DNA from: Chloroflexota bacterium
GTDB lineage: Bacteria; Chloroflexota; UBA11872
DNA length: 39,691 bases
Direction: 5' to 3'
Assembly: GCA_028874315.1 (NCBI GenBank)
Contig: JAPPKM010000054.1
Coordinates: 1-39,691 of the forward strand
Made by a program: the position numbers and the translations under genes. Below, in pieces: positions 1 to 39,691 of this stretch (the stretch's first letter is position 1; every line of letters begins with the position of its first letter). Below the pieces are notes generated by a model. That model did no database searches. It had not been told where the DNA came from and was given only the letters and a program-made list of their open reading frames with translations.

Positions 1-131
1 CCGTCGACGCCAGCGGCATCCACGACGCCGCCGTCGTCGTCGACATGATCATCGGACCCCAGCGCAGCCACCTCGAAGGCCGCCGCCTCGACCTCCCGCT
101 CCAGTCCCGCGGCAACCCCTGGGAGGGCTAA
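1..131 (+). CDS. C-terminal end of a protein, probably Gfo/Idh/MocA oxidoreductase (5' partial)
   Basis: Reading frame open from the window edge to TAA at 129-131, giving 42 residues that end in LDLPLQSRGNPWEG. The pattern of a helix followed by an E-G-R-R-L-D-L-P-L stretch is typical of the extreme C-terminus of Gfo/Idh/MocA oxidoreductases, where a small-residue helix precedes 'GRRV.LPL'. Only this tail is visible, so the family call is tentative. Codons end overwhelmingly in C, the same bias as the following transporter gene, which supports both being coding and possibly co-transcribed (51 bp gap). Confidence 0.45.
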   Translation, partial: VDASGIHDAAVVVDMIIGPQRSHLEGRRLDLPLQSRGNPWEG

Positions 132-182
132 TCCGGCGAACCTGAATCCGCCCTCCGGCGGCCAATTCACTGGGAGCGCCAC

Positions 183-1052
183 GTGCCCCTCGGTGCGCTA
201 GGCCTCATCCTCATCTCCGCGGTCCTCCACGCCAGCTGGAACCTGATCGCCAAGCACAACCGCGGCAGCTCTCTCTTCTTCTTTCAGGCCGTCGTCGCCG
301 CCACCGTCATCTTCCTCGTCCCATTCATCGTCCTGCTCATCCAGAACCCATTCCCACCCCAGGGCTGGATCTGGATCATCCTCACCGGCATCATCCACAC
401 CTTCTACTTCGCCACCCTGGCCACCGCCTACCGCCGCGCCGACCTCTCCGTCGCCTACCCCATCGCCCGCGGCCTCGGCCCCGCCCTCGTCCTCATCGTC
501 GCCGTCGGCGTCCTCCGCGAAGCGGTCTCAGCCCTCGGCGTCGCCGGCGTTCTCGCCGTCATCCTCGGCATCTACACCATCAACATCCAACGCAACCAGT
601 CACGCTCCTGGCTGGCCCCCATCCAGGCGATGGCCCGTCCCGAAGGCCGCTACGCCGCCGCCACCGGAGTCTCCATCTCCGCCTACACCCTCATCGACAA
701 CCAGGGCGTCTCGGTGGTCCATCCCCTCGTCTACATCTACTTCATGTATGCCCTGTCAGTCGTCGGCCTGCTCATCATCTTCGCCGCCCGCCCGCCCGAC
801 TGGACCGCACTTCGGCAGCCCCGACCCTGGGTCCAGGCCGCCACCCTGGCTGTGCTCTCCATCGCCGCCTACTCCCTCGTGCTCATTGCCCTGACCATGG
901 CCCCAACGCCATACGTCTCGGCGGCCCGCGAACTCAGCATTGTCATCGGCGCGGTCCTCGGCATCCTCTTTCTCGGCGAACCGCTCCGCCGCGAACGCAT
1001 TGGCGGCGCGGTCCTCGTCGCCGCCGGCGTCGCCATGATCGCCGTCGCCTGA
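183..1052 (+). CDS. EamA/DMT-family transporter
   Basis: A 289-residue, very hydrophobic protein made of two repeats of about five membrane helices each, the layout of drug/metabolite transporters (EamA). The first repeat opens with LILISAVLHASWNLIAKHN, and 'ALVLI..VGVLREAVSALGVAGVLAVILGIY' near residues 100-135 matches the conserved end of an EamA repeat; the second repeat ends with the matching 'GAVLGILFLGEPLRRERIGGAVLVAAGV' pattern. Start is GTG at 183 with GGGAG at 172-176, six bases upstream. Substrate cannot be told from sequence. Its last 110 bp are antisense to the downstream ComEC-like reading frame. Codon use is strongly biased to C at the third position, unlike most genes further right. 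Confidence 0.85.
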   Translation: MPLGALGLILISAVLHASWNLIAKHNRGSSLFFFQAVVAATVIFLVPFIVLLIQNPFPPQGWIWIILTGIIHTFYFATLATAYRRADLSVAYPIARGLGPALVLIVAVGVLREAVSALGVAGVLAVILGIYTINIQRNQSRSWLAPIQAMARPEGRYAAATGVSISAYTLIDNQGVSVVHPLVYIYFMYALSVVGLLIIFAARPPDWTALRQPRPWVQAATLAVLSIAAYSLVLIALTMAPTPYVSAARELSIVIGAVLGILFLGEPLRRERIGGAVLVAAGVAMIAVA

Positions 1053-1965
1053 CCGACGCACGCTCCAAGGCCACTGTGATCTCGTGCCCATCAGTTCGCA
1101 CCACCACGTCGCCCGCCAAGTCGGTCCGAAACACCTGCGCGCCTACACCCCGCAGCCGTCGCAGCACCTCGTCGCGCGGATGGTTAAACGCATTACCCAG
1201 CCCAGCCGAGACAATCGCCACCTGCGGCTTCACCGCAGCCAGAAACTCCGGCGAACTCGACGTCGACGCCCCATGGTGCGCAACCTTCAGCACATCGGCT
1301 TCCAGGCTGCTAACCGTCTTCACAAGCGCTCGCTCTGCCGCGCGCTCGATGTCACCGGTCAGCAGAAAATCGGACTCGCGGAACCGAACATGAAGCACCA
1401 AGGACTGGTTGTTGTCCCCGCTGGCCACGCTCGGTTCGGCGATGTTCACCTGAACGGAAACAGCCGGATGCCATTCCAAGGCCTGGCCATTAGCCGGCGC
1501 TTCAACCCGTGTGCCCCCCTGCATGGCTGCGGCTTCGATCACCGACAGCAACGGGTGATCCTGACGCGACGACGCCATCCAGACGGTCGCGACGGGCAGG
1601 ACTTCCAGAATGTCGGCGGCGCCGCCAATGTGGTCGGCATCGGCGTGCGTCAACACCAGACCGTCGAGTCCGTCGACGCCCAGCCTCGCCAGTCGCGGCA
1701 ACAGAACCTCGCGCGCCGTCTCAGGATCCGGTCCCGCATCCACCAGCAGGGCTCTCTGACCGGACCGTAGCAGGATCGCGTCGCCCTGGCCCACGTCGAA
1801 GACGCGAAGTTCCAGTTGGTCTGGCGGCAGCGGCGCCGGTGTCGAGCGGCCTGGCGGCCCGCCAAACGCCTGGCCCATAACCACCAGCGCGATGAACACG
1901 AGCAGCCCGACAATGGCCAGGGGCCGTAGTGCCGGTCCCGGGTGCGGCAGCGGCAGCCGCGGCAC
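943..1965 (-). CDS. ComEC/Rec2-like metallo-beta-lactamase-fold protein, membrane anchored
   Basis: 340 residues. Residues 14-34 form one membrane helix, followed by a Pro-rich linker and a metallo-beta-lactamase domain from about residue 50. The order FDVGQGDAIL, LLVDAGP, THADADHIGG (metal site, about 106-114), LLTGDIE and LKVAHHGASTSSS is that of the C-terminal hydrolase domain of ComEC. The usual ComEC multi-helix competence domain is absent, so this is a stand-alone secreted or anchored nuclease/phosphodiesterase-type domain rather than a DNA-uptake channel. Start taken as GTG at 1965; no strong ribosome-binding site is visible. The fold should end near VRTDGHEITVALERA, but no stop occurs there and the frame continues 37 more residues (19 of them Arg) antisense to the EamA gene. 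Confidence 0.8.
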   Translation of the reverse strand: MPRLPLPHPGPALRPLAIVGLLVFIALVVMGQAFGGPPGRSTPAPLPPDQLELRVFDVGQGDAILLRSGQRALLVDAGPDPETAREVLLPRLARLGVDGLDGLVLTHADADHIGGAADILEVLPVATVWMASSRQDHPLLSVIEAAAMQGGTRVEAPANGQALEWHPAVSVQVNIAEPSVASGDNNQSLVLHVRFRESDFLLTGDIERAAERALVKTVSSLEADVLKVAHHGASTSSSPEFLAAVKPQVAIVSAGLGNAFNHPRDEVLRRLRGVGAQVFRTDLAGDVVVRTDGHEITVALERASVRRRRSWRRRRRRGPRRQCVRGGAVRRERGCRGPRR

Positions 1966-2045
1966 CCTGGGAAACGGCGTCAGCGCAAGCGTCCCTCGCC
2001 CGCGGTCAAATCAACCGCCTCGCCCAGGGCTGTAAGAACTCGCCG

Positions 2046-3332
2046 TCACAGGGGACGGACGTGACCGTCGCCCAACACGACCCACTTATAGGTAGTCATT
2101 TCGCGCAGCCCCATCGGTCCGCGCGCGTGCAGCTTCTGGGTGCTGATTCCGACTTCCGCTCCCAGGCCAAATTCGCCGCCGTCCGTGAACTGAGTCGAAG
2201 CATTGACGTACACAGCCGCCGCATCCACCTCATCGGTGAAACGACGTGCGTTGCCGTGCGAGTTCGTCACGATCGCTTCAGAATGCCCGCCCCCGTGCCG
2301 GCGAATGTGAGCAATCGCATCGTCCATGCCATCGACAATCGCAACTGACATTCGCAGTGACAGCCATTCGGTGTCGAAATCATCTTCGCCAAGCGGCGCA
2401 ATTAGCGCGCTATCGTCCAGCAGCCCACCGACATCGGAACCGGCGTGAAGCTCCACACCACGTCCAGCCAGTTCGCGTGAAACCGACGGCAAGAACTCAG
2501 TCGCCACGCCCCTATGCACCAGGAGCGTGTCGAGCGCATTGCAAATCGACGGCCGACGGGTCTTGGCGTTCACCACAATCTCCTCAGCCATTGCCAGGTC
2601 GGCGCAAGCATCAACAAACGTGTGGCAGACGCCCCAGCCAGTCTCGATTACGGGGATGGTGGCCGTCTCGGTGACGAAGTCAATGAGTCCCGCGCCGCCA
2701 CGGGGCACGATGACATCGATGTGTTCGCGATCTCGGAGCAAGTCATTGAGGAGCGCGCGATCGGGATCGGCGATGAGTTGCACCGCGGCCGGCGGCGCTC
2801 CAGCCATCTCCGCCGCATCGGCAATCACGTTGGCCAACGCGATATTGCTGTGCAGCGCCTCTTTTCCGCCGCGCAGGATCACGGCGTTACCCGCCTTGAG
2901 ACAGAGCGCCGAGATATCCACCGTCACGTTCGGACGGGCTTCAAAGATCACCGCCACGACGCCAAGCGGTACGCGACGCCGACCGACTTCAAGGCCGTTC
3001 CCGAGACGCCGAGCGTCCTCCACGCTTCCCACCGGATCCGCCAGACCAATAACGGTCCCAACCGCCGAGGCAATATCGGCAAGCCGTTCCCGGGTGAGGG
3101 TGAGCCGGTCGATCAACGCCTCGGTTATACCCTCCTCGCGGGCCGCGCGAATGTCGACCTGATTGGCGGCCAGTATTTCATCGGTGTTTGCGGTCAACCC
3201 CTCGGCAATGGCCGCCAGAATGTCGTCCTTGGCGCCGGTCGACAGGGTCGCCAGTCCACGGGCGGCTTCTCGCGCCCCGGCACCGATGGCTGCGAGATCA
3301 ACTGCCGGACGGGTTGGCGCAATTGTCGTCAT
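2046..3332 (-). CDS. proA: Gamma-glutamyl phosphate reductase (glutamate-5-semialdehyde dehydrogenase)
   Basis: Second step of proline synthesis: NADPH-dependent reduction of L-glutamyl 5-phosphate to the semialdehyde, in the cytoplasm. 428 residues, normal family length (about 415-430). Visible family features: the cofactor-binding region EARPNVTVDISALCLKAGN, GGKEALHSN, and the catalytic Cys in RRPSICNALDTLLVHR. The C-terminal half contains TEFLPSVSRELAGRG and FGLGAEVGISTQKLHARGPM, which is the ProA signature 'FGLGAEIGISTqklHARGPmGl'. The ATG start overlaps the proB stop by four bases (ATGA), so the two are translationally coupled. Confidence 0.97.
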   Translation of the reverse strand: MTTIAPTRPAVDLAAIGAGAREAARGLATLSTGAKDDILAAIAEGLTANTDEILAANQVDIRAAREEGITEALIDRLTLTRERLADIASAVGTVIGLADPVGSVEDARRLGNGLEVGRRRVPLGVVAVIFEARPNVTVDISALCLKAGNAVILRGGKEALHSNIALANVIADAAEMAGAPPAAVQLIADPDRALLNDLLRDREHIDVIVPRGGAGLIDFVTETATIPVIETGWGVCHTFVDACADLAMAEEIVVNAKTRRPSICNALDTLLVHRGVATEFLPSVSRELAGRGVELHAGSDVGGLLDDSALIAPLGEDDFDTEWLSLRMSVAIVDGMDDAIAHIRRHGGGHSEAIVTNSHGNARRFTDEVDAAAVYVNASTQFTDGGEFGLGAEVGISTQKLHARGPMGLREMTTYKWVVLGDGHVRPL

Positions 3333-4456
3333 TTGCCTCGCTCGGTGTCGCGGTCGATTAAGACCAGGTTGTTGCGGTGAACAGCCTCGTCACCGCTTGA
3401 GGCACCGAGGATAGCGCTGATCGCGGCGGAAGGCTGTCCGCGGATGCGGTCCAGATCGGTCGATGGGTAGTTCACCAAACCCCGCGCGAAGACGTTGCCG
3501 CTCAAATCCATCAGGCTAACCAGGTCACCGCGCTCGAACGCACCCTCCACGCGGGTTATTCCGGCCGGGAGCAGGCTGCTGCCATTACTGACCAGCGCAC
3601 GACGAGCGCCGTTGTCCACAACAAGCGAGCCGCGCTGCGCCACGCTTGAACTCAGCCAGCGGGCGCGGCTGGATCGGCGGGGACCCTGGCTGGCGAAGCG
3701 CGTACCCAGTCGTTCACCCGATTCAAGTCGAACGATCACATTCGGTTCGTCGCCTCCGGCGATAACAACATCGATGCCGTCGGCCGAAGCCTCGAGCGCC
3801 GCCTGCAACTTGGAACGCATGCCGCCCAAGCCGCCCTGCGAGGCTCCGCCCGCGATGCGTTCCAATTCGACTCGCGAAATCGCGCCAGCGTCCGGTATCA
3901 GCTCAGCCGAGGGCTCGCTCTCCGGATCCGCCGTATAGAGGCCAGCCGTGCGCGAGAGGATATAGAGCCGGTCCGCCCCGACGAGCTTGGCTATCAGTAC
4001 TGACAGCCGGTCGTTGTCGCCAAAACGCAACTCCTCGGTCGCCACCACATCGTTTTCATTCGCAATTGGCACGACTCCCGCATCGAACAATCCGCTGAGA
4101 GCGTTGCGCGCATTCAGATAGCCAGTCCGGTTGTGAAGGTCGGCTCGGGACAGCAGGGCCTGCGCAACGGTCATACCGCGCTCCGCAAAACACTCTGAGT
4201 AGTGAGCCATTAGCGGCGCCTGGCCAATCGCAGCCAGAACCTGTCGCGTCACAAGCGCGTCGCCGGGAAGCGCGACAATCGATCGTCCGACCGCCACGGC
4301 ACCGGAAGTAACCAGCGCAACCTGCGCTCCCTGAGCTCGGACCTGGGCAATCTGCCGCGCCATGTTGGCAACGAAGGCGTGATTGACACCCGATCTTCCA
4401 GCCAGCAGGCGCGTGCCGCATTTCACCACGATGCGATGGGATCCGTGCGACGTCAC
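3329..4456 (-). CDS. proB: Glutamate 5-kinase with C-terminal PUA domain
   Basis: First, normally proline-inhibited, step of proline synthesis: ATP phosphorylation of L-glutamate. 375 residues, the length of the two-domain form. The amino-acid kinase domain (about 1-255) starts with RIVVKCGTRLL, then ALVTSGAVAVGR, the NARNALSGLF stretch, ENDVVATEELRFGDNDRLS (substrate and ATP site) and GGMRSKLQAALEA. A PUA domain follows at about 280-365 (SLLPAGITRVEGAFERGDLV). Start is GTG at 4456, 30 bp downstream of a TACAAT element. First gene of the proB-proA pair. Confidence 0.97.
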   Translation of the reverse strand: MTSHGSHRIVVKCGTRLLAGRSGVNHAFVANMARQIAQVRAQGAQVALVTSGAVAVGRSIVALPGDALVTRQVLAAIGQAPLMAHYSECFAERGMTVAQALLSRADLHNRTGYLNARNALSGLFDAGVVPIANENDVVATEELRFGDNDRLSVLIAKLVGADRLYILSRTAGLYTADPESEPSAELIPDAGAISRVELERIAGGASQGGLGGMRSKLQAALEASADGIDVVIAGGDEPNVIVRLESGERLGTRFASQGPRRSSRARWLSSSVAQRGSLVVDNGARRALVSNGSSLLPAGITRVEGAFERGDLVSLMDLSGNVFARGLVNYPSTDLDRIRGQPSAAISAILGASSGDEAVHRNNLVLIDRDTERGK

Positions 4457-4492
4457 TCAGCGGCCCCTAGCCTGCGGAGAAGCGGCGCACAG

Positions 4493-4498
4493 ATTGTA
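4493..4498 (-). promoter_or_regulatory. Candidate -10 element for proB-proA
   Basis: TACAAT on the minus strand, one base off the consensus TATAAT, about 37 bp before the proB start codon. No good -35 hexamer at 16-18 bp, so this is a tentative call supported by position in a divergent intergenic region. Confidence 0.35.
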
Positions 4499-4534
4499 GT
4501 CAGGCGACGCGCCGTGTGGTCGCGCTCTCACGCC

Positions 4535-4540
4535 TATAAT
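4535..4540 (+). promoter_or_regulatory. Candidate -10 element for the EF-G2-like gene
   Basis: A perfect TATAAT lies 42 bp before the first ATG of the EF-G2-like gene. In GC-rich surroundings such an element is unlikely by chance. No clear TTGACA-like -35 is present at the standard distance, so activation or a relaxed -35 would be needed. Confidence 0.45.
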
Positions 4541-4581
4541 GACGGCCCGCGGTTCTGGCGCCGGTCGCCGCATGGCCGCAG

Positions 4582-6660
4582 ATGAGCGAGGCGATGGACC
4601 AATACAACACGCAGAGCATTCGAAACGTGGCTCTTGTCGCGCACAGCGGCGCGGGCAAGACCTCGCTGGCCGAGGCGCTCTATTACGTCACCGGCAAGGC
4701 GTCTCGCCTCGGGCGAGTTGAAGAACACAACACGGTTTCCGATTACGACCCGGACGAACATGAGCGTGGCATGTCGATCAACCTGGCCGCCGTGGCCTGT
4801 GAATGGCACGGGACCAAGATCAACGTCATTGACACTCCCGGGTACGCCGATTTTGTCGGCGAGGTCATATCCGGTCTCAACGCGTCCGACGCCGCCGCGG
4901 TGCTCGTGGACGCCACGGCGGGGATTGAAGTCGGAACAGAAATCGTGTGGAAACTGGCTTCCGATCTGAATTGCCCGCGCCTTCTGATCGTCAGTCGTGT
5001 CGACCGGGACAACGCTGACACCGATTCGGTTGTCGACGACCTGCGTGAACGCTTCGGCGCAAACGTTGCCCCCATCCAGGTTCCAATTGGCAATGGTCCG
5101 GGATTCCGAGGCGTGGTTGATCTGCTGGACGGCAAAGCTCGCATCTTCGGCGACAACGGGTCGTCGACTGACGAAGCGCCGGACGACATCGCCGACATCG
5201 TGGAGGAAGCCCGCGAGCAACTGGTCGAGGCCGTGGCCTCCACCGACGATGATCTCCTTGAGCAGTATCTGGAAGGCGAGGAGTTGCAACGCCCGGACCT
5301 CGAACGCGCCCTGCGGGCCGGGATAGCCGACGGGAGCATTTTTCCAGTGCTGTTCACGGCGGCGACAGATCTTAAGGGCGTTCGCGAGGCCATTGAGGCG
5401 TTGGCGACGCTCGCGCCATCGCCGGCCGAGCGGCTTGAGAACATGCTGGACGGAAACGCTCCGCCAATCGACGGGCCGGTCGTGGCTCAGGTATTCAAGA
5501 CCCTCGCCGATCCATTCGTCGGCAAGGTTTCGATGTTCCGCCTCTTTGCGGGCCAGATTGACGGTGACGCGCAGCTGGTGGACCAGCGCACCGGCGAAAC
5601 GGAACGATTGGCAAACATCCAGTTCGCGACCGGCAAGGAAGGAAGTCCAGCGCGGCAAATGGCTGCGGGTGACATTGCATTTGTCACCAAGCTCGACGGT
5701 GTGACGACCGGGGACACGCTGACCGCAAACGCACAGTCGATCAGTCTGCCGGCATTTTCCATGCCTCGCCCGCTCTTCGAGGCGTCAATCACCCCTGAAA
5801 CAACCGCGGACCTGGACAAGATGGGGACGGCCCTCGCTCGCCTGGCCGAAGAGGATCCATCGCTGCAGACCTACCGCAACGACGAAACGGCCGAGACGAT
5901 CCTGGCGGGTCTGGGCGAGTCGCACGTGCGCATAAGCCTGGAACGCGCGCGCCGTAAGTTCGGAGTCGGCCTAAAGGCAGACGTTCCCCAAGTGGCCTAC
6001 CGCGAGACGATTCGGAGAACCATCAACGCGCACGGCCGCCACAAGCGGCAGTCGGGCGGTCACGGCCAGTTCGGGGACGTTCACATTGAGTTCTCGCCTC
6101 TGGCCCGCGGCTCAGGATTCGAGTTTGAAGACCGCGTGGTAGGTGGGCGCGTCCCGCGCCAGTACATCCCTGCCGTCGAGAAGGGGCTAAACGAGACGAT
6201 CAACCGCGGGTTACTCGCTGGATATCCCGTAGTAGACCTCAAGGCCGCGCTTTTCGACGGGCAGTATCACTCGGTCGACTCGTCGGACGAGTCGTTCCGC
6301 ATCGCGGCGCGGCTGGCCTACGAGGACGGCATTCCCAATGCAGGCCCAGTAATCCTGGAGCCTATTCTCAAGCTCGAAATCCTGATTCCCGATGCCAACA
6401 CGGGCGACGTGATCGGCGATATCAGTTCGAAGCGCGGACACGTGCTTGGCATGGCGCCGGCCGAGGGCGAGCCGGGATGCTCAATAGTGGAGGTCGAGGC
6501 GCCTGAAGCTGAAGTCCAGCGCTACGCGACGGATCTGCGCTCCATTACGCAGGGCCGCGGGCGCTTCACTCGAGAGTTCGTGCGCTACGAGGAAGCTCCA
6601 CCGAATATCCAGGAGCAGATTGTCGCGATGGCGGCACGAAAGCGAGAGGAAGCCGGCTAG
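4582..6660 (+). CDS. Elongation factor G-like GTPase (EF-G2 type)
   Basis: A 692-residue translational GTPase with all five EF-G domains, of the EF-G2-like branch rather than canonical FusA. The P-loop is AHSGAGKTS (EF-G has GHIDAGKTT), switch I is RGMSIN, and switch II is DTPGYADF, with Tyr where EF-G has the catalytic His. The guanine-specificity motif reads SRVD in place of NKxD. Domain IV is intact (HKRQSGGHGQFGDVHIEF) and domain V ends the protein. Related mycobacterial EF-G2 proteins are reported to bind but poorly hydrolyse GTP, so this may act in a regulatory or stress role; that is inference. Start could be ATG 4582 or the in-frame ATG 4594, which gives the usual family N-terminus (MDQYNTQSIRNVAL). 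Confidence 0.9.
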   Translation: MSEAMDQYNTQSIRNVALVAHSGAGKTSLAEALYYVTGKASRLGRVEEHNTVSDYDPDEHERGMSINLAAVACEWHGTKINVIDTPGYADFVGEVISGLNASDAAAVLVDATAGIEVGTEIVWKLASDLNCPRLLIVSRVDRDNADTDSVVDDLRERFGANVAPIQVPIGNGPGFRGVVDLLDGKARIFGDNGSSTDEAPDDIADIVEEAREQLVEAVASTDDDLLEQYLEGEELQRPDLERALRAGIADGSIFPVLFTAATDLKGVREAIEALATLAPSPAERLENMLDGNAPPIDGPVVAQVFKTLADPFVGKVSMFRLFAGQIDGDAQLVDQRTGETERLANIQFATGKEGSPARQMAAGDIAFVTKLDGVTTGDTLTANAQSISLPAFSMPRPLFEASITPETTADLDKMGTALARLAEEDPSLQTYRNDETAETILAGLGESHVRISLERARRKFGVGLKADVPQVAYRETIRRTINAHGRHKRQSGGHGQFGDVHIEFSPLARGSGFEFEDRVVGGRVPRQYIPAVEKGLNETINRGLLAGYPVVDLKAALFDGQYHSVDSSDESFRIAARLAYEDGIPNAGPVILEPILKLEILIPDANTGDVIGDISSKRGHVLGMAPAEGEPGCSIVEVEAPEAEVQRYATDLRSITQGRGRFTREFVRYEEAPPNIQEQIVAMAARKREEAG

Positions 6661-6686
6661 GGGCCACGGCCCACACGCCTGATCAA

Positions 6687-7745
6687 ATGAACACTCCGGA
6701 ACGCGACTTCCTGAATGCGCTCGTCGAGGCGCCAAGCCCGTCGGGCTATGAGCAGCCAGTGCGACGCGTGTACCACGAGTACGCCGAGGCGTTTGCGGAC
6801 GCTGTGCGCTCGGATGTGCACGGCAATGTCATCGCCACGCGGAACCCGAACGGAAATCCGCGTGTGATGTTCGCCGGGCACTGCGACGAGCTGGGATTCC
6901 AGGTCAACTACATCACGAGCGAAGGCTTCATCTACTTCAACACGATCGGGGGACATGACGCCGGCGTCATCCCGGGTCGGCGAGTGGTGATCCACACGCG
7001 CAATGGCCCTGTCGCCGGGGTGACTGGTCGTCGAGCCATCCACCTCACACCTCCTGCCGAACGGGGCAAGGCGGCCAAGGTCGAGGACATCTGGATCGAC
7101 ATCGCGGTGGCTGACAAGGACGAGGCGACCAGCCTGGTGCAGATTGGCGATCCGATCACCTACGACGTCGGAATCCAGGATCTGCGAAACGGTGTCGTCG
7201 CCGGGCGTGCGCTGGACAACAAGGTAGGCGCCTGGGTGGTTGGAGAAGCGTTGCGGCGAATCGATGGCGGGCAATTGCAGGCTTCGGTCCACTCCGTGGC
7301 CACGGTCCAGGAGGAGATTGGCCTGCGTGGTGCGGAGACCAGCGCGTTCGGCATCAACCCGCTGGTGGCGGTTGCCGTCGACGTGACGCACGCAACCGAC
7401 CACCCCAACATCAATAAGAAGACCGCCGGCGACGTAACCCTGGGCGGCGGTCCCACCATTTCGCGCGGGCCAAACTTCAACCCGGTGGTGGTGGAGAAAC
7501 TGATAGAGGCGGCGGAAGCCCTGGAGATGCCGGTTCAGATGGAAGCCGCCGGTCGCGGAACGGGTACGGACGCGAACGCCATTCAGCTCACACGCTCCGG
7601 AGTGGCCACCGGATTGGTCAGCGTGCCGCTGCGCTACATGCACACGCCGTCGGAGATTGTCGCGTTGGCTGACGCGGACGCCGCTGCCAGTCTGCTGGCG
7701 GAGTTCGCGAACCGCATCTCGCCCGACGACGACTTTACGCCGTAG
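6687..7745 (+). CDS. M42-family metallopeptidase (glutamyl/deblocking aminopeptidase or tetrahedral aminopeptidase type)
   Basis: 352 residues, the normal length for M42 cocatalytic metallo-aminopeptidases, which cut N-terminal residues from peptides in the cytoplasm as large dodecamers. The opening LVEAPSPSGYEQPVRR is typical. Metal and catalytic residues are recognisable in order: AGHCDELGF (His), RALDNKVGAW (bridging Asp), TVQEEIGLRGA (catalytic and ligand Glu), AVDVTHATD (Asp) and LRYMHTPSEI (His). Located 26 bp after the EF-G2-like gene on the same strand, so probably co-transcribed. Start ATG at 6687; ribosome-binding site is weak. Older annotation of this family as endoglucanase is not supported. 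Confidence 0.9.
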   Translation: MNTPERDFLNALVEAPSPSGYEQPVRRVYHEYAEAFADAVRSDVHGNVIATRNPNGNPRVMFAGHCDELGFQVNYITSEGFIYFNTIGGHDAGVIPGRRVVIHTRNGPVAGVTGRRAIHLTPPAERGKAAKVEDIWIDIAVADKDEATSLVQIGDPITYDVGIQDLRNGVVAGRALDNKVGAWVVGEALRRIDGGQLQASVHSVATVQEEIGLRGAETSAFGINPLVAVAVDVTHATDHPNINKKTAGDVTLGGGPTISRGPNFNPVVVEKLIEAAEALEMPVQMEAAGRGTGTDANAIQLTRSGVATGLVSVPLRYMHTPSEIVALADADAAASLLAEFANRISPDDDFTP

Positions 7746-7794
7746 ACGTTCGACTCGAAGGAAGCCACACAGCCGACGCCGCAGAGCAGCGACT

Positions 7795-10767
7795 CTAGCC
7801 GGCCGGCGTGCGCACGATGTGCGCAGGAACGTCCTGCACGGCGCGCTCGGCCCAGAAGGGGTCGGCGGTGAAGAGAAAGACCTGCCGGTCGCCGGGCATG
7901 TCGGCCAGCGCCGCCAGGCCGCTGGTGGTTCGACCCGGATCCCAGTTGACGAACATCTCGTCCAGGAACAACGGCAGCGACTCGTCGCCTTCGACCAGGT
8001 CGACCATGGCCAGCCGAAGCGCGAAGTAGATCTGCTGAATCGTGCCGCGGCTCAGCGGCGTATCCACATCCTGCGGAAAGTCCTCGCCAGTCCGGCGGAC
8101 TTGAAGCTTCACGTCTCCCGACGCGGCGTCATCGACCGTTAGCAGGTCATAGCGTCCACCTGTGAAGTGCCGCAGGTGGCCGCCAGCAGCTTGAAGGAGC
8201 GGCGCCTGGTAGCGCTCGCGATACGAGTGTTCGGCCATCAGCACCACCTGACGGAGCAGAGCGAGACGGTCGTGTTCGCGGCGAACAACGGCCAATTGCT
8301 CCTCGGCAGCCTGAATCGCGCCCATGATGTGGGCGGGTCCAGGCTCGGTGCTCAATCTGTCGCGCTCCGTGGTCAGTTGGCCTTTCTCTGCGGCCAGATC
8401 CTGGCCCGCCGAACGCAGTTCTTCCGCTTGAAGGCGGTATTGAACGCGATCTTCGTCGCTGAGACCAACGGATTCCCCCGCGGCGGCTAGCTCTTCAGCC
8501 TCGGAAACACGCCCACGCCATCCCGGTGACTCGCGTTCCAGATCGGCCAGGACCCGATTCGCCTCGGCCCGTGATTCCCGAGCTTCGAGGAACCTCTTGA
8601 GCCCCGACAACGCTTCGCTTCCATCGGGATCGAGCGCAGTCAACGACGCATCAATTCGCTCGAGTTCGAGCACGGCAGCATCGCGTTCTTGATTGCACGC
8701 TTCGAGCTGTTGGCGTCGTTCAGTGAGTTCCGCGGCGGCTTCGAACGCAGCTCGCTCGGATTCCAATGCCTCATCCAGCGCGCGCCGGGCAGCCGGCGCC
8801 GCTTCAAACGGATCGGCCGGCAATTCGACTTCGAGTGTCAGACGCAGGCGTTCGACTTCGTCTCGCCAAGCTGCCAGCCGCGCCGCTACCTCATCTCGAT
8901 TTCGCCTGATGCGGCGCGTGTCCTGGATCGACTGGCGCATTTCTTCAAGATCGCGGACCAGTCCATCCGAAGGGTTCTCACGGCTGATCGGCGCAACCGG
9001 GACATTGGCGATGACATAGAGAAATTCGGCGCGGGCCGCGTGGTAGGCGGCCTCTGCGGTGCGGGCCACTTCACGGGCCGCCGTCTCGGCCTCGTTCGCC
9101 CGCACCAAACCCTCGGCGTCCAACTCCCGCCTGAGGGCAGCGTCGCGTGCGCTCTGAGTACGATTAATCTCGGCCGGGATGTCAACGTCTGGGTCAAGCC
9201 CAACCACTTGGAGTCGGGCTTCCCAGTCGATGCGCGGCGCCGCGCGTATGGGACGCCTCGACCACCCGAGAGCAACAGCGGCGACCAGGGCTGCCGCTCC
9301 CACGATGGCAAGGCTCGTGCCGACCACGCCACCGATTCCGAAGCCAAGGCCGAGCAGCACGACTCCAACAAGACCGATGGCAGCCAGCAAGGCGGTCGGC
9401 AGGGTGCGAGCCGGCGGGGGACGCTCGGCGCCTAGCCGGCGCGCGGCGTCGATCTCGCGCAGGGTCCGCAGGCGCTCATCAAGTTCGCCCCTGCCTGGGA
9501 TTGTGTCGAAAGCGGCAAGCGACTCTTCCAAACGCACACGGACCGACTCGGCTGAGCGCACGTCGTCCAACGCTGCGTCAAGCTTGCGACGCTCGTCGCT
9601 TGAGGCCGTGAGCCGTCCACGCATCTCGGCGACCGATAGGCTGAGAAGGGCGTCGCTTGTCTCAGCTTCGACACGTTCGGAGACAAGTGCACGGACGGCG
9701 ACTTCGCGCAACGCACCGTCGCGGCGTTGCAACTCGGCGTTCATGCTGTCAATTCGGTCCTGATCGGCATGGGCGAGCGCAAGCTCGCGATCCTGGTGTT
9801 CGATGGTGTCGCGGGCGTCCAGCAGCCGACGGGCCGAATCCTCGATTTCACTCGCATGCTCGAGTGATTCGATCTCCTGCAGGTACGAACTCTTCGCCTT
9901 AGCAAGCTCTTCGAGTCTCGCTTCGAGGTCAGCGCGCCGTTTCGGAGTGTCGTCGGGCAGGACCCCATCCGGTGACAAGCCATCGGCCTGAACCCGTAAG
10001 CGGTCCATGCGTTCCACGCGTCCGACCAGAGGCGCCAGCGTGGCGTCGCGCTCCAGGGACAGCTCGATGCGTTGAAGCTTGCGCGTGTTGTCTGCGAGTG
10101 CGGCTGCAATGCCCCGTAGGCGCTCGTCGGCCGCTTCGATCTGCGCGCGGCGCTGGGCGGCTTCGCGCAGACCGTCCCGCAAGCCCCTGATCTGGGCGGC
10201 AATCTCGCGGGCCTCGGGCCGGCCGCGGCGGTCGGGTCGCCAGAGCCGTCGGCGCTCGGTGTCAAGTGCGCTTACAACGGCACGCGACGGACGCAGAAAG
10301 TCGTAGGAACTGCCGCCCAAAACTCGATCCTGGACGTGTTGCCATGCCCGGGCGTCGAGGCCGAGCGCTTCCTCCTGGGTCAAGGCATAGACATTCTTGA
10401 AGACATCGCGGGTCATTAGGCCAACCGCGGGGATCGGCCTGTTGGCCAGGCGTGCCTCACGCTGCGAGTGAATCAGGCGGCCCTCAGGTCTGGAGGTGAG
10501 CCGACGAGCGACGCGAACCTGATCGCCGTCGCTCAGCTCCACGTCAAGTCGACCGTCAAGGTAGCGGCCGTCCCAGGGCCGATAGGGATGCGCCTCAGCG
10601 GTGGCGGGCGAGAATCCAAACAGGGCGCTGGCAAAGAACTCGAACAAGGCGCTCTTGCCAGACTCGTTGGGCCCTAGCACCACAACCACGCCGGCGTGGG
10701 CCAGACCCGACACGGTCCAATGATCGATGGGCCCGAAGGCATCAATGGACCAGCCGTCGATTCTCAC
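7795..10767 (-). CDS. yhaN: YhaN-type AAA ATPase (Rad50/SbcC-like) with internal membrane hairpin
   Basis: 990 residues. The N-terminal half of a bipartite ABC-type ATPase has Walker A GPNESGKS at residues 32-39; the C-terminal half has the signature LSRGTIQQIYFALRLA (near 900) and Walker B LFLDEMFVNWD (near 930). Long Glu/Arg-rich coiled-coil arms lie between. Near residues 457-503 two adjacent hydrophobic segments, rich in Leu, Val, Gly and Ala, would form a membrane hairpin at the apex of the coiled coil, where Rad50 has its zinc hook. 'LSRGT' with 'DEMFVNWD' is typical of YhaN rather than SbcC. GTG start overlaps the stop of the upstream phosphoesterase gene by four bases (GTGA), consistent with an ATPase/nuclease complex in DNA end processing. 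Confidence 0.85.
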   Translation of the reverse strand: MRIDGWSIDAFGPIDHWTVSGLAHAGVVVVLGPNESGKSALFEFFASALFGFSPATAEAHPYRPWDGRYLDGRLDVELSDGDQVRVARRLTSRPEGRLIHSQREARLANRPIPAVGLMTRDVFKNVYALTQEEALGLDARAWQHVQDRVLGGSSYDFLRPSRAVVSALDTERRRLWRPDRRGRPEAREIAAQIRGLRDGLREAAQRRAQIEAADERLRGIAAALADNTRKLQRIELSLERDATLAPLVGRVERMDRLRVQADGLSPDGVLPDDTPKRRADLEARLEELAKAKSSYLQEIESLEHASEIEDSARRLLDARDTIEHQDRELALAHADQDRIDSMNAELQRRDGALREVAVRALVSERVEAETSDALLSLSVAEMRGRLTASSDERRKLDAALDDVRSAESVRVRLEESLAAFDTIPGRGELDERLRTLREIDAARRLGAERPPPARTLPTALLAAIGLVGVVLLGLGFGIGGVVGTSLAIVGAAALVAAVALGWSRRPIRAAPRIDWEARLQVVGLDPDVDIPAEINRTQSARDAALRRELDAEGLVRANEAETAAREVARTAEAAYHAARAEFLYVIANVPVAPISRENPSDGLVRDLEEMRQSIQDTRRIRRNRDEVAARLAAWRDEVERLRLTLEVELPADPFEAAPAARRALDEALESERAAFEAAAELTERRQQLEACNQERDAAVLELERIDASLTALDPDGSEALSGLKRFLEARESRAEANRVLADLERESPGWRGRVSEAEELAAAGESVGLSDEDRVQYRLQAEELRSAGQDLAAEKGQLTTERDRLSTEPGPAHIMGAIQAAEEQLAVVRREHDRLALLRQVVLMAEHSYRERYQAPLLQAAGGHLRHFTGGRYDLLTVDDAASGDVKLQVRRTGEDFPQDVDTPLSRGTIQQIYFALRLAMVDLVEGDESLPLFLDEMFVNWDPGRTTSGLAALADMPGDRQVFLFTADPFWAERAVQDVPAHIVRTPAG

Positions 10768-12026
10768 GCGGAGTCGTTCCGCAAGAGACGTTCCGCCGCA
10801 GCCGCGTCGAGACCGCTGAGAAGCCCGCGAAGGTACGTCAAGCGTTCGTTTTGTTCGACGTGATCGTCGCCAAGGGCCAATTCCGAGGGGGCCAGCCGGG
10901 ACAGAAGTCTGTCGTCGTGACCTGCCTTCTGAATCAGGTCCAAAGCCTCGCCGAGCACGTGTCGCTGGCCAGCATGGCGGCTCAGGTCAATCGGTGGAGA
11001 AAGCCCCACATCGCGAACGTCGACATCCAGCGCACCTAGCGATTCGCACAGATACTCGGCGAGGCCATCGCGTTCCTCACGGCTGCGCAGCACGGCCGCC
11101 AATGGGCACGGACCCGAGAGTTCCACGCGCAGGATCCAATCCTGGCCAGACTGAACGCTTCCACCCGCCTCTTGCAGGCCTTCGAACGCCGCTCGAGCTG
11201 CGGCTTGGACGTCAACGATGGCATGGGCCGCGCTCAGATCCATAACCGTCAGTCGTTCCCAACGCACCTGTGCGAGTGGGTGAAAGCGAACCTGCGGTGG
11301 CTCGGGCGGACTGAGGTCAACCACCAGGGCGCCTTTGGCACCCGTTTCGCCGAAGTCACGGCCCTGCAGGTTGCCCGGGTACCAGGCGGGCGAGTCCTCG
11401 CGTAGACGCTGCCGCTTGTGGATGTGTCCCAGCGCCCAGTAGTCGTAGCCGGTGTCGAGATCGGCCAGGGCGGCGGGTGCGTAGACGTTGCCTGCTTCGT
11501 CGTCCGCAGCCCCCTGCGCACCACCGACGTCGGCGTGAAGAAGCGCTACGGCAGGACCAGGGCCGGGGGGCGGCGGGAATGCGGAGGCCAAGTTTGTCGA
11601 TTCGTGGGTTGTCTGGTGCCCGGCAGCCACGACCCATCCGATGCGTTCGCCACCGCGATTGATCGCGACCTTTCGGGGTGTCCGGGAACTGTGCAGGTGA
11701 AAGTTGGTTGACGGCCAGGCGATTTGGCTGGCGCGATAGTTGGCTCGCCCTGGGTCGTGGTTGCCGGTGGCGTAGACCACGGTGACGCCTCGGTCGGTCA
11801 GTCGCCGCAGCTCACGTGTCAACACCCGTTCCGTGGCGATGGTCAGCCATTCGTTGTCGAAAAGGTCGCCGGCGATCAGGAGGGCGTCGGCTCTCTCCTC
11901 GAGCGTCAGGTCCACCAGGGCGCTGAATGCCTCGCGGCCCGCCTGCTGAAGCTTCTGTCGCAGATCCGCGTCGTGTCGTCGAAACGGCGTGTCGAGGTGG
12001 ACGTCAGCGGCGTGGACGAAGCGCAC
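10764..12026 (-). CDS. yhaO: YhaO-type metallophosphoesterase (Mre11/SbcD-like DNA exonuclease)
   Basis: Calcineurin-like phosphoesterase of the Mre11/SbcD group. Motifs in order: VHAADVHLDTPF, LLIAGDLFDNEW, VVYATGNHDPG, a later AGHQTTH and LLHADVGG, and YWALGHIHKRQ, together supplying the two-metal site; a C-terminal capping region follows (about 290-420). The frame is open from TTG at 12074, but a strong AAGGAGG (12035-12041) stands eight bases before GTG at 12026, directly ahead of VRFVHAADVHLD, so I place the start there (420 residues). It is followed with a 4-base overlap by the YhaN-type ATPase; the pair parallels Mre11-Rad50 and SbcD-SbcC. Confidence 0.88.
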   Translation of the reverse strand: MRFVHAADVHLDTPFRRHDADLRQKLQQAGREAFSALVDLTLEERADALLIAGDLFDNEWLTIATERVLTRELRRLTDRGVTVVYATGNHDPGRANYRASQIAWPSTNFHLHSSRTPRKVAINRGGERIGWVVAAGHQTTHESTNLASAFPPPPGPGPAVALLHADVGGAQGAADDEAGNVYAPAALADLDTGYDYWALGHIHKRQRLREDSPAWYPGNLQGRDFGETGAKGALVVDLSPPEPPQVRFHPLAQVRWERLTVMDLSAAHAIVDVQAAARAAFEGLQEAGGSVQSGQDWILRVELSGPCPLAAVLRSREERDGLAEYLCESLGALDVDVRDVGLSPPIDLSRHAGQRHVLGEALDLIQKAGHDDRLLSRLAPSELALGDDHVEQNERLTYLRGLLSGLDAAAAERLLRNDSA

Positions 12027-12034
12027 TCGGCCTG

Positions 12035-12041
12035 CCTCCTT
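12035..12041 (-). promoter_or_regulatory. Ribosome-binding site deciding the yhaO start
   Basis: AAGGAGG on the minus strand, eight bases upstream of GTG at 12024-12026. It lies inside the longer reading frame from 12074 and so argues for the shorter protein. Confidence 0.7.
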
Positions 12042-12127
12042 GCAGCGCTTGCGACTGACGATGTTGGGAACCAACAGATCGGTGGGATCCCACTACAGCC
12101 TTATGCACCACCGTTCCCTACTCTGGA

Positions 12128-13729
12128 TTAGACCCCGATGGCGTAGCCGTCGCGCCGCGGGTCAGCGCCTCCCTGGAGGGCGCCGGTGACTGGGTTTCGG
12201 CTGGCGCCTTGCATGCCGCCGACGGTCATGGTCCAGGGGTCGGTTGCTTCGGCGCCGTGGCCGCGGGCGGCAAGAGCATCGATCACGCTCCGATCGACGC
12301 GCGACTCGACAAGGACCAGGGCGCCATCCATGAGCCGCATTCGTGGGGCTTCGATCGCAGCCTGCACGTCAAGCCCGAAGTCGACGTGCTGCACCAGCGC
12401 CTGCGGCTGGGTCTGGCAGATGCCGTAGCTGCCCGGGGTGCCGAGCGCCAGGACCGGTTCGCCATCGCGCAGGGAGATGGTCGGCGCAATTGGCAGGGAC
12501 AGCGGCGCGCCCGGGTAGAGATGGTTCGGGCTGAGCGGGTTCAGATCGCCCCATCGGAGGAGATCATTGGTCAGCGCGCCGTAGCCCTGCACAACAATCC
12601 CGGAGCCAAAGCCGGCTCCGAGGCTCTGGGTCAGGCAAACGGCGTTGCCTTCCGCATCCATTACCGAGAACGAGGTGGTGTGCTCGAGCATGGGGTCCGG
12701 CTGCGATCCCGGTGGCGCCGGTGCGCCGATCTGCTCGGTCGGACCGTTCAAGGCTTCCGGCGAGTCCAGCAGGCCACGCAGTCGATCAAGGTTCTCGTCG
12801 CCCAGGATTTCTTCGACGATCTCGCTAGGCGCGTTGGCGTGCCGGAAGCGTGCTCGTGACGAGAGGCGCACCGCGCGGATGATCGCGTCCAGGTGGTCAG
12901 CGCCGTTTCGCTCGAGAGCGCCGATGTCCAGATGGGAGATGAGTCCCAGGGTCATCAGCATCTGAAAGCCTTCGGAGGGCGGCGGCGCACCGTTGACCTC
13001 AAGTCCGCGGTATTCGATTTGGATCGGGTCCTGCCAACGAGCTTCCACAGCGGCCAGGTCGTCCATGGAAAGCGCGCCGCCGAGTGCCTGAATCTCGTTG
13101 ACGAGCGCCTGGCCGAGTTCGCCCTGATACAGGTAGTCCGGACCCTCGCTTACGAGGGCCTCGTAGGTCGCCGCCAGATCGTGCTGATGCAGCATCCAAC
13201 CGGCGTCAGGCTCCTTGCCGTCGTCCAGAAAGATCTCCGACCAGCCGGCGAAGACCTCAGCGATGTCATTCAGGCGGCCGCCGATCATGTGAGCGTTGCC
13301 TTCGCTGACGGGGAAACCGCCGCGCGCGAGATCAATGGCATCGGCGAAGAGTTCGGCGGTGCTGCGCGTGCCGTAGTCGTCTAGCAATTTCATCCAGCCG
13401 GCGAGGCTTGCCGGCGGGCCCACGCCGTGCGGACCGCGAGTCAGGTCGTCGTCGCGTCGTGCAATAGGATCAAAGTTGAGGGGAACGGCGGGCGTGAAGT
13501 CCAGACAGCGCGCGCGACGCTCAGCAGCCACGTAGACCATGGCCGTGCCCATGCCGGCGAGCCCGGACATATAGGGCTCGACCACATCAAGCGCGGCGGC
13601 TGTGGCCACGGCGGCGTCAAAGGCATTGCCGCCGTTGGACAGAATGCGAGCGCCCGCTTGCGCCGCGAGGGGATGCGCGGCCGCTACGACGCCGCGGCGG
13701 GAGGAAACGCTTGGCCGCCGTCCGAACAT
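12128..13729 (-). CDS. Gamma-glutamyltransferase family protein
   Basis: 533 residues of the GGT family (Ntn hydrolases that self-cleave and transfer or hydrolyse gamma-glutamyl groups, e.g. of glutathione). Opening VVAAAHPLAAQAGARILSNGGNAFDAAVA and VEPYMSGLAG match the family start. EHTTSFSVMDAEGN near residue 350 supplies the conserved Thr that becomes the N-terminal nucleophile after cleavage (TTxxSVxD). LGTPGSYGICQTQPQALVQ and the C-terminal GADPRRDGYAIGV are also family features. No signal peptide is visible, whereas many GGTs are periplasmic. The TPGSYG segment stands where E. coli GGT has PGGS, so substrate preference may differ. Start ATG with AAGGAG about 10 bases upstream. Confidence 0.88.
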   Translation of the reverse strand: MFGRRPSVSSRRGVVAAAHPLAAQAGARILSNGGNAFDAAVATAAALDVVEPYMSGLAGMGTAMVYVAAERRARCLDFTPAVPLNFDPIARRDDDLTRGPHGVGPPASLAGWMKLLDDYGTRSTAELFADAIDLARGGFPVSEGNAHMIGGRLNDIAEVFAGWSEIFLDDGKEPDAGWMLHQHDLAATYEALVSEGPDYLYQGELGQALVNEIQALGGALSMDDLAAVEARWQDPIQIEYRGLEVNGAPPPSEGFQMLMTLGLISHLDIGALERNGADHLDAIIRAVRLSSRARFRHANAPSEIVEEILGDENLDRLRGLLDSPEALNGPTEQIGAPAPPGSQPDPMLEHTTSFSVMDAEGNAVCLTQSLGAGFGSGIVVQGYGALTNDLLRWGDLNPLSPNHLYPGAPLSLPIAPTISLRDGEPVLALGTPGSYGICQTQPQALVQHVDFGLDVQAAIEAPRMRLMDGALVLVESRVDRSVIDALAARGHGAEATDPWTMTVGGMQGASRNPVTGALQGGADPRRDGYAIGV

Positions 13730-13835
13730 GGGCGTTCAACTCCTTGCGAAGGGCGAAAGACCGGATGATGCTCGCTCGCAGGCATCGTGTCATATTCGAG
13801 CCGCACCCGCGCCTCATTCGCCGCCTCGGTAGCAG

Positions 13836-14558
13836 TTAGTACGCCTCGGCCACGTCCTCCAGCGCCTCACGATTGAGGACGTCGATGCGCTTGCGGCCAA
13901 TGGCGATCAGCCCGGCGTTCTTCAGTTCGTTCAAAGCCTGCGTTGCCGTCTCACGCGATGTGCCGACGCGTTCAGCCAGGTCGTTGTGCGTCAATCCAAG
14001 CACGCGGGCATTGGCGTCGGTCGAGAGACGCAGGATCAACGTAGCCAGGCGAGCGGTGAGCGACTTCAGCGCCAGGTCCTCAAGCTGCGCTTCAGCTGCG
14101 CTCAGGCGATCGGCCAGCGTCTGCATGATGCGAACGCCGATCGTCGGAAAGCGACCGATGAGGTACTCCAGGTCTCGTCGACTGATGACGCAAAGCGTCG
14201 ATTCCTCCAACGTTTCAGCGAACGAATCGTGCACCGCCTGTCCCAGCAGCGCCATCTCGCCGAAGAACATCCCTGGCTCGATGTTGGAAATGACGAAGCG
14301 CTTGCCATCGGGAGAGATCCGGTAGATTTGAACGTGGCCTGTCTTCAGCAGGAATAGCGTCTCAGACTTCTCGTCCGGCTGGTAGAGGATCCGCCCTGGG
14401 CCGATCGTCGACATGCGAGTGCTGCGCTCAACTTCGTAGATTTGCGCCTCGGAGAGGTCTTGGAAGACCTCCACTTGCCGCAAATACCGGCGCTTGAGTG
14501 CGCCGGCATCCGACTGCTGGCTGGCTGTTCGTCCAGCGCTCCGCCCTGCATCACGCAT
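13836..14558 (-). CDS. Crp/Fnr-family transcriptional regulator
   Basis: 240 residues: a cyclic-nucleotide-binding beta-roll (about 35-150; FQDLSEAQIYEVERST, GRILYQPDEKSETLFLLKTG, GMFFGEMALLGQ), a long dimerisation helix, then a winged helix at about 170-240 with LTHNDLAERVGTSRETATQAL as the recognition region. FGEMALL is the usual nucleotide-pocket stretch, but the Arg that contacts the cAMP phosphate in CRP is not seen right after it, so the ligand is unknown. No N-terminal Cys cluster as in Fnr. Start ATG at 14558; an earlier start is not supported. Transcribed alone or behind the ribF operon (about 150 bp gap). Confidence 0.92.
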   Translation of the reverse strand: MRDAGRSAGRTASQQSDAGALKRRYLRQVEVFQDLSEAQIYEVERSTRMSTIGPGRILYQPDEKSETLFLLKTGHVQIYRISPDGKRFVISNIEPGMFFGEMALLGQAVHDSFAETLEESTLCVISRRDLEYLIGRFPTIGVRIMQTLADRLSAAEAQLEDLALKSLTARLATLILRLSTDANARVLGLTHNDLAERVGTSRETATQALNELKNAGLIAIGRKRIDVLNREALEDVAEAY

Positions 14559-14710
14559 CGCTCACCGCCCGATATCGTTGCGCCGCTTGGGGCTTTGGTG
14601 CCCGACTCGCTACCGAAGAGCCGCGAGTGCCGACCGCGCGGCCCGGCACACATGGTGGCACAGCCGAACGCCTGATTGAGACCGCCAATTCCCGGAGCAT
14701 GTCGCCGCAC

Positions 14711-15703
14711 TCAGGTCGGCACTCGAAGAAACGGAATCGCTTGTTCTGATCCGCCAAGGTCCATGGTCGCGGCCGCCTCGCGGTCACGCCGCATCGCCTT
14801 CACCAGATCCTCGACCGAGTGAAATGCCTCCTGGCCGCGCAGCCAGGCGCGGATGAAAGTGCGCAGGCCAAGGCCGTAGATGTCACCGTTGAATCCCAGG
14901 AGATGGACTTCGAACAGGCGGACGCGGGAGCCAAAGGTGGGACGGGTTCCAACGCTGACGAGCGCCTTGTAGAGCGTCGAATCACCGTCCACGAGCGCTG
15001 ATCCGGCATAGACGCCATCGGCTGGAAGGACCAGCCATGGAGGAGTTTGCACGTTGGCCGTCGGAAAGCCCAATTCACGACCTCGACCGTCGCCACGGCC
15101 AACCGTGCCGTACAGACTGTGGACTCTGTCCAGGATTCCGTGAAGCCTTTCCAGTTCACCGGCAGCCAGGGCCCTTCGAGCCTGACTGCTCGAAACTGCG
15201 CCTGGCTCACCCTCGTAGCGCACCGGCACGTGCTCGAAACCCAGGCGGGGCGCCAGGTGCGCGATGACCTCCGGCGTGCCCTGCCGATCCCGACCAATCG
15301 CCGCGTTTGGACCGGTGACGAGCGTCCGCATTTCCAGACGCCTGATGAGGTCGCTGAGAAAGTCGTCGGCCGAGCGGCGTGAAAACGTACTGTCGAAACG
15401 CAATACGACGACGTCGTCGACACCTGAAGCAGCCAACAAGGCGATCCGGTCGTCCAGCGCGGTCAACAGCCGTCGGGGTTCGGACGGCCGCAGGATCCAT
15501 TCGGGCGGGGGCCACAGCGTCACCGCGACCGCGCGGCCGTCACCGAGCGCTACAGCGGAACGACTGGTCGCATTCAGAAGGGCCTGGTGACCACGATGGA
15601 CTCCGTCAAACCGGCCAACCGTTACAGCCCCGCCACCCAGCGGTTCAAAGGCGTCGTCTTCACGAAAGATACGTACGGGGCGAAGACTCGTGGCCTGCGC
15701 CAT
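14711..15703 (-). CDS. ribF: Bifunctional riboflavin kinase / FAD synthetase
   Basis: Makes FMN and then FAD from riboflavin. 330 residues, usual length. N-terminal nucleotidyltransferase domain (about 20-190): VTVGRFDGVHRGHQALL carries the HxGH motif and SSSQARRALAAGELE the end of the domain. C-terminal kinase domain (about 195-320): RGRELGFPTANVQ, VSVGTRPTF, FEVHLLGFNGDIYG. Oddities: the usual TFxPHP motif reads TLWPPP, so the conserved His is missing, and the FGxxRxG loop reads AIGRDRQG. Start ATG overlaps the truB stop by one base (TAATG). Last gene of the nusA-infB cluster, its usual position. Confidence 0.94.
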   Translation of the reverse strand: MAQATSLRPVRIFREDDAFEPLGGGAVTVGRFDGVHRGHQALLNATSRSAVALGDGRAVAVTLWPPPEWILRPSEPRRLLTALDDRIALLAASGVDDVVVLRFDSTFSRRSADDFLSDLIRRLEMRTLVTGPNAAIGRDRQGTPEVIAHLAPRLGFEHVPVRYEGEPGAVSSSQARRALAAGELERLHGILDRVHSLYGTVGRGDGRGRELGFPTANVQTPPWLVLPADGVYAGSALVDGDSTLYKALVSVGTRPTFGSRVRLFEVHLLGFNGDIYGLGLRTFIRAWLRGQEAFHSVEDLVKAMRRDREAAATMDLGGSEQAIPFLRVPT

Positions 15704-16680
15704 TACGCCGGCTTCCAGACAATGTGAGGCGTCCAGCAGCCGGCCTGGCTGTTTGCCAGGCCCAGAAAGTTGCCGTCGCCGTCATACAGACGGTGCGGGC
15801 ACGCGGCAGGACGATTCAGCGTACGCCCGTGGCCGAATTCAACCCGATCGCTGTCGCTCAGGATGGCCGCCGGGAGGTGCTCAACCACGGTGTCCGGGGC
15901 GTAGAGCAGTGTGTCGAAGTAGCCCTCGCGCGCTGCGATCTCGAGTTGCCACATTTCGGTCGCCGCGTTCAGTGTGAATGGCCCTACGCGAGTCCGAGTC
16001 AGCCCGAACAGCGTGGCGCCGCAGCCAATTGCCTCTCCCAAATCGCGAGCCAGCGCCCGAATGTAGGTGCCGGACGAGCACTCAATCCGCAGCCCAGCCA
16101 GCAAGGCGTGACTCCATCCCGTCCCGTCGCCAAACTGCAGGCGGCCTTCGACGACCCGTACGCCAATACGGCCCGCCGACACGAGGCGCAGCATTCGAAT
16201 GTTGACCCGACGTGGCGGTAGATCTACGTGACGACCAGCACGAGCCGAGCGATAGGCGCGCACGCCGCCGACTCGGAGGGCCGAATACGCCGGCGGACGC
16301 TGTTCAATTGCTCCCGTAAAGTCAGGGAGCGCCTGTTCGACGGCCTTTGGCTCCGGCGCTGGGCGGGGCTCGGCGGTCGGATGCGTCTCCAGGTCGCAGG
16401 ATGGCGTCTCGACTCCGAATAGCACGGCGGCCTCGTAAGTCTTGGGCATTTCCAGAACGTAGCCGCTCAGCCGGGTAGAGCGTCCCACGGCCAACGGCAG
16501 GACTCCCCAGGCCAATGGATCCAGCGTGCCGCAGTGTCCTACGCGTCGCACGCCAACGGTGCGGCGCACACGCCCGACAACCTGTGTAGAACCAACGCCG
16601 ATTGGCTTGTAGACATTTATGAACCCGCCATCGGGCGGCATCTGGCCATCACGGGTCATCATCATCAGGCTTACTCGCAT
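15703..16680 (-). CDS. truB: tRNA pseudouridine(55) synthase TruB
   Basis: Converts uridine 55 in the T-loop of tRNAs to pseudouridine. 325 residues. GFINVYKPIGVGSTQVV near the N-terminus is the family opening, and VGHCGTLDPLAWGVLPLAVG holds the catalytic Asp (GTLDP) at about residue 55. GLRIECSSGTYIRALARDLG is the second conserved motif (SSGTYIRxLaxDlG). A C-terminal PUA-like segment follows. The frame begins inside the end of rbfA (32-bp overlap); ATG 16680 is the first of several closely spaced ATGs, and the true start may be one of the ATGs about five to eight codons further in. Confidence 0.95.
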   Translation of the reverse strand: MRVSLMMMTRDGQMPPDGGFINVYKPIGVGSTQVVGRVRRTVGVRRVGHCGTLDPLAWGVLPLAVGRSTRLSGYVLEMPKTYEAAVLFGVETPSCDLETHPTAEPRPAPEPKAVEQALPDFTGAIEQRPPAYSALRVGGVRAYRSARAGRHVDLPPRRVNIRMLRLVSAGRIGVRVVEGRLQFGDGTGWSHALLAGLRIECSSGTYIRALARDLGEAIGCGATLFGLTRTRVGPFTLNAATEMWQLEIAAREGYFDTLLYAPDTVVEHLPAAILSDSDRVEFGHGRTLNRPAACPHRLYDGDGNFLGLANSQAGCWTPHIVWKPA

Positions 16681-17104
16681 GGGCTTGCGGCCCGATGCCG
16701 GGCGCCTGGCTGTGAGCGCGGCGCTGCGAAATGGCCTCGGCGGTCATCATTTCCGGGTCGAGTTGGAATCTGATACGCGGGATGCGGTACACGCGAATAC
16801 GAGTCGCGAGCTCGCGGCGTACGAAATTCGCTGCGCGTTGCAGGGCGGCCAGCGATTCCTCGGTGTTGGACGCATCGCCCAGCGGCGTCACAAACACAAC
16901 GGCCTGGCCCAGGTCCGGTGAAACCGACACTCGCTGCACGGTGACAAACCCAATCGCCGGATCCTCGAGACGGCGCTCGATGAGGTCACTTACCTCACGC
17001 GCTATCTGGGCTTCGATCCGTTGCGCACGGCGCGTAGCGATGATGCGGCCTCCGGAGCTACGGGAGCCGTTCTTCGGTGTGGCTGGCCTCGATGATGTCG
17101 GCAA
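16649..17104 (-). CDS. rbfA: 30S ribosome-binding factor A
   Basis: Late 30S assembly factor with a KH-like fold. RAQRIEAQIAREVSDLIERR, DPAIGFVTVQRVSVSPDLGQA, FVTPLGD and LRRELATRIRVYRIPRIRF-like segments match the family. Coordinates run to the only canonical in-frame start upstream, TTG at 17104, which lies inside infB and has no Shine-Dalgarno. The family normally begins right before the RAQRIE helix; there the best ribosome-binding site, GGAGG at 17049-17053, is followed four and seven bases later by two in-frame ATC codons (17044 and 17041). A start at ATC 17041 would give 130 residues. The C-terminus has an Asp-rich tail. Confidence 0.9.
   Translation of the reverse strand: MPTSSRPATPKNGSRSSGGRIIATRRAQRIEAQIAREVSDLIERRLEDPAIGFVTVQRVSVSPDLGQAVVFVTPLGDASNTEESLAALQRAANFVRRELATRIRVYRIPRIRFQLDPEMMTAEAISQRRAHSQAPGIGPQAHASKPDDDDP
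17049..17053 (-). promoter_or_regulatory. Ribosome-binding site of rbfA without a canonical start codon
   Basis: GGAGG on the minus strand, just past the infB stop (TAG at 17058-17060). The in-frame codons at the expected distance are ATC ATC; no ATG, GTG or TTG follows in the rbfA frame for dozens of codons. Confidence 0.5.
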
Positions 17105-18938
17105 GTTGAATCTTGGTGGTCGTTTCTATGGCCAGCCCGCAGTCGAAGCCCTGACGAACCTCGTCCACCACATCGGAGAAGCGACGCACGGTGAGAATGT
17201 GGCCGGTACCGATCTCCTCGTTGTCGCGCAGGATTCGGACCCGCGCACCCGTATACACGCGACCGGAAAGCACCATGCCACCCACGATCTGGCGCGCACG
17301 CTCAGTTCGAAATTCGCCGCGAATCTCCAGCCGACCATCCACCACTTCAACCTGTTCAGGCTTGATCGAACCCTTGAGTGCCGCGTCGACGTCGTCGATG
17401 AGCTCATAGATCGTGCGGTAGGTGCGAACGTCGACACTCTGTCGTTCGGCTTCCGCGGCGGCAGTCGCGTCAACGCGCGCATTGAATGCGAGCACCAGGC
17501 CTTTGGCGGCAGACGCGAGATTGACATCGGATTCGGTGACCGACCCCACACCCTCGTAGACCACCATGGCGCGAGCCCGGTCGTCGCCCAGCTGGTCAAT
17601 CGACTTGACAACCGCGTCAACAGAACCGGCCGTATCCGCCTTCACGACAAGGTTGATTTGCTGCAGACGTCCCGCGGTCATCTGCGCAGCGAGCGACTCG
17701 AGGCTCAAGCGCATGGCCTGATCACCGCTGCCACGCGCCGGAGTACGACTTTGTCGGCGTCGCTTGCGTTGACGCGGAATGACGCTGATCGGGTCGCCGA
17801 CCTCCGGCATCGAATCCAACCCCATAACCTGAACAGGCGTCGACGGCCGGGCCGTTCGAAGGCGCTCCCCGCTCTCGTCAAACAGTGCACGCACGCGGCC
17901 GTTGATCTCGCCGGTCGTGACGGTGTCGCCAACGTTCAGCGTGCCGCGCTGCACCAGCACCGTGGCAACGGGCCCCTGGCTATGGTCGAGTCGAGTTTCG
18001 ATGATCGTGCCCTCGGCAGGTCCGGCCACTGGGGCGCGCAACTCCTCAAGCTCCGCTGTGAGATTGATGTACTCGAGCAGATCGTCGACTCCTCGGCCCT
18101 CGAGGGCCGATAGCGGAACAGCCACCACATCCCCACCGAAGTCCTCGACGACGATTTCATGCTCAGTGAGTTGCTGGAGCACGCGACTGGGATTCGCCGC
18201 TTCCAGATCAATCTTGTTTACGGCGATGATGATCGGGACGCTGGCTGCCTTGGCGTGACCGATGGCTTCCACGGTCTGCGGCATGATCCCGTCATCGGCG
18301 GCCACCACAATGACAACGATGTCCGTCACGCCCGCTCCGCGGGCGCGCATGGCGGTGAACGCTTCATGCCCCGGGGTGTCGATGAAGGTGACGGCGCTGC
18401 CGTTCACGGGAACCTGGTAGGCCCCGATGTGCTGAGTGATCCCGCCAAACTCACTATCGACCACATTGGTGTTGCGTATGGCATCGAGCAGTGTGGTCTT
18501 TCCGTGGTCGACATGGCCCATCACGGTCACGACGGGCGGACGCGGGTCACCTTCCGCTGGCGCCGCTGAATCTGGCTTCTTCGGCTCCCTGGCAGCCACC
18601 GGAGCAGCATCGACAACATCGGGCTCGTCGACGATCGCCACACCGAGGTTGCGCATCACCGCGCGTGCGGTATCGCGATCTATGGCCGCGTTGATGGTCG
18701 TCAATACGCCTCGATTGAGTAGCTCCATGATGATGTCGGTCGGCGGAACCTCGGCGCGCTCGGCGATTTCGGCAATCCCGGCCGAGGCCGGCATGGCGAC
18801 CTCGCGAAGTTCGATGGCCGGCGCCTCCTGCGGCTCGGGGGGCTGTTCCTCGGCGGCCGGGCCGGGACGCTGCTGCGGTCGGCGGCGGGCGCGCGGGCGC
18901 GGCGGCGGGCGTCGACGTGTGCGTCGGCGGCGCGCCAT
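17058..18938 (-). CDS. infB: Translation initiation factor IF-2
   Basis: GTPase that brings initiator tRNA to the 30S subunit. 626 residues, a short form: the N-terminal extension is only about 45 residues and is Arg/Pro-rich (highly basic, RNA-binding-like), followed by an IF2-N helix domain ([26 protein letters not shown] style). The G domain has GHVDHGKTT near residue 140, [28 protein letters not shown] and NKIDL. Domains II, III and IV follow, ending in the C-terminal beta-barrel (GFDCGLAIE). Start ATG at 18938 is one base beyond the ylxR stop. Canonical order nusA-ylxR-infB. Confidence 0.97.
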
Positions 18939-18939
18939 G

Positions 18940-19239
18940 CTAGCGAGTGCTCCCGGTCACCCGGACACGTCGCTCGTGCTCAACCTGTGCAGTCAAAATT
19001 TCAGCCTGATCGCGATCAATTGACACTCCCAATTGCTTGCTTAGGATGCCCCGCGCGAGCGCCGTCTGTACACAGCCGGGCTCTATGGACAGGTAAGCAC
19101 CCCGTCCATTCAGCCGGCCCGAAGGATCGCAACGCACGCTACCGTCGGCCATACGCACGATTCGGATGAGTTCGCGCTTGGGGCGCTTCACACGTGTGAC
19201 GATACACGTGCGAGCCGGTTCAGGTCGCGCGATGCTCAA
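18940..19239 (-). CDS. ylxR: YlxR/RnpM family RNA-binding protein
   Basis: 99 residues. RTCIVTRVKRPKRELIRIVR, DPSGRLNGRGAYLS and GILSKQLGVSID reproduce the YlxR (DUF448) family, a small basic protein always found between nusA and infB; in Bacillus it has been described as a modulator of RNase P (RnpM). The first residues in most relatives are MxxRxCvxc; here a short MSIARPEPA leader precedes RTC. Overlaps nusA by four bases and is one base ahead of infB, so it is a coupled member of the cluster. Confidence 0.93.
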   Translation of the reverse strand: MSIARPEPARTCIVTRVKRPKRELIRIVRMADGSVRCDPSGRLNGRGAYLSIEPGCVQTALARGILSKQLGVSIDRDQAEILTAQVEHERRVRVTGSTR

Positions 19240-20426
19240 CTCCCGGATCCGACAGAGTCGCGCCCGACGTGTTCCGCCACTTGCCCCGAAGCAGTTTCCG
19301 CCGCCAAACCAGCGGTGTCGCTGGCGGCTTCCACGGTCGCATGACTCGACTCTCCGTCAGCGGTGCCCTCTGGCTCCGCCACGCCAAGAGCCTCCGCCGG
19401 CTCTGACGCATCCCGAATCGTGATCTTGAATCCGGTCAATCTGGCCGCCAATCGAGCGTTCTGTCCTTCACGGCCGATAGCCAGCGACACCATATCCGTT
19501 GGCACAAACACATCGGCCACGCGCTGCTTCAGGTCGACGTGGACGTTGCGCACACGAGCGGGACTGAGCGCGTTCGCGACATACACGCGCGGCTCCTCGT
19601 CGTGCAGGATGATCTCCACCTTCTCCTGCCCCAGTTCACGCAGCACGTTCTGGATGCGCGTACCGCGCATGCCCACCGCCGAACCCACAGGGTCAAGCCC
19701 CTCCTGACGCGAGCGAACCGCCAGCTTCGTTCGAACCCCGGCATCGCGGGCAATGGCCGCAATTTCAACCAGACCATTCTGGATTTCCGGAACCTCACGT
19801 TCGAAAAGCCGACGAACGAAATCCGCGTGCGAGCGTGAGATGCGTAGCTGTGCGCCACGCCCTCCCTCGGCCACCTCAAGGAGCAGCACGCGCATTCGTT
19901 GCCCGGACCGATAGAACTCGCCTGGCACCTGGTCGACGGCAAGCATGATCGCCTCGCCGCGACCGAGATCCACGAAGACACCACGATTCTCGACGCGGGT
20001 GACACGACCGACGAGCAGCTGGCCCTGGTGCTCGATGAAGTGGGTGTAAATCTCTAGCCGCTCGGCATCCCGCAGGGCCTGCTGCATGGCCTGGCGGGCC
20101 TTCTGTGTTGCGATTCGCCCAAAGTTCGGCGGCGTGATGTCGATCTGAAAGACCTCGCCGACCTCCATGGTCTCGTCGTAACTCCGGGCCGCGTCGAGCG
20201 AAATCTGGTGAATCTCGTCGGTCACGACTTCGACGACGGTCTTATTGGCATACACGGTCGAGTCCCCCGTCTCCGGGTCGATCTCGATGTCAATGTCGTC
20301 GTAGTCGCTGTTGTAGTCCTCAAAGGCTGAGGTTATGGCTGTGCGCAGGGCGTTAACGACCGCCTCAATCTGAATGCCCTTCTCGTCGGCAAGCTGCTGC
20401 AGCGCCAACATGAAGTCACTGCGCAC
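19236..20426 (-). CDS. nusA: Transcription termination/antitermination factor NusA
   Basis: RNA polymerase-binding elongation factor. 396 residues: N-terminal domain (1-130; LQQLADEKGIQIEAVVNALRTAI), S1 domain (about 135-200; LLVGRVTRVENRGVFVDLG), then two KH domains (about 205-345) with GMRGTRIQNVLRELGQEKVE and SLAIGREGQNARLAARLTGF. The acidic C-terminal repeats of E. coli NusA are absent; instead there is a low-complexity Glu/Ala/Ser tail of about 45 residues. GTG start at 20426 with GAGGAGG (20434-20440) seven bases upstream. First gene of the nusA-ylxR-infB-rbfA-truB-ribF cluster; rimP, which usually precedes it, is not here. Confidence 0.97.
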   Translation of the reverse strand: MRSDFMLALQQLADEKGIQIEAVVNALRTAITSAFEDYNSDYDDIDIEIDPETGDSTVYANKTVVEVVTDEIHQISLDAARSYDETMEVGEVFQIDITPPNFGRIATQKARQAMQQALRDAERLEIYTHFIEHQGQLLVGRVTRVENRGVFVDLGRGEAIMLAVDQVPGEFYRSGQRMRVLLLEVAEGGRGAQLRISRSHADFVRRLFEREVPEIQNGLVEIAAIARDAGVRTKLAVRSRQEGLDPVGSAVGMRGTRIQNVLRELGQEKVEIILHDEEPRVYVANALSPARVRNVHVDLKQRVADVFVPTDMVSLAIGREGQNARLAARLTGFKITIRDASEPAEALGVAEPEGTADGESSHATVEAASDTAGLAAETASGQVAEHVGRDSVGSGS

Positions 20427-20433
20427 GGGATAG

Positions 20434-20440
20434 CCTCCTC
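20434..20440 (-). promoter_or_regulatory. Ribosome-binding site of nusA
   Basis: GAGGAGG on the minus strand, seven bases before the GTG start at 20424-20426; it supports GTG rather than the in-frame ATG five codons later. Confidence 0.7.
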
Positions 20441-20477
20441 AGGACGTTTGGACCGCTTCCCTCCCCCGGGAAAAGGA

Positions 20478-20491
20478 CGGGCCCTCGCCCG
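20478..20491 (-). terminator. Possible attenuator hairpin in the nusA leader
   Basis: On the minus strand CGGGC-GAGG-GCCCG forms a five-pair GC stem followed by TCCTTTTCCC, about 50 bases before the nusA start. This is a weak intrinsic-terminator shape in a leader; NusA autoregulation through leader termination is known elsewhere, but here it is inference. Confidence 0.25.
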
Positions 20492-20583
20492 ACCATGGCA
20501 GACTGTGCGGCTAAGCGTAGTTTAGCACTCCCCACTGCAACCCAGCGAGCATTGCGGAAAGATTGACTTTGAAGCTACAAACT

Positions 20584-20596
20584 GCCCCCAAGGGGC
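20584..20596 (-). terminator. Possible terminator after the sugar ABC ATPase gene
   Basis: On the minus strand GCCCC-TTG-GGGGC followed by AGTTTGT, about 50 bases past the stop of the ABC ATPase gene and before the nusA leader. Short stem and poor T run, so low confidence. The rest of the 20427-20642 gap holds no ORF. Confidence 0.3.
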
Positions 20597-20642
20597 TGCC
20601 TTGATCCGACAAATCCCCCTCGGGGCTTGACGTCGACGCTGG

Positions 20643-21821
20643 CTAGATCAGTCGATCCTCATCGGCGTCAAATACGTACGCCTCGTCCACCGGAACCTTG
20701 GCATACACCGTGGTGTTGCGGTCCCATTCCTCCTCGAGCGGACGCTTTGCGATGACTCGCGATCCGGCGAGGTCAAAGGTGACCTCCTTGCGCTGCTCGG
20801 AGAAATGACTCTCCACCCAGTACACGTCAACCGGCACCGAGCCGTCCACCTGGTGGTGCGTCAACTCGATCGATTCAGGCCTGATGCCCAGATTTACCGG
20901 AGCGCCTTCGCGACTTCCCAGCGCGTCGTTTCGCAGGTCGACGAAGTGGCCGTCCACGCGTACACCGCCCCGTTCGGCCTTGGCCGGCATCAGGTTCATC
21001 GGCGGCAGGCCCACGAATCCGGCCACGAACATGTTGGACGGGTTGTCGTAAATCTCGCGGTACGTGCCGAGTTGCTGAATCTTGCCTGCCTGCATCACGG
21101 CAATTCGGTCACCCATGGCCTGCGCTTCGGTCTGGTCGTGCGTGACGTACACGGTGGTGATGTTGAACCGCCGCAGCAATCGCTTGATCTCGACCCGTGT
21201 GCGGCTGCGCAGCTTGGCGTCGAGATTTGAGAGTGGCTCGTCAAACAGGAAGACCGTGGGGTCCCGCACGATGCAGCGAGCGATGGCCACGCGCTGTTGT
21301 TGTCCGCCGGAGAGCGCTTTCGGTCGACGGTCGAGGAGCTGATCGAAGCCGACGCCCATGATCTGGGAGACGATCTCCACGCGCTCGTCAACTTCCTCCT
21401 CGCGCTTGTGCATCTTGAAGAAGAAGCCCAGGTTCTTCTTGCTGTGCATGTGCGGATAGAGGGCATAGTTCTGGAACACGATGCCCACGCGCCGCTCCTT
21501 GGCGCCGAGCATGGTCCACTCCTCCTCGCCGTACCTGATCGTCCCGCTGTTGGGCTCGTCCAGGCGAATAAGGCCTGCGACCACTCGCAGCATCGTGGAC
21601 TTTCCGCATCCGGACGGCCCGAGAATCGCGATTGACTCGCCGTCGTGGATGTCGAGGCTCACGCCATCAATGGCGTGGATGTAGCCATCGTGGTAGTTGG
21701 CCTGTCCCACAAGGTCGGACTTTTCGTCATCGGGCGTGCCGGTCTGGCCGAAAATCACGGCCGCCGGGTCCGAGTCTTCCTTGAAGATCACCCGAGCGTT
21801 ACGAATCTGAACGTCAGCCAT
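20643..21821 (-). CDS. ugpC: UgpC/MsmK/MalK-type sugar ABC transporter ATP-binding protein
   Basis: 392 residues. ATPase domain with Walker A GPSGCGKST, Q-loop FQNYALYPHM, signature LSGGQQQRVAIARCIV, Walker B FLFDEPLSNLDAKLR and switch THDQTEA; a regulatory OB/TOBE region (about 255-392; PPMNLMPA, LGIRPESIEL) marks the carbohydrate-import (CUT1) group. Odd feature: compared with MalK/UgpC, about 25-30 extra residues (EDSDPAAVIFGQTGTPDDEK and onward) lie between the first strand and IDGVSLDIHDGE. No permease or substrate-binding gene is in the window; such ATPases are often shared by several importers. Start ATG at 21821. Confidence 0.9.
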   Translation of the reverse strand: MADVQIRNARVIFKEDSDPAAVIFGQTGTPDDEKSDLVGQANYHDGYIHAIDGVSLDIHDGESIAILGPSGCGKSTMLRVVAGLIRLDEPNSGTIRYGEEEWTMLGAKERRVGIVFQNYALYPHMHSKKNLGFFFKMHKREEEVDERVEIVSQIMGVGFDQLLDRRPKALSGGQQQRVAIARCIVRDPTVFLFDEPLSNLDAKLRSRTRVEIKRLLRRFNITTVYVTHDQTEAQAMGDRIAVMQAGKIQQLGTYREIYDNPSNMFVAGFVGLPPMNLMPAKAERGGVRVDGHFVDLRNDALGSREGAPVNLGIRPESIELTHHQVDGSVPVDVYWVESHFSEQRKEVTFDLAGSRVIAKRPLEEEWDRNTTVYAKVPVDEAYVFDADEDRLI

Positions 21822-21863
21822 CGAAGCCCTCCGAGCCTGTTATCAACGTTGGTGGGTGCGCCG

Positions 21864-22610
21864 TCACCAGCTTCGCCCCTCGGGCTCCACGCCGAATGCG
21901 TGGAGCCGGTCCTGCGTCATTCGCATTGCCACGAGTGCCAGGGTGCTCGCCAGCAAAAACACTGCCGGGAAGACAAGCAGCATACTCATGACAATGCATC
22001 CGATCACGACGGTGAAGTAAGCAATCGACGAGCCCGGCGAGCTTAGGGCCATCACCGCCGCGTTACGGAACAGGTGATAGATGGACATGTCGTACCGGAT
22101 GAACATCGGGAAGAGGTAGGCCTGGGCCGCTGTCCACAGCACCACGAAGTAGAGCGAGAGGAACCCCAGCGCCTGGATCAGCAACTCGCCGGTCCCGGTA
22201 TAGAAAATGAACCCCACGACCAGGCCATAGAGCAGGCACATGTCGACGAAGAAAAGAAGCCAGGCGCGTCGAAAATTGGATCGGAAGCCCTGCCAGAAGT
22301 CACGCATCTCAATGTTCTCGTACTCGACATGGCGGTGCGCCACATGGAAAAGCGCCGCCGTGCCCGGCCCGGCCAACGCGCCGCCCACGGCGGTCCCGCC
22401 CACAATGAAGACGAAGAATTGAACCCCGGTGACCTGGGCATCCGCCTGCAGCACCGCCTGCTGTAGTGCAAAAGCGCCCGGAATCCCGACAATCGGAACC
22501 AGGGGCAGGATGGTGAGAAACCAGATCAGGTTTCCGACCAACGCCAGCGCTCGGAGGTCGTAGTAGACCTGCGCGAACGCCCACCAGGTGTGTCGAAAAA
22601 CGTCAGCCAC
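21864..22610 (-). CDS. YesL/DUF624-like membrane protein
   Basis: 248 residues with about five membrane segments. The stretch GPGTAALFHVAHRHVEYENIEMRDFWQGFRSNFRRA (given here as landmarks GPGTAALFHV and DFWQGFRSNFRRA, about 80-115) resembles the conserved core of YesL/DUF624 proteins, which accompany CUT1 sugar importers. Function of the family is not established; an accessory role for sugar ABC transporters is inferred from its frequent neighbours, including the UgpC-type ATPase directly downstream here (42 bp gap). GTG start at 22610. Confidence 0.7.
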   Translation of the reverse strand: MADVFRHTWWAFAQVYYDLRALALVGNLIWFLTILPLVPIVGIPGAFALQQAVLQADAQVTGVQFFVFIVGGTAVGGALAGPGTAALFHVAHRHVEYENIEMRDFWQGFRSNFRRAWLLFFVDMCLLYGLVVGFIFYTGTGELLIQALGFLSLYFVVLWTAAQAYLFPMFIRYDMSIYHLFRNAAVMALSSPGSSIAYFTVVIGCIVMSMLLVFPAVFLLASTLALVAMRMTQDRLHAFGVEPEGRSW

Positions 22611-22655
22611 GGCGTCTCATGGTTCTAACGGCAGAGGCGTCATCGTCCACGCTGC

Positions 22656-22661
22656 ATATTA
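22656..22661 (-). promoter_or_regulatory. Candidate -10 element for the DUF624-ABC ATPase pair
   Basis: TAATAT on the minus strand about 46 bases before the GTG start of the DUF624-like gene. No convincing -35 at the standard distance. Confidence 0.3.
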
Positions 22662-22724
22662 GCCGAGCATTTGACAGCGGCCGCTCCTGAAGTCCTTGCG
22701 CGCCCGGTCGGCCAGACCGCCGGA

Positions 22725-23633
22725 TCAGGCCGGAACTCGCACCGGCAGTCGATCAATCATCTCGCGCAGCAGGAGCGTCGTTTGATCTGTACTCCCACAG
22801 CACGAGCCCACCACCGAGACGCCGGCCTCGAACCACTGCCGGGCGAACTCAACCATCTTTTCCGGCGGATACAGGTAGCAGACCCGCCCATCGATCAGCT
22901 CGGGCACGCCCGCGTTGGATTGGGCCATGAGAGGTCGACTCGGGCCCGCGGCGAGCATCTGGTCCAGGACCTGCGTCATCTCTTCCGGACCGTTCCCGCA
23001 GTTGCATCCGACAACAGCAGCGCCGGCCTCTTCGCAAGCGCGCATGCCGTCCACGGGCGCCACACCCATCATGGTGTGGAGGTTGATGTCGTAGGTCATG
23101 GTGGCGAAGACGGGCAATCCGGTAGATCCGGCGGCCTGTATCGCAATCTGAACCTCGCGAATGTCGCTGAAAGTCTCACAAAGGAGAAGGTCGACACCGC
23201 CGGCGGCCAGCTGCTCCGCCTGAACTCGAAATGCCTCGGTCATCTGCGCTTCGGTGACTTCCCCAAGCGGCTCGAGGAAGTCGCCGCTCTGTCCGATATC
23301 GCCGGCCACCCAGGCGTCATCGCCGACCGCAGCTCGAGCTTGTTCAGCCGCGCCGCGATTGATGGCCTCGGACTTGCGCGTCAGACCCGCCCGTTGCAGT
23401 CGAATGAGGTTGCCGCCGAACGTGTTGGTCGTTACGACGTCGGCGCCCGCGTCCACGTATGACCGATAGACGTTGGACATGCGGTCGGGAAAGCGCAGGG
23501 TGACTTCCTCGGGCGCCTCCCAGTCTCGGTCCGGAAAGTCGTTAAGTGTCGTTCCCATCGCGCCGTCAAAGAGCAGCGGACGACGCGCGATCGCGTCCAG
23601 AACGGCATTGGGGAAAGTTCGATCGACAGGCAT
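22725..23633 (-). CDS. Homocysteine S-methyltransferase family protein
   Basis: 302 residues, a (beta/alpha)8 barrel of the Pfam S-methyl_trans family, which moves a methyl group to homocysteine (as in BHMT, MmuM and the N-terminal module of MetH). Visible: LFDGAMGTTL at the N-terminus, VVTTNTFGGN, LLCETFSDIREVQIAI, and the zinc Cys residues in VGCNCGNGPEEM (about 207-210) and VVGSCCGST (about 277-279). No cobalamin-binding or reactivation domain, so the methyl donor would be a small molecule (betaine, S-methylmethionine) or a separate corrinoid protein. Donor not determinable. Start ATG at 23633. Confidence 0.88.
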   Translation of the reverse strand: MPVDRTFPNAVLDAIARRPLLFDGAMGTTLNDFPDRDWEAPEEVTLRFPDRMSNVYRSYVDAGADVVTTNTFGGNLIRLQRAGLTRKSEAINRGAAEQARAAVGDDAWVAGDIGQSGDFLEPLGEVTEAQMTEAFRVQAEQLAAGGVDLLLCETFSDIREVQIAIQAAGSTGLPVFATMTYDINLHTMMGVAPVDGMRACEEAGAAVVGCNCGNGPEEMTQVLDQMLAAGPSRPLMAQSNAGVPELIDGRVCYLYPPEKMVEFARQWFEAGVSVVGSCCGSTDQTTLLLREMIDRLPVRVPA

Positions 23634-23648
23634 GGGGATGTCACTCAG

Positions 23649-23664
23649 GCCCGGCCAGCCGGGC
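23649..23664. repeat. Perfect GC-rich inverted repeat between xylulokinase and methyltransferase genes
   Basis: GCCCGGC-CA-GCCGGGC: seven-pair stem with a two-base centre, in the 75-bp gap between the two minus-strand genes. No T run follows on either strand, so it is not a standard intrinsic terminator; a processing hairpin or operator is possible. Confidence 0.4.
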
Positions 23665-23708
23665 TCGGGCTATGGCTCGACTATAGCAACGACGCGGAGT
23701 CCGATCGG

Positions 23709-25229
23709 TTACGTTGCATTGAATTCGGCAGCCTGCGTTGCGGCTGCGGCTCGATTTGCGTCGGCCAGTGCGGGATAGAGATCACGGTAACGCGCGTAGG
23801 CCGCCTCCAGCGCGGAGGATCCAGCAGCGTTTGGAGTCACCGTCGCAAATGGCATGGTGGTTTCCGCAACGGCCTCCTCCACCGACGCAAAGAGCCCGGC
23901 CGCCACGGCGCCCAGCAGTGCCGCGCCGAATGCCGGACCGCGGCCCTCCGCCTCGACCCGCATTGGCGCCTCGAACACGTCGGCGACGATCTGACGCCAC
24001 AGGGGGCTTCGGGCGCCTCCACCGGCGAGCTTGAACCGATGCATCCCCGCACCGACACCTTCGATGGCGACAGCAGCGTCGCGCAGACTGAACGCCACGC
24101 CTTCCAACACGGCGCGAACGACATCGGCTCTGCGGTGTGCGGTCGTTAGCCCCACCAGGGCGCCGCGGGCGTCAACGTCCAGGTGCGGCGTCCGCTCACC
24201 CTGCAAGTACGGTAGCCAGAGCAGGCCTCGGCTGCCCGGCGTTGATTGCTCAGCCTCGCGAACCAGCTCGGCGAATGTGGCGTCCGGCAGAAGTGTGTCG
24301 CGCAACCAGCGCAGCGAGAGTCCGGCTGCCTGTGTGACACCCATGAGATACCAGCGCTGCGGCAGCGCGTGCGCACCCACCTGCACGCGACCGTCAGGCG
24401 CCGCGCCGTAGGCGGAGGACGCGGCAAACACCACGCCCGACGAGCCGATAGTAATCGCGGCGTCCCCTTCAACGACCACTCCGGCCGCCACCGCGCCCGC
24501 TGGCTGATCGCCGGCGCCTGCCGCAATTGGTATTCCGGCGCGAAGCCCCAGGCGTTCGGCCGCGGCCGGTGTCAGCCGACCCGCCGTCTGCGGAGACTCT
24601 CGAACCTCCGGCAGCCAGGCCGGATCAATCTCCAGGATATTCAGCATTGCATTTGACCAACGGCGCGTCGCTGAATCGAAGTAGCCAGTCCCGCTGGCGT
24701 CGGACACATCTGTCCAGCACTCACCGGACAGGCACAGCCGGATGTAGTCCTTGGGCAGCAGGACGTGTGCCGTGCGTTCCAGCCGACGAGGCTCGTGCTC
24801 ACGAACCCACGCGAGCTTCGGGGCCTGGAAACCCTCCAGCGGGAGGTTTCCGGTGTGACGGATGAGGGTGGGCACCCCGATGTCGTTCTCGAGTGCGCGT
24901 CGCTGCGGACCGGTTCGAAGGTCGCACCAGAGAATCGCCTCGCGCAGCGGCCGCTGCTCGTCGTCCAGCAGCGTGAGTCCGTGCATCTGTCCGGTGAGTC
25001 CGATCGCGCGAACCTCATCCGGTCGCGCGGCCACCGACGCCACCGCGGCCACCGCCTCGTAAGCCGCCGCTTCCCAGGCCTGCGGCGACTGTTCGGCCCA
25101 TCCCGGTCGCGGCGTGTGCAAATCGTACGGAGCTTCGTAGACCGCCTCAGTGCTTCCGGACAAGTCAGCCAGCACGGCGCGAGCGCCCGTAGTGCCCAGA
25201 TCCAGCCCGATAATCCTGACCGTGCTCAC
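23709..25229 (-). CDS. xylB: Xylulokinase (FGGY carbohydrate kinase)
   Basis: 506 residues, two FGGY domains. Landmarks: IIGLDLGTTGARAVL (phosphate-binding), GLTGQMHGLTLLDDE (XylB signature), LPKDYIRLCLSGE, ASGTGYFDSATR, GAGDQPAGAVAAG with the catalytic Asp near residue 240, LPYLQGERTPHLD and LAGGGARSPLWRQI (ATP site). These match xylulokinase better than glycerol, rhamnulose or fuculose kinases. It would convert D-xylulose to the 5-phosphate for the pentose phosphate route. No xylose isomerase is in the window. The start overlaps the stop of the upstream GHMP kinase by four bases, so it is the last gene of a three-gene coupled unit. Confidence 0.9.
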   Translation of the reverse strand: MSTVRIIGLDLGTTGARAVLADLSGSTEAVYEAPYDLHTPRPGWAEQSPQAWEAAAYEAVAAVASVAARPDEVRAIGLTGQMHGLTLLDDEQRPLREAILWCDLRTGPQRRALENDIGVPTLIRHTGNLPLEGFQAPKLAWVREHEPRRLERTAHVLLPKDYIRLCLSGECWTDVSDASGTGYFDSATRRWSNAMLNILEIDPAWLPEVRESPQTAGRLTPAAAERLGLRAGIPIAAGAGDQPAGAVAAGVVVEGDAAITIGSSGVVFAASSAYGAAPDGRVQVGAHALPQRWYLMGVTQAAGLSLRWLRDTLLPDATFAELVREAEQSTPGSRGLLWLPYLQGERTPHLDVDARGALVGLTTAHRRADVVRAVLEGVAFSLRDAAVAIEGVGAGMHRFKLAGGGARSPLWRQIVADVFEAPMRVEAEGRGPAFGAALLGAVAAGLFASVEEAVAETTMPFATVTPNAAGSSALEAAYARYRDLYPALADANRAAAATQAAEFNAT

Positions 25230-26338
25230 GTGACTGAGGAAGCCGTTGCTCGATGGGGCCCCGTGGCAAGGTCCGCTGGCTCGACGCGTACTCCCGGCGC
25301 CGCCTGCTGCACGGCGAAGGCGGATGCAGCGCCGTGGTCGACGATTCTGCTCGCGAACCAGTGCGGATCGTCATGCATCACGATGATCGTGCCACCCAGA
25401 CCCGCCCCGGCCAGCTTGGCGCCGCGAGCGCCCAGCCGGAGCGCCTGCTCGATCAGGGCGTCAACAACCGGTCCGGACCCGCCTACGGCGGCGATGTGAC
25501 GATGCGCAGTGTTCATCGCCGCCCCCACCGCCGGCCAGTTTCGGGAAAGCACGTCACGCTTCGTCTGGCGAGCGATGGACCCCAGTTCATGCATGGCGGC
25601 TCGAACGTCACGGTCGCCTTCGACCCAGCGGGCCCGCAGCGGGCGGTGGGTCGCCCCGGAATCTCGCTGCCGACCCGTGTGCGCCAGGGCGAACGGGAGG
25701 GACACATCGGAATCCAGCAGCGGCTCGACGGTTGCCAGGGGATCGACGCTCGGTCCCCGCCAATGCTCCTTGTCCCGAAAGTCCATGCAAATCAGACCGC
25801 CGAACGTCGTGGCATAAAAGTCTTGAAAGCCGCAAGTAACGCCCATGCGGGTGAACTCAATCTCGCGCGCCGTTTCGGCGAATTGATGCGGCGGGGTCGC
25901 ACGCTTGAGCCACACGTTCGTGGCTTGCAGCGCGGCCACGAGAAGCGCGCTGCTGCTCGACAGGCCGGCGCTGGGCGGAACGTCGCTCCAGCAGCGAATC
26001 TCGATCTGCTCCCCTTGCAAGTCCTGCGCCGCGACAACGGCCTTGAGGACGTTCAGATAGGTTGAACGTCGGGCCGTGGCGAGGTCCGCCGGTCTCATGC
26101 GCGCCGCCTCGGCTGCGGCCGGCGGTGGCGCCAGGCGCAGATCAGCGGCGCGCTCCACGGTGAGGTCAAGACCGGCGTCCAGCGACATCAACCGCAATCG
26201 TGGAGCCTTGCTGACGGCAACGAAGGCCCGCCGCGGAACGGCTACGGCTATCACGGTTCCGCCGTACATGTCGCTGGGGTTGCCGAGCAACCCGGCCCGG
26301 CCGGGCGCCGACGCGATCACCCGCGAAGCTGCGGTCAC
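25226..26338 (-). CDS. GHMP kinase resembling plant glucuronokinase
   Basis: 370 residues. GHMP motif 1 APGRAGLLGNPSDMYGG, motif 2 PPSAGLSSSSALLVAAL (phosphate loop) and motif 3 KLAGAGLGGTIIVM. The GLLGNPSDxYGG opening, the GFQDFYATTFGGLICMDF segment and the ARWVEGDRDVRAAMHELGS ... AAMNTAHRH region closely follow, as I remember it, plant glucuronokinase (RxGFLGNPSDVYFG; QRWLDGDEFIISSMKEVGS; LMNLNFDIRR), which makes glucuronate 1-phosphate. Sugar 1-kinase activity is therefore likely; the exact sugar is not shown. Coupled by 4-base overlaps to a UTP-sugar-1-phosphate uridylyltransferase upstream and a xylulokinase downstream, which fits a product used as a sugar-1-phosphate. Confidence 0.85.
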   Translation of the reverse strand: MTAASRVIASAPGRAGLLGNPSDMYGGTVIAVAVPRRAFVAVSKAPRLRLMSLDAGLDLTVERAADLRLAPPPAAAEAARMRPADLATARRSTYLNVLKAVVAAQDLQGEQIEIRCWSDVPPSAGLSSSSALLVAALQATNVWLKRATPPHQFAETAREIEFTRMGVTCGFQDFYATTFGGLICMDFRDKEHWRGPSVDPLATVEPLLDSDVSLPFALAHTGRQRDSGATHRPLRARWVEGDRDVRAAMHELGSIARQTKRDVLSRNWPAVGAAMNTAHRHIAAVGGSGPVVDALIEQALRLGARGAKLAGAGLGGTIIVMHDDPHWFASRIVDHGAASAFAVQQAAPGVRVEPADLATGPHRATASSVT

Positions 26339-27249
26339 AGCCTCTGGCCGAGCTCGCTGACGTACTGGCGAACGCTCGCCCCGTACTGTGGGTCCGCAAG
26401 CGCGAAGTCGATGAACGCGCGGTAATACGACTCGAAGTTGCCGATATCGTAGCGACGTTCACTCGCATCCAGCGGCACGACGCGCACGGGGGGAGATTCA
26501 CGCGCCAGGATTGAAATGGAATCTGTCAGCCAGCGCTCCCCACCCAACCCAGGCCTGGTTGCTTCGATCGCGTCGAAGATTGCCGGGCCAAAAACATAGC
26601 GCGGGACAATGGCCAGATCGCTGGGGGCACTGCCGGCCGCCGGTTTCTCTACCAGGTTCGCGGCGACAAGCGAGCCATCGACCGTGCGCACATCAACGAT
26701 CCCATAGCGAAATGCGTCTTCCGGAGCGATCTGCTCAACGGCGACCGCACCGCTTGCGCGACTCTCTCGATGCGCGGACATGAGGCGCGCCACCAGATTG
26801 CCGCCGCGAATAATCGTGTCGCCGAAGGCCACCACGATGGGTTCACTACCCGCAAAGTCCTTCGCCAGCCCCACGGCGTCGGCAACACCGCTGGGCGTCC
26901 CCTGTCGGGTGTAGAACACGCCTCGGATGCCGTCGGCAAGTGGTAAGTCGGCCAGGTCAACGCTTCCCGCCTGCCGCAGAACCTGGCTAAGCTCGAGATC
27001 GGCGTCGAAGTGATCCTCAATTGCCGCCTTCTTGCGGCCGGTAATCAAGAGAATCTGCTCGATGCCGGCTGCGCGAAGCTCTTCGATCACATACTGGACA
27101 ACGGGCTTACGACCAACCGGCAGCATTTCCTTGGGCTGCGACTTGGTAGCGGGAAACAGGCGTGTCCCGATCCCGGCAACCGGCACGACGGCCTTGCGGA
27201 TGGGGCCGCAGGTCCCAGCAGTGTTCACAAGCTCCCGACGCTTCGGCAC
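26335..27249 (-). CDS. galU: UTP--sugar-1-phosphate uridylyltransferase (GalU-like)
   Basis: 304 residues. Nucleotide-binding signature VAGIGTRLFPATKSQPKEMLPV is the GalU form; VQYVIEELRAAGIEQILLIT, AFGDTI (metal Asp), EDAFRYGIVDV, LVEKPAAGSAPSD and PRYVFGPAIFDAI follow the GalU fold. It would form UDP-sugar and diphosphate from UTP and a sugar 1-phosphate. Because it shares a 4-base overlap with the glucuronokinase-like gene, its substrate may be that kinase's product rather than only glucose 1-phosphate. The GTG at 27249 lacks a ribosome-binding site; a second GTG at 27228 (residue 8) is closely preceded by GGGAG and may be the true start. Confidence 0.88.
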   Translation of the reverse strand: MPKRRELVNTAGTCGPIRKAVVPVAGIGTRLFPATKSQPKEMLPVGRKPVVQYVIEELRAAGIEQILLITGRKKAAIEDHFDADLELSQVLRQAGSVDLADLPLADGIRGVFYTRQGTPSGVADAVGLAKDFAGSEPIVVAFGDTIIRGGNLVARLMSAHRESRASGAVAVEQIAPEDAFRYGIVDVRTVDGSLVAANLVEKPAAGSAPSDLAIVPRYVFGPAIFDAIEATRPGLGGERWLTDSISILARESPPVRVVPLDASERRYDIGNFESYYRAFIDFALADPQYGASVRQYVSELGQRL

Positions 27250-27333
27250 GCGAGCGACCGGACGCTAGCATACGCGTGCGAACGAATTGGCTCGCCGTGC
27301 ATCACGCCCCGGCGGCATCCAGCGATCTGACTT

Positions 27334-27348
27334 GTGCAGCCGTTGCAC
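27334..27348. promoter_or_regulatory. Candidate operator in the divergent region upstream of the galU-kinase-xylB unit
   Basis: GTGCA-gccgt-TGCAC, a perfect five-base inverted repeat with a five-base spacer, in the 144-bp divergent gap between the GalU-like gene (minus) and the small anchored protein (plus). Half-site and spacing are compatible with a dimeric repressor. No sugar-type regulator gene is in the window. Confidence 0.3.
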
Positions 27349-27393
27349 GGTAGCCGCAGCCTAGGGCGCGGCGGCAAAATGGAGTGAGTCTGC

Positions 27394-27987
27394 GTGCGTC
27401 GGGCATTGGTACTGGGCATCTGGGTGATATTGGCCATGGCCGGTGTCCTGACGGTCCTCGGAGTCTTCGCCACACGCGGCTCGGTTGACATTTCGGATCT
27501 GGCACGGCTCGAACCTGATCCGCTTGTGCGCGCGCGCGCCCAGGCCAAGCTCAACGCCTTTGGTCAGACTTCGGAGCAGGCGCGGCAGGCGGGCCGGGCT
27601 ATCCCGGCCCAGGTTTCCTTCACCCACGACGAGTTGACGGCGCTTCTCCGGGACTGGGCCGCGCAGGAACATGGCTTCGGTTCGGTAACTGAACTGCAGC
27701 TCACGTTCCGCCCGCGAACGCTCGCGCTGACGGGCATCCTGCACTCGGCCGGCCTGAACCTTCCATTCCGCATCGACATCGCCGTCTCAACCGAGAACAG
27801 CCAGCGCACGGCCGAAATCACTCGATTCCAGGTGGGCGAGATGTACGCCCCGGGATTCGCACGTTCGCTCGCACTGGCCCTGGCCGAACGCACGCTGGAC
27901 GCCGGGTTGCCGCGTCTGCCCATTGCAATCGAAACGCTTGTGGTGACTGACGGCGAACTTCTCGTTTCGGGCGCCGCCGTACCCTAG
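27394..27987 (+). CDS. Single-pass anchored protein of unknown function
   Basis: 197 residues: one N-terminal membrane helix (about 4-25, ALVLGIWVILAMAGVLTVLG) with Arg residues before it, then an extracytoplasmic domain of mostly beta-strand character. The stretch VSFTHDELTALLRDWA, followed by LQLTFRPRTLALTGILHSAG and a C-terminal LPIAIETLVVTDGELLVSGAA, loosely recalls YpmS/DUF2140 or LmeA-like lipid-binding proteins, where a short motif selects for a membrane-proximal beta-sheet domain. This is a resemblance only. GTG start at 27394 with GGAG about 9 bases upstream. Confidence 0.75.
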   Translation: MRRALVLGIWVILAMAGVLTVLGVFATRGSVDISDLARLEPDPLVRARAQAKLNAFGQTSEQARQAGRAIPAQVSFTHDELTALLRDWAAQEHGFGSVTELQLTFRPRTLALTGILHSAGLNLPFRIDIAVSTENSQRTAEITRFQVGEMYAPGFARSLALALAERTLDAGLPRLPIAIETLVVTDGELLVSGAAVP

Positions 27988-28008
27988 TCCCAACCGAAGA
28001 GGCGAGCT

Positions 28009-30018
28009 TTAGCGCGGGAACGCCCCACGAACGCCGCCGTCCACCGGCAGCACGGCGCCGGTGGTCTTGGCTGCGCGGTCGCTGGCGAGAAACAGCACGG
28101 CCTCGGCCACGTCTCCGGCGTCGATTCGCGTCTGCAGCAAATTGCGGCGGCGGTAAAAGTCCTCAAGTTCATCGACCGTCACACCGTGGGCGGCGGCTCG
28201 ACCCGCTCGGAGATCGTCGCTCCACAGGCGAGAGTCGGCGAACACCGCGTCGGGATTGACCATGTTGACGCGTATCCCGTGCTCCCCGTTTTCGATGGCA
28301 AGCACGCGCCCAAGCTGGAGCTGCGCCGCCTTGGCCGCGCTGTAGGCGCCAAAGTCGCGGCCGGGATCAAGGGCGTTCTTTGTGCAGACCAGGACGAGAC
28401 TGCCGCCAATGCCCTGCTCGCGCATCGCGCGGACGGCCGCCTGTGTGACGAGAAAGTGGCCGGTAGCGTTCACGTCAAGGCTTTGCTGCCACGCGTCGAG
28501 TCCCAGGGCATCAATGGAGCCTGCATCCGCAATGCCGGCGTTGGAGACCACGATGTCGACTCCTCCAACCGCAAGCACGACGCTGTGCAAAGCCAGCTCG
28601 ACAGCCGGCTTGTCCGTCACGTCAAGCTTCATCGGTTCGGCGGCGTCGCCGGCGCCGCGGATCTGTGTCGCCACTGAATCAGCCCCGGCAGTGTCGATGT
28701 CGGTGACAAATACGTGGGCGCCGGCCGCTGCCAGCCGCCGGGACGTGGCACGGCCGATTCCGCTGGCAGCTCCGGTAACGAGGGCTACGCGGCCGGCCAA
28801 TTCCCGATCAGGCGGCGCAAGTTTCAGCTTGTAGAGCTCGAGGGGCCAATACTCGATGTCAAAAAGGTCGCGTGCCGGCAACGCAGCATAGGCGTCGATG
28901 GACTCCGCGCCCTCGATCACGTCCATGGTGTGGCGGTAAATGCGAGCCACGGCGTCCGCTTCAGCGGCCGTACGGCCAGTTGTGAACATTCCCACGCCGG
29001 GCGCCAGTACCACACGCGGTCCGGGATCGTGCCGGAAGTCAGTAGCGGCGTCTGCGTACCCTTCGACGTACTCGTGGTACGCCGCCTCGTAGCGAGCCAC
29101 GGCCGTTGGCGCATCGTCGGGATCAGCGGACGGCAGCACCAGCGGCAGGCGCTTGGTACGCAACACGTGGTCTGGCGTCGCAGGCCCCTGCTGCGAGATC
29201 TGGTCCAGATCCCGGCGGTCGACAAAAGCGCGGACACGGAGACTCGTGTCGCAGCGGACAATCAAGTGCCGACGACGGCTCAAGGCGCCACGCAGCGTCA
29301 CCGCCAGACGCGACGCTTCGCTATCCGTCCCACCCAATGACCGGCGTGGTCCGACCCACGTCTGGGAAATACGCGCTTCCGCCCGCGACACCAACTGGAT
29401 ATGCCGCTCGTATGACTCCTGGGCGGTTTCGCCAAACGTCACGAGGCCGTGTTTGTCGAGAATGAGGCCTTCGACCGCGGGATCGCTGTCGTACACGTCC
29501 GCGGCCACCCGCGAGAGATCGAAGCCCGGCTTGATGTATGGGACCAGGCCAACAGAGTCCGCAAAGACGTCGCGAACGCGCGCAACCCCGTCCGGCTGGT
29601 TGGTCAGCGTCAGAATCGCGTCGGCGTGGCTGTGATCGACCCAGGCGAGGGGAATGAATGCGTGCAGCAGCGTTTCAATGGAAGGTCGCGGCGCCCGCGA
29701 GTCGAGTAGCGCCAAAGTGACCAACTCCACCATGGCATCGTCATCCAGGGTCGCGCGTTTGCGAAGCGGGACGAGGTCATCCAGGGCGAGCGAGGCAAAC
29801 CCACCGGCCTGAATCGTCGCCAGGTCGGTGCCGCTGCCCTTAATCGTGAGCGTGCGCCGTGACCCGCCGCGCGGATGCGGCGCCGTGTGCTTGACCGAGG
29901 TGTTACCGCCGCCGTAGAGAACCAGCGACGGCTCGGCGCCGAGCAGGCGCGAGGTATAGACCCGCAAGGCCAAGGCGTCCAGGCCGGCGGCGGCCTCGGA
30001 TGACCAGCGGGAACGCAC
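28009..30018 (-). CDS. Bifunctional rhamnulose-1-phosphate aldolase / short-chain dehydrogenase
   Basis: 669 residues, two fused enzymes. N-terminal class II aldolase domain (about 1-390): LYGGGNTSVKH, LTIKGSGTDLATI, WVDHSHADAILTLTN (zinc His pair and nearby Asp) and ILDKHGLVTFGETAQESYE. C-terminal SDR domain (about 410-669): RVALVTGAASGIGRATSRRL, VSNAGIADAG, and YSAAKAAQLQLGR with the Tyr-x-x-x-Lys pair, ending LPVDGGVRGAFPR. Matches the RhaD-ADH fusion that cleaves L-rhamnulose 1-phosphate (or a related ketose phosphate) to dihydroxyacetone phosphate and L-lactaldehyde and then oxidises the aldehyde. No rhamnose isomerase or rhamnulokinase gene is nearby. Start at 30018 on the minus strand, 14 bases after cinA. 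Confidence 0.9.
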   Translation of the reverse strand: MRSRWSSEAAAGLDALALRVYTSRLLGAEPSLVLYGGGNTSVKHTAPHPRGGSRRTLTIKGSGTDLATIQAGGFASLALDDLVPLRKRATLDDDAMVELVTLALLDSRAPRPSIETLLHAFIPLAWVDHSHADAILTLTNQPDGVARVRDVFADSVGLVPYIKPGFDLSRVAADVYDSDPAVEGLILDKHGLVTFGETAQESYERHIQLVSRAEARISQTWVGPRRSLGGTDSEASRLAVTLRGALSRRRHLIVRCDTSLRVRAFVDRRDLDQISQQGPATPDHVLRTKRLPLVLPSADPDDAPTAVARYEAAYHEYVEGYADAATDFRHDPGPRVVLAPGVGMFTTGRTAAEADAVARIYRHTMDVIEGAESIDAYAALPARDLFDIEYWPLELYKLKLAPPDRELAGRVALVTGAASGIGRATSRRLAAAGAHVFVTDIDTAGADSVATQIRGAGDAAEPMKLDVTDKPAVELALHSVVLAVGGVDIVVSNAGIADAGSIDALGLDAWQQSLDVNATGHFLVTQAAVRAMREQGIGGSLVLVCTKNALDPGRDFGAYSAAKAAQLQLGRVLAIENGEHGIRVNMVNPDAVFADSRLWSDDLRAGRAAAHGVTVDELEDFYRRRNLLQTRIDAGDVAEAVLFLASDRAAKTTGAVLPVDGGVRGAFPR

Positions 30019-30032
30019 CGGCTACGTCCCAG

Positions 30033-30839
30033 TCAGTCGCGCAGCGGCGCTGTTGGTTCGAGCGTGACGGTCTTGCCAGCCTCGGCCGCGATGGCACAGA
30101 AGAGGTCATAGGCGGCGTCGAGTTTGACCTTGGGATCCCCACCGTCGGCGCTGCGCACCACGATGTCCACGGGAAGCCCGTTGACCCGCGACTGCCCCAC
30201 GTAGGCCTTCAGGTAGGCAGCCGGCACCTCGCGCATCACGCGCTGCATGAAAGGCGAAGTCTCCGATTCGAAGGAGTCAATGAAGACACGCATCCGCGCG
30301 CTCTGGGTAGCGAACAGTCCACGCAGCGCCGGCCGGATGTGCGTCTCGAAGCAGCCCTCGACCTCACGCGGCGGCCCGGGCATCGACCAGATGGTGGTCT
30401 CTTCGATCGCCGTCGAGAAACACGGCGCCCATCCAACCGGATTCAGATGCACGGTGGCCGCGCGCGGTATCGACCCCATCTTGAGCCGCGGCGGAACCGA
30501 AACCTCCTCGATCGTCATGTTGCGACGACGGGCGTAGTCTTCGATGACCTCAAATGGCGTGTGAATGTCGCTCCCTGCGACCGCGGCGATGGCATCCACC
30601 GTCATATCGTCAGGCGTTGGACCGAGCCCACCGGTCGTCAGAATCACACGCGCCTTGCGGGCCACGGCGGCGCGCAGTTCCGCTATCAGAGCATCCAGAT
30701 CGTCGGCGAGCGCGGTGATCCGGCGAACGTCGCCGCCTGCAACTGAGACTTCGCCGGCCAGGCAATGCGAATTTGTATCCAGCACCAGGCCGGAGACGAG
30801 TTCCGTTCCGATCGAGAAGATCTCAACGTCGTCGTTCAT
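30033..30839 (-). CDS. CinA N-terminal-type molybdopterin-binding domain protein
   Basis: 268 residues. IFSIGTELVSGLVLDTNSHC, ILTTGGLGPTPDDMT and FEVIEDYARRRNM match the MoCF-like domain of CinA ('competence/damage-inducible protein A'). Full CinA is about 410-420 residues with a C-terminal nicotinamide-mononucleotide deamidase domain; that part is missing, as in the separate CinA-N proteins. The stand-alone MoCF/KH part may act as an ADP-ribose pyrophosphatase-type enzyme, but this is known only for some relatives. Followed after 14 bases by the aldolase/SDR gene. Start ATG at 30839. Confidence 0.85.
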   Translation of the reverse strand: MNDDVEIFSIGTELVSGLVLDTNSHCLAGEVSVAGGDVRRITALADDLDALIAELRAAVARKARVILTTGGLGPTPDDMTVDAIAAVAGSDIHTPFEVIEDYARRRNMTIEEVSVPPRLKMGSIPRAATVHLNPVGWAPCFSTAIEETTIWSMPGPPREVEGCFETHIRPALRGLFATQSARMRVFIDSFESETSPFMQRVMREVPAAYLKAYVGQSRVNGLPVDIVVRSADGGDPKVKLDAAYDLFCAIAAEAGKTVTLEPTAPLRD

Positions 30840-30938
30840 AACGACCGCCGCTGCGAGGGGTAACCGGAAGGCATTCTAGTGTGAGCAGACAGGCCCGGTG
30901 CTAGCCTGCCGCCCGGCGATTGGAGAGGCTGACAGATT

Positions 30939-31739
30939 ATGGGCGCCGAGTGGTATGCACAGCGCGGGTTTACGGCGGAAACCGTCCGACGTGCGCGTGC
31001 CTGGTACCTCCAGTTCACCCCTCAAGCCGGCGACCTGCTGGACGTTGGCTGTGGCCGCGGCGAGTTTCTGGAAGCGGCTGCCCAAGCAGGCCACAAAGTC
31101 CTTGGTATCGATCACGACCCGGAGATGCTGGAGCAGGCTCGCGATCTGCCGGTTCGGCAGGGCGACATTCTCGACTTTCTGCAAAGCACGCCCCACCGCT
31201 ACGACGCAATCACCGCCTTCCACGTGATCGAGCATCTGGCGGTTCGCGAGGCCGAGGCTCTTATCCGTCTGGCCGCGGATCGACTTCGCCCCGGCGGCCG
31301 GCTCATAGTCGCCACGCCCAACCCGGGCAGCCTTCCAACCATCGCCCACGAGTTTTGGCGTGACCCAACGCACGTCCGGCCCTACGACCTGGAGCTGATC
31401 GAGTTTTTCACCAACGGCGCGGGTCTCACGACCGTTGCGGCCGGACTCAATCCTGAGTCGGCGCGCGGGTTACCCGTTGACCTCGACGACCTCCGCCTGT
31501 CGCCCCCAACGCCGGAAGCCGGCGCGCCGGGCCCTGCTGATTCGCCCGCGTCGCGTTGGATTGCCGCGCGGCTGGCCGACTCGGCCTATGGCCAGGACCT
31601 CGAACGTGCCATCCATGAGGTGTCGGACGGGTTGACGCACACGCGGGACGAATTGGCCCGAGTGGCCGGCGTGTTGCGACGATTCCTCGAAGTCGCCTAC
31701 GAGCCGTCGGAACTCTACGTAGTGGCGCAGCGGCCTTAG
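30939..31739 (+). CDS. Class I SAM-dependent methyltransferase
   Basis: 266 residues. SAM-binding motif I LLDVGCGRGEFLEAAAQAG, acidic loop GIDHDPEMLEQA, motif II-like YDAITAFHVIEHL and post-motif PGGRLIVATPNPGSL with a trailing WRDPTHVRPYDLELIEFF. The HVIEHL and TPNPGS elements are typical of methyltransferase type 11/23, often working on polyprenyl or sugar-linked cell-surface compounds. A C-terminal extension of about 80 residues contains a probable helical segment (LERAIHEVSDGLTHTRDEL). Convergent with the LCP gene: the two stop codons overlap by four bases. Substrate unknown. Confidence 0.85.
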   Translation: MGAEWYAQRGFTAETVRRARAWYLQFTPQAGDLLDVGCGRGEFLEAAAQAGHKVLGIDHDPEMLEQARDLPVRQGDILDFLQSTPHRYDAITAFHVIEHLAVREAEALIRLAADRLRPGGRLIVATPNPGSLPTIAHEFWRDPTHVRPYDLELIEFFTNGAGLTTVAAGLNPESARGLPVDLDDLRLSPPTPEAGAPGPADSPASRWIAARLADSAYGQDLERAIHEVSDGLTHTRDELARVAGVLRRFLEVAYEPSELYVVAQRP

Positions 31740-32893
31740 GACGCCGGCTGCTGCCGGTTCGCCAACTCGACCTGTGAGCCTGCTTCAGGCGGCGGCAGTG
31801 ATTCACTGTGCCGCATCAGGTCCGCGGTGTATGCGTGGATGAGCGGGACGTTGGGTTGCAGCACGAACGCGCCGTTGTCCGCAATCACTTCGCGCACCAT
31901 GCCGTCCTCGGGCCGGATAGCGCCGGACACCGTCCGGGACGAGCCGATCTGCATCCCCAGCTTGGCCATCGAGGGCACGAGGTCGGGCGGCAGGTTTGAC
32001 TCGAAGGCGTTGCTCAGTTCGGTCAGAAACGCCGGCGACTCCACCAGGGTCTGCGGCGAAATCACCTGCTCAACCAGGGCCAACAGGATCTGCTGTTGGC
32101 GCACTTCGCGTGCAAACGAGCCGTCCTGGTGGCGGGTTCGTACATAACGCAGCGCCATATCTCCGTCGAAGTGGTTGGGCCCGGCCTCCACATGGAACGG
32201 TTCGAAACCCGTGTCAGTGGCGTTGGGATAGCTGGGGTCATAAATCGTCGATTCCACGTCGATCGCAACTCCACCGAAGAAGTCAACAAGGCGCTTGAAT
32301 CCGTTGAAGTCCAGGGTTACCCAGTAGTCCACCTGCACGCCGAGCAGGTTTGACACCCGGCGGGTAAGCGCGTCCGGACCTTCCTCCTGCCACACCGAGT
32401 TAATCCGGAATGGGTCCGTGCGACAGTTCGCCACACATATGTCACGAGGGACCGAGACCAGGGTCGCGGCTCGGACACGCGGCTCAATGTGCGCAAGGAT
32501 AATCGCGTCGGTCCGTCCCCCGCCCTCGCCGGGACGGCGATCCAGGCCCAGGAATAGCACGCTAAATGGACGATCCTCCGGCCAGTCGGCGATAAGGTCC
32601 ACTGGATTCGGTGGCTCGGGCGTCACGGTAATCTCCGCGGCGGGCGAAGTTATCTGCGGCAGCGGCGTCCGGTTGCTTGCAATCTGAGTGGGCGCACGGG
32701 TTCGAGGTACGGCGACCGTTGGCGTGGCGGCCACGGTTTCATCGGGTGCATCCGATGACCGGAGCCAGACCAGAATGCCCAGGACGGCCACCACGACAAA
32801 GACAACGCCGGCAGAGGCAACACTGATCACCTCGGCGCGCCGAAGACGATGCGCACGCCCAGACGGTCGGCGGTGGCTGGAGTCAGATGCCAT
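31736..32893 (-). CDS. LytR-CpsA-Psr (LCP) family protein
   Basis: 385 residues. A basic N-terminus, one membrane helix (about 22-44), a Thr/Pro-rich linker, then the LCP domain from about residue 105: FSVLFLGLDRRPGEGGGRTDAIILAHI, LVSVPRDICV, RINSVWQEEGPDAL, VDYWVTLDFNGFKRLVDFFGGV and DGDMALRYVRTRHQDGSFAREVRQQQI. The Arg and Asp residues in GLDRR, GRTDA and VPRD are those that bind polyprenyl diphosphate in LCP phosphotransferases, which attach glycopolymers to the cell wall or other surface carriers. Works outside the cytoplasmic membrane. The neighbouring methyltransferase could act in the same surface-polymer pathway. Confidence 0.9.
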   Translation of the reverse strand: MASDSSHRRPSGRAHRLRRAEVISVASAGVVFVVVAVLGILVWLRSSDAPDETVAATPTVAVPRTRAPTQIASNRTPLPQITSPAAEITVTPEPPNPVDLIADWPEDRPFSVLFLGLDRRPGEGGGRTDAIILAHIEPRVRAATLVSVPRDICVANCRTDPFRINSVWQEEGPDALTRRVSNLLGVQVDYWVTLDFNGFKRLVDFFGGVAIDVESTIYDPSYPNATDTGFEPFHVEAGPNHFDGDMALRYVRTRHQDGSFAREVRQQQILLALVEQVISPQTLVESPAFLTELSNAFESNLPPDLVPSMAKLGMQIGSSRTVSGAIRPEDGMVREVIADNGAFVLQPNVPLIHAYTADLMRHSESLPPPEAGSQVELANRQQPAS

Positions 32894-33103
32894 TGAGCTG
32901 AAGCTGCGTTATGTCGAGCAGGAAGCCAACTATACGACAGCTAGGCCTTGTGTGGGCCAGTTCGCCCCTCGGTGATTCTGGATCGGCTCGGACTACAAAT
33001 CGGAGCGTCAAACCCGAACGTTACGGCGCGGCTGCTCAAGTCGGGACCCTTCAAAGCCAGACAGTACGCTGACTGCGACACACTCGGGCCGTGGGACTCA
33101 AGC

Positions 33104-34147
33104 TTGCGGATTGCGATTATCGGGTGCGGCGAAATTGGACGCGCGTACGGAGCGCTGCTCCAGGAACAGACCAGCGCGGAGGTCACCTGGGTCGTCGATG
33201 CCGATCCGGACCGGGCCCAGGCCGGCGCGCGGGCCATGGGGTCCTCGTCATGGAGCACAGACGCCGCTGCGGCACTCCGGCACCCGGACGTGGACGCTGT
33301 CATCGTGGCGTCGCCGCATGCCACGCATCCGCAGTTCGCCTGCCAAGCACTGGATCTCGGACTACACGTCTTGTTGGAAGCGCCCTTGGCCCTTCGATTC
33401 CCGGACGCTCAGCGGGTGCTGGCGTCCGCCCGTGCATCCAGTACGGTCCTGGCGGTCAACTTCTGGGCCCGCGACGCGCTCGAAATTCGCCGAATCCGAG
33501 GCAGGATCCCGCGGCCAACGTTTGTCCGCATTGAAGCCGTCGTCGATTCGCTTGGCGACTCCTGGATGGCCTCGGCCGAGCACGGCGGCTTGTTGGGGCT
33601 GCTGGGCAGTCACGCGTTGGACCTTGCCAGCTACCTCATGCAATCCGCGCCGCTCTATGTACAGGCCCTCGGTGGTCGCCACACACGCCGGTCGGACCTG
33701 GCCGACACCGTCTCGGCCGGCATCAGATTCAGGAACGGCGGTCTCGCCCGCCTGACCATCGGGGAATACGGCCACAGTTCGACCACCACCGCCTGGCACA
33801 TTCTCGTAACCGACGGAATGATCACGGAGACCGCCAACGGCGACCTGATGAACGGCCAGCCGAATGTCGGCAGCGTCTTGCAGCGGGGTGCGCCGGATTC
33901 CGGGTCCCAAGGCGGATCTCAGCTCGCAAGCCTGAATGCCTTCCTGAAAGCCGTAGCCGCCGGCGACCCTCCGCTTGCCGGGGTTGAGGATGGCGCCCGG
34001 GCCACCCAACTCGCCGACGCGGTGTATGAAGCCATGGGTGGGCGTCGACGGATCGCGATTCCCGAGCTGTCCCTACAGGTCGGCGCTGGACCCGTCTACA
34101 TTGATGATTCCGTCCCGAACCGCCCGAACCACGGCCTCGGTGCGTGA
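33104..34147 (+). CDS. Gfo/Idh/MocA-family oxidoreductase with altered EKP motif
   Basis: 347 residues from TTG at 33104. N-terminal Rossmann domain: LRIAIIGCGEIGRAYG, WVVDADPDRAQAGA, HPDVDAVIVASPHATHPQFACQAL. The conserved EKP motif, whose Lys sits at the nicotinamide/substrate site, reads EAP (LLEAPLALR). The C-terminal beta-sheet domain contains GLLGSHALDLASYLM with the family's His and Asp. The frame is open further upstream to TTG 32948, but those 52 residues are low-complexity and unlike the family, which starts just before the RIAIIGCG strand. Substrate unknown. Its 3' end overlaps the response regulator gene by 75 bp, tail to tail. Confidence 0.82.
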   Translation: MRIAIIGCGEIGRAYGALLQEQTSAEVTWVVDADPDRAQAGARAMGSSSWSTDAAAALRHPDVDAVIVASPHATHPQFACQALDLGLHVLLEAPLALRFPDAQRVLASARASSTVLAVNFWARDALEIRRIRGRIPRPTFVRIEAVVDSLGDSWMASAEHGGLLGLLGSHALDLASYLMQSAPLYVQALGGRHTRRSDLADTVSAGIRFRNGGLARLTIGEYGHSSTTTAWHILVTDGMITETANGDLMNGQPNVGSVLQRGAPDSGSQGGSQLASLNAFLKAVAAGDPPLAGVEDGARATQLADAVYEAMGGRRRIAIPELSLQVGAGPVYIDDSVPNRPNHGLGA

Positions 34148-34729
34148 GCGCACGCGCAACTTTCCGTACACGCTGCTGAGGTGCGCTTCCACCGTCTTTG
34201 CCGAGACCCCCAGCATGGTCGCGGCCTCGCGATTGGATGCGCCTTCCGCCACCAGCCGAAGCACATCAAGTTCGCGCATCGTGAGTGGCTCGACAGCCAG
34301 GCGTCCGTCGGCCGCATGGGCTTCGGACTCATGAAACTCATGAAAGACCGTGCCGCCCGCATGGATCGCTCGCACGGCATCGGCCAACCCCGCGGTGTCG
34401 AGATCCTTCAGCACATAGCCCCGCACGCCCGCGTCTCGCATTGACCGCACGTAGTCCCGTTTCCCGTAGGCCGACACGACCAGGACTCGGGTTGCCGGGG
34501 CAATGTGCGCCAGCCGCCGAGCCAACGGCGGCCCACCGCCAGGGATTCGGAAGTCCAGAAGGCAGACGTCAGGTGCGAGTCGACGGCACGCACGCTCCGC
34601 TGCCGCCGCGTCGCCGGACGCCCCAACAACCTCGATGTCGGGCACATCAGCGAGAATCGCGGCCGTTCCTTCCCGCACCATGGCGTGGTCATCCACGAGC
34701 AGAACCCGGATTGGGCGGCGCGGCGTCAC
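34073..34729 (-). CDS. NarL/FixJ-type response regulator
   Basis: 218 residues. Receiver domain (about 6-125): IRVLLVDDHAMVREG with Asp13/Asp14, phospho-acceptor Asp59 in CLLDFRIPGGG, VVSAYGKRDYVRSM and YVLKDLD (conserved Lys). A LuxR-type helix-turn-helix (about 150-210) reads LTMRELDVLRLVAEGASNRE and KTVEAHLSSVYGKLRVRSRTEA. Both halves are intact. Start overlaps the sensor kinase stop by four bases (ATGA), so this is the partner of the sensor kinase. The last 75 bases run antisense to the Gfo/Idh/MocA gene. Confidence 0.93.
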   Translation of the reverse strand: MTPRRPIRVLLVDDHAMVREGTAAILADVPDIEVVGASGDAAAAERACRRLAPDVCLLDFRIPGGGPPLARRLAHIAPATRVLVVSAYGKRDYVRSMRDAGVRGYVLKDLDTAGLADAVRAIHAGGTVFHEFHESEAHAADGRLAVEPLTMRELDVLRLVAEGASNREAATMLGVSAKTVEAHLSSVYGKLRVRSRTEAVVRAVRDGIINVDGSSADL

Positions 34730-36987
34730 TCGCCGGCCCTGGCTGCGGCATGGATCGGTGCTTCAACCGTCAGGACCGTCGGACCGCCTGGCTGCGATTC
34801 AACCTGCATCACGCCGCCCAGACGCGTGAACCGTTCACGCAGACCGGCTAATCCAAGGTGTCCCGTCGCCGCATATGCGGCGAAGTCCGGTGACGCCTCA
34901 AACCCGCGACCGTCATCTCGCACCGAAAGCCGAATCGCATCGGACGCACGGGTCAGGCGAATCCGAACGGACGACGCCTGAGCGTGCCGTAGGGCGTTGT
35001 TCAGTGCCTCTTGTGCCGCGCGGAAGACGTTGGTCTCAATGTCAACGTCTGGCCGTTCGGCCTCCGGCGTGCCGTCCATCTGAAGATCAATCTGAAACGG
35101 GGCGGCGCGACTAGCCTCGTCCACCAGCCAGCGCAGCGCAGCCTCCAGCCCCAGGTCGTCCAGGACCGGCGGTCGCAGGCGCTCGCAGATCTCACGCAGG
35201 TCGCCGGCAGCCGTATCCACCAACCGCAGCAGGGCATCGCGGCCGCGGTACGGTCCCGGCGCGGCAGAGCGGAGCGCGCGCTGCAAGAGCACCAGCTTTT
35301 GCAGCGGTTCGTCGTGCAGGTCGTGCGAGATACGTTGCCGCTCGGCCTCAAGCATCCCATTCACTTGGTCGTACAGGTCACGCAGCGTCTGCTGGCTGTC
35401 TTGCAAACGCTGCGCCGTTTCGTCGAGTTCGCGCACTCGATCCTGCAACTGGCCCCACAGGTCAACGCGCACCATGAAGCTGGCGAGTTGACTGCTCAGT
35501 GCGTCCAGCAACTCGGCATCGGCCTGGCTGAGGCCGAACGATTCTTCGCGGATCGAGGCGACCACATAGGCCGCCACCGGCTCGCCGATCTTGCACGGCA
35601 CGACCACCGCCGCGATTTCCGATCGCCCCCCGCCTCCCGCCGCGACGACGGCCGACCGTACCTGGGTGTCGTCGGGCGTCGGGGCCAGACTATTGAAAGC
35701 AATGGCCACAAGGTCGTGCGGTGGGGCGGCGCGGGTTACCGCAATCCAGTCCAGGCCGATCGCGCGCCGCACGGGAGCCAACACGGACTCGGCAAGCTGC
35801 TCGACCGACGTCGTGGAGGCCAACGCAACGCTGGCCGTTCGCATCACGCGCTGCGTGTCATAGCTGTCCTGGTAAACCCAGCCGGACAGCACTCGAAGAA
35901 CCAGCCAGCGCGCAAACGGCGCCGTCACACCAATCCCAACCAGCGCTGCCGCCAGCGTCCACACCACCGGCAGCGCTCCGGCACGGTCCGTCAGATAACG
36001 ACCAATCACGCCCACCAGCAGCGCGTAAAACGTAAAGAGAAATATCCACGCCGCGCCGTGTAGGAAGAATGTTCGAAGCACCCGCTGAAATCGGATCCGC
36101 CACGTCGGCACGGCCACGTGAACGACTCCCAGCGCGGTTGCCGCGATGGCCAGCAGGGAGACCGAATACGGAAGAATCTCGGCGCCGCTCACGACCGCCG
36201 GCACAAGCGAGAGCGCGGTAGGCGGCAGCGCGGCGGTCAGGAATGTCGCCAGCAATACGCGGGCCACGCGCCGATCACGCGGAAACGTGATATCCAGCAG
36301 CGTGACCAGGCATTTGGCCAGAAGCGCCGTCAGACCCAGGGTCGGAAGAATCGCCACCGTAACCCAGGCCGCGTTATACAAATCTGGTCGGCCCTGGTAC
36401 GACGCCACCAGCACCGTCACCGGCCCGGCCAGGGCGGTAACCGCCAGGGCCGGGACGTATGGAACGATGAACGACGGTCCACGGATGGGACAGACGGCCG
36501 CGAACCACAGCAAAGCGACGCCCGTCGCGCCGGTCGCCGCGAAGACCAACAGCGTCAGCACGCCCTCGGCGTCCGGGGCCACGGAGCCAAGCGCAAGGGC
36601 GATGGCTACGCCGAACATGGCGGCGGTGGCCGCTCCCAGCACTCGCCGCCGGCCGTAGAGGGCAACAACCGCGCCGCCCGCCGCAAAGGCCGTCGCAAGC
36701 GCCAGCGTGGTAGCGCGCATGGCCGGATCCAGACCTGGGATCGGGATCGCGGCTCCGGTCTGTGGATCGGCAACCGCACCTGCGCCGATCTCGGCGCTCA
36801 GCTCAACGGGCCGTCCAATTGATTCTCCCGGCCGGCCATCCCAGGCAACCGCCTCGCCGGCGCTAAGGCCAGCGCGCCACGCGGGCCCGCCCGGAGCCAC
36901 GCGCTCGATCAGCCACTGACCCCGCTCCGCCGGTACCACCGTCGCTCCGTGCTCGAACGGCTGCATCGCAACCGTTGTGACCAGCAC
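34726..36987 (-). CDS. ComP-like membrane sensor histidine kinase with N-terminal PDZ domain
   Basis: At least 753 residues. An N-terminal PDZ-like segment (IERVAPGGPAWRAGLSAGEA, about 25-60) is followed by about nine membrane helices up to residue 365, a GAF-like domain (about 385-525), a coiled coil and a HisKA_3 dimerisation helix (RISHDLHDEPLQKL, near residue 555). The HATPase domain has FRAAQEALNNALRHAQA (N-box) and VRDDGRGF plus GHLGLAGLRER. This layout, a PDZ ahead of many membrane helices, resembles the Bacillus quorum sensor ComP. The canonical start is GTG at 36987, but the frame stays open upstream and encodes the rest of a first membrane helix (PLALGLTLWVAALVLVTTVA) after an Arg-rich segment, so the true start is probably upstream (see findings). 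Confidence 0.9.
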   Translation of the reverse strand: MLVTTVAMQPFEHGATVVPAERGQWLIERVAPGGPAWRAGLSAGEAVAWDGRPGESIGRPVELSAEIGAGAVADPQTGAAIPIPGLDPAMRATTLALATAFAAGGAVVALYGRRRVLGAATAAMFGVAIALALGSVAPDAEGVLTLLVFAATGATGVALLWFAAVCPIRGPSFIVPYVPALAVTALAGPVTVLVASYQGRPDLYNAAWVTVAILPTLGLTALLAKCLVTLLDITFPRDRRVARVLLATFLTAALPPTALSLVPAVVSGAEILPYSVSLLAIAATALGVVHVAVPTWRIRFQRVLRTFFLHGAAWIFLFTFYALLVGVIGRYLTDRAGALPVVWTLAAALVGIGVTAPFARWLVLRVLSGWVYQDSYDTQRVMRTASVALASTTSVEQLAESVLAPVRRAIGLDWIAVTRAAPPHDLVAIAFNSLAPTPDDTQVRSAVVAAGGGGRSEIAAVVVPCKIGEPVAAYVVASIREESFGLSQADAELLDALSSQLASFMVRVDLWGQLQDRVRELDETAQRLQDSQQTLRDLYDQVNGMLEAERQRISHDLHDEPLQKLVLLQRALRSAAPGPYRGRDALLRLVDTAAGDLREICERLRPPVLDDLGLEAALRWLVDEASRAAPFQIDLQMDGTPEAERPDVDIETNVFRAAQEALNNALRHAQASSVRIRLTRASDAIRLSVRDDGRGFEASPDFAAYAATGHLGLAGLRERFTRLGGVMQVESQPGGPTVLTVEAPIHAAARAGE

Positions 36988-37140
36988 CAGTGCTGCGACC
37001 CACAGCGTCAGACCAAGCGCGAGGGGAACCCCTCGACGCGGCCAAATGCGGGCCAGGCCCCCGCGGCGGCGATTCTCAGCGGCGAGCCACTCGCCGAGGC
37101 TCTGACGGCGTGTGCGACTGGCGGATTCAGCCAGCGAAAT

Positions 37141-37742
37141 GCCCCCTGGCAGTGGGCGCTCCCAGCATACGCCCGCAGCCCCTGCCTACGTCAGGACGAC
37201 GGGAACTTCTGGAGTGGCTCACGTTGAATGACCTTCACTTCCCGGACTCGCCCGTCGTCTTGCTCGCCCTCCCGCTCATGACCCTTCCGCGGCGCCCTTC
37301 GCCCTCGAAGGTGTGGCGCCACCCTATGGATCCGGTTGAATAACAGCCAGAACATGTGATAGACGATTCACACCTGTGCCCTGCCGAAGTCGGACCGATG
37401 CCGGGCGGGCGGAGGGCGAGCGTTGACGGGATACGGCGTGCTGTTCAGGAACAAGCACGTGGCGCAGCCGCTGTGGCATTAGGCGGACGGGATTCGCAAG
37501 AGTTCCGGAACCCTCCCGCCATCCTCGTCCACGAATTCGGCACGTGATCGGCTTGCAGGGCGGAGGCCTGCGGATCGGGTGAATCAGACGATGTCGGATC
37601 GCCTGATGGCGGCAAGCCAGACGGACGAAAGACTTCAGTGCTCTCGAGCAAATCCGCGGAAGTACGCGGGGTCGTGCCCAAGCCCCGGAGAGCCGCGTGA
37701 GATTAGGCAAACAGCCGGCGTTCGTCGCCCGGGGAGGTAGCG
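37141..37742. other. Non-coding gap upstream of the sensor kinase and the small lipoprotein
   Basis: About 600 bp with no believable gene: the small frames here (for example 37324-37710 minus) have no family features and Arg/Pro-rich shadow-like sequence. It should carry the promoter of the sensor kinase on the minus strand and of the lipoprotein on the plus strand. GTGGCGCCAC (a 10-base palindrome near 37312-37322) and a weak GCAGG/CCTGC hairpin near 37557-37573 are the only structures I see; no tRNA-like fold. Confidence 0.5.
37731..37737 (+). promoter_or_regulatory. Ribosome-binding site of the small lipoprotein gene
   Basis: GGGGAGG, five bases before ATG 37743; it supports the 80-residue frame being translated. 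Confidence 0.6.
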
Positions 37743-37985
37743 ATGCGAAAGTCGATTGGCGCGGCTGCGGCTGCGTTGCTGGTGGCCGGGATGGCCTTCA
37801 TGGCGTGCGGAGGAAAGTCGGAATACGAGCTAATGCGCGAGGGGGTTTACCGGCGTTCGAATTTCCATGCCCAAGTCAATTGCGTTCAGACAGAGGTGCA
37901 TCTGCGCGGTCAGAAGGGTCTCGAGGTGACCGAGGAAGACCGCAGGCAGATCGCGACCGAGTGCATACGCAGGGTCGGGCGATAG
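37743..37985 (+). CDS. Small putative lipoprotein
   Basis: 80 residues. MRKSIGAAAAALLVAGMAFMACGG is a basic start, a hydrophobic core and a Cys at residue 22 followed by Gly-Gly (landmarks: MRKS, then MAFMAC), the shape of a lipoprotein signal, although Phe at -3 departs from the usual Leu. The mature part is about 58 residues, charged, with two further Cys residues (NCVQTEVHL and TECIRRVGR) that could form a disulphide. Strong ribosome-binding site. No family recognised. Confidence 0.6.
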   Translation: MRKSIGAAAAALLVAGMAFMACGGKSEYELMREGVYRRSNFHAQVNCVQTEVHLRGQKGLEVTEEDRRQIATECIRRVGR

Positions 37986-37989
37986 ACCA

Positions 37990-38214
37990 GTGAACCGCGC
38001 GATCAATCGAGACTACGCACCCCTGGGACCCGCGGCGACCGACGCCATCGTGGCGCGGTTACGGCGGGTTCTCGTGACATTGGGCGTCAAGCGCGATACC
38101 CGGAACGGTTATGTCAACCACAAGGTGACGGATGCGGTGGCGGTGGGACCGGCGATGACTCCGAGGGGGCGAGGGTCTTTTGGCGTTTTGGGCAGCACGG
38201 ACCATCACCCCTGA
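37990..38214 (+). CDS. Doubtful small ORF after the lipoprotein
   Basis: 74 residues from GTG 37990, four bases beyond the lipoprotein stop. No ribosome-binding site, no recognisable family, no membrane segment; the C-terminal third is Gly/Pro/Arg-rich. Spacing suggests a second cistron, but it may equally be chance or a remnant. Confidence 0.2.
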   Translation: MNRAINRDYAPLGPAATDAIVARLRRVLVTLGVKRDTRNGYVNHKVTDAVAVGPAMTPRGRGSFGVLGSTDHHP

Positions 38215-38239
38215 CGCACGTCCGGAGCAGGCCTGCGAA

Positions 38240-38255
38240 CGTGAACGTTTTCACG
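38240..38255. promoter_or_regulatory. Candidate Crp/Fnr-type operator
   Basis: CGTGAA-CGTT-TTCACG, a perfect six-base inverted repeat. Read as GTGA-N6-TCAC it carries the core of the Crp consensus TGTGA-N6-TCACA. It lies about 230 bp upstream of the chosen start of the long lipoprotein gene, in a 270-bp stretch that holds no other gene. Confidence 0.4.
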
Positions 38256-38487
38256 GCCGCACCACATAGACCAGGCCAATACGGCGCGGACGCGTATGCC
38301 GGTCGGGATGCGGCGAGAACGCTACTGTGAACGAGTCTGCATGCCGTATCGGGTAGCGAGGGGCCTTGTGCGGAGGCGCTGGGGGGGCGGACGTGGCCAG
38401 GCGCCCTGCCGCCGGCGCGGTCGGCCCTCGGTGACTGGGCGATCGGTCCCGTGGGTGCGGGCGCGGCCGGCGCGATGCGCGCTGGGG

Positions 38488-39691
38488 ATGGCGCGTGGTT
38501 TCCAGGCGATGGCCTGGGTAGCCCTTGGCCGCCGTCTGGCGACGGGGCTGTTGATTGTGACGTTGGCCGCCGGGGCGCTGGCGGCGGCGGCCTGCGGGCC
38601 GGGCGACGATGCCCCGCAGCCCACGGTCTATCCCGATGTCTCGCAGCGACGGGTCGCCACCCTGCCCGATCCCACCTGGCGGGTGGCGCCGTCGCTGGAG
38701 GAGCAGATCGTACGCTCGACAACGATCGTGCGGGCGACGCTGCAGTCGGTGACGGCGGCGGTGGTGGCCGAGCCCAATGACGGCGGCTACCGGCCGGTGC
38801 AGGAGCTGCGCTTCACAACGCACGAATACCTGAAGGGCACGGGGCCGGCGACGCTGCTGGTGGCGGTGCCGGGGGACTCGACCTACGCGACCGAGGCGGG
38901 GGCGCGCGCCGCCGCCGACTTCGCGATTGCGGGGCGCGTCACGACCTGGGATACGCGCCAGGGCGTGCTCTTCCTGCGCGCGGCCCATCCCACCTACGCG
39001 CCGGTGGGGTCCGGGGCGACCGACGCCACCGTGGCGGCGGGGGCGCTGGCCTTCACGGTGTCCAATCCGGACCAGTCGCCCTGGGCCTACAGCGTGGATA
39101 CGCTGAGCCGGGCCTGGCTGCCGGCCGAGAACATTCCGGCCGAAGGCGTAACGCCGACGGCCTTCATCACGGACGGGGCGCCGACGCCGCCTCCCACCAT
39201 CACCCTGGCCGACCTGCGGGCCCAGATCGCGGCGGCGGTGGCAGGACTGAAGAGCGGAGAGGCGATCGCAGGGTACGCCGAGTGTGTCGAGAGGCGGATT
39301 CTCCATGCGCAGCACCGTCGCGCGAATCCCTGGACGTCGTCGCTGTCAGCCGCGACGCTGGCCTCCGGGTCGGCGGCCGGGACCGAGGTTTACCGGGAGA
39401 CGAGGGCTTATGACGAGCCGCGGTACGATCGCTTCTGGCTCAGCGGTCCCGATGCGGCCCTGATTCGATCGCTGATCGTCGATGACGACGATCAGCCCAA
39501 CACCGGCTACGACAACCGGCTGGCCACCGGCCGCCCCTTGCCAGCCGGCACGTATCGCCTGCAGCGCAACTGGCAGCATTCCTCGCAGATCCCCTGCAAC
39601 TTCGTTCCCGACGACACCTACCGCGACTGGACGATTACGGTCACGGCGCCGGCGGGGACGGTGCACGAGGCGTTCTTCGATCCGGCGGCGC
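38488..39691 (+). CDS. Secreted lipoprotein of unknown function (3' partial)
   Basis: The frame is open to the window end, giving at least 401 residues. A signal segment LATGLLIVTLAAGALAAAAC is followed by Gly-Pro-Gly-Asp-Asp, an acceptable lipobox and Cys anchor. The mature part has a beta-rich domain (EYLKGTGPATLLVAVPGDST, AGRVTTWDTRQGVLFLRAA), a Thr/Pro linker with TPTAFITDGAPTPPPTITLA, then an ADLRAQIAAAVAGLKSGEAI helix and a further beta-rich region (LPAGTYRLQRNW). No known family recognised. Several in-frame starts exist: ATG 38488 is chosen because it gives a normal signal peptide; ATG 38509 is nearly as good, and the frame stays open to ATG 38296. Codons end mostly in G or C with many GCG/CTG/GTG, unlike the C-only bias at the left edge. 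Confidence 0.7.
   Translation, partial: MARGFQAMAWVALGRRLATGLLIVTLAAGALAAAACGPGDDAPQPTVYPDVSQRRVATLPDPTWRVAPSLEEQIVRSTTIVRATLQSVTAAVVAEPNDGGYRPVQELRFTTHEYLKGTGPATLLVAVPGDSTYATEAGARAAADFAIAGRVTTWDTRQGVLFLRAAHPTYAPVGSGATDATVAAGALAFTVSNPDQSPWAYSVDTLSRAWLPAENIPAEGVTPTAFITDGAPTPPPTITLADLRAQIAAAVAGLKSGEAIAGYAECVERRILHAQHRRANPWTSSLSAATLASGSAAGTEVYRETRAYDEPRYDRFWLSGPDAALIRSLIVDDDDQPNTGYDNRLATGRPLPAGTYRLQRNWQHSSQIPCNFVPDDTYRDWTITVTAPAGTVHEAFFDPAA

What the first reader, a model, noticed from the sequence alone, without database searches (positions are those of the whole stretch)
7795..12026. YhaO-YhaN pair with a membrane hairpin at the tip of the coiled coil
Where Rad50/SbcC have a zinc hook or hinge, this 990-residue ATPase has two adjacent hydrophobic segments (about residues 457-503). 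That would tether a Mre11/Rad50-like nuclease complex to the membrane, an arrangement whose purpose is not well understood. Strong coupling (GTGA overlap) supports a complex with the phosphoesterase.
Basis: partly seen in the sequence, partly recalled or inferred. Interest (0 to 1): 0.5.

Follow-up and report, generated by a model that had tools for sequence, protein, structure and literature searches.

The report
Membrane-anchored relative of Mre11-Rad50
A DNA-repair-type nuclease pair resembling Mre11-Rad50 carries, at the tip of its long coiled coil, a greasy hairpin that probably anchors it in the cell membrane; this is a trait of a known but little-studied bacterial family (YhaO-YhaN, called SbcE in Bacillus), not a feature peculiar to this genome.

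Summary
Confirmed: 7795-10767(-) encodes a 990-aa YhaN-type ATPase whose start overlaps (GTGA) a Mre11-like YhaO (10764-12026). YhaN residues 458-503 are two adjacent hydrophobic helices between the coiled-coil arms, inside a 49-residue stretch free of D/E/K/R/N/Q/H (0 of 5000 shuffles). YhaN has no cysteine hook; the genome separately encodes SbcCD, whose SbcC has two mid-protein cysteines.

It is not unique. A hairpin-less query recovered 58 Chloroflexota YhaN ORFs, 56 with the hydrophobic segment; the Bacillota and haloarchaeal YhaN examined have it too. Arm lengths on its two sides covary (r=0.98, 36 related sequences), and one congener duplicated both arms, 66 residues before and 70 after the hairpin: it is the apex.

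All 15 Pseudomonadota YhaN examined (2 truncated) lack it. Of 17 hairpin-less pairs, one lies inside a BREX operon and three beside other anti-phage genes; the window's pair sits in a conserved housekeeping neighbourhood.

Best reading: a member of the SbcE/YhaN-YhaO family, a membrane-tethered Mre11-Rad50-like DNA-end-processing complex. Membrane insertion is predicted, not shown. The family is in print; the anchored/soluble split and the BREX-embedded pair are the newer parts.

The parts
7795..10767 (-). yhaN (sbcE-like) ATPase, 990 aa, GTG start
   Evidence: ORF; Pfam AAA_27 1.6e-14 and AAA_23 2.2e-08; N34 G37 K38 S906 G908 D936 invariant in a 17-sequence alignment
10764..12026 (-). yhaO, Mre11/SbcD-type phosphoesterase, 420 aa, GTG start preceded by AAGGAGG; GTGA overlap with yhaN
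   Evidence: Metallophos 4.3e-12; phmmer to Mre11 chains of the PDB 4e-14; D8 H10 D54 N89 H90 H164 H201 H203 invariant in 14 sequences, window included; model matches Mre11/SbcD chains, TM about 0.5; junction and ribosome site
9259..9396 (-). hydrophobic hairpin, residues 458-503 (helices 459-478 and 481-502)
9427..10215 (-). N-terminal coiled-coil arm, residues about 185-447 (helical with short breaks)
   Evidence: AlphaFold2 helices, block pLDDT about 58-95
8164..9180 (-). C-terminal coiled-coil arm, residues about 530-868 (helical with short breaks)
   Evidence: AlphaFold2 helices, block pLDDT about 63-95
10651..10674 (-). Walker A, GPNESGKS, residues 32-39
   Evidence: sequence; G32 N34 E35 G37 K38 S39 invariant in 16 sequences
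8041..8055 (-). ABC signature LSRGT, residues 905-909
   Evidence: sequence; invariant in 16 sequences
7957..7977 (-). Walker B LPLFLDE, residues 931-937
   Evidence: sequence; L931 P932 F934 D936 E937 invariant in 16 sequences

Best explanation
The pair is the Chloroflexota member of the YhaO-YhaN (SbcE) family: two YhaN ATPase heads with a YhaO nuclease dimer form a Mre11-Rad50-like clamp for DNA ends, and the fold-back point of each YhaN coiled coil is a two-helix membrane hairpin instead of a zinc hook or hinge. Each protomer would thus be fixed in the cytoplasmic membrane by its tip, both arms in the cytoplasm, with the heads reaching up to about 39 nm inward (263 residues x 0.15 nm, inferred). 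Two hairpins of one dimer could pack as a four-helix bundle and close the ring as a hook does (inferred). Its likely job is housekeeping processing of broken or incoming DNA near the membrane, beside the soluble SbcCD. Shown here: gene pair, motifs, YhaO fold, hairpin, its place at the apex, its conservation. Inferred: insertion in the membrane, complex, nuclease activity, role.
For: Hairpin beyond chance and predicted as two helices of 20 and 22 residues between low-confidence linkers. Conserved: with the window protein as query, 38 of the 39 matching Chloroflexota genomes whose stretch I read (35, 3 of the other 4); with a hairpin-less query, 58 ORFs of at least 400 aa, 56 with a segment of KD 2.02 or more, 55 of these at relative position 0.43-0.58 and one in an ORF broken upstream. 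Also Enterococcus, Listeria, Monoglobus, Vescimonas, Lachnospira (E.) eligens and Natrinema. Apex: N-arm (Walker A to hairpin) and C-arm (hairpin to signature) lengths correlate, r=0.98 for 36 sequences; congener G023 has 118 extra residues after residue 391 and 134 after residue 573, i.e. 66 before and 70 after the hairpin; the first insert is 39% identical over 114 residues to the arm segment just before it, the second 54% over 127 to the segment just after it. No cysteine hook: one Cys in YhaN (691), whereas SbcC of the same genome has Cys 479 and 486 and no hydrophobic segment. YhaO: Mre11-type motifs and fold. Housekeeping: same neighbours TruB-RibF-CRP-GGT-YhaO-YhaN in the 7 genus stretches compared with the window; SbcC in 13 of 13 genus genomes, ComEC family in 12 of 13. 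Literature passages: yhaONM with higher transcription after peroxide and listed under lexA/SOS in B. pumilus; [quoted passage not shown] YhaN in a Staphylococcus haemolyticus surface-shaving table, labelled Membrane.
Against: No dedicated topology program, localisation or assay could be run; my hydropathy is Kyte-Doolittle plus an octanol scale written from memory, by which helix 2 is only mildly favourable (1.8 against 6.1 for helix 1). Net charge is positive on the C flank in 29 of 41 but not consistently on the N flank (19 positive, 14 negative), so the positive-inside rule helps on one side only. AlphaFold2 gave pTM 0.35 from 16 close sequences and poor confidence in the ATPase head. In 10 of 35 ORFs only one segment passes 1.6; the longest run without any D/E/K/R has a median of only 31 residues over 58 ORFs (46 if one charge is allowed), and about 21-23 in L036, so some relatives may have a shallow or re-entrant loop. 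The function comes from one Bacillus paper of which I saw only the title in reference lists (not held).
Confidence: 0.72

Rival explanations
1. The hydrophobic hairpin is a soluble dimerisation module: the tips of two or more YhaN molecules stick together through these helices, as a hinge or hook does, without entering the membrane.
For: It occupies the place of the hook/hinge; glycine- and alanine-rich helices could pack tightly; in many relatives a charge interrupts the block (median run without charge 31); purified SbcE was reported as a soluble protein seen by microscopy (recalled, not seen here).
Against: 46 consecutive residues without charge in the window protein would be exposed in a monomer; hydrophobicity is kept but the residues hardly: in the 8-sequence alignment of genus and sister genus only G468, G479, A487, G490 and A497 of 46 are invariant, unlike a specific protein interface.
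Confidence: 0.17
2. The pair is an anti-phage or anti-plasmid defence system that waits at the membrane for injected DNA ends.
For: Hairpin-less relatives lie inside BREX or beside Gabija and DUF4297 anti-phage genes; YhaN scores weakly against the defence ATPases LmuB and mad3.
Against: YhaO and the upstream GGT gene have no PADLOC match (only these and YhaN were scanned in the window); the locus is kept in one housekeeping neighbourhood in the genus, and the pair persists without those neighbours in the sister genus; the SOS listing in Bacillus fits repair.
Confidence: 0.12
3. YhaN acts at the cell surface, as an adhesin or transporter-like protein.
For: A review reports YhaN of Bacillus velezensis as an adhesin and putative ABC transporter (passage); surface-shaving table.
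Against: In the model only 2 residues separate the helices, leaving hardly anything outside to adhere or be shaved; the pairing with a Mre11-type partner and Rad50-type motifs points to DNA.
Confidence: 0.03

Closest known systems
SbcE/YhaN with YhaO of Bacillus subtilis and relatives (yhaO-yhaN-yhaM cluster)
   Same: AAA_27 ATPase with long coiled coil, upstream Mre11-type YhaO; the Enterococcus copy, in the order YlbF-YhaO-YhaN-HD protein, has the hydrophobic segment
   Different: No HD-domain gene directly beside the window pair; SOS control not tested; the B. subtilis protein itself was not compared here
SbcCD / Mre11-Rad50
   Same: Mre11 fold and motifs in YhaO; Walker A, signature, Walker B and long helical arms in YhaN
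   Different: Hydrophobic hairpin instead of cysteines; the genome has a separate SbcCD
Pseudomonadota 'YhaN family protein' pairs on plasmids (about 1150 aa)
   Same: YhaO-YhaN gene order, AAA_27
   Different: No hairpin in 15 of 15 examined, 2 of them truncated; some in mobile or defence neighbourhoods
Lamassu LmuB, MADS mad3
   Same: Weak profile matches to the ATPase
   Different: Partner is a Mre11-type protein; no defence gene recognised next to the pair in the window

Membership tests
SbcE/YhaN-YhaO | N-terminal AAA_27 with Walker A | tested here: met
   54.5 bits against cut-off 22
SbcE/YhaN-YhaO | C-terminal signature and Walker B | tested here: met
   LSRGT, LPLFLDE kept in 16 sequences
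SbcE/YhaN-YhaO | YhaO-type phosphoesterase directly upstream | tested here: met
   54 of 58 relatives have an adjacent YhaO; a 4-base overlap is possible in 23 of those 54
SbcE/YhaN-YhaO | hydrophobic hairpin at the coiled-coil apex (anchored branch) | tested here: met
SbcE/YhaN-YhaO | LexA/SOS control | not tested
   reported for Bacillus pumilus; no Chloroflexota LexA motif was searched
SbcE/YhaN-YhaO | function in double-strand-break repair | not testable with these tools
   needs genetics
Rad50/SbcC | cysteine (zinc) hook at the apex | tested here: not met
   only Cys691 in YhaN
Rad50/SbcC | curated Rad50 profile score | tested here: not met
   26.9 bits against cut-off 700
Mre11/SbcD (YhaO) | fold and metal-ligand motifs (ligand identity recalled) | tested here: met
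Mre11/SbcD (YhaO) | curated SbcD profile score | tested here: not met
   51.6 bits against cut-off 77.65
anti-phage defence system | defence profile match or defence neighbours | tested here: not met
   only weak ATPase matches for YhaN; none for YhaO and GGT; Pfam of the neighbours shows housekeeping genes
membrane protein | experimental membrane insertion | not testable with these tools
   only hydropathy and helix prediction

The most novel reading that the evidence does not exclude
Membrane-tethered Mre11-Rad50-like complexes are an ancient, widespread housekeeping class (Chloroflexota, Bacillota, haloarchaea), and a single loss of the anchor went together with spread on plasmids and recruitment into defence loci, including a YhaO-YhaN pair built into a BREX operon as a nuclease arm.
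Probability: 0.3. Interest if true: 0.72.

Novelty: new member of a known kind. Interest (0 to 1): 0.46.

Why it matters
Mre11-Rad50 is usually pictured as a free complex whose hook or hinge joins two molecules or closes a ring. If YhaN is anchored by its apex, a whole branch of this machinery works from the membrane, which would bear on how ends of incoming or broken DNA are handled there and on why Bacillus SbcE matters for competence. The natural pairing of anchored and soluble relatives gives a direct test: exchange the tips and ask whether location or activity changes.

Tried and rejected
Considered and rejected: (1) chance hydrophobicity in an Ala/Leu/Val-rich protein: rejected by the pair and run tests and by conservation. 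(2) A feature peculiar to this genome: rejected. (3) Ascertainment by a hairpin-bearing query: tested with a hairpin-less query. Not counted there: one 204-aa fragment (L143_4926); 34 of the 92 stretches given to one search yielded no ORF at E 1e-3; of the 54 newly fetched stretches 45 yielded an ORF of at least 400 aa, 44 with the hairpin; a few partial matches (for instance G040, G335, G398) were not fetched. In one search, two partial matches (G107, G044) were not fetched. In one search, 36 of 57 distinct rows were used; 21 were skipped for a missing motif, for lack of a hairpin or as fragments. The named relatives were picked by hand from listings (108, 89 and 235 plasmid records), so 15 of 15 is not a census; the two truncated ones may end before the apex. 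(4) Defence system: see rivals. (5) Solved structures: only Rad50 heads matched YhaN by sequence, weakly; Foldseek of the YhaN model gave SMC-type coiled coils with poor TM-scores, of little use.

Led nowhere: genome scan with a 17-member alignment; reading the SbcE paper (not held); literature on membrane-bound Rad50 (nothing relevant in the listings). Whether the membrane nature of YhaN's tip is in print: searches showed no paper saying so in what I read (listings, and passages), but listings were capped (for instance 40 of 109), the key paper could not be opened, and I recall (no call) that UniProt predicts transmembrane helices in B. subtilis YhaN.

Full report
Observation. The window is contig C40 of a 206-contig, 3.34-Mb genome. 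Of 17 related loci from named genomes, 16 bear Chloroflexi/Chloroflexota titles. The 990-aa ORF 7795-10767(-) and the phosphoesterase ORF overlap by GTGA; the phosphoesterase most likely starts at GTG 12026 behind AAGGAGG. Residues 458-503 carry no charge; Kyte-Doolittle maxima are 2.57 (460-478) and 2.28 (481-499). Against 5000 shuffles the adjacent pair and the 49-residue run without D/E/K/R/N/Q/H are never reached; a single window of 2.57 is reached by 22 of 5000. Ten other proteins of the window, YhaO included, reach 0.95-1.64.

What it is. Pfam AAA_27 and AAA_23 at the N terminus, Walker A GPNESGKS, signature LSRGT and Walker B LPLFLDE kept in 16 sequences make it a Rad50/SMC-like ATPase of the YhaN kind; its Rad50 and RecF profile scores are far below the curated cut-offs. 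The partner matches Mre11 structures by sequence, its AlphaFold2 model (mean pLDDT 73.8) matches Mre11 and SbcD chains at TM about 0.5, and D8, H10, D54, N89, H90, H164, H201 and H203 are invariant in 14 sequences (that these are the metal-site motifs is recalled). The genome has a separate SbcD-SbcC pair, with SbcC in 13 of 13 genus genomes; that SbcC has two cysteines, 479 and 486, and no hydrophobic segment, while YhaN has a single cysteine at 691.

The hairpin is a family trait. With the window protein, 41 of 201 Chloroflexota genomes matched. Of the 39 whose stretch I read, 35 gave a YhaN ORF by phmmer and all 35 have at least one segment of KD 1.6 or more, 25 of them two; of the other four, three have the hairpin and one (L049) does not. 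With the hairpin-less L049 protein as query, 84 of 400 genomes matched; 58 ORFs of at least 400 aa were recovered from 92 stretches, 56 with a segment of KD 2.02 or more, two without (L049 and L129). In 55 of the 56 the segment lies at relative position 0.43-0.58; the exception is an ORF broken upstream. Named relatives, picked by hand: 7 of 7 rows from Bacillota (two of them Listeria sequences from phage-labelled records) and Natrinema have it (2.01-3.11); 15 of 15 Pseudomonadota rows, two of them truncated, do not (1.08-1.57). The Enterococcus pair lies in the order YlbF-YhaO-YhaN-HD/OB-fold protein, which I take as the Bacillus yhaONM arrangement (cluster name seen).

It is the apex. Across 36 sequences the N-arm and C-arm lengths run from 235/174 to 540/540 residues and correlate at r=0.98 (the sequences are related, so the p-value is not to be taken at face value). 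In congener G023 the protein is 1240 aa; 118 extra residues follow residue 391 and 134 follow residue 573 of the window protein, 66 before and 70 after the hairpin. The first insert is 39% identical over 114 residues to the arm segment directly before it, the second 54% over 127 residues to the segment directly after it, so both look like tandem duplications. Both arms grew by similar lengths at matching points, as an antiparallel coiled coil with the hairpin at its fold-back requires. AlphaFold2 gives helical arms 185-447 and 530-868, linkers 448-456 and 503-512 below 50, and helices 459-478 and 481-502.

Against my reading. The head is modelled poorly; helix 2 is only mildly favourable on the octanol scale, which I wrote from memory; flank charges obey the positive-inside rule on the C side only (29 of 41 positive; N side 19 positive, 14 negative). 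Some relatives have one clear segment (10 of 35); the median charge-free run over 58 ORFs is 31 residues, 46 if one charge is allowed, so the depth of insertion may vary. No experiment here shows a membrane location.

Two branches. A YhaO tree of 47 rows groups the 7 Pseudomonadota rows with Chloroflexota L049 (94/88) inside a set otherwise of hairpin-bearing partners; rooted by the single, very long SbcD branch this suggests an ancestral hairpin and one loss, but the inner fork is weak (86/47), long branches abound and L129 was not in the tree. L049's pair lies inside BREX: BrxA, BrxB, BrxC, PglX, YhaO, YhaN, PglZ, BrxL. Sphingobium cloacae pSCLO_4 has MmeI, YhaO, YhaN, two ORFs matching GajA, and GajB; Phaeobacter pP66_b has a GajB match before the pair; Yoonia pSMR4r-1 has a DUF4297 anti-phage-associated gene. 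That is 4 of the 17 hairpin-less pairs looked at; several others have ordinary neighbours (Ruegeria, Rhizobium rosettiformans, Aureimonas, Microvirga), and the neighbours of L129 gave no PADLOC match apart from weak methyltransferase hits. So defence linkage occurs but is not general. A 2026 BREX survey (PMC12839542, word search of its main text only) holds none of the words calcineurin, SbcC, SbcD or YhaN; one search found no paper, and the 12 of 54 papers listed showed none on such a pair by title or abstract start.

Context and function. In the 7 genus stretches compared with the window, the pair keeps the order TruB-RibF-CRP-GGT-YhaO-YhaN, facing the M42 peptidase and, where the contig reaches, EF-G; the one exception at the far end is a contig edge. 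In the sister genus the pair is kept but none of the other ten query genes was found nearby. This argues for a housekeeping role. Literature as seen: title of the SbcE paper in reference lists; SOS listing and higher transcription of yhaO and yhaN in Bacillus pumilus (passages); SsbA interaction (passage); YabT interaction (passage); surface shaving (table row); adhesin claim in a review (passage). I recall, without a call, that SbcE was seen as foci in competent cells and by atomic force microscopy.

Verdict. A real, well-conserved and probably membrane-inserted apex hairpin in a known family. The pair itself is a new member of a known kind; the split between anchored and soluble branches, the symmetric arm growth, and the BREX-embedded soluble pair are the parts a specialist may not know.

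Noticed in passing
L049:37-12527 with L107:12270-17023: A hairpin-less YhaO-YhaN pair lies between PglX and PglZ of a BREX operon (BrxA-BrxB-BrxC-PglX-YhaO-YhaN-PglZ-BrxL) in a Chloroflexota genome.
   Followed up: partly
L075:1733-10419 and L088:1-5270: Hairpin-less YhaO-YhaN pairs on conjugative alphaproteobacterial plasmids stand next to Gabija genes (GajA matches in two adjacent ORFs and GajB in L075; GajB in L088).
   Followed up: partly
L186:1764-9408; L185:4700-11287: Plasmid YhaO-YhaN beside a DUF4297 anti-phage-associated gene (Yoonia), and a 671-aa YhaN beside TniQ/TniB/Mu-type transposon genes (Roseibium).
   Followed up: no
L034:7502-11224: YhaN of 1240 aa in a congener: both coiled-coil arms lengthened by 118 and 134 residues that resemble the adjoining arm segments, 66 and 70 residues from the hairpin.
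   Followed up: partly
L083, L084: Records labelled Listeria phage (OR846780, OR846761) carry YhaN-type genes of bacterial kind and look like host chromosome in phage assemblies.
   Followed up: no
L099:26-4759: A contig titled Bryobacterales bears a YhaO-YhaN pair 61% and 54% identical to the window's, behind a GGT gene as in the Chloroflexota genus; probably a binning error.
   Followed up: no
L129:3335-8232; L130:3255-5732: One genome (G353) carries both a hairpin-less YhaN (1169 aa) and a hairpin-bearing one (825 aa).
   Followed up: partly
window 12128-13729: Gamma-glutamyltransferase gene 101 bases upstream of yhaO on the same strand, next to it in the genus stretches compared, may share its transcript.
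   Followed up: no
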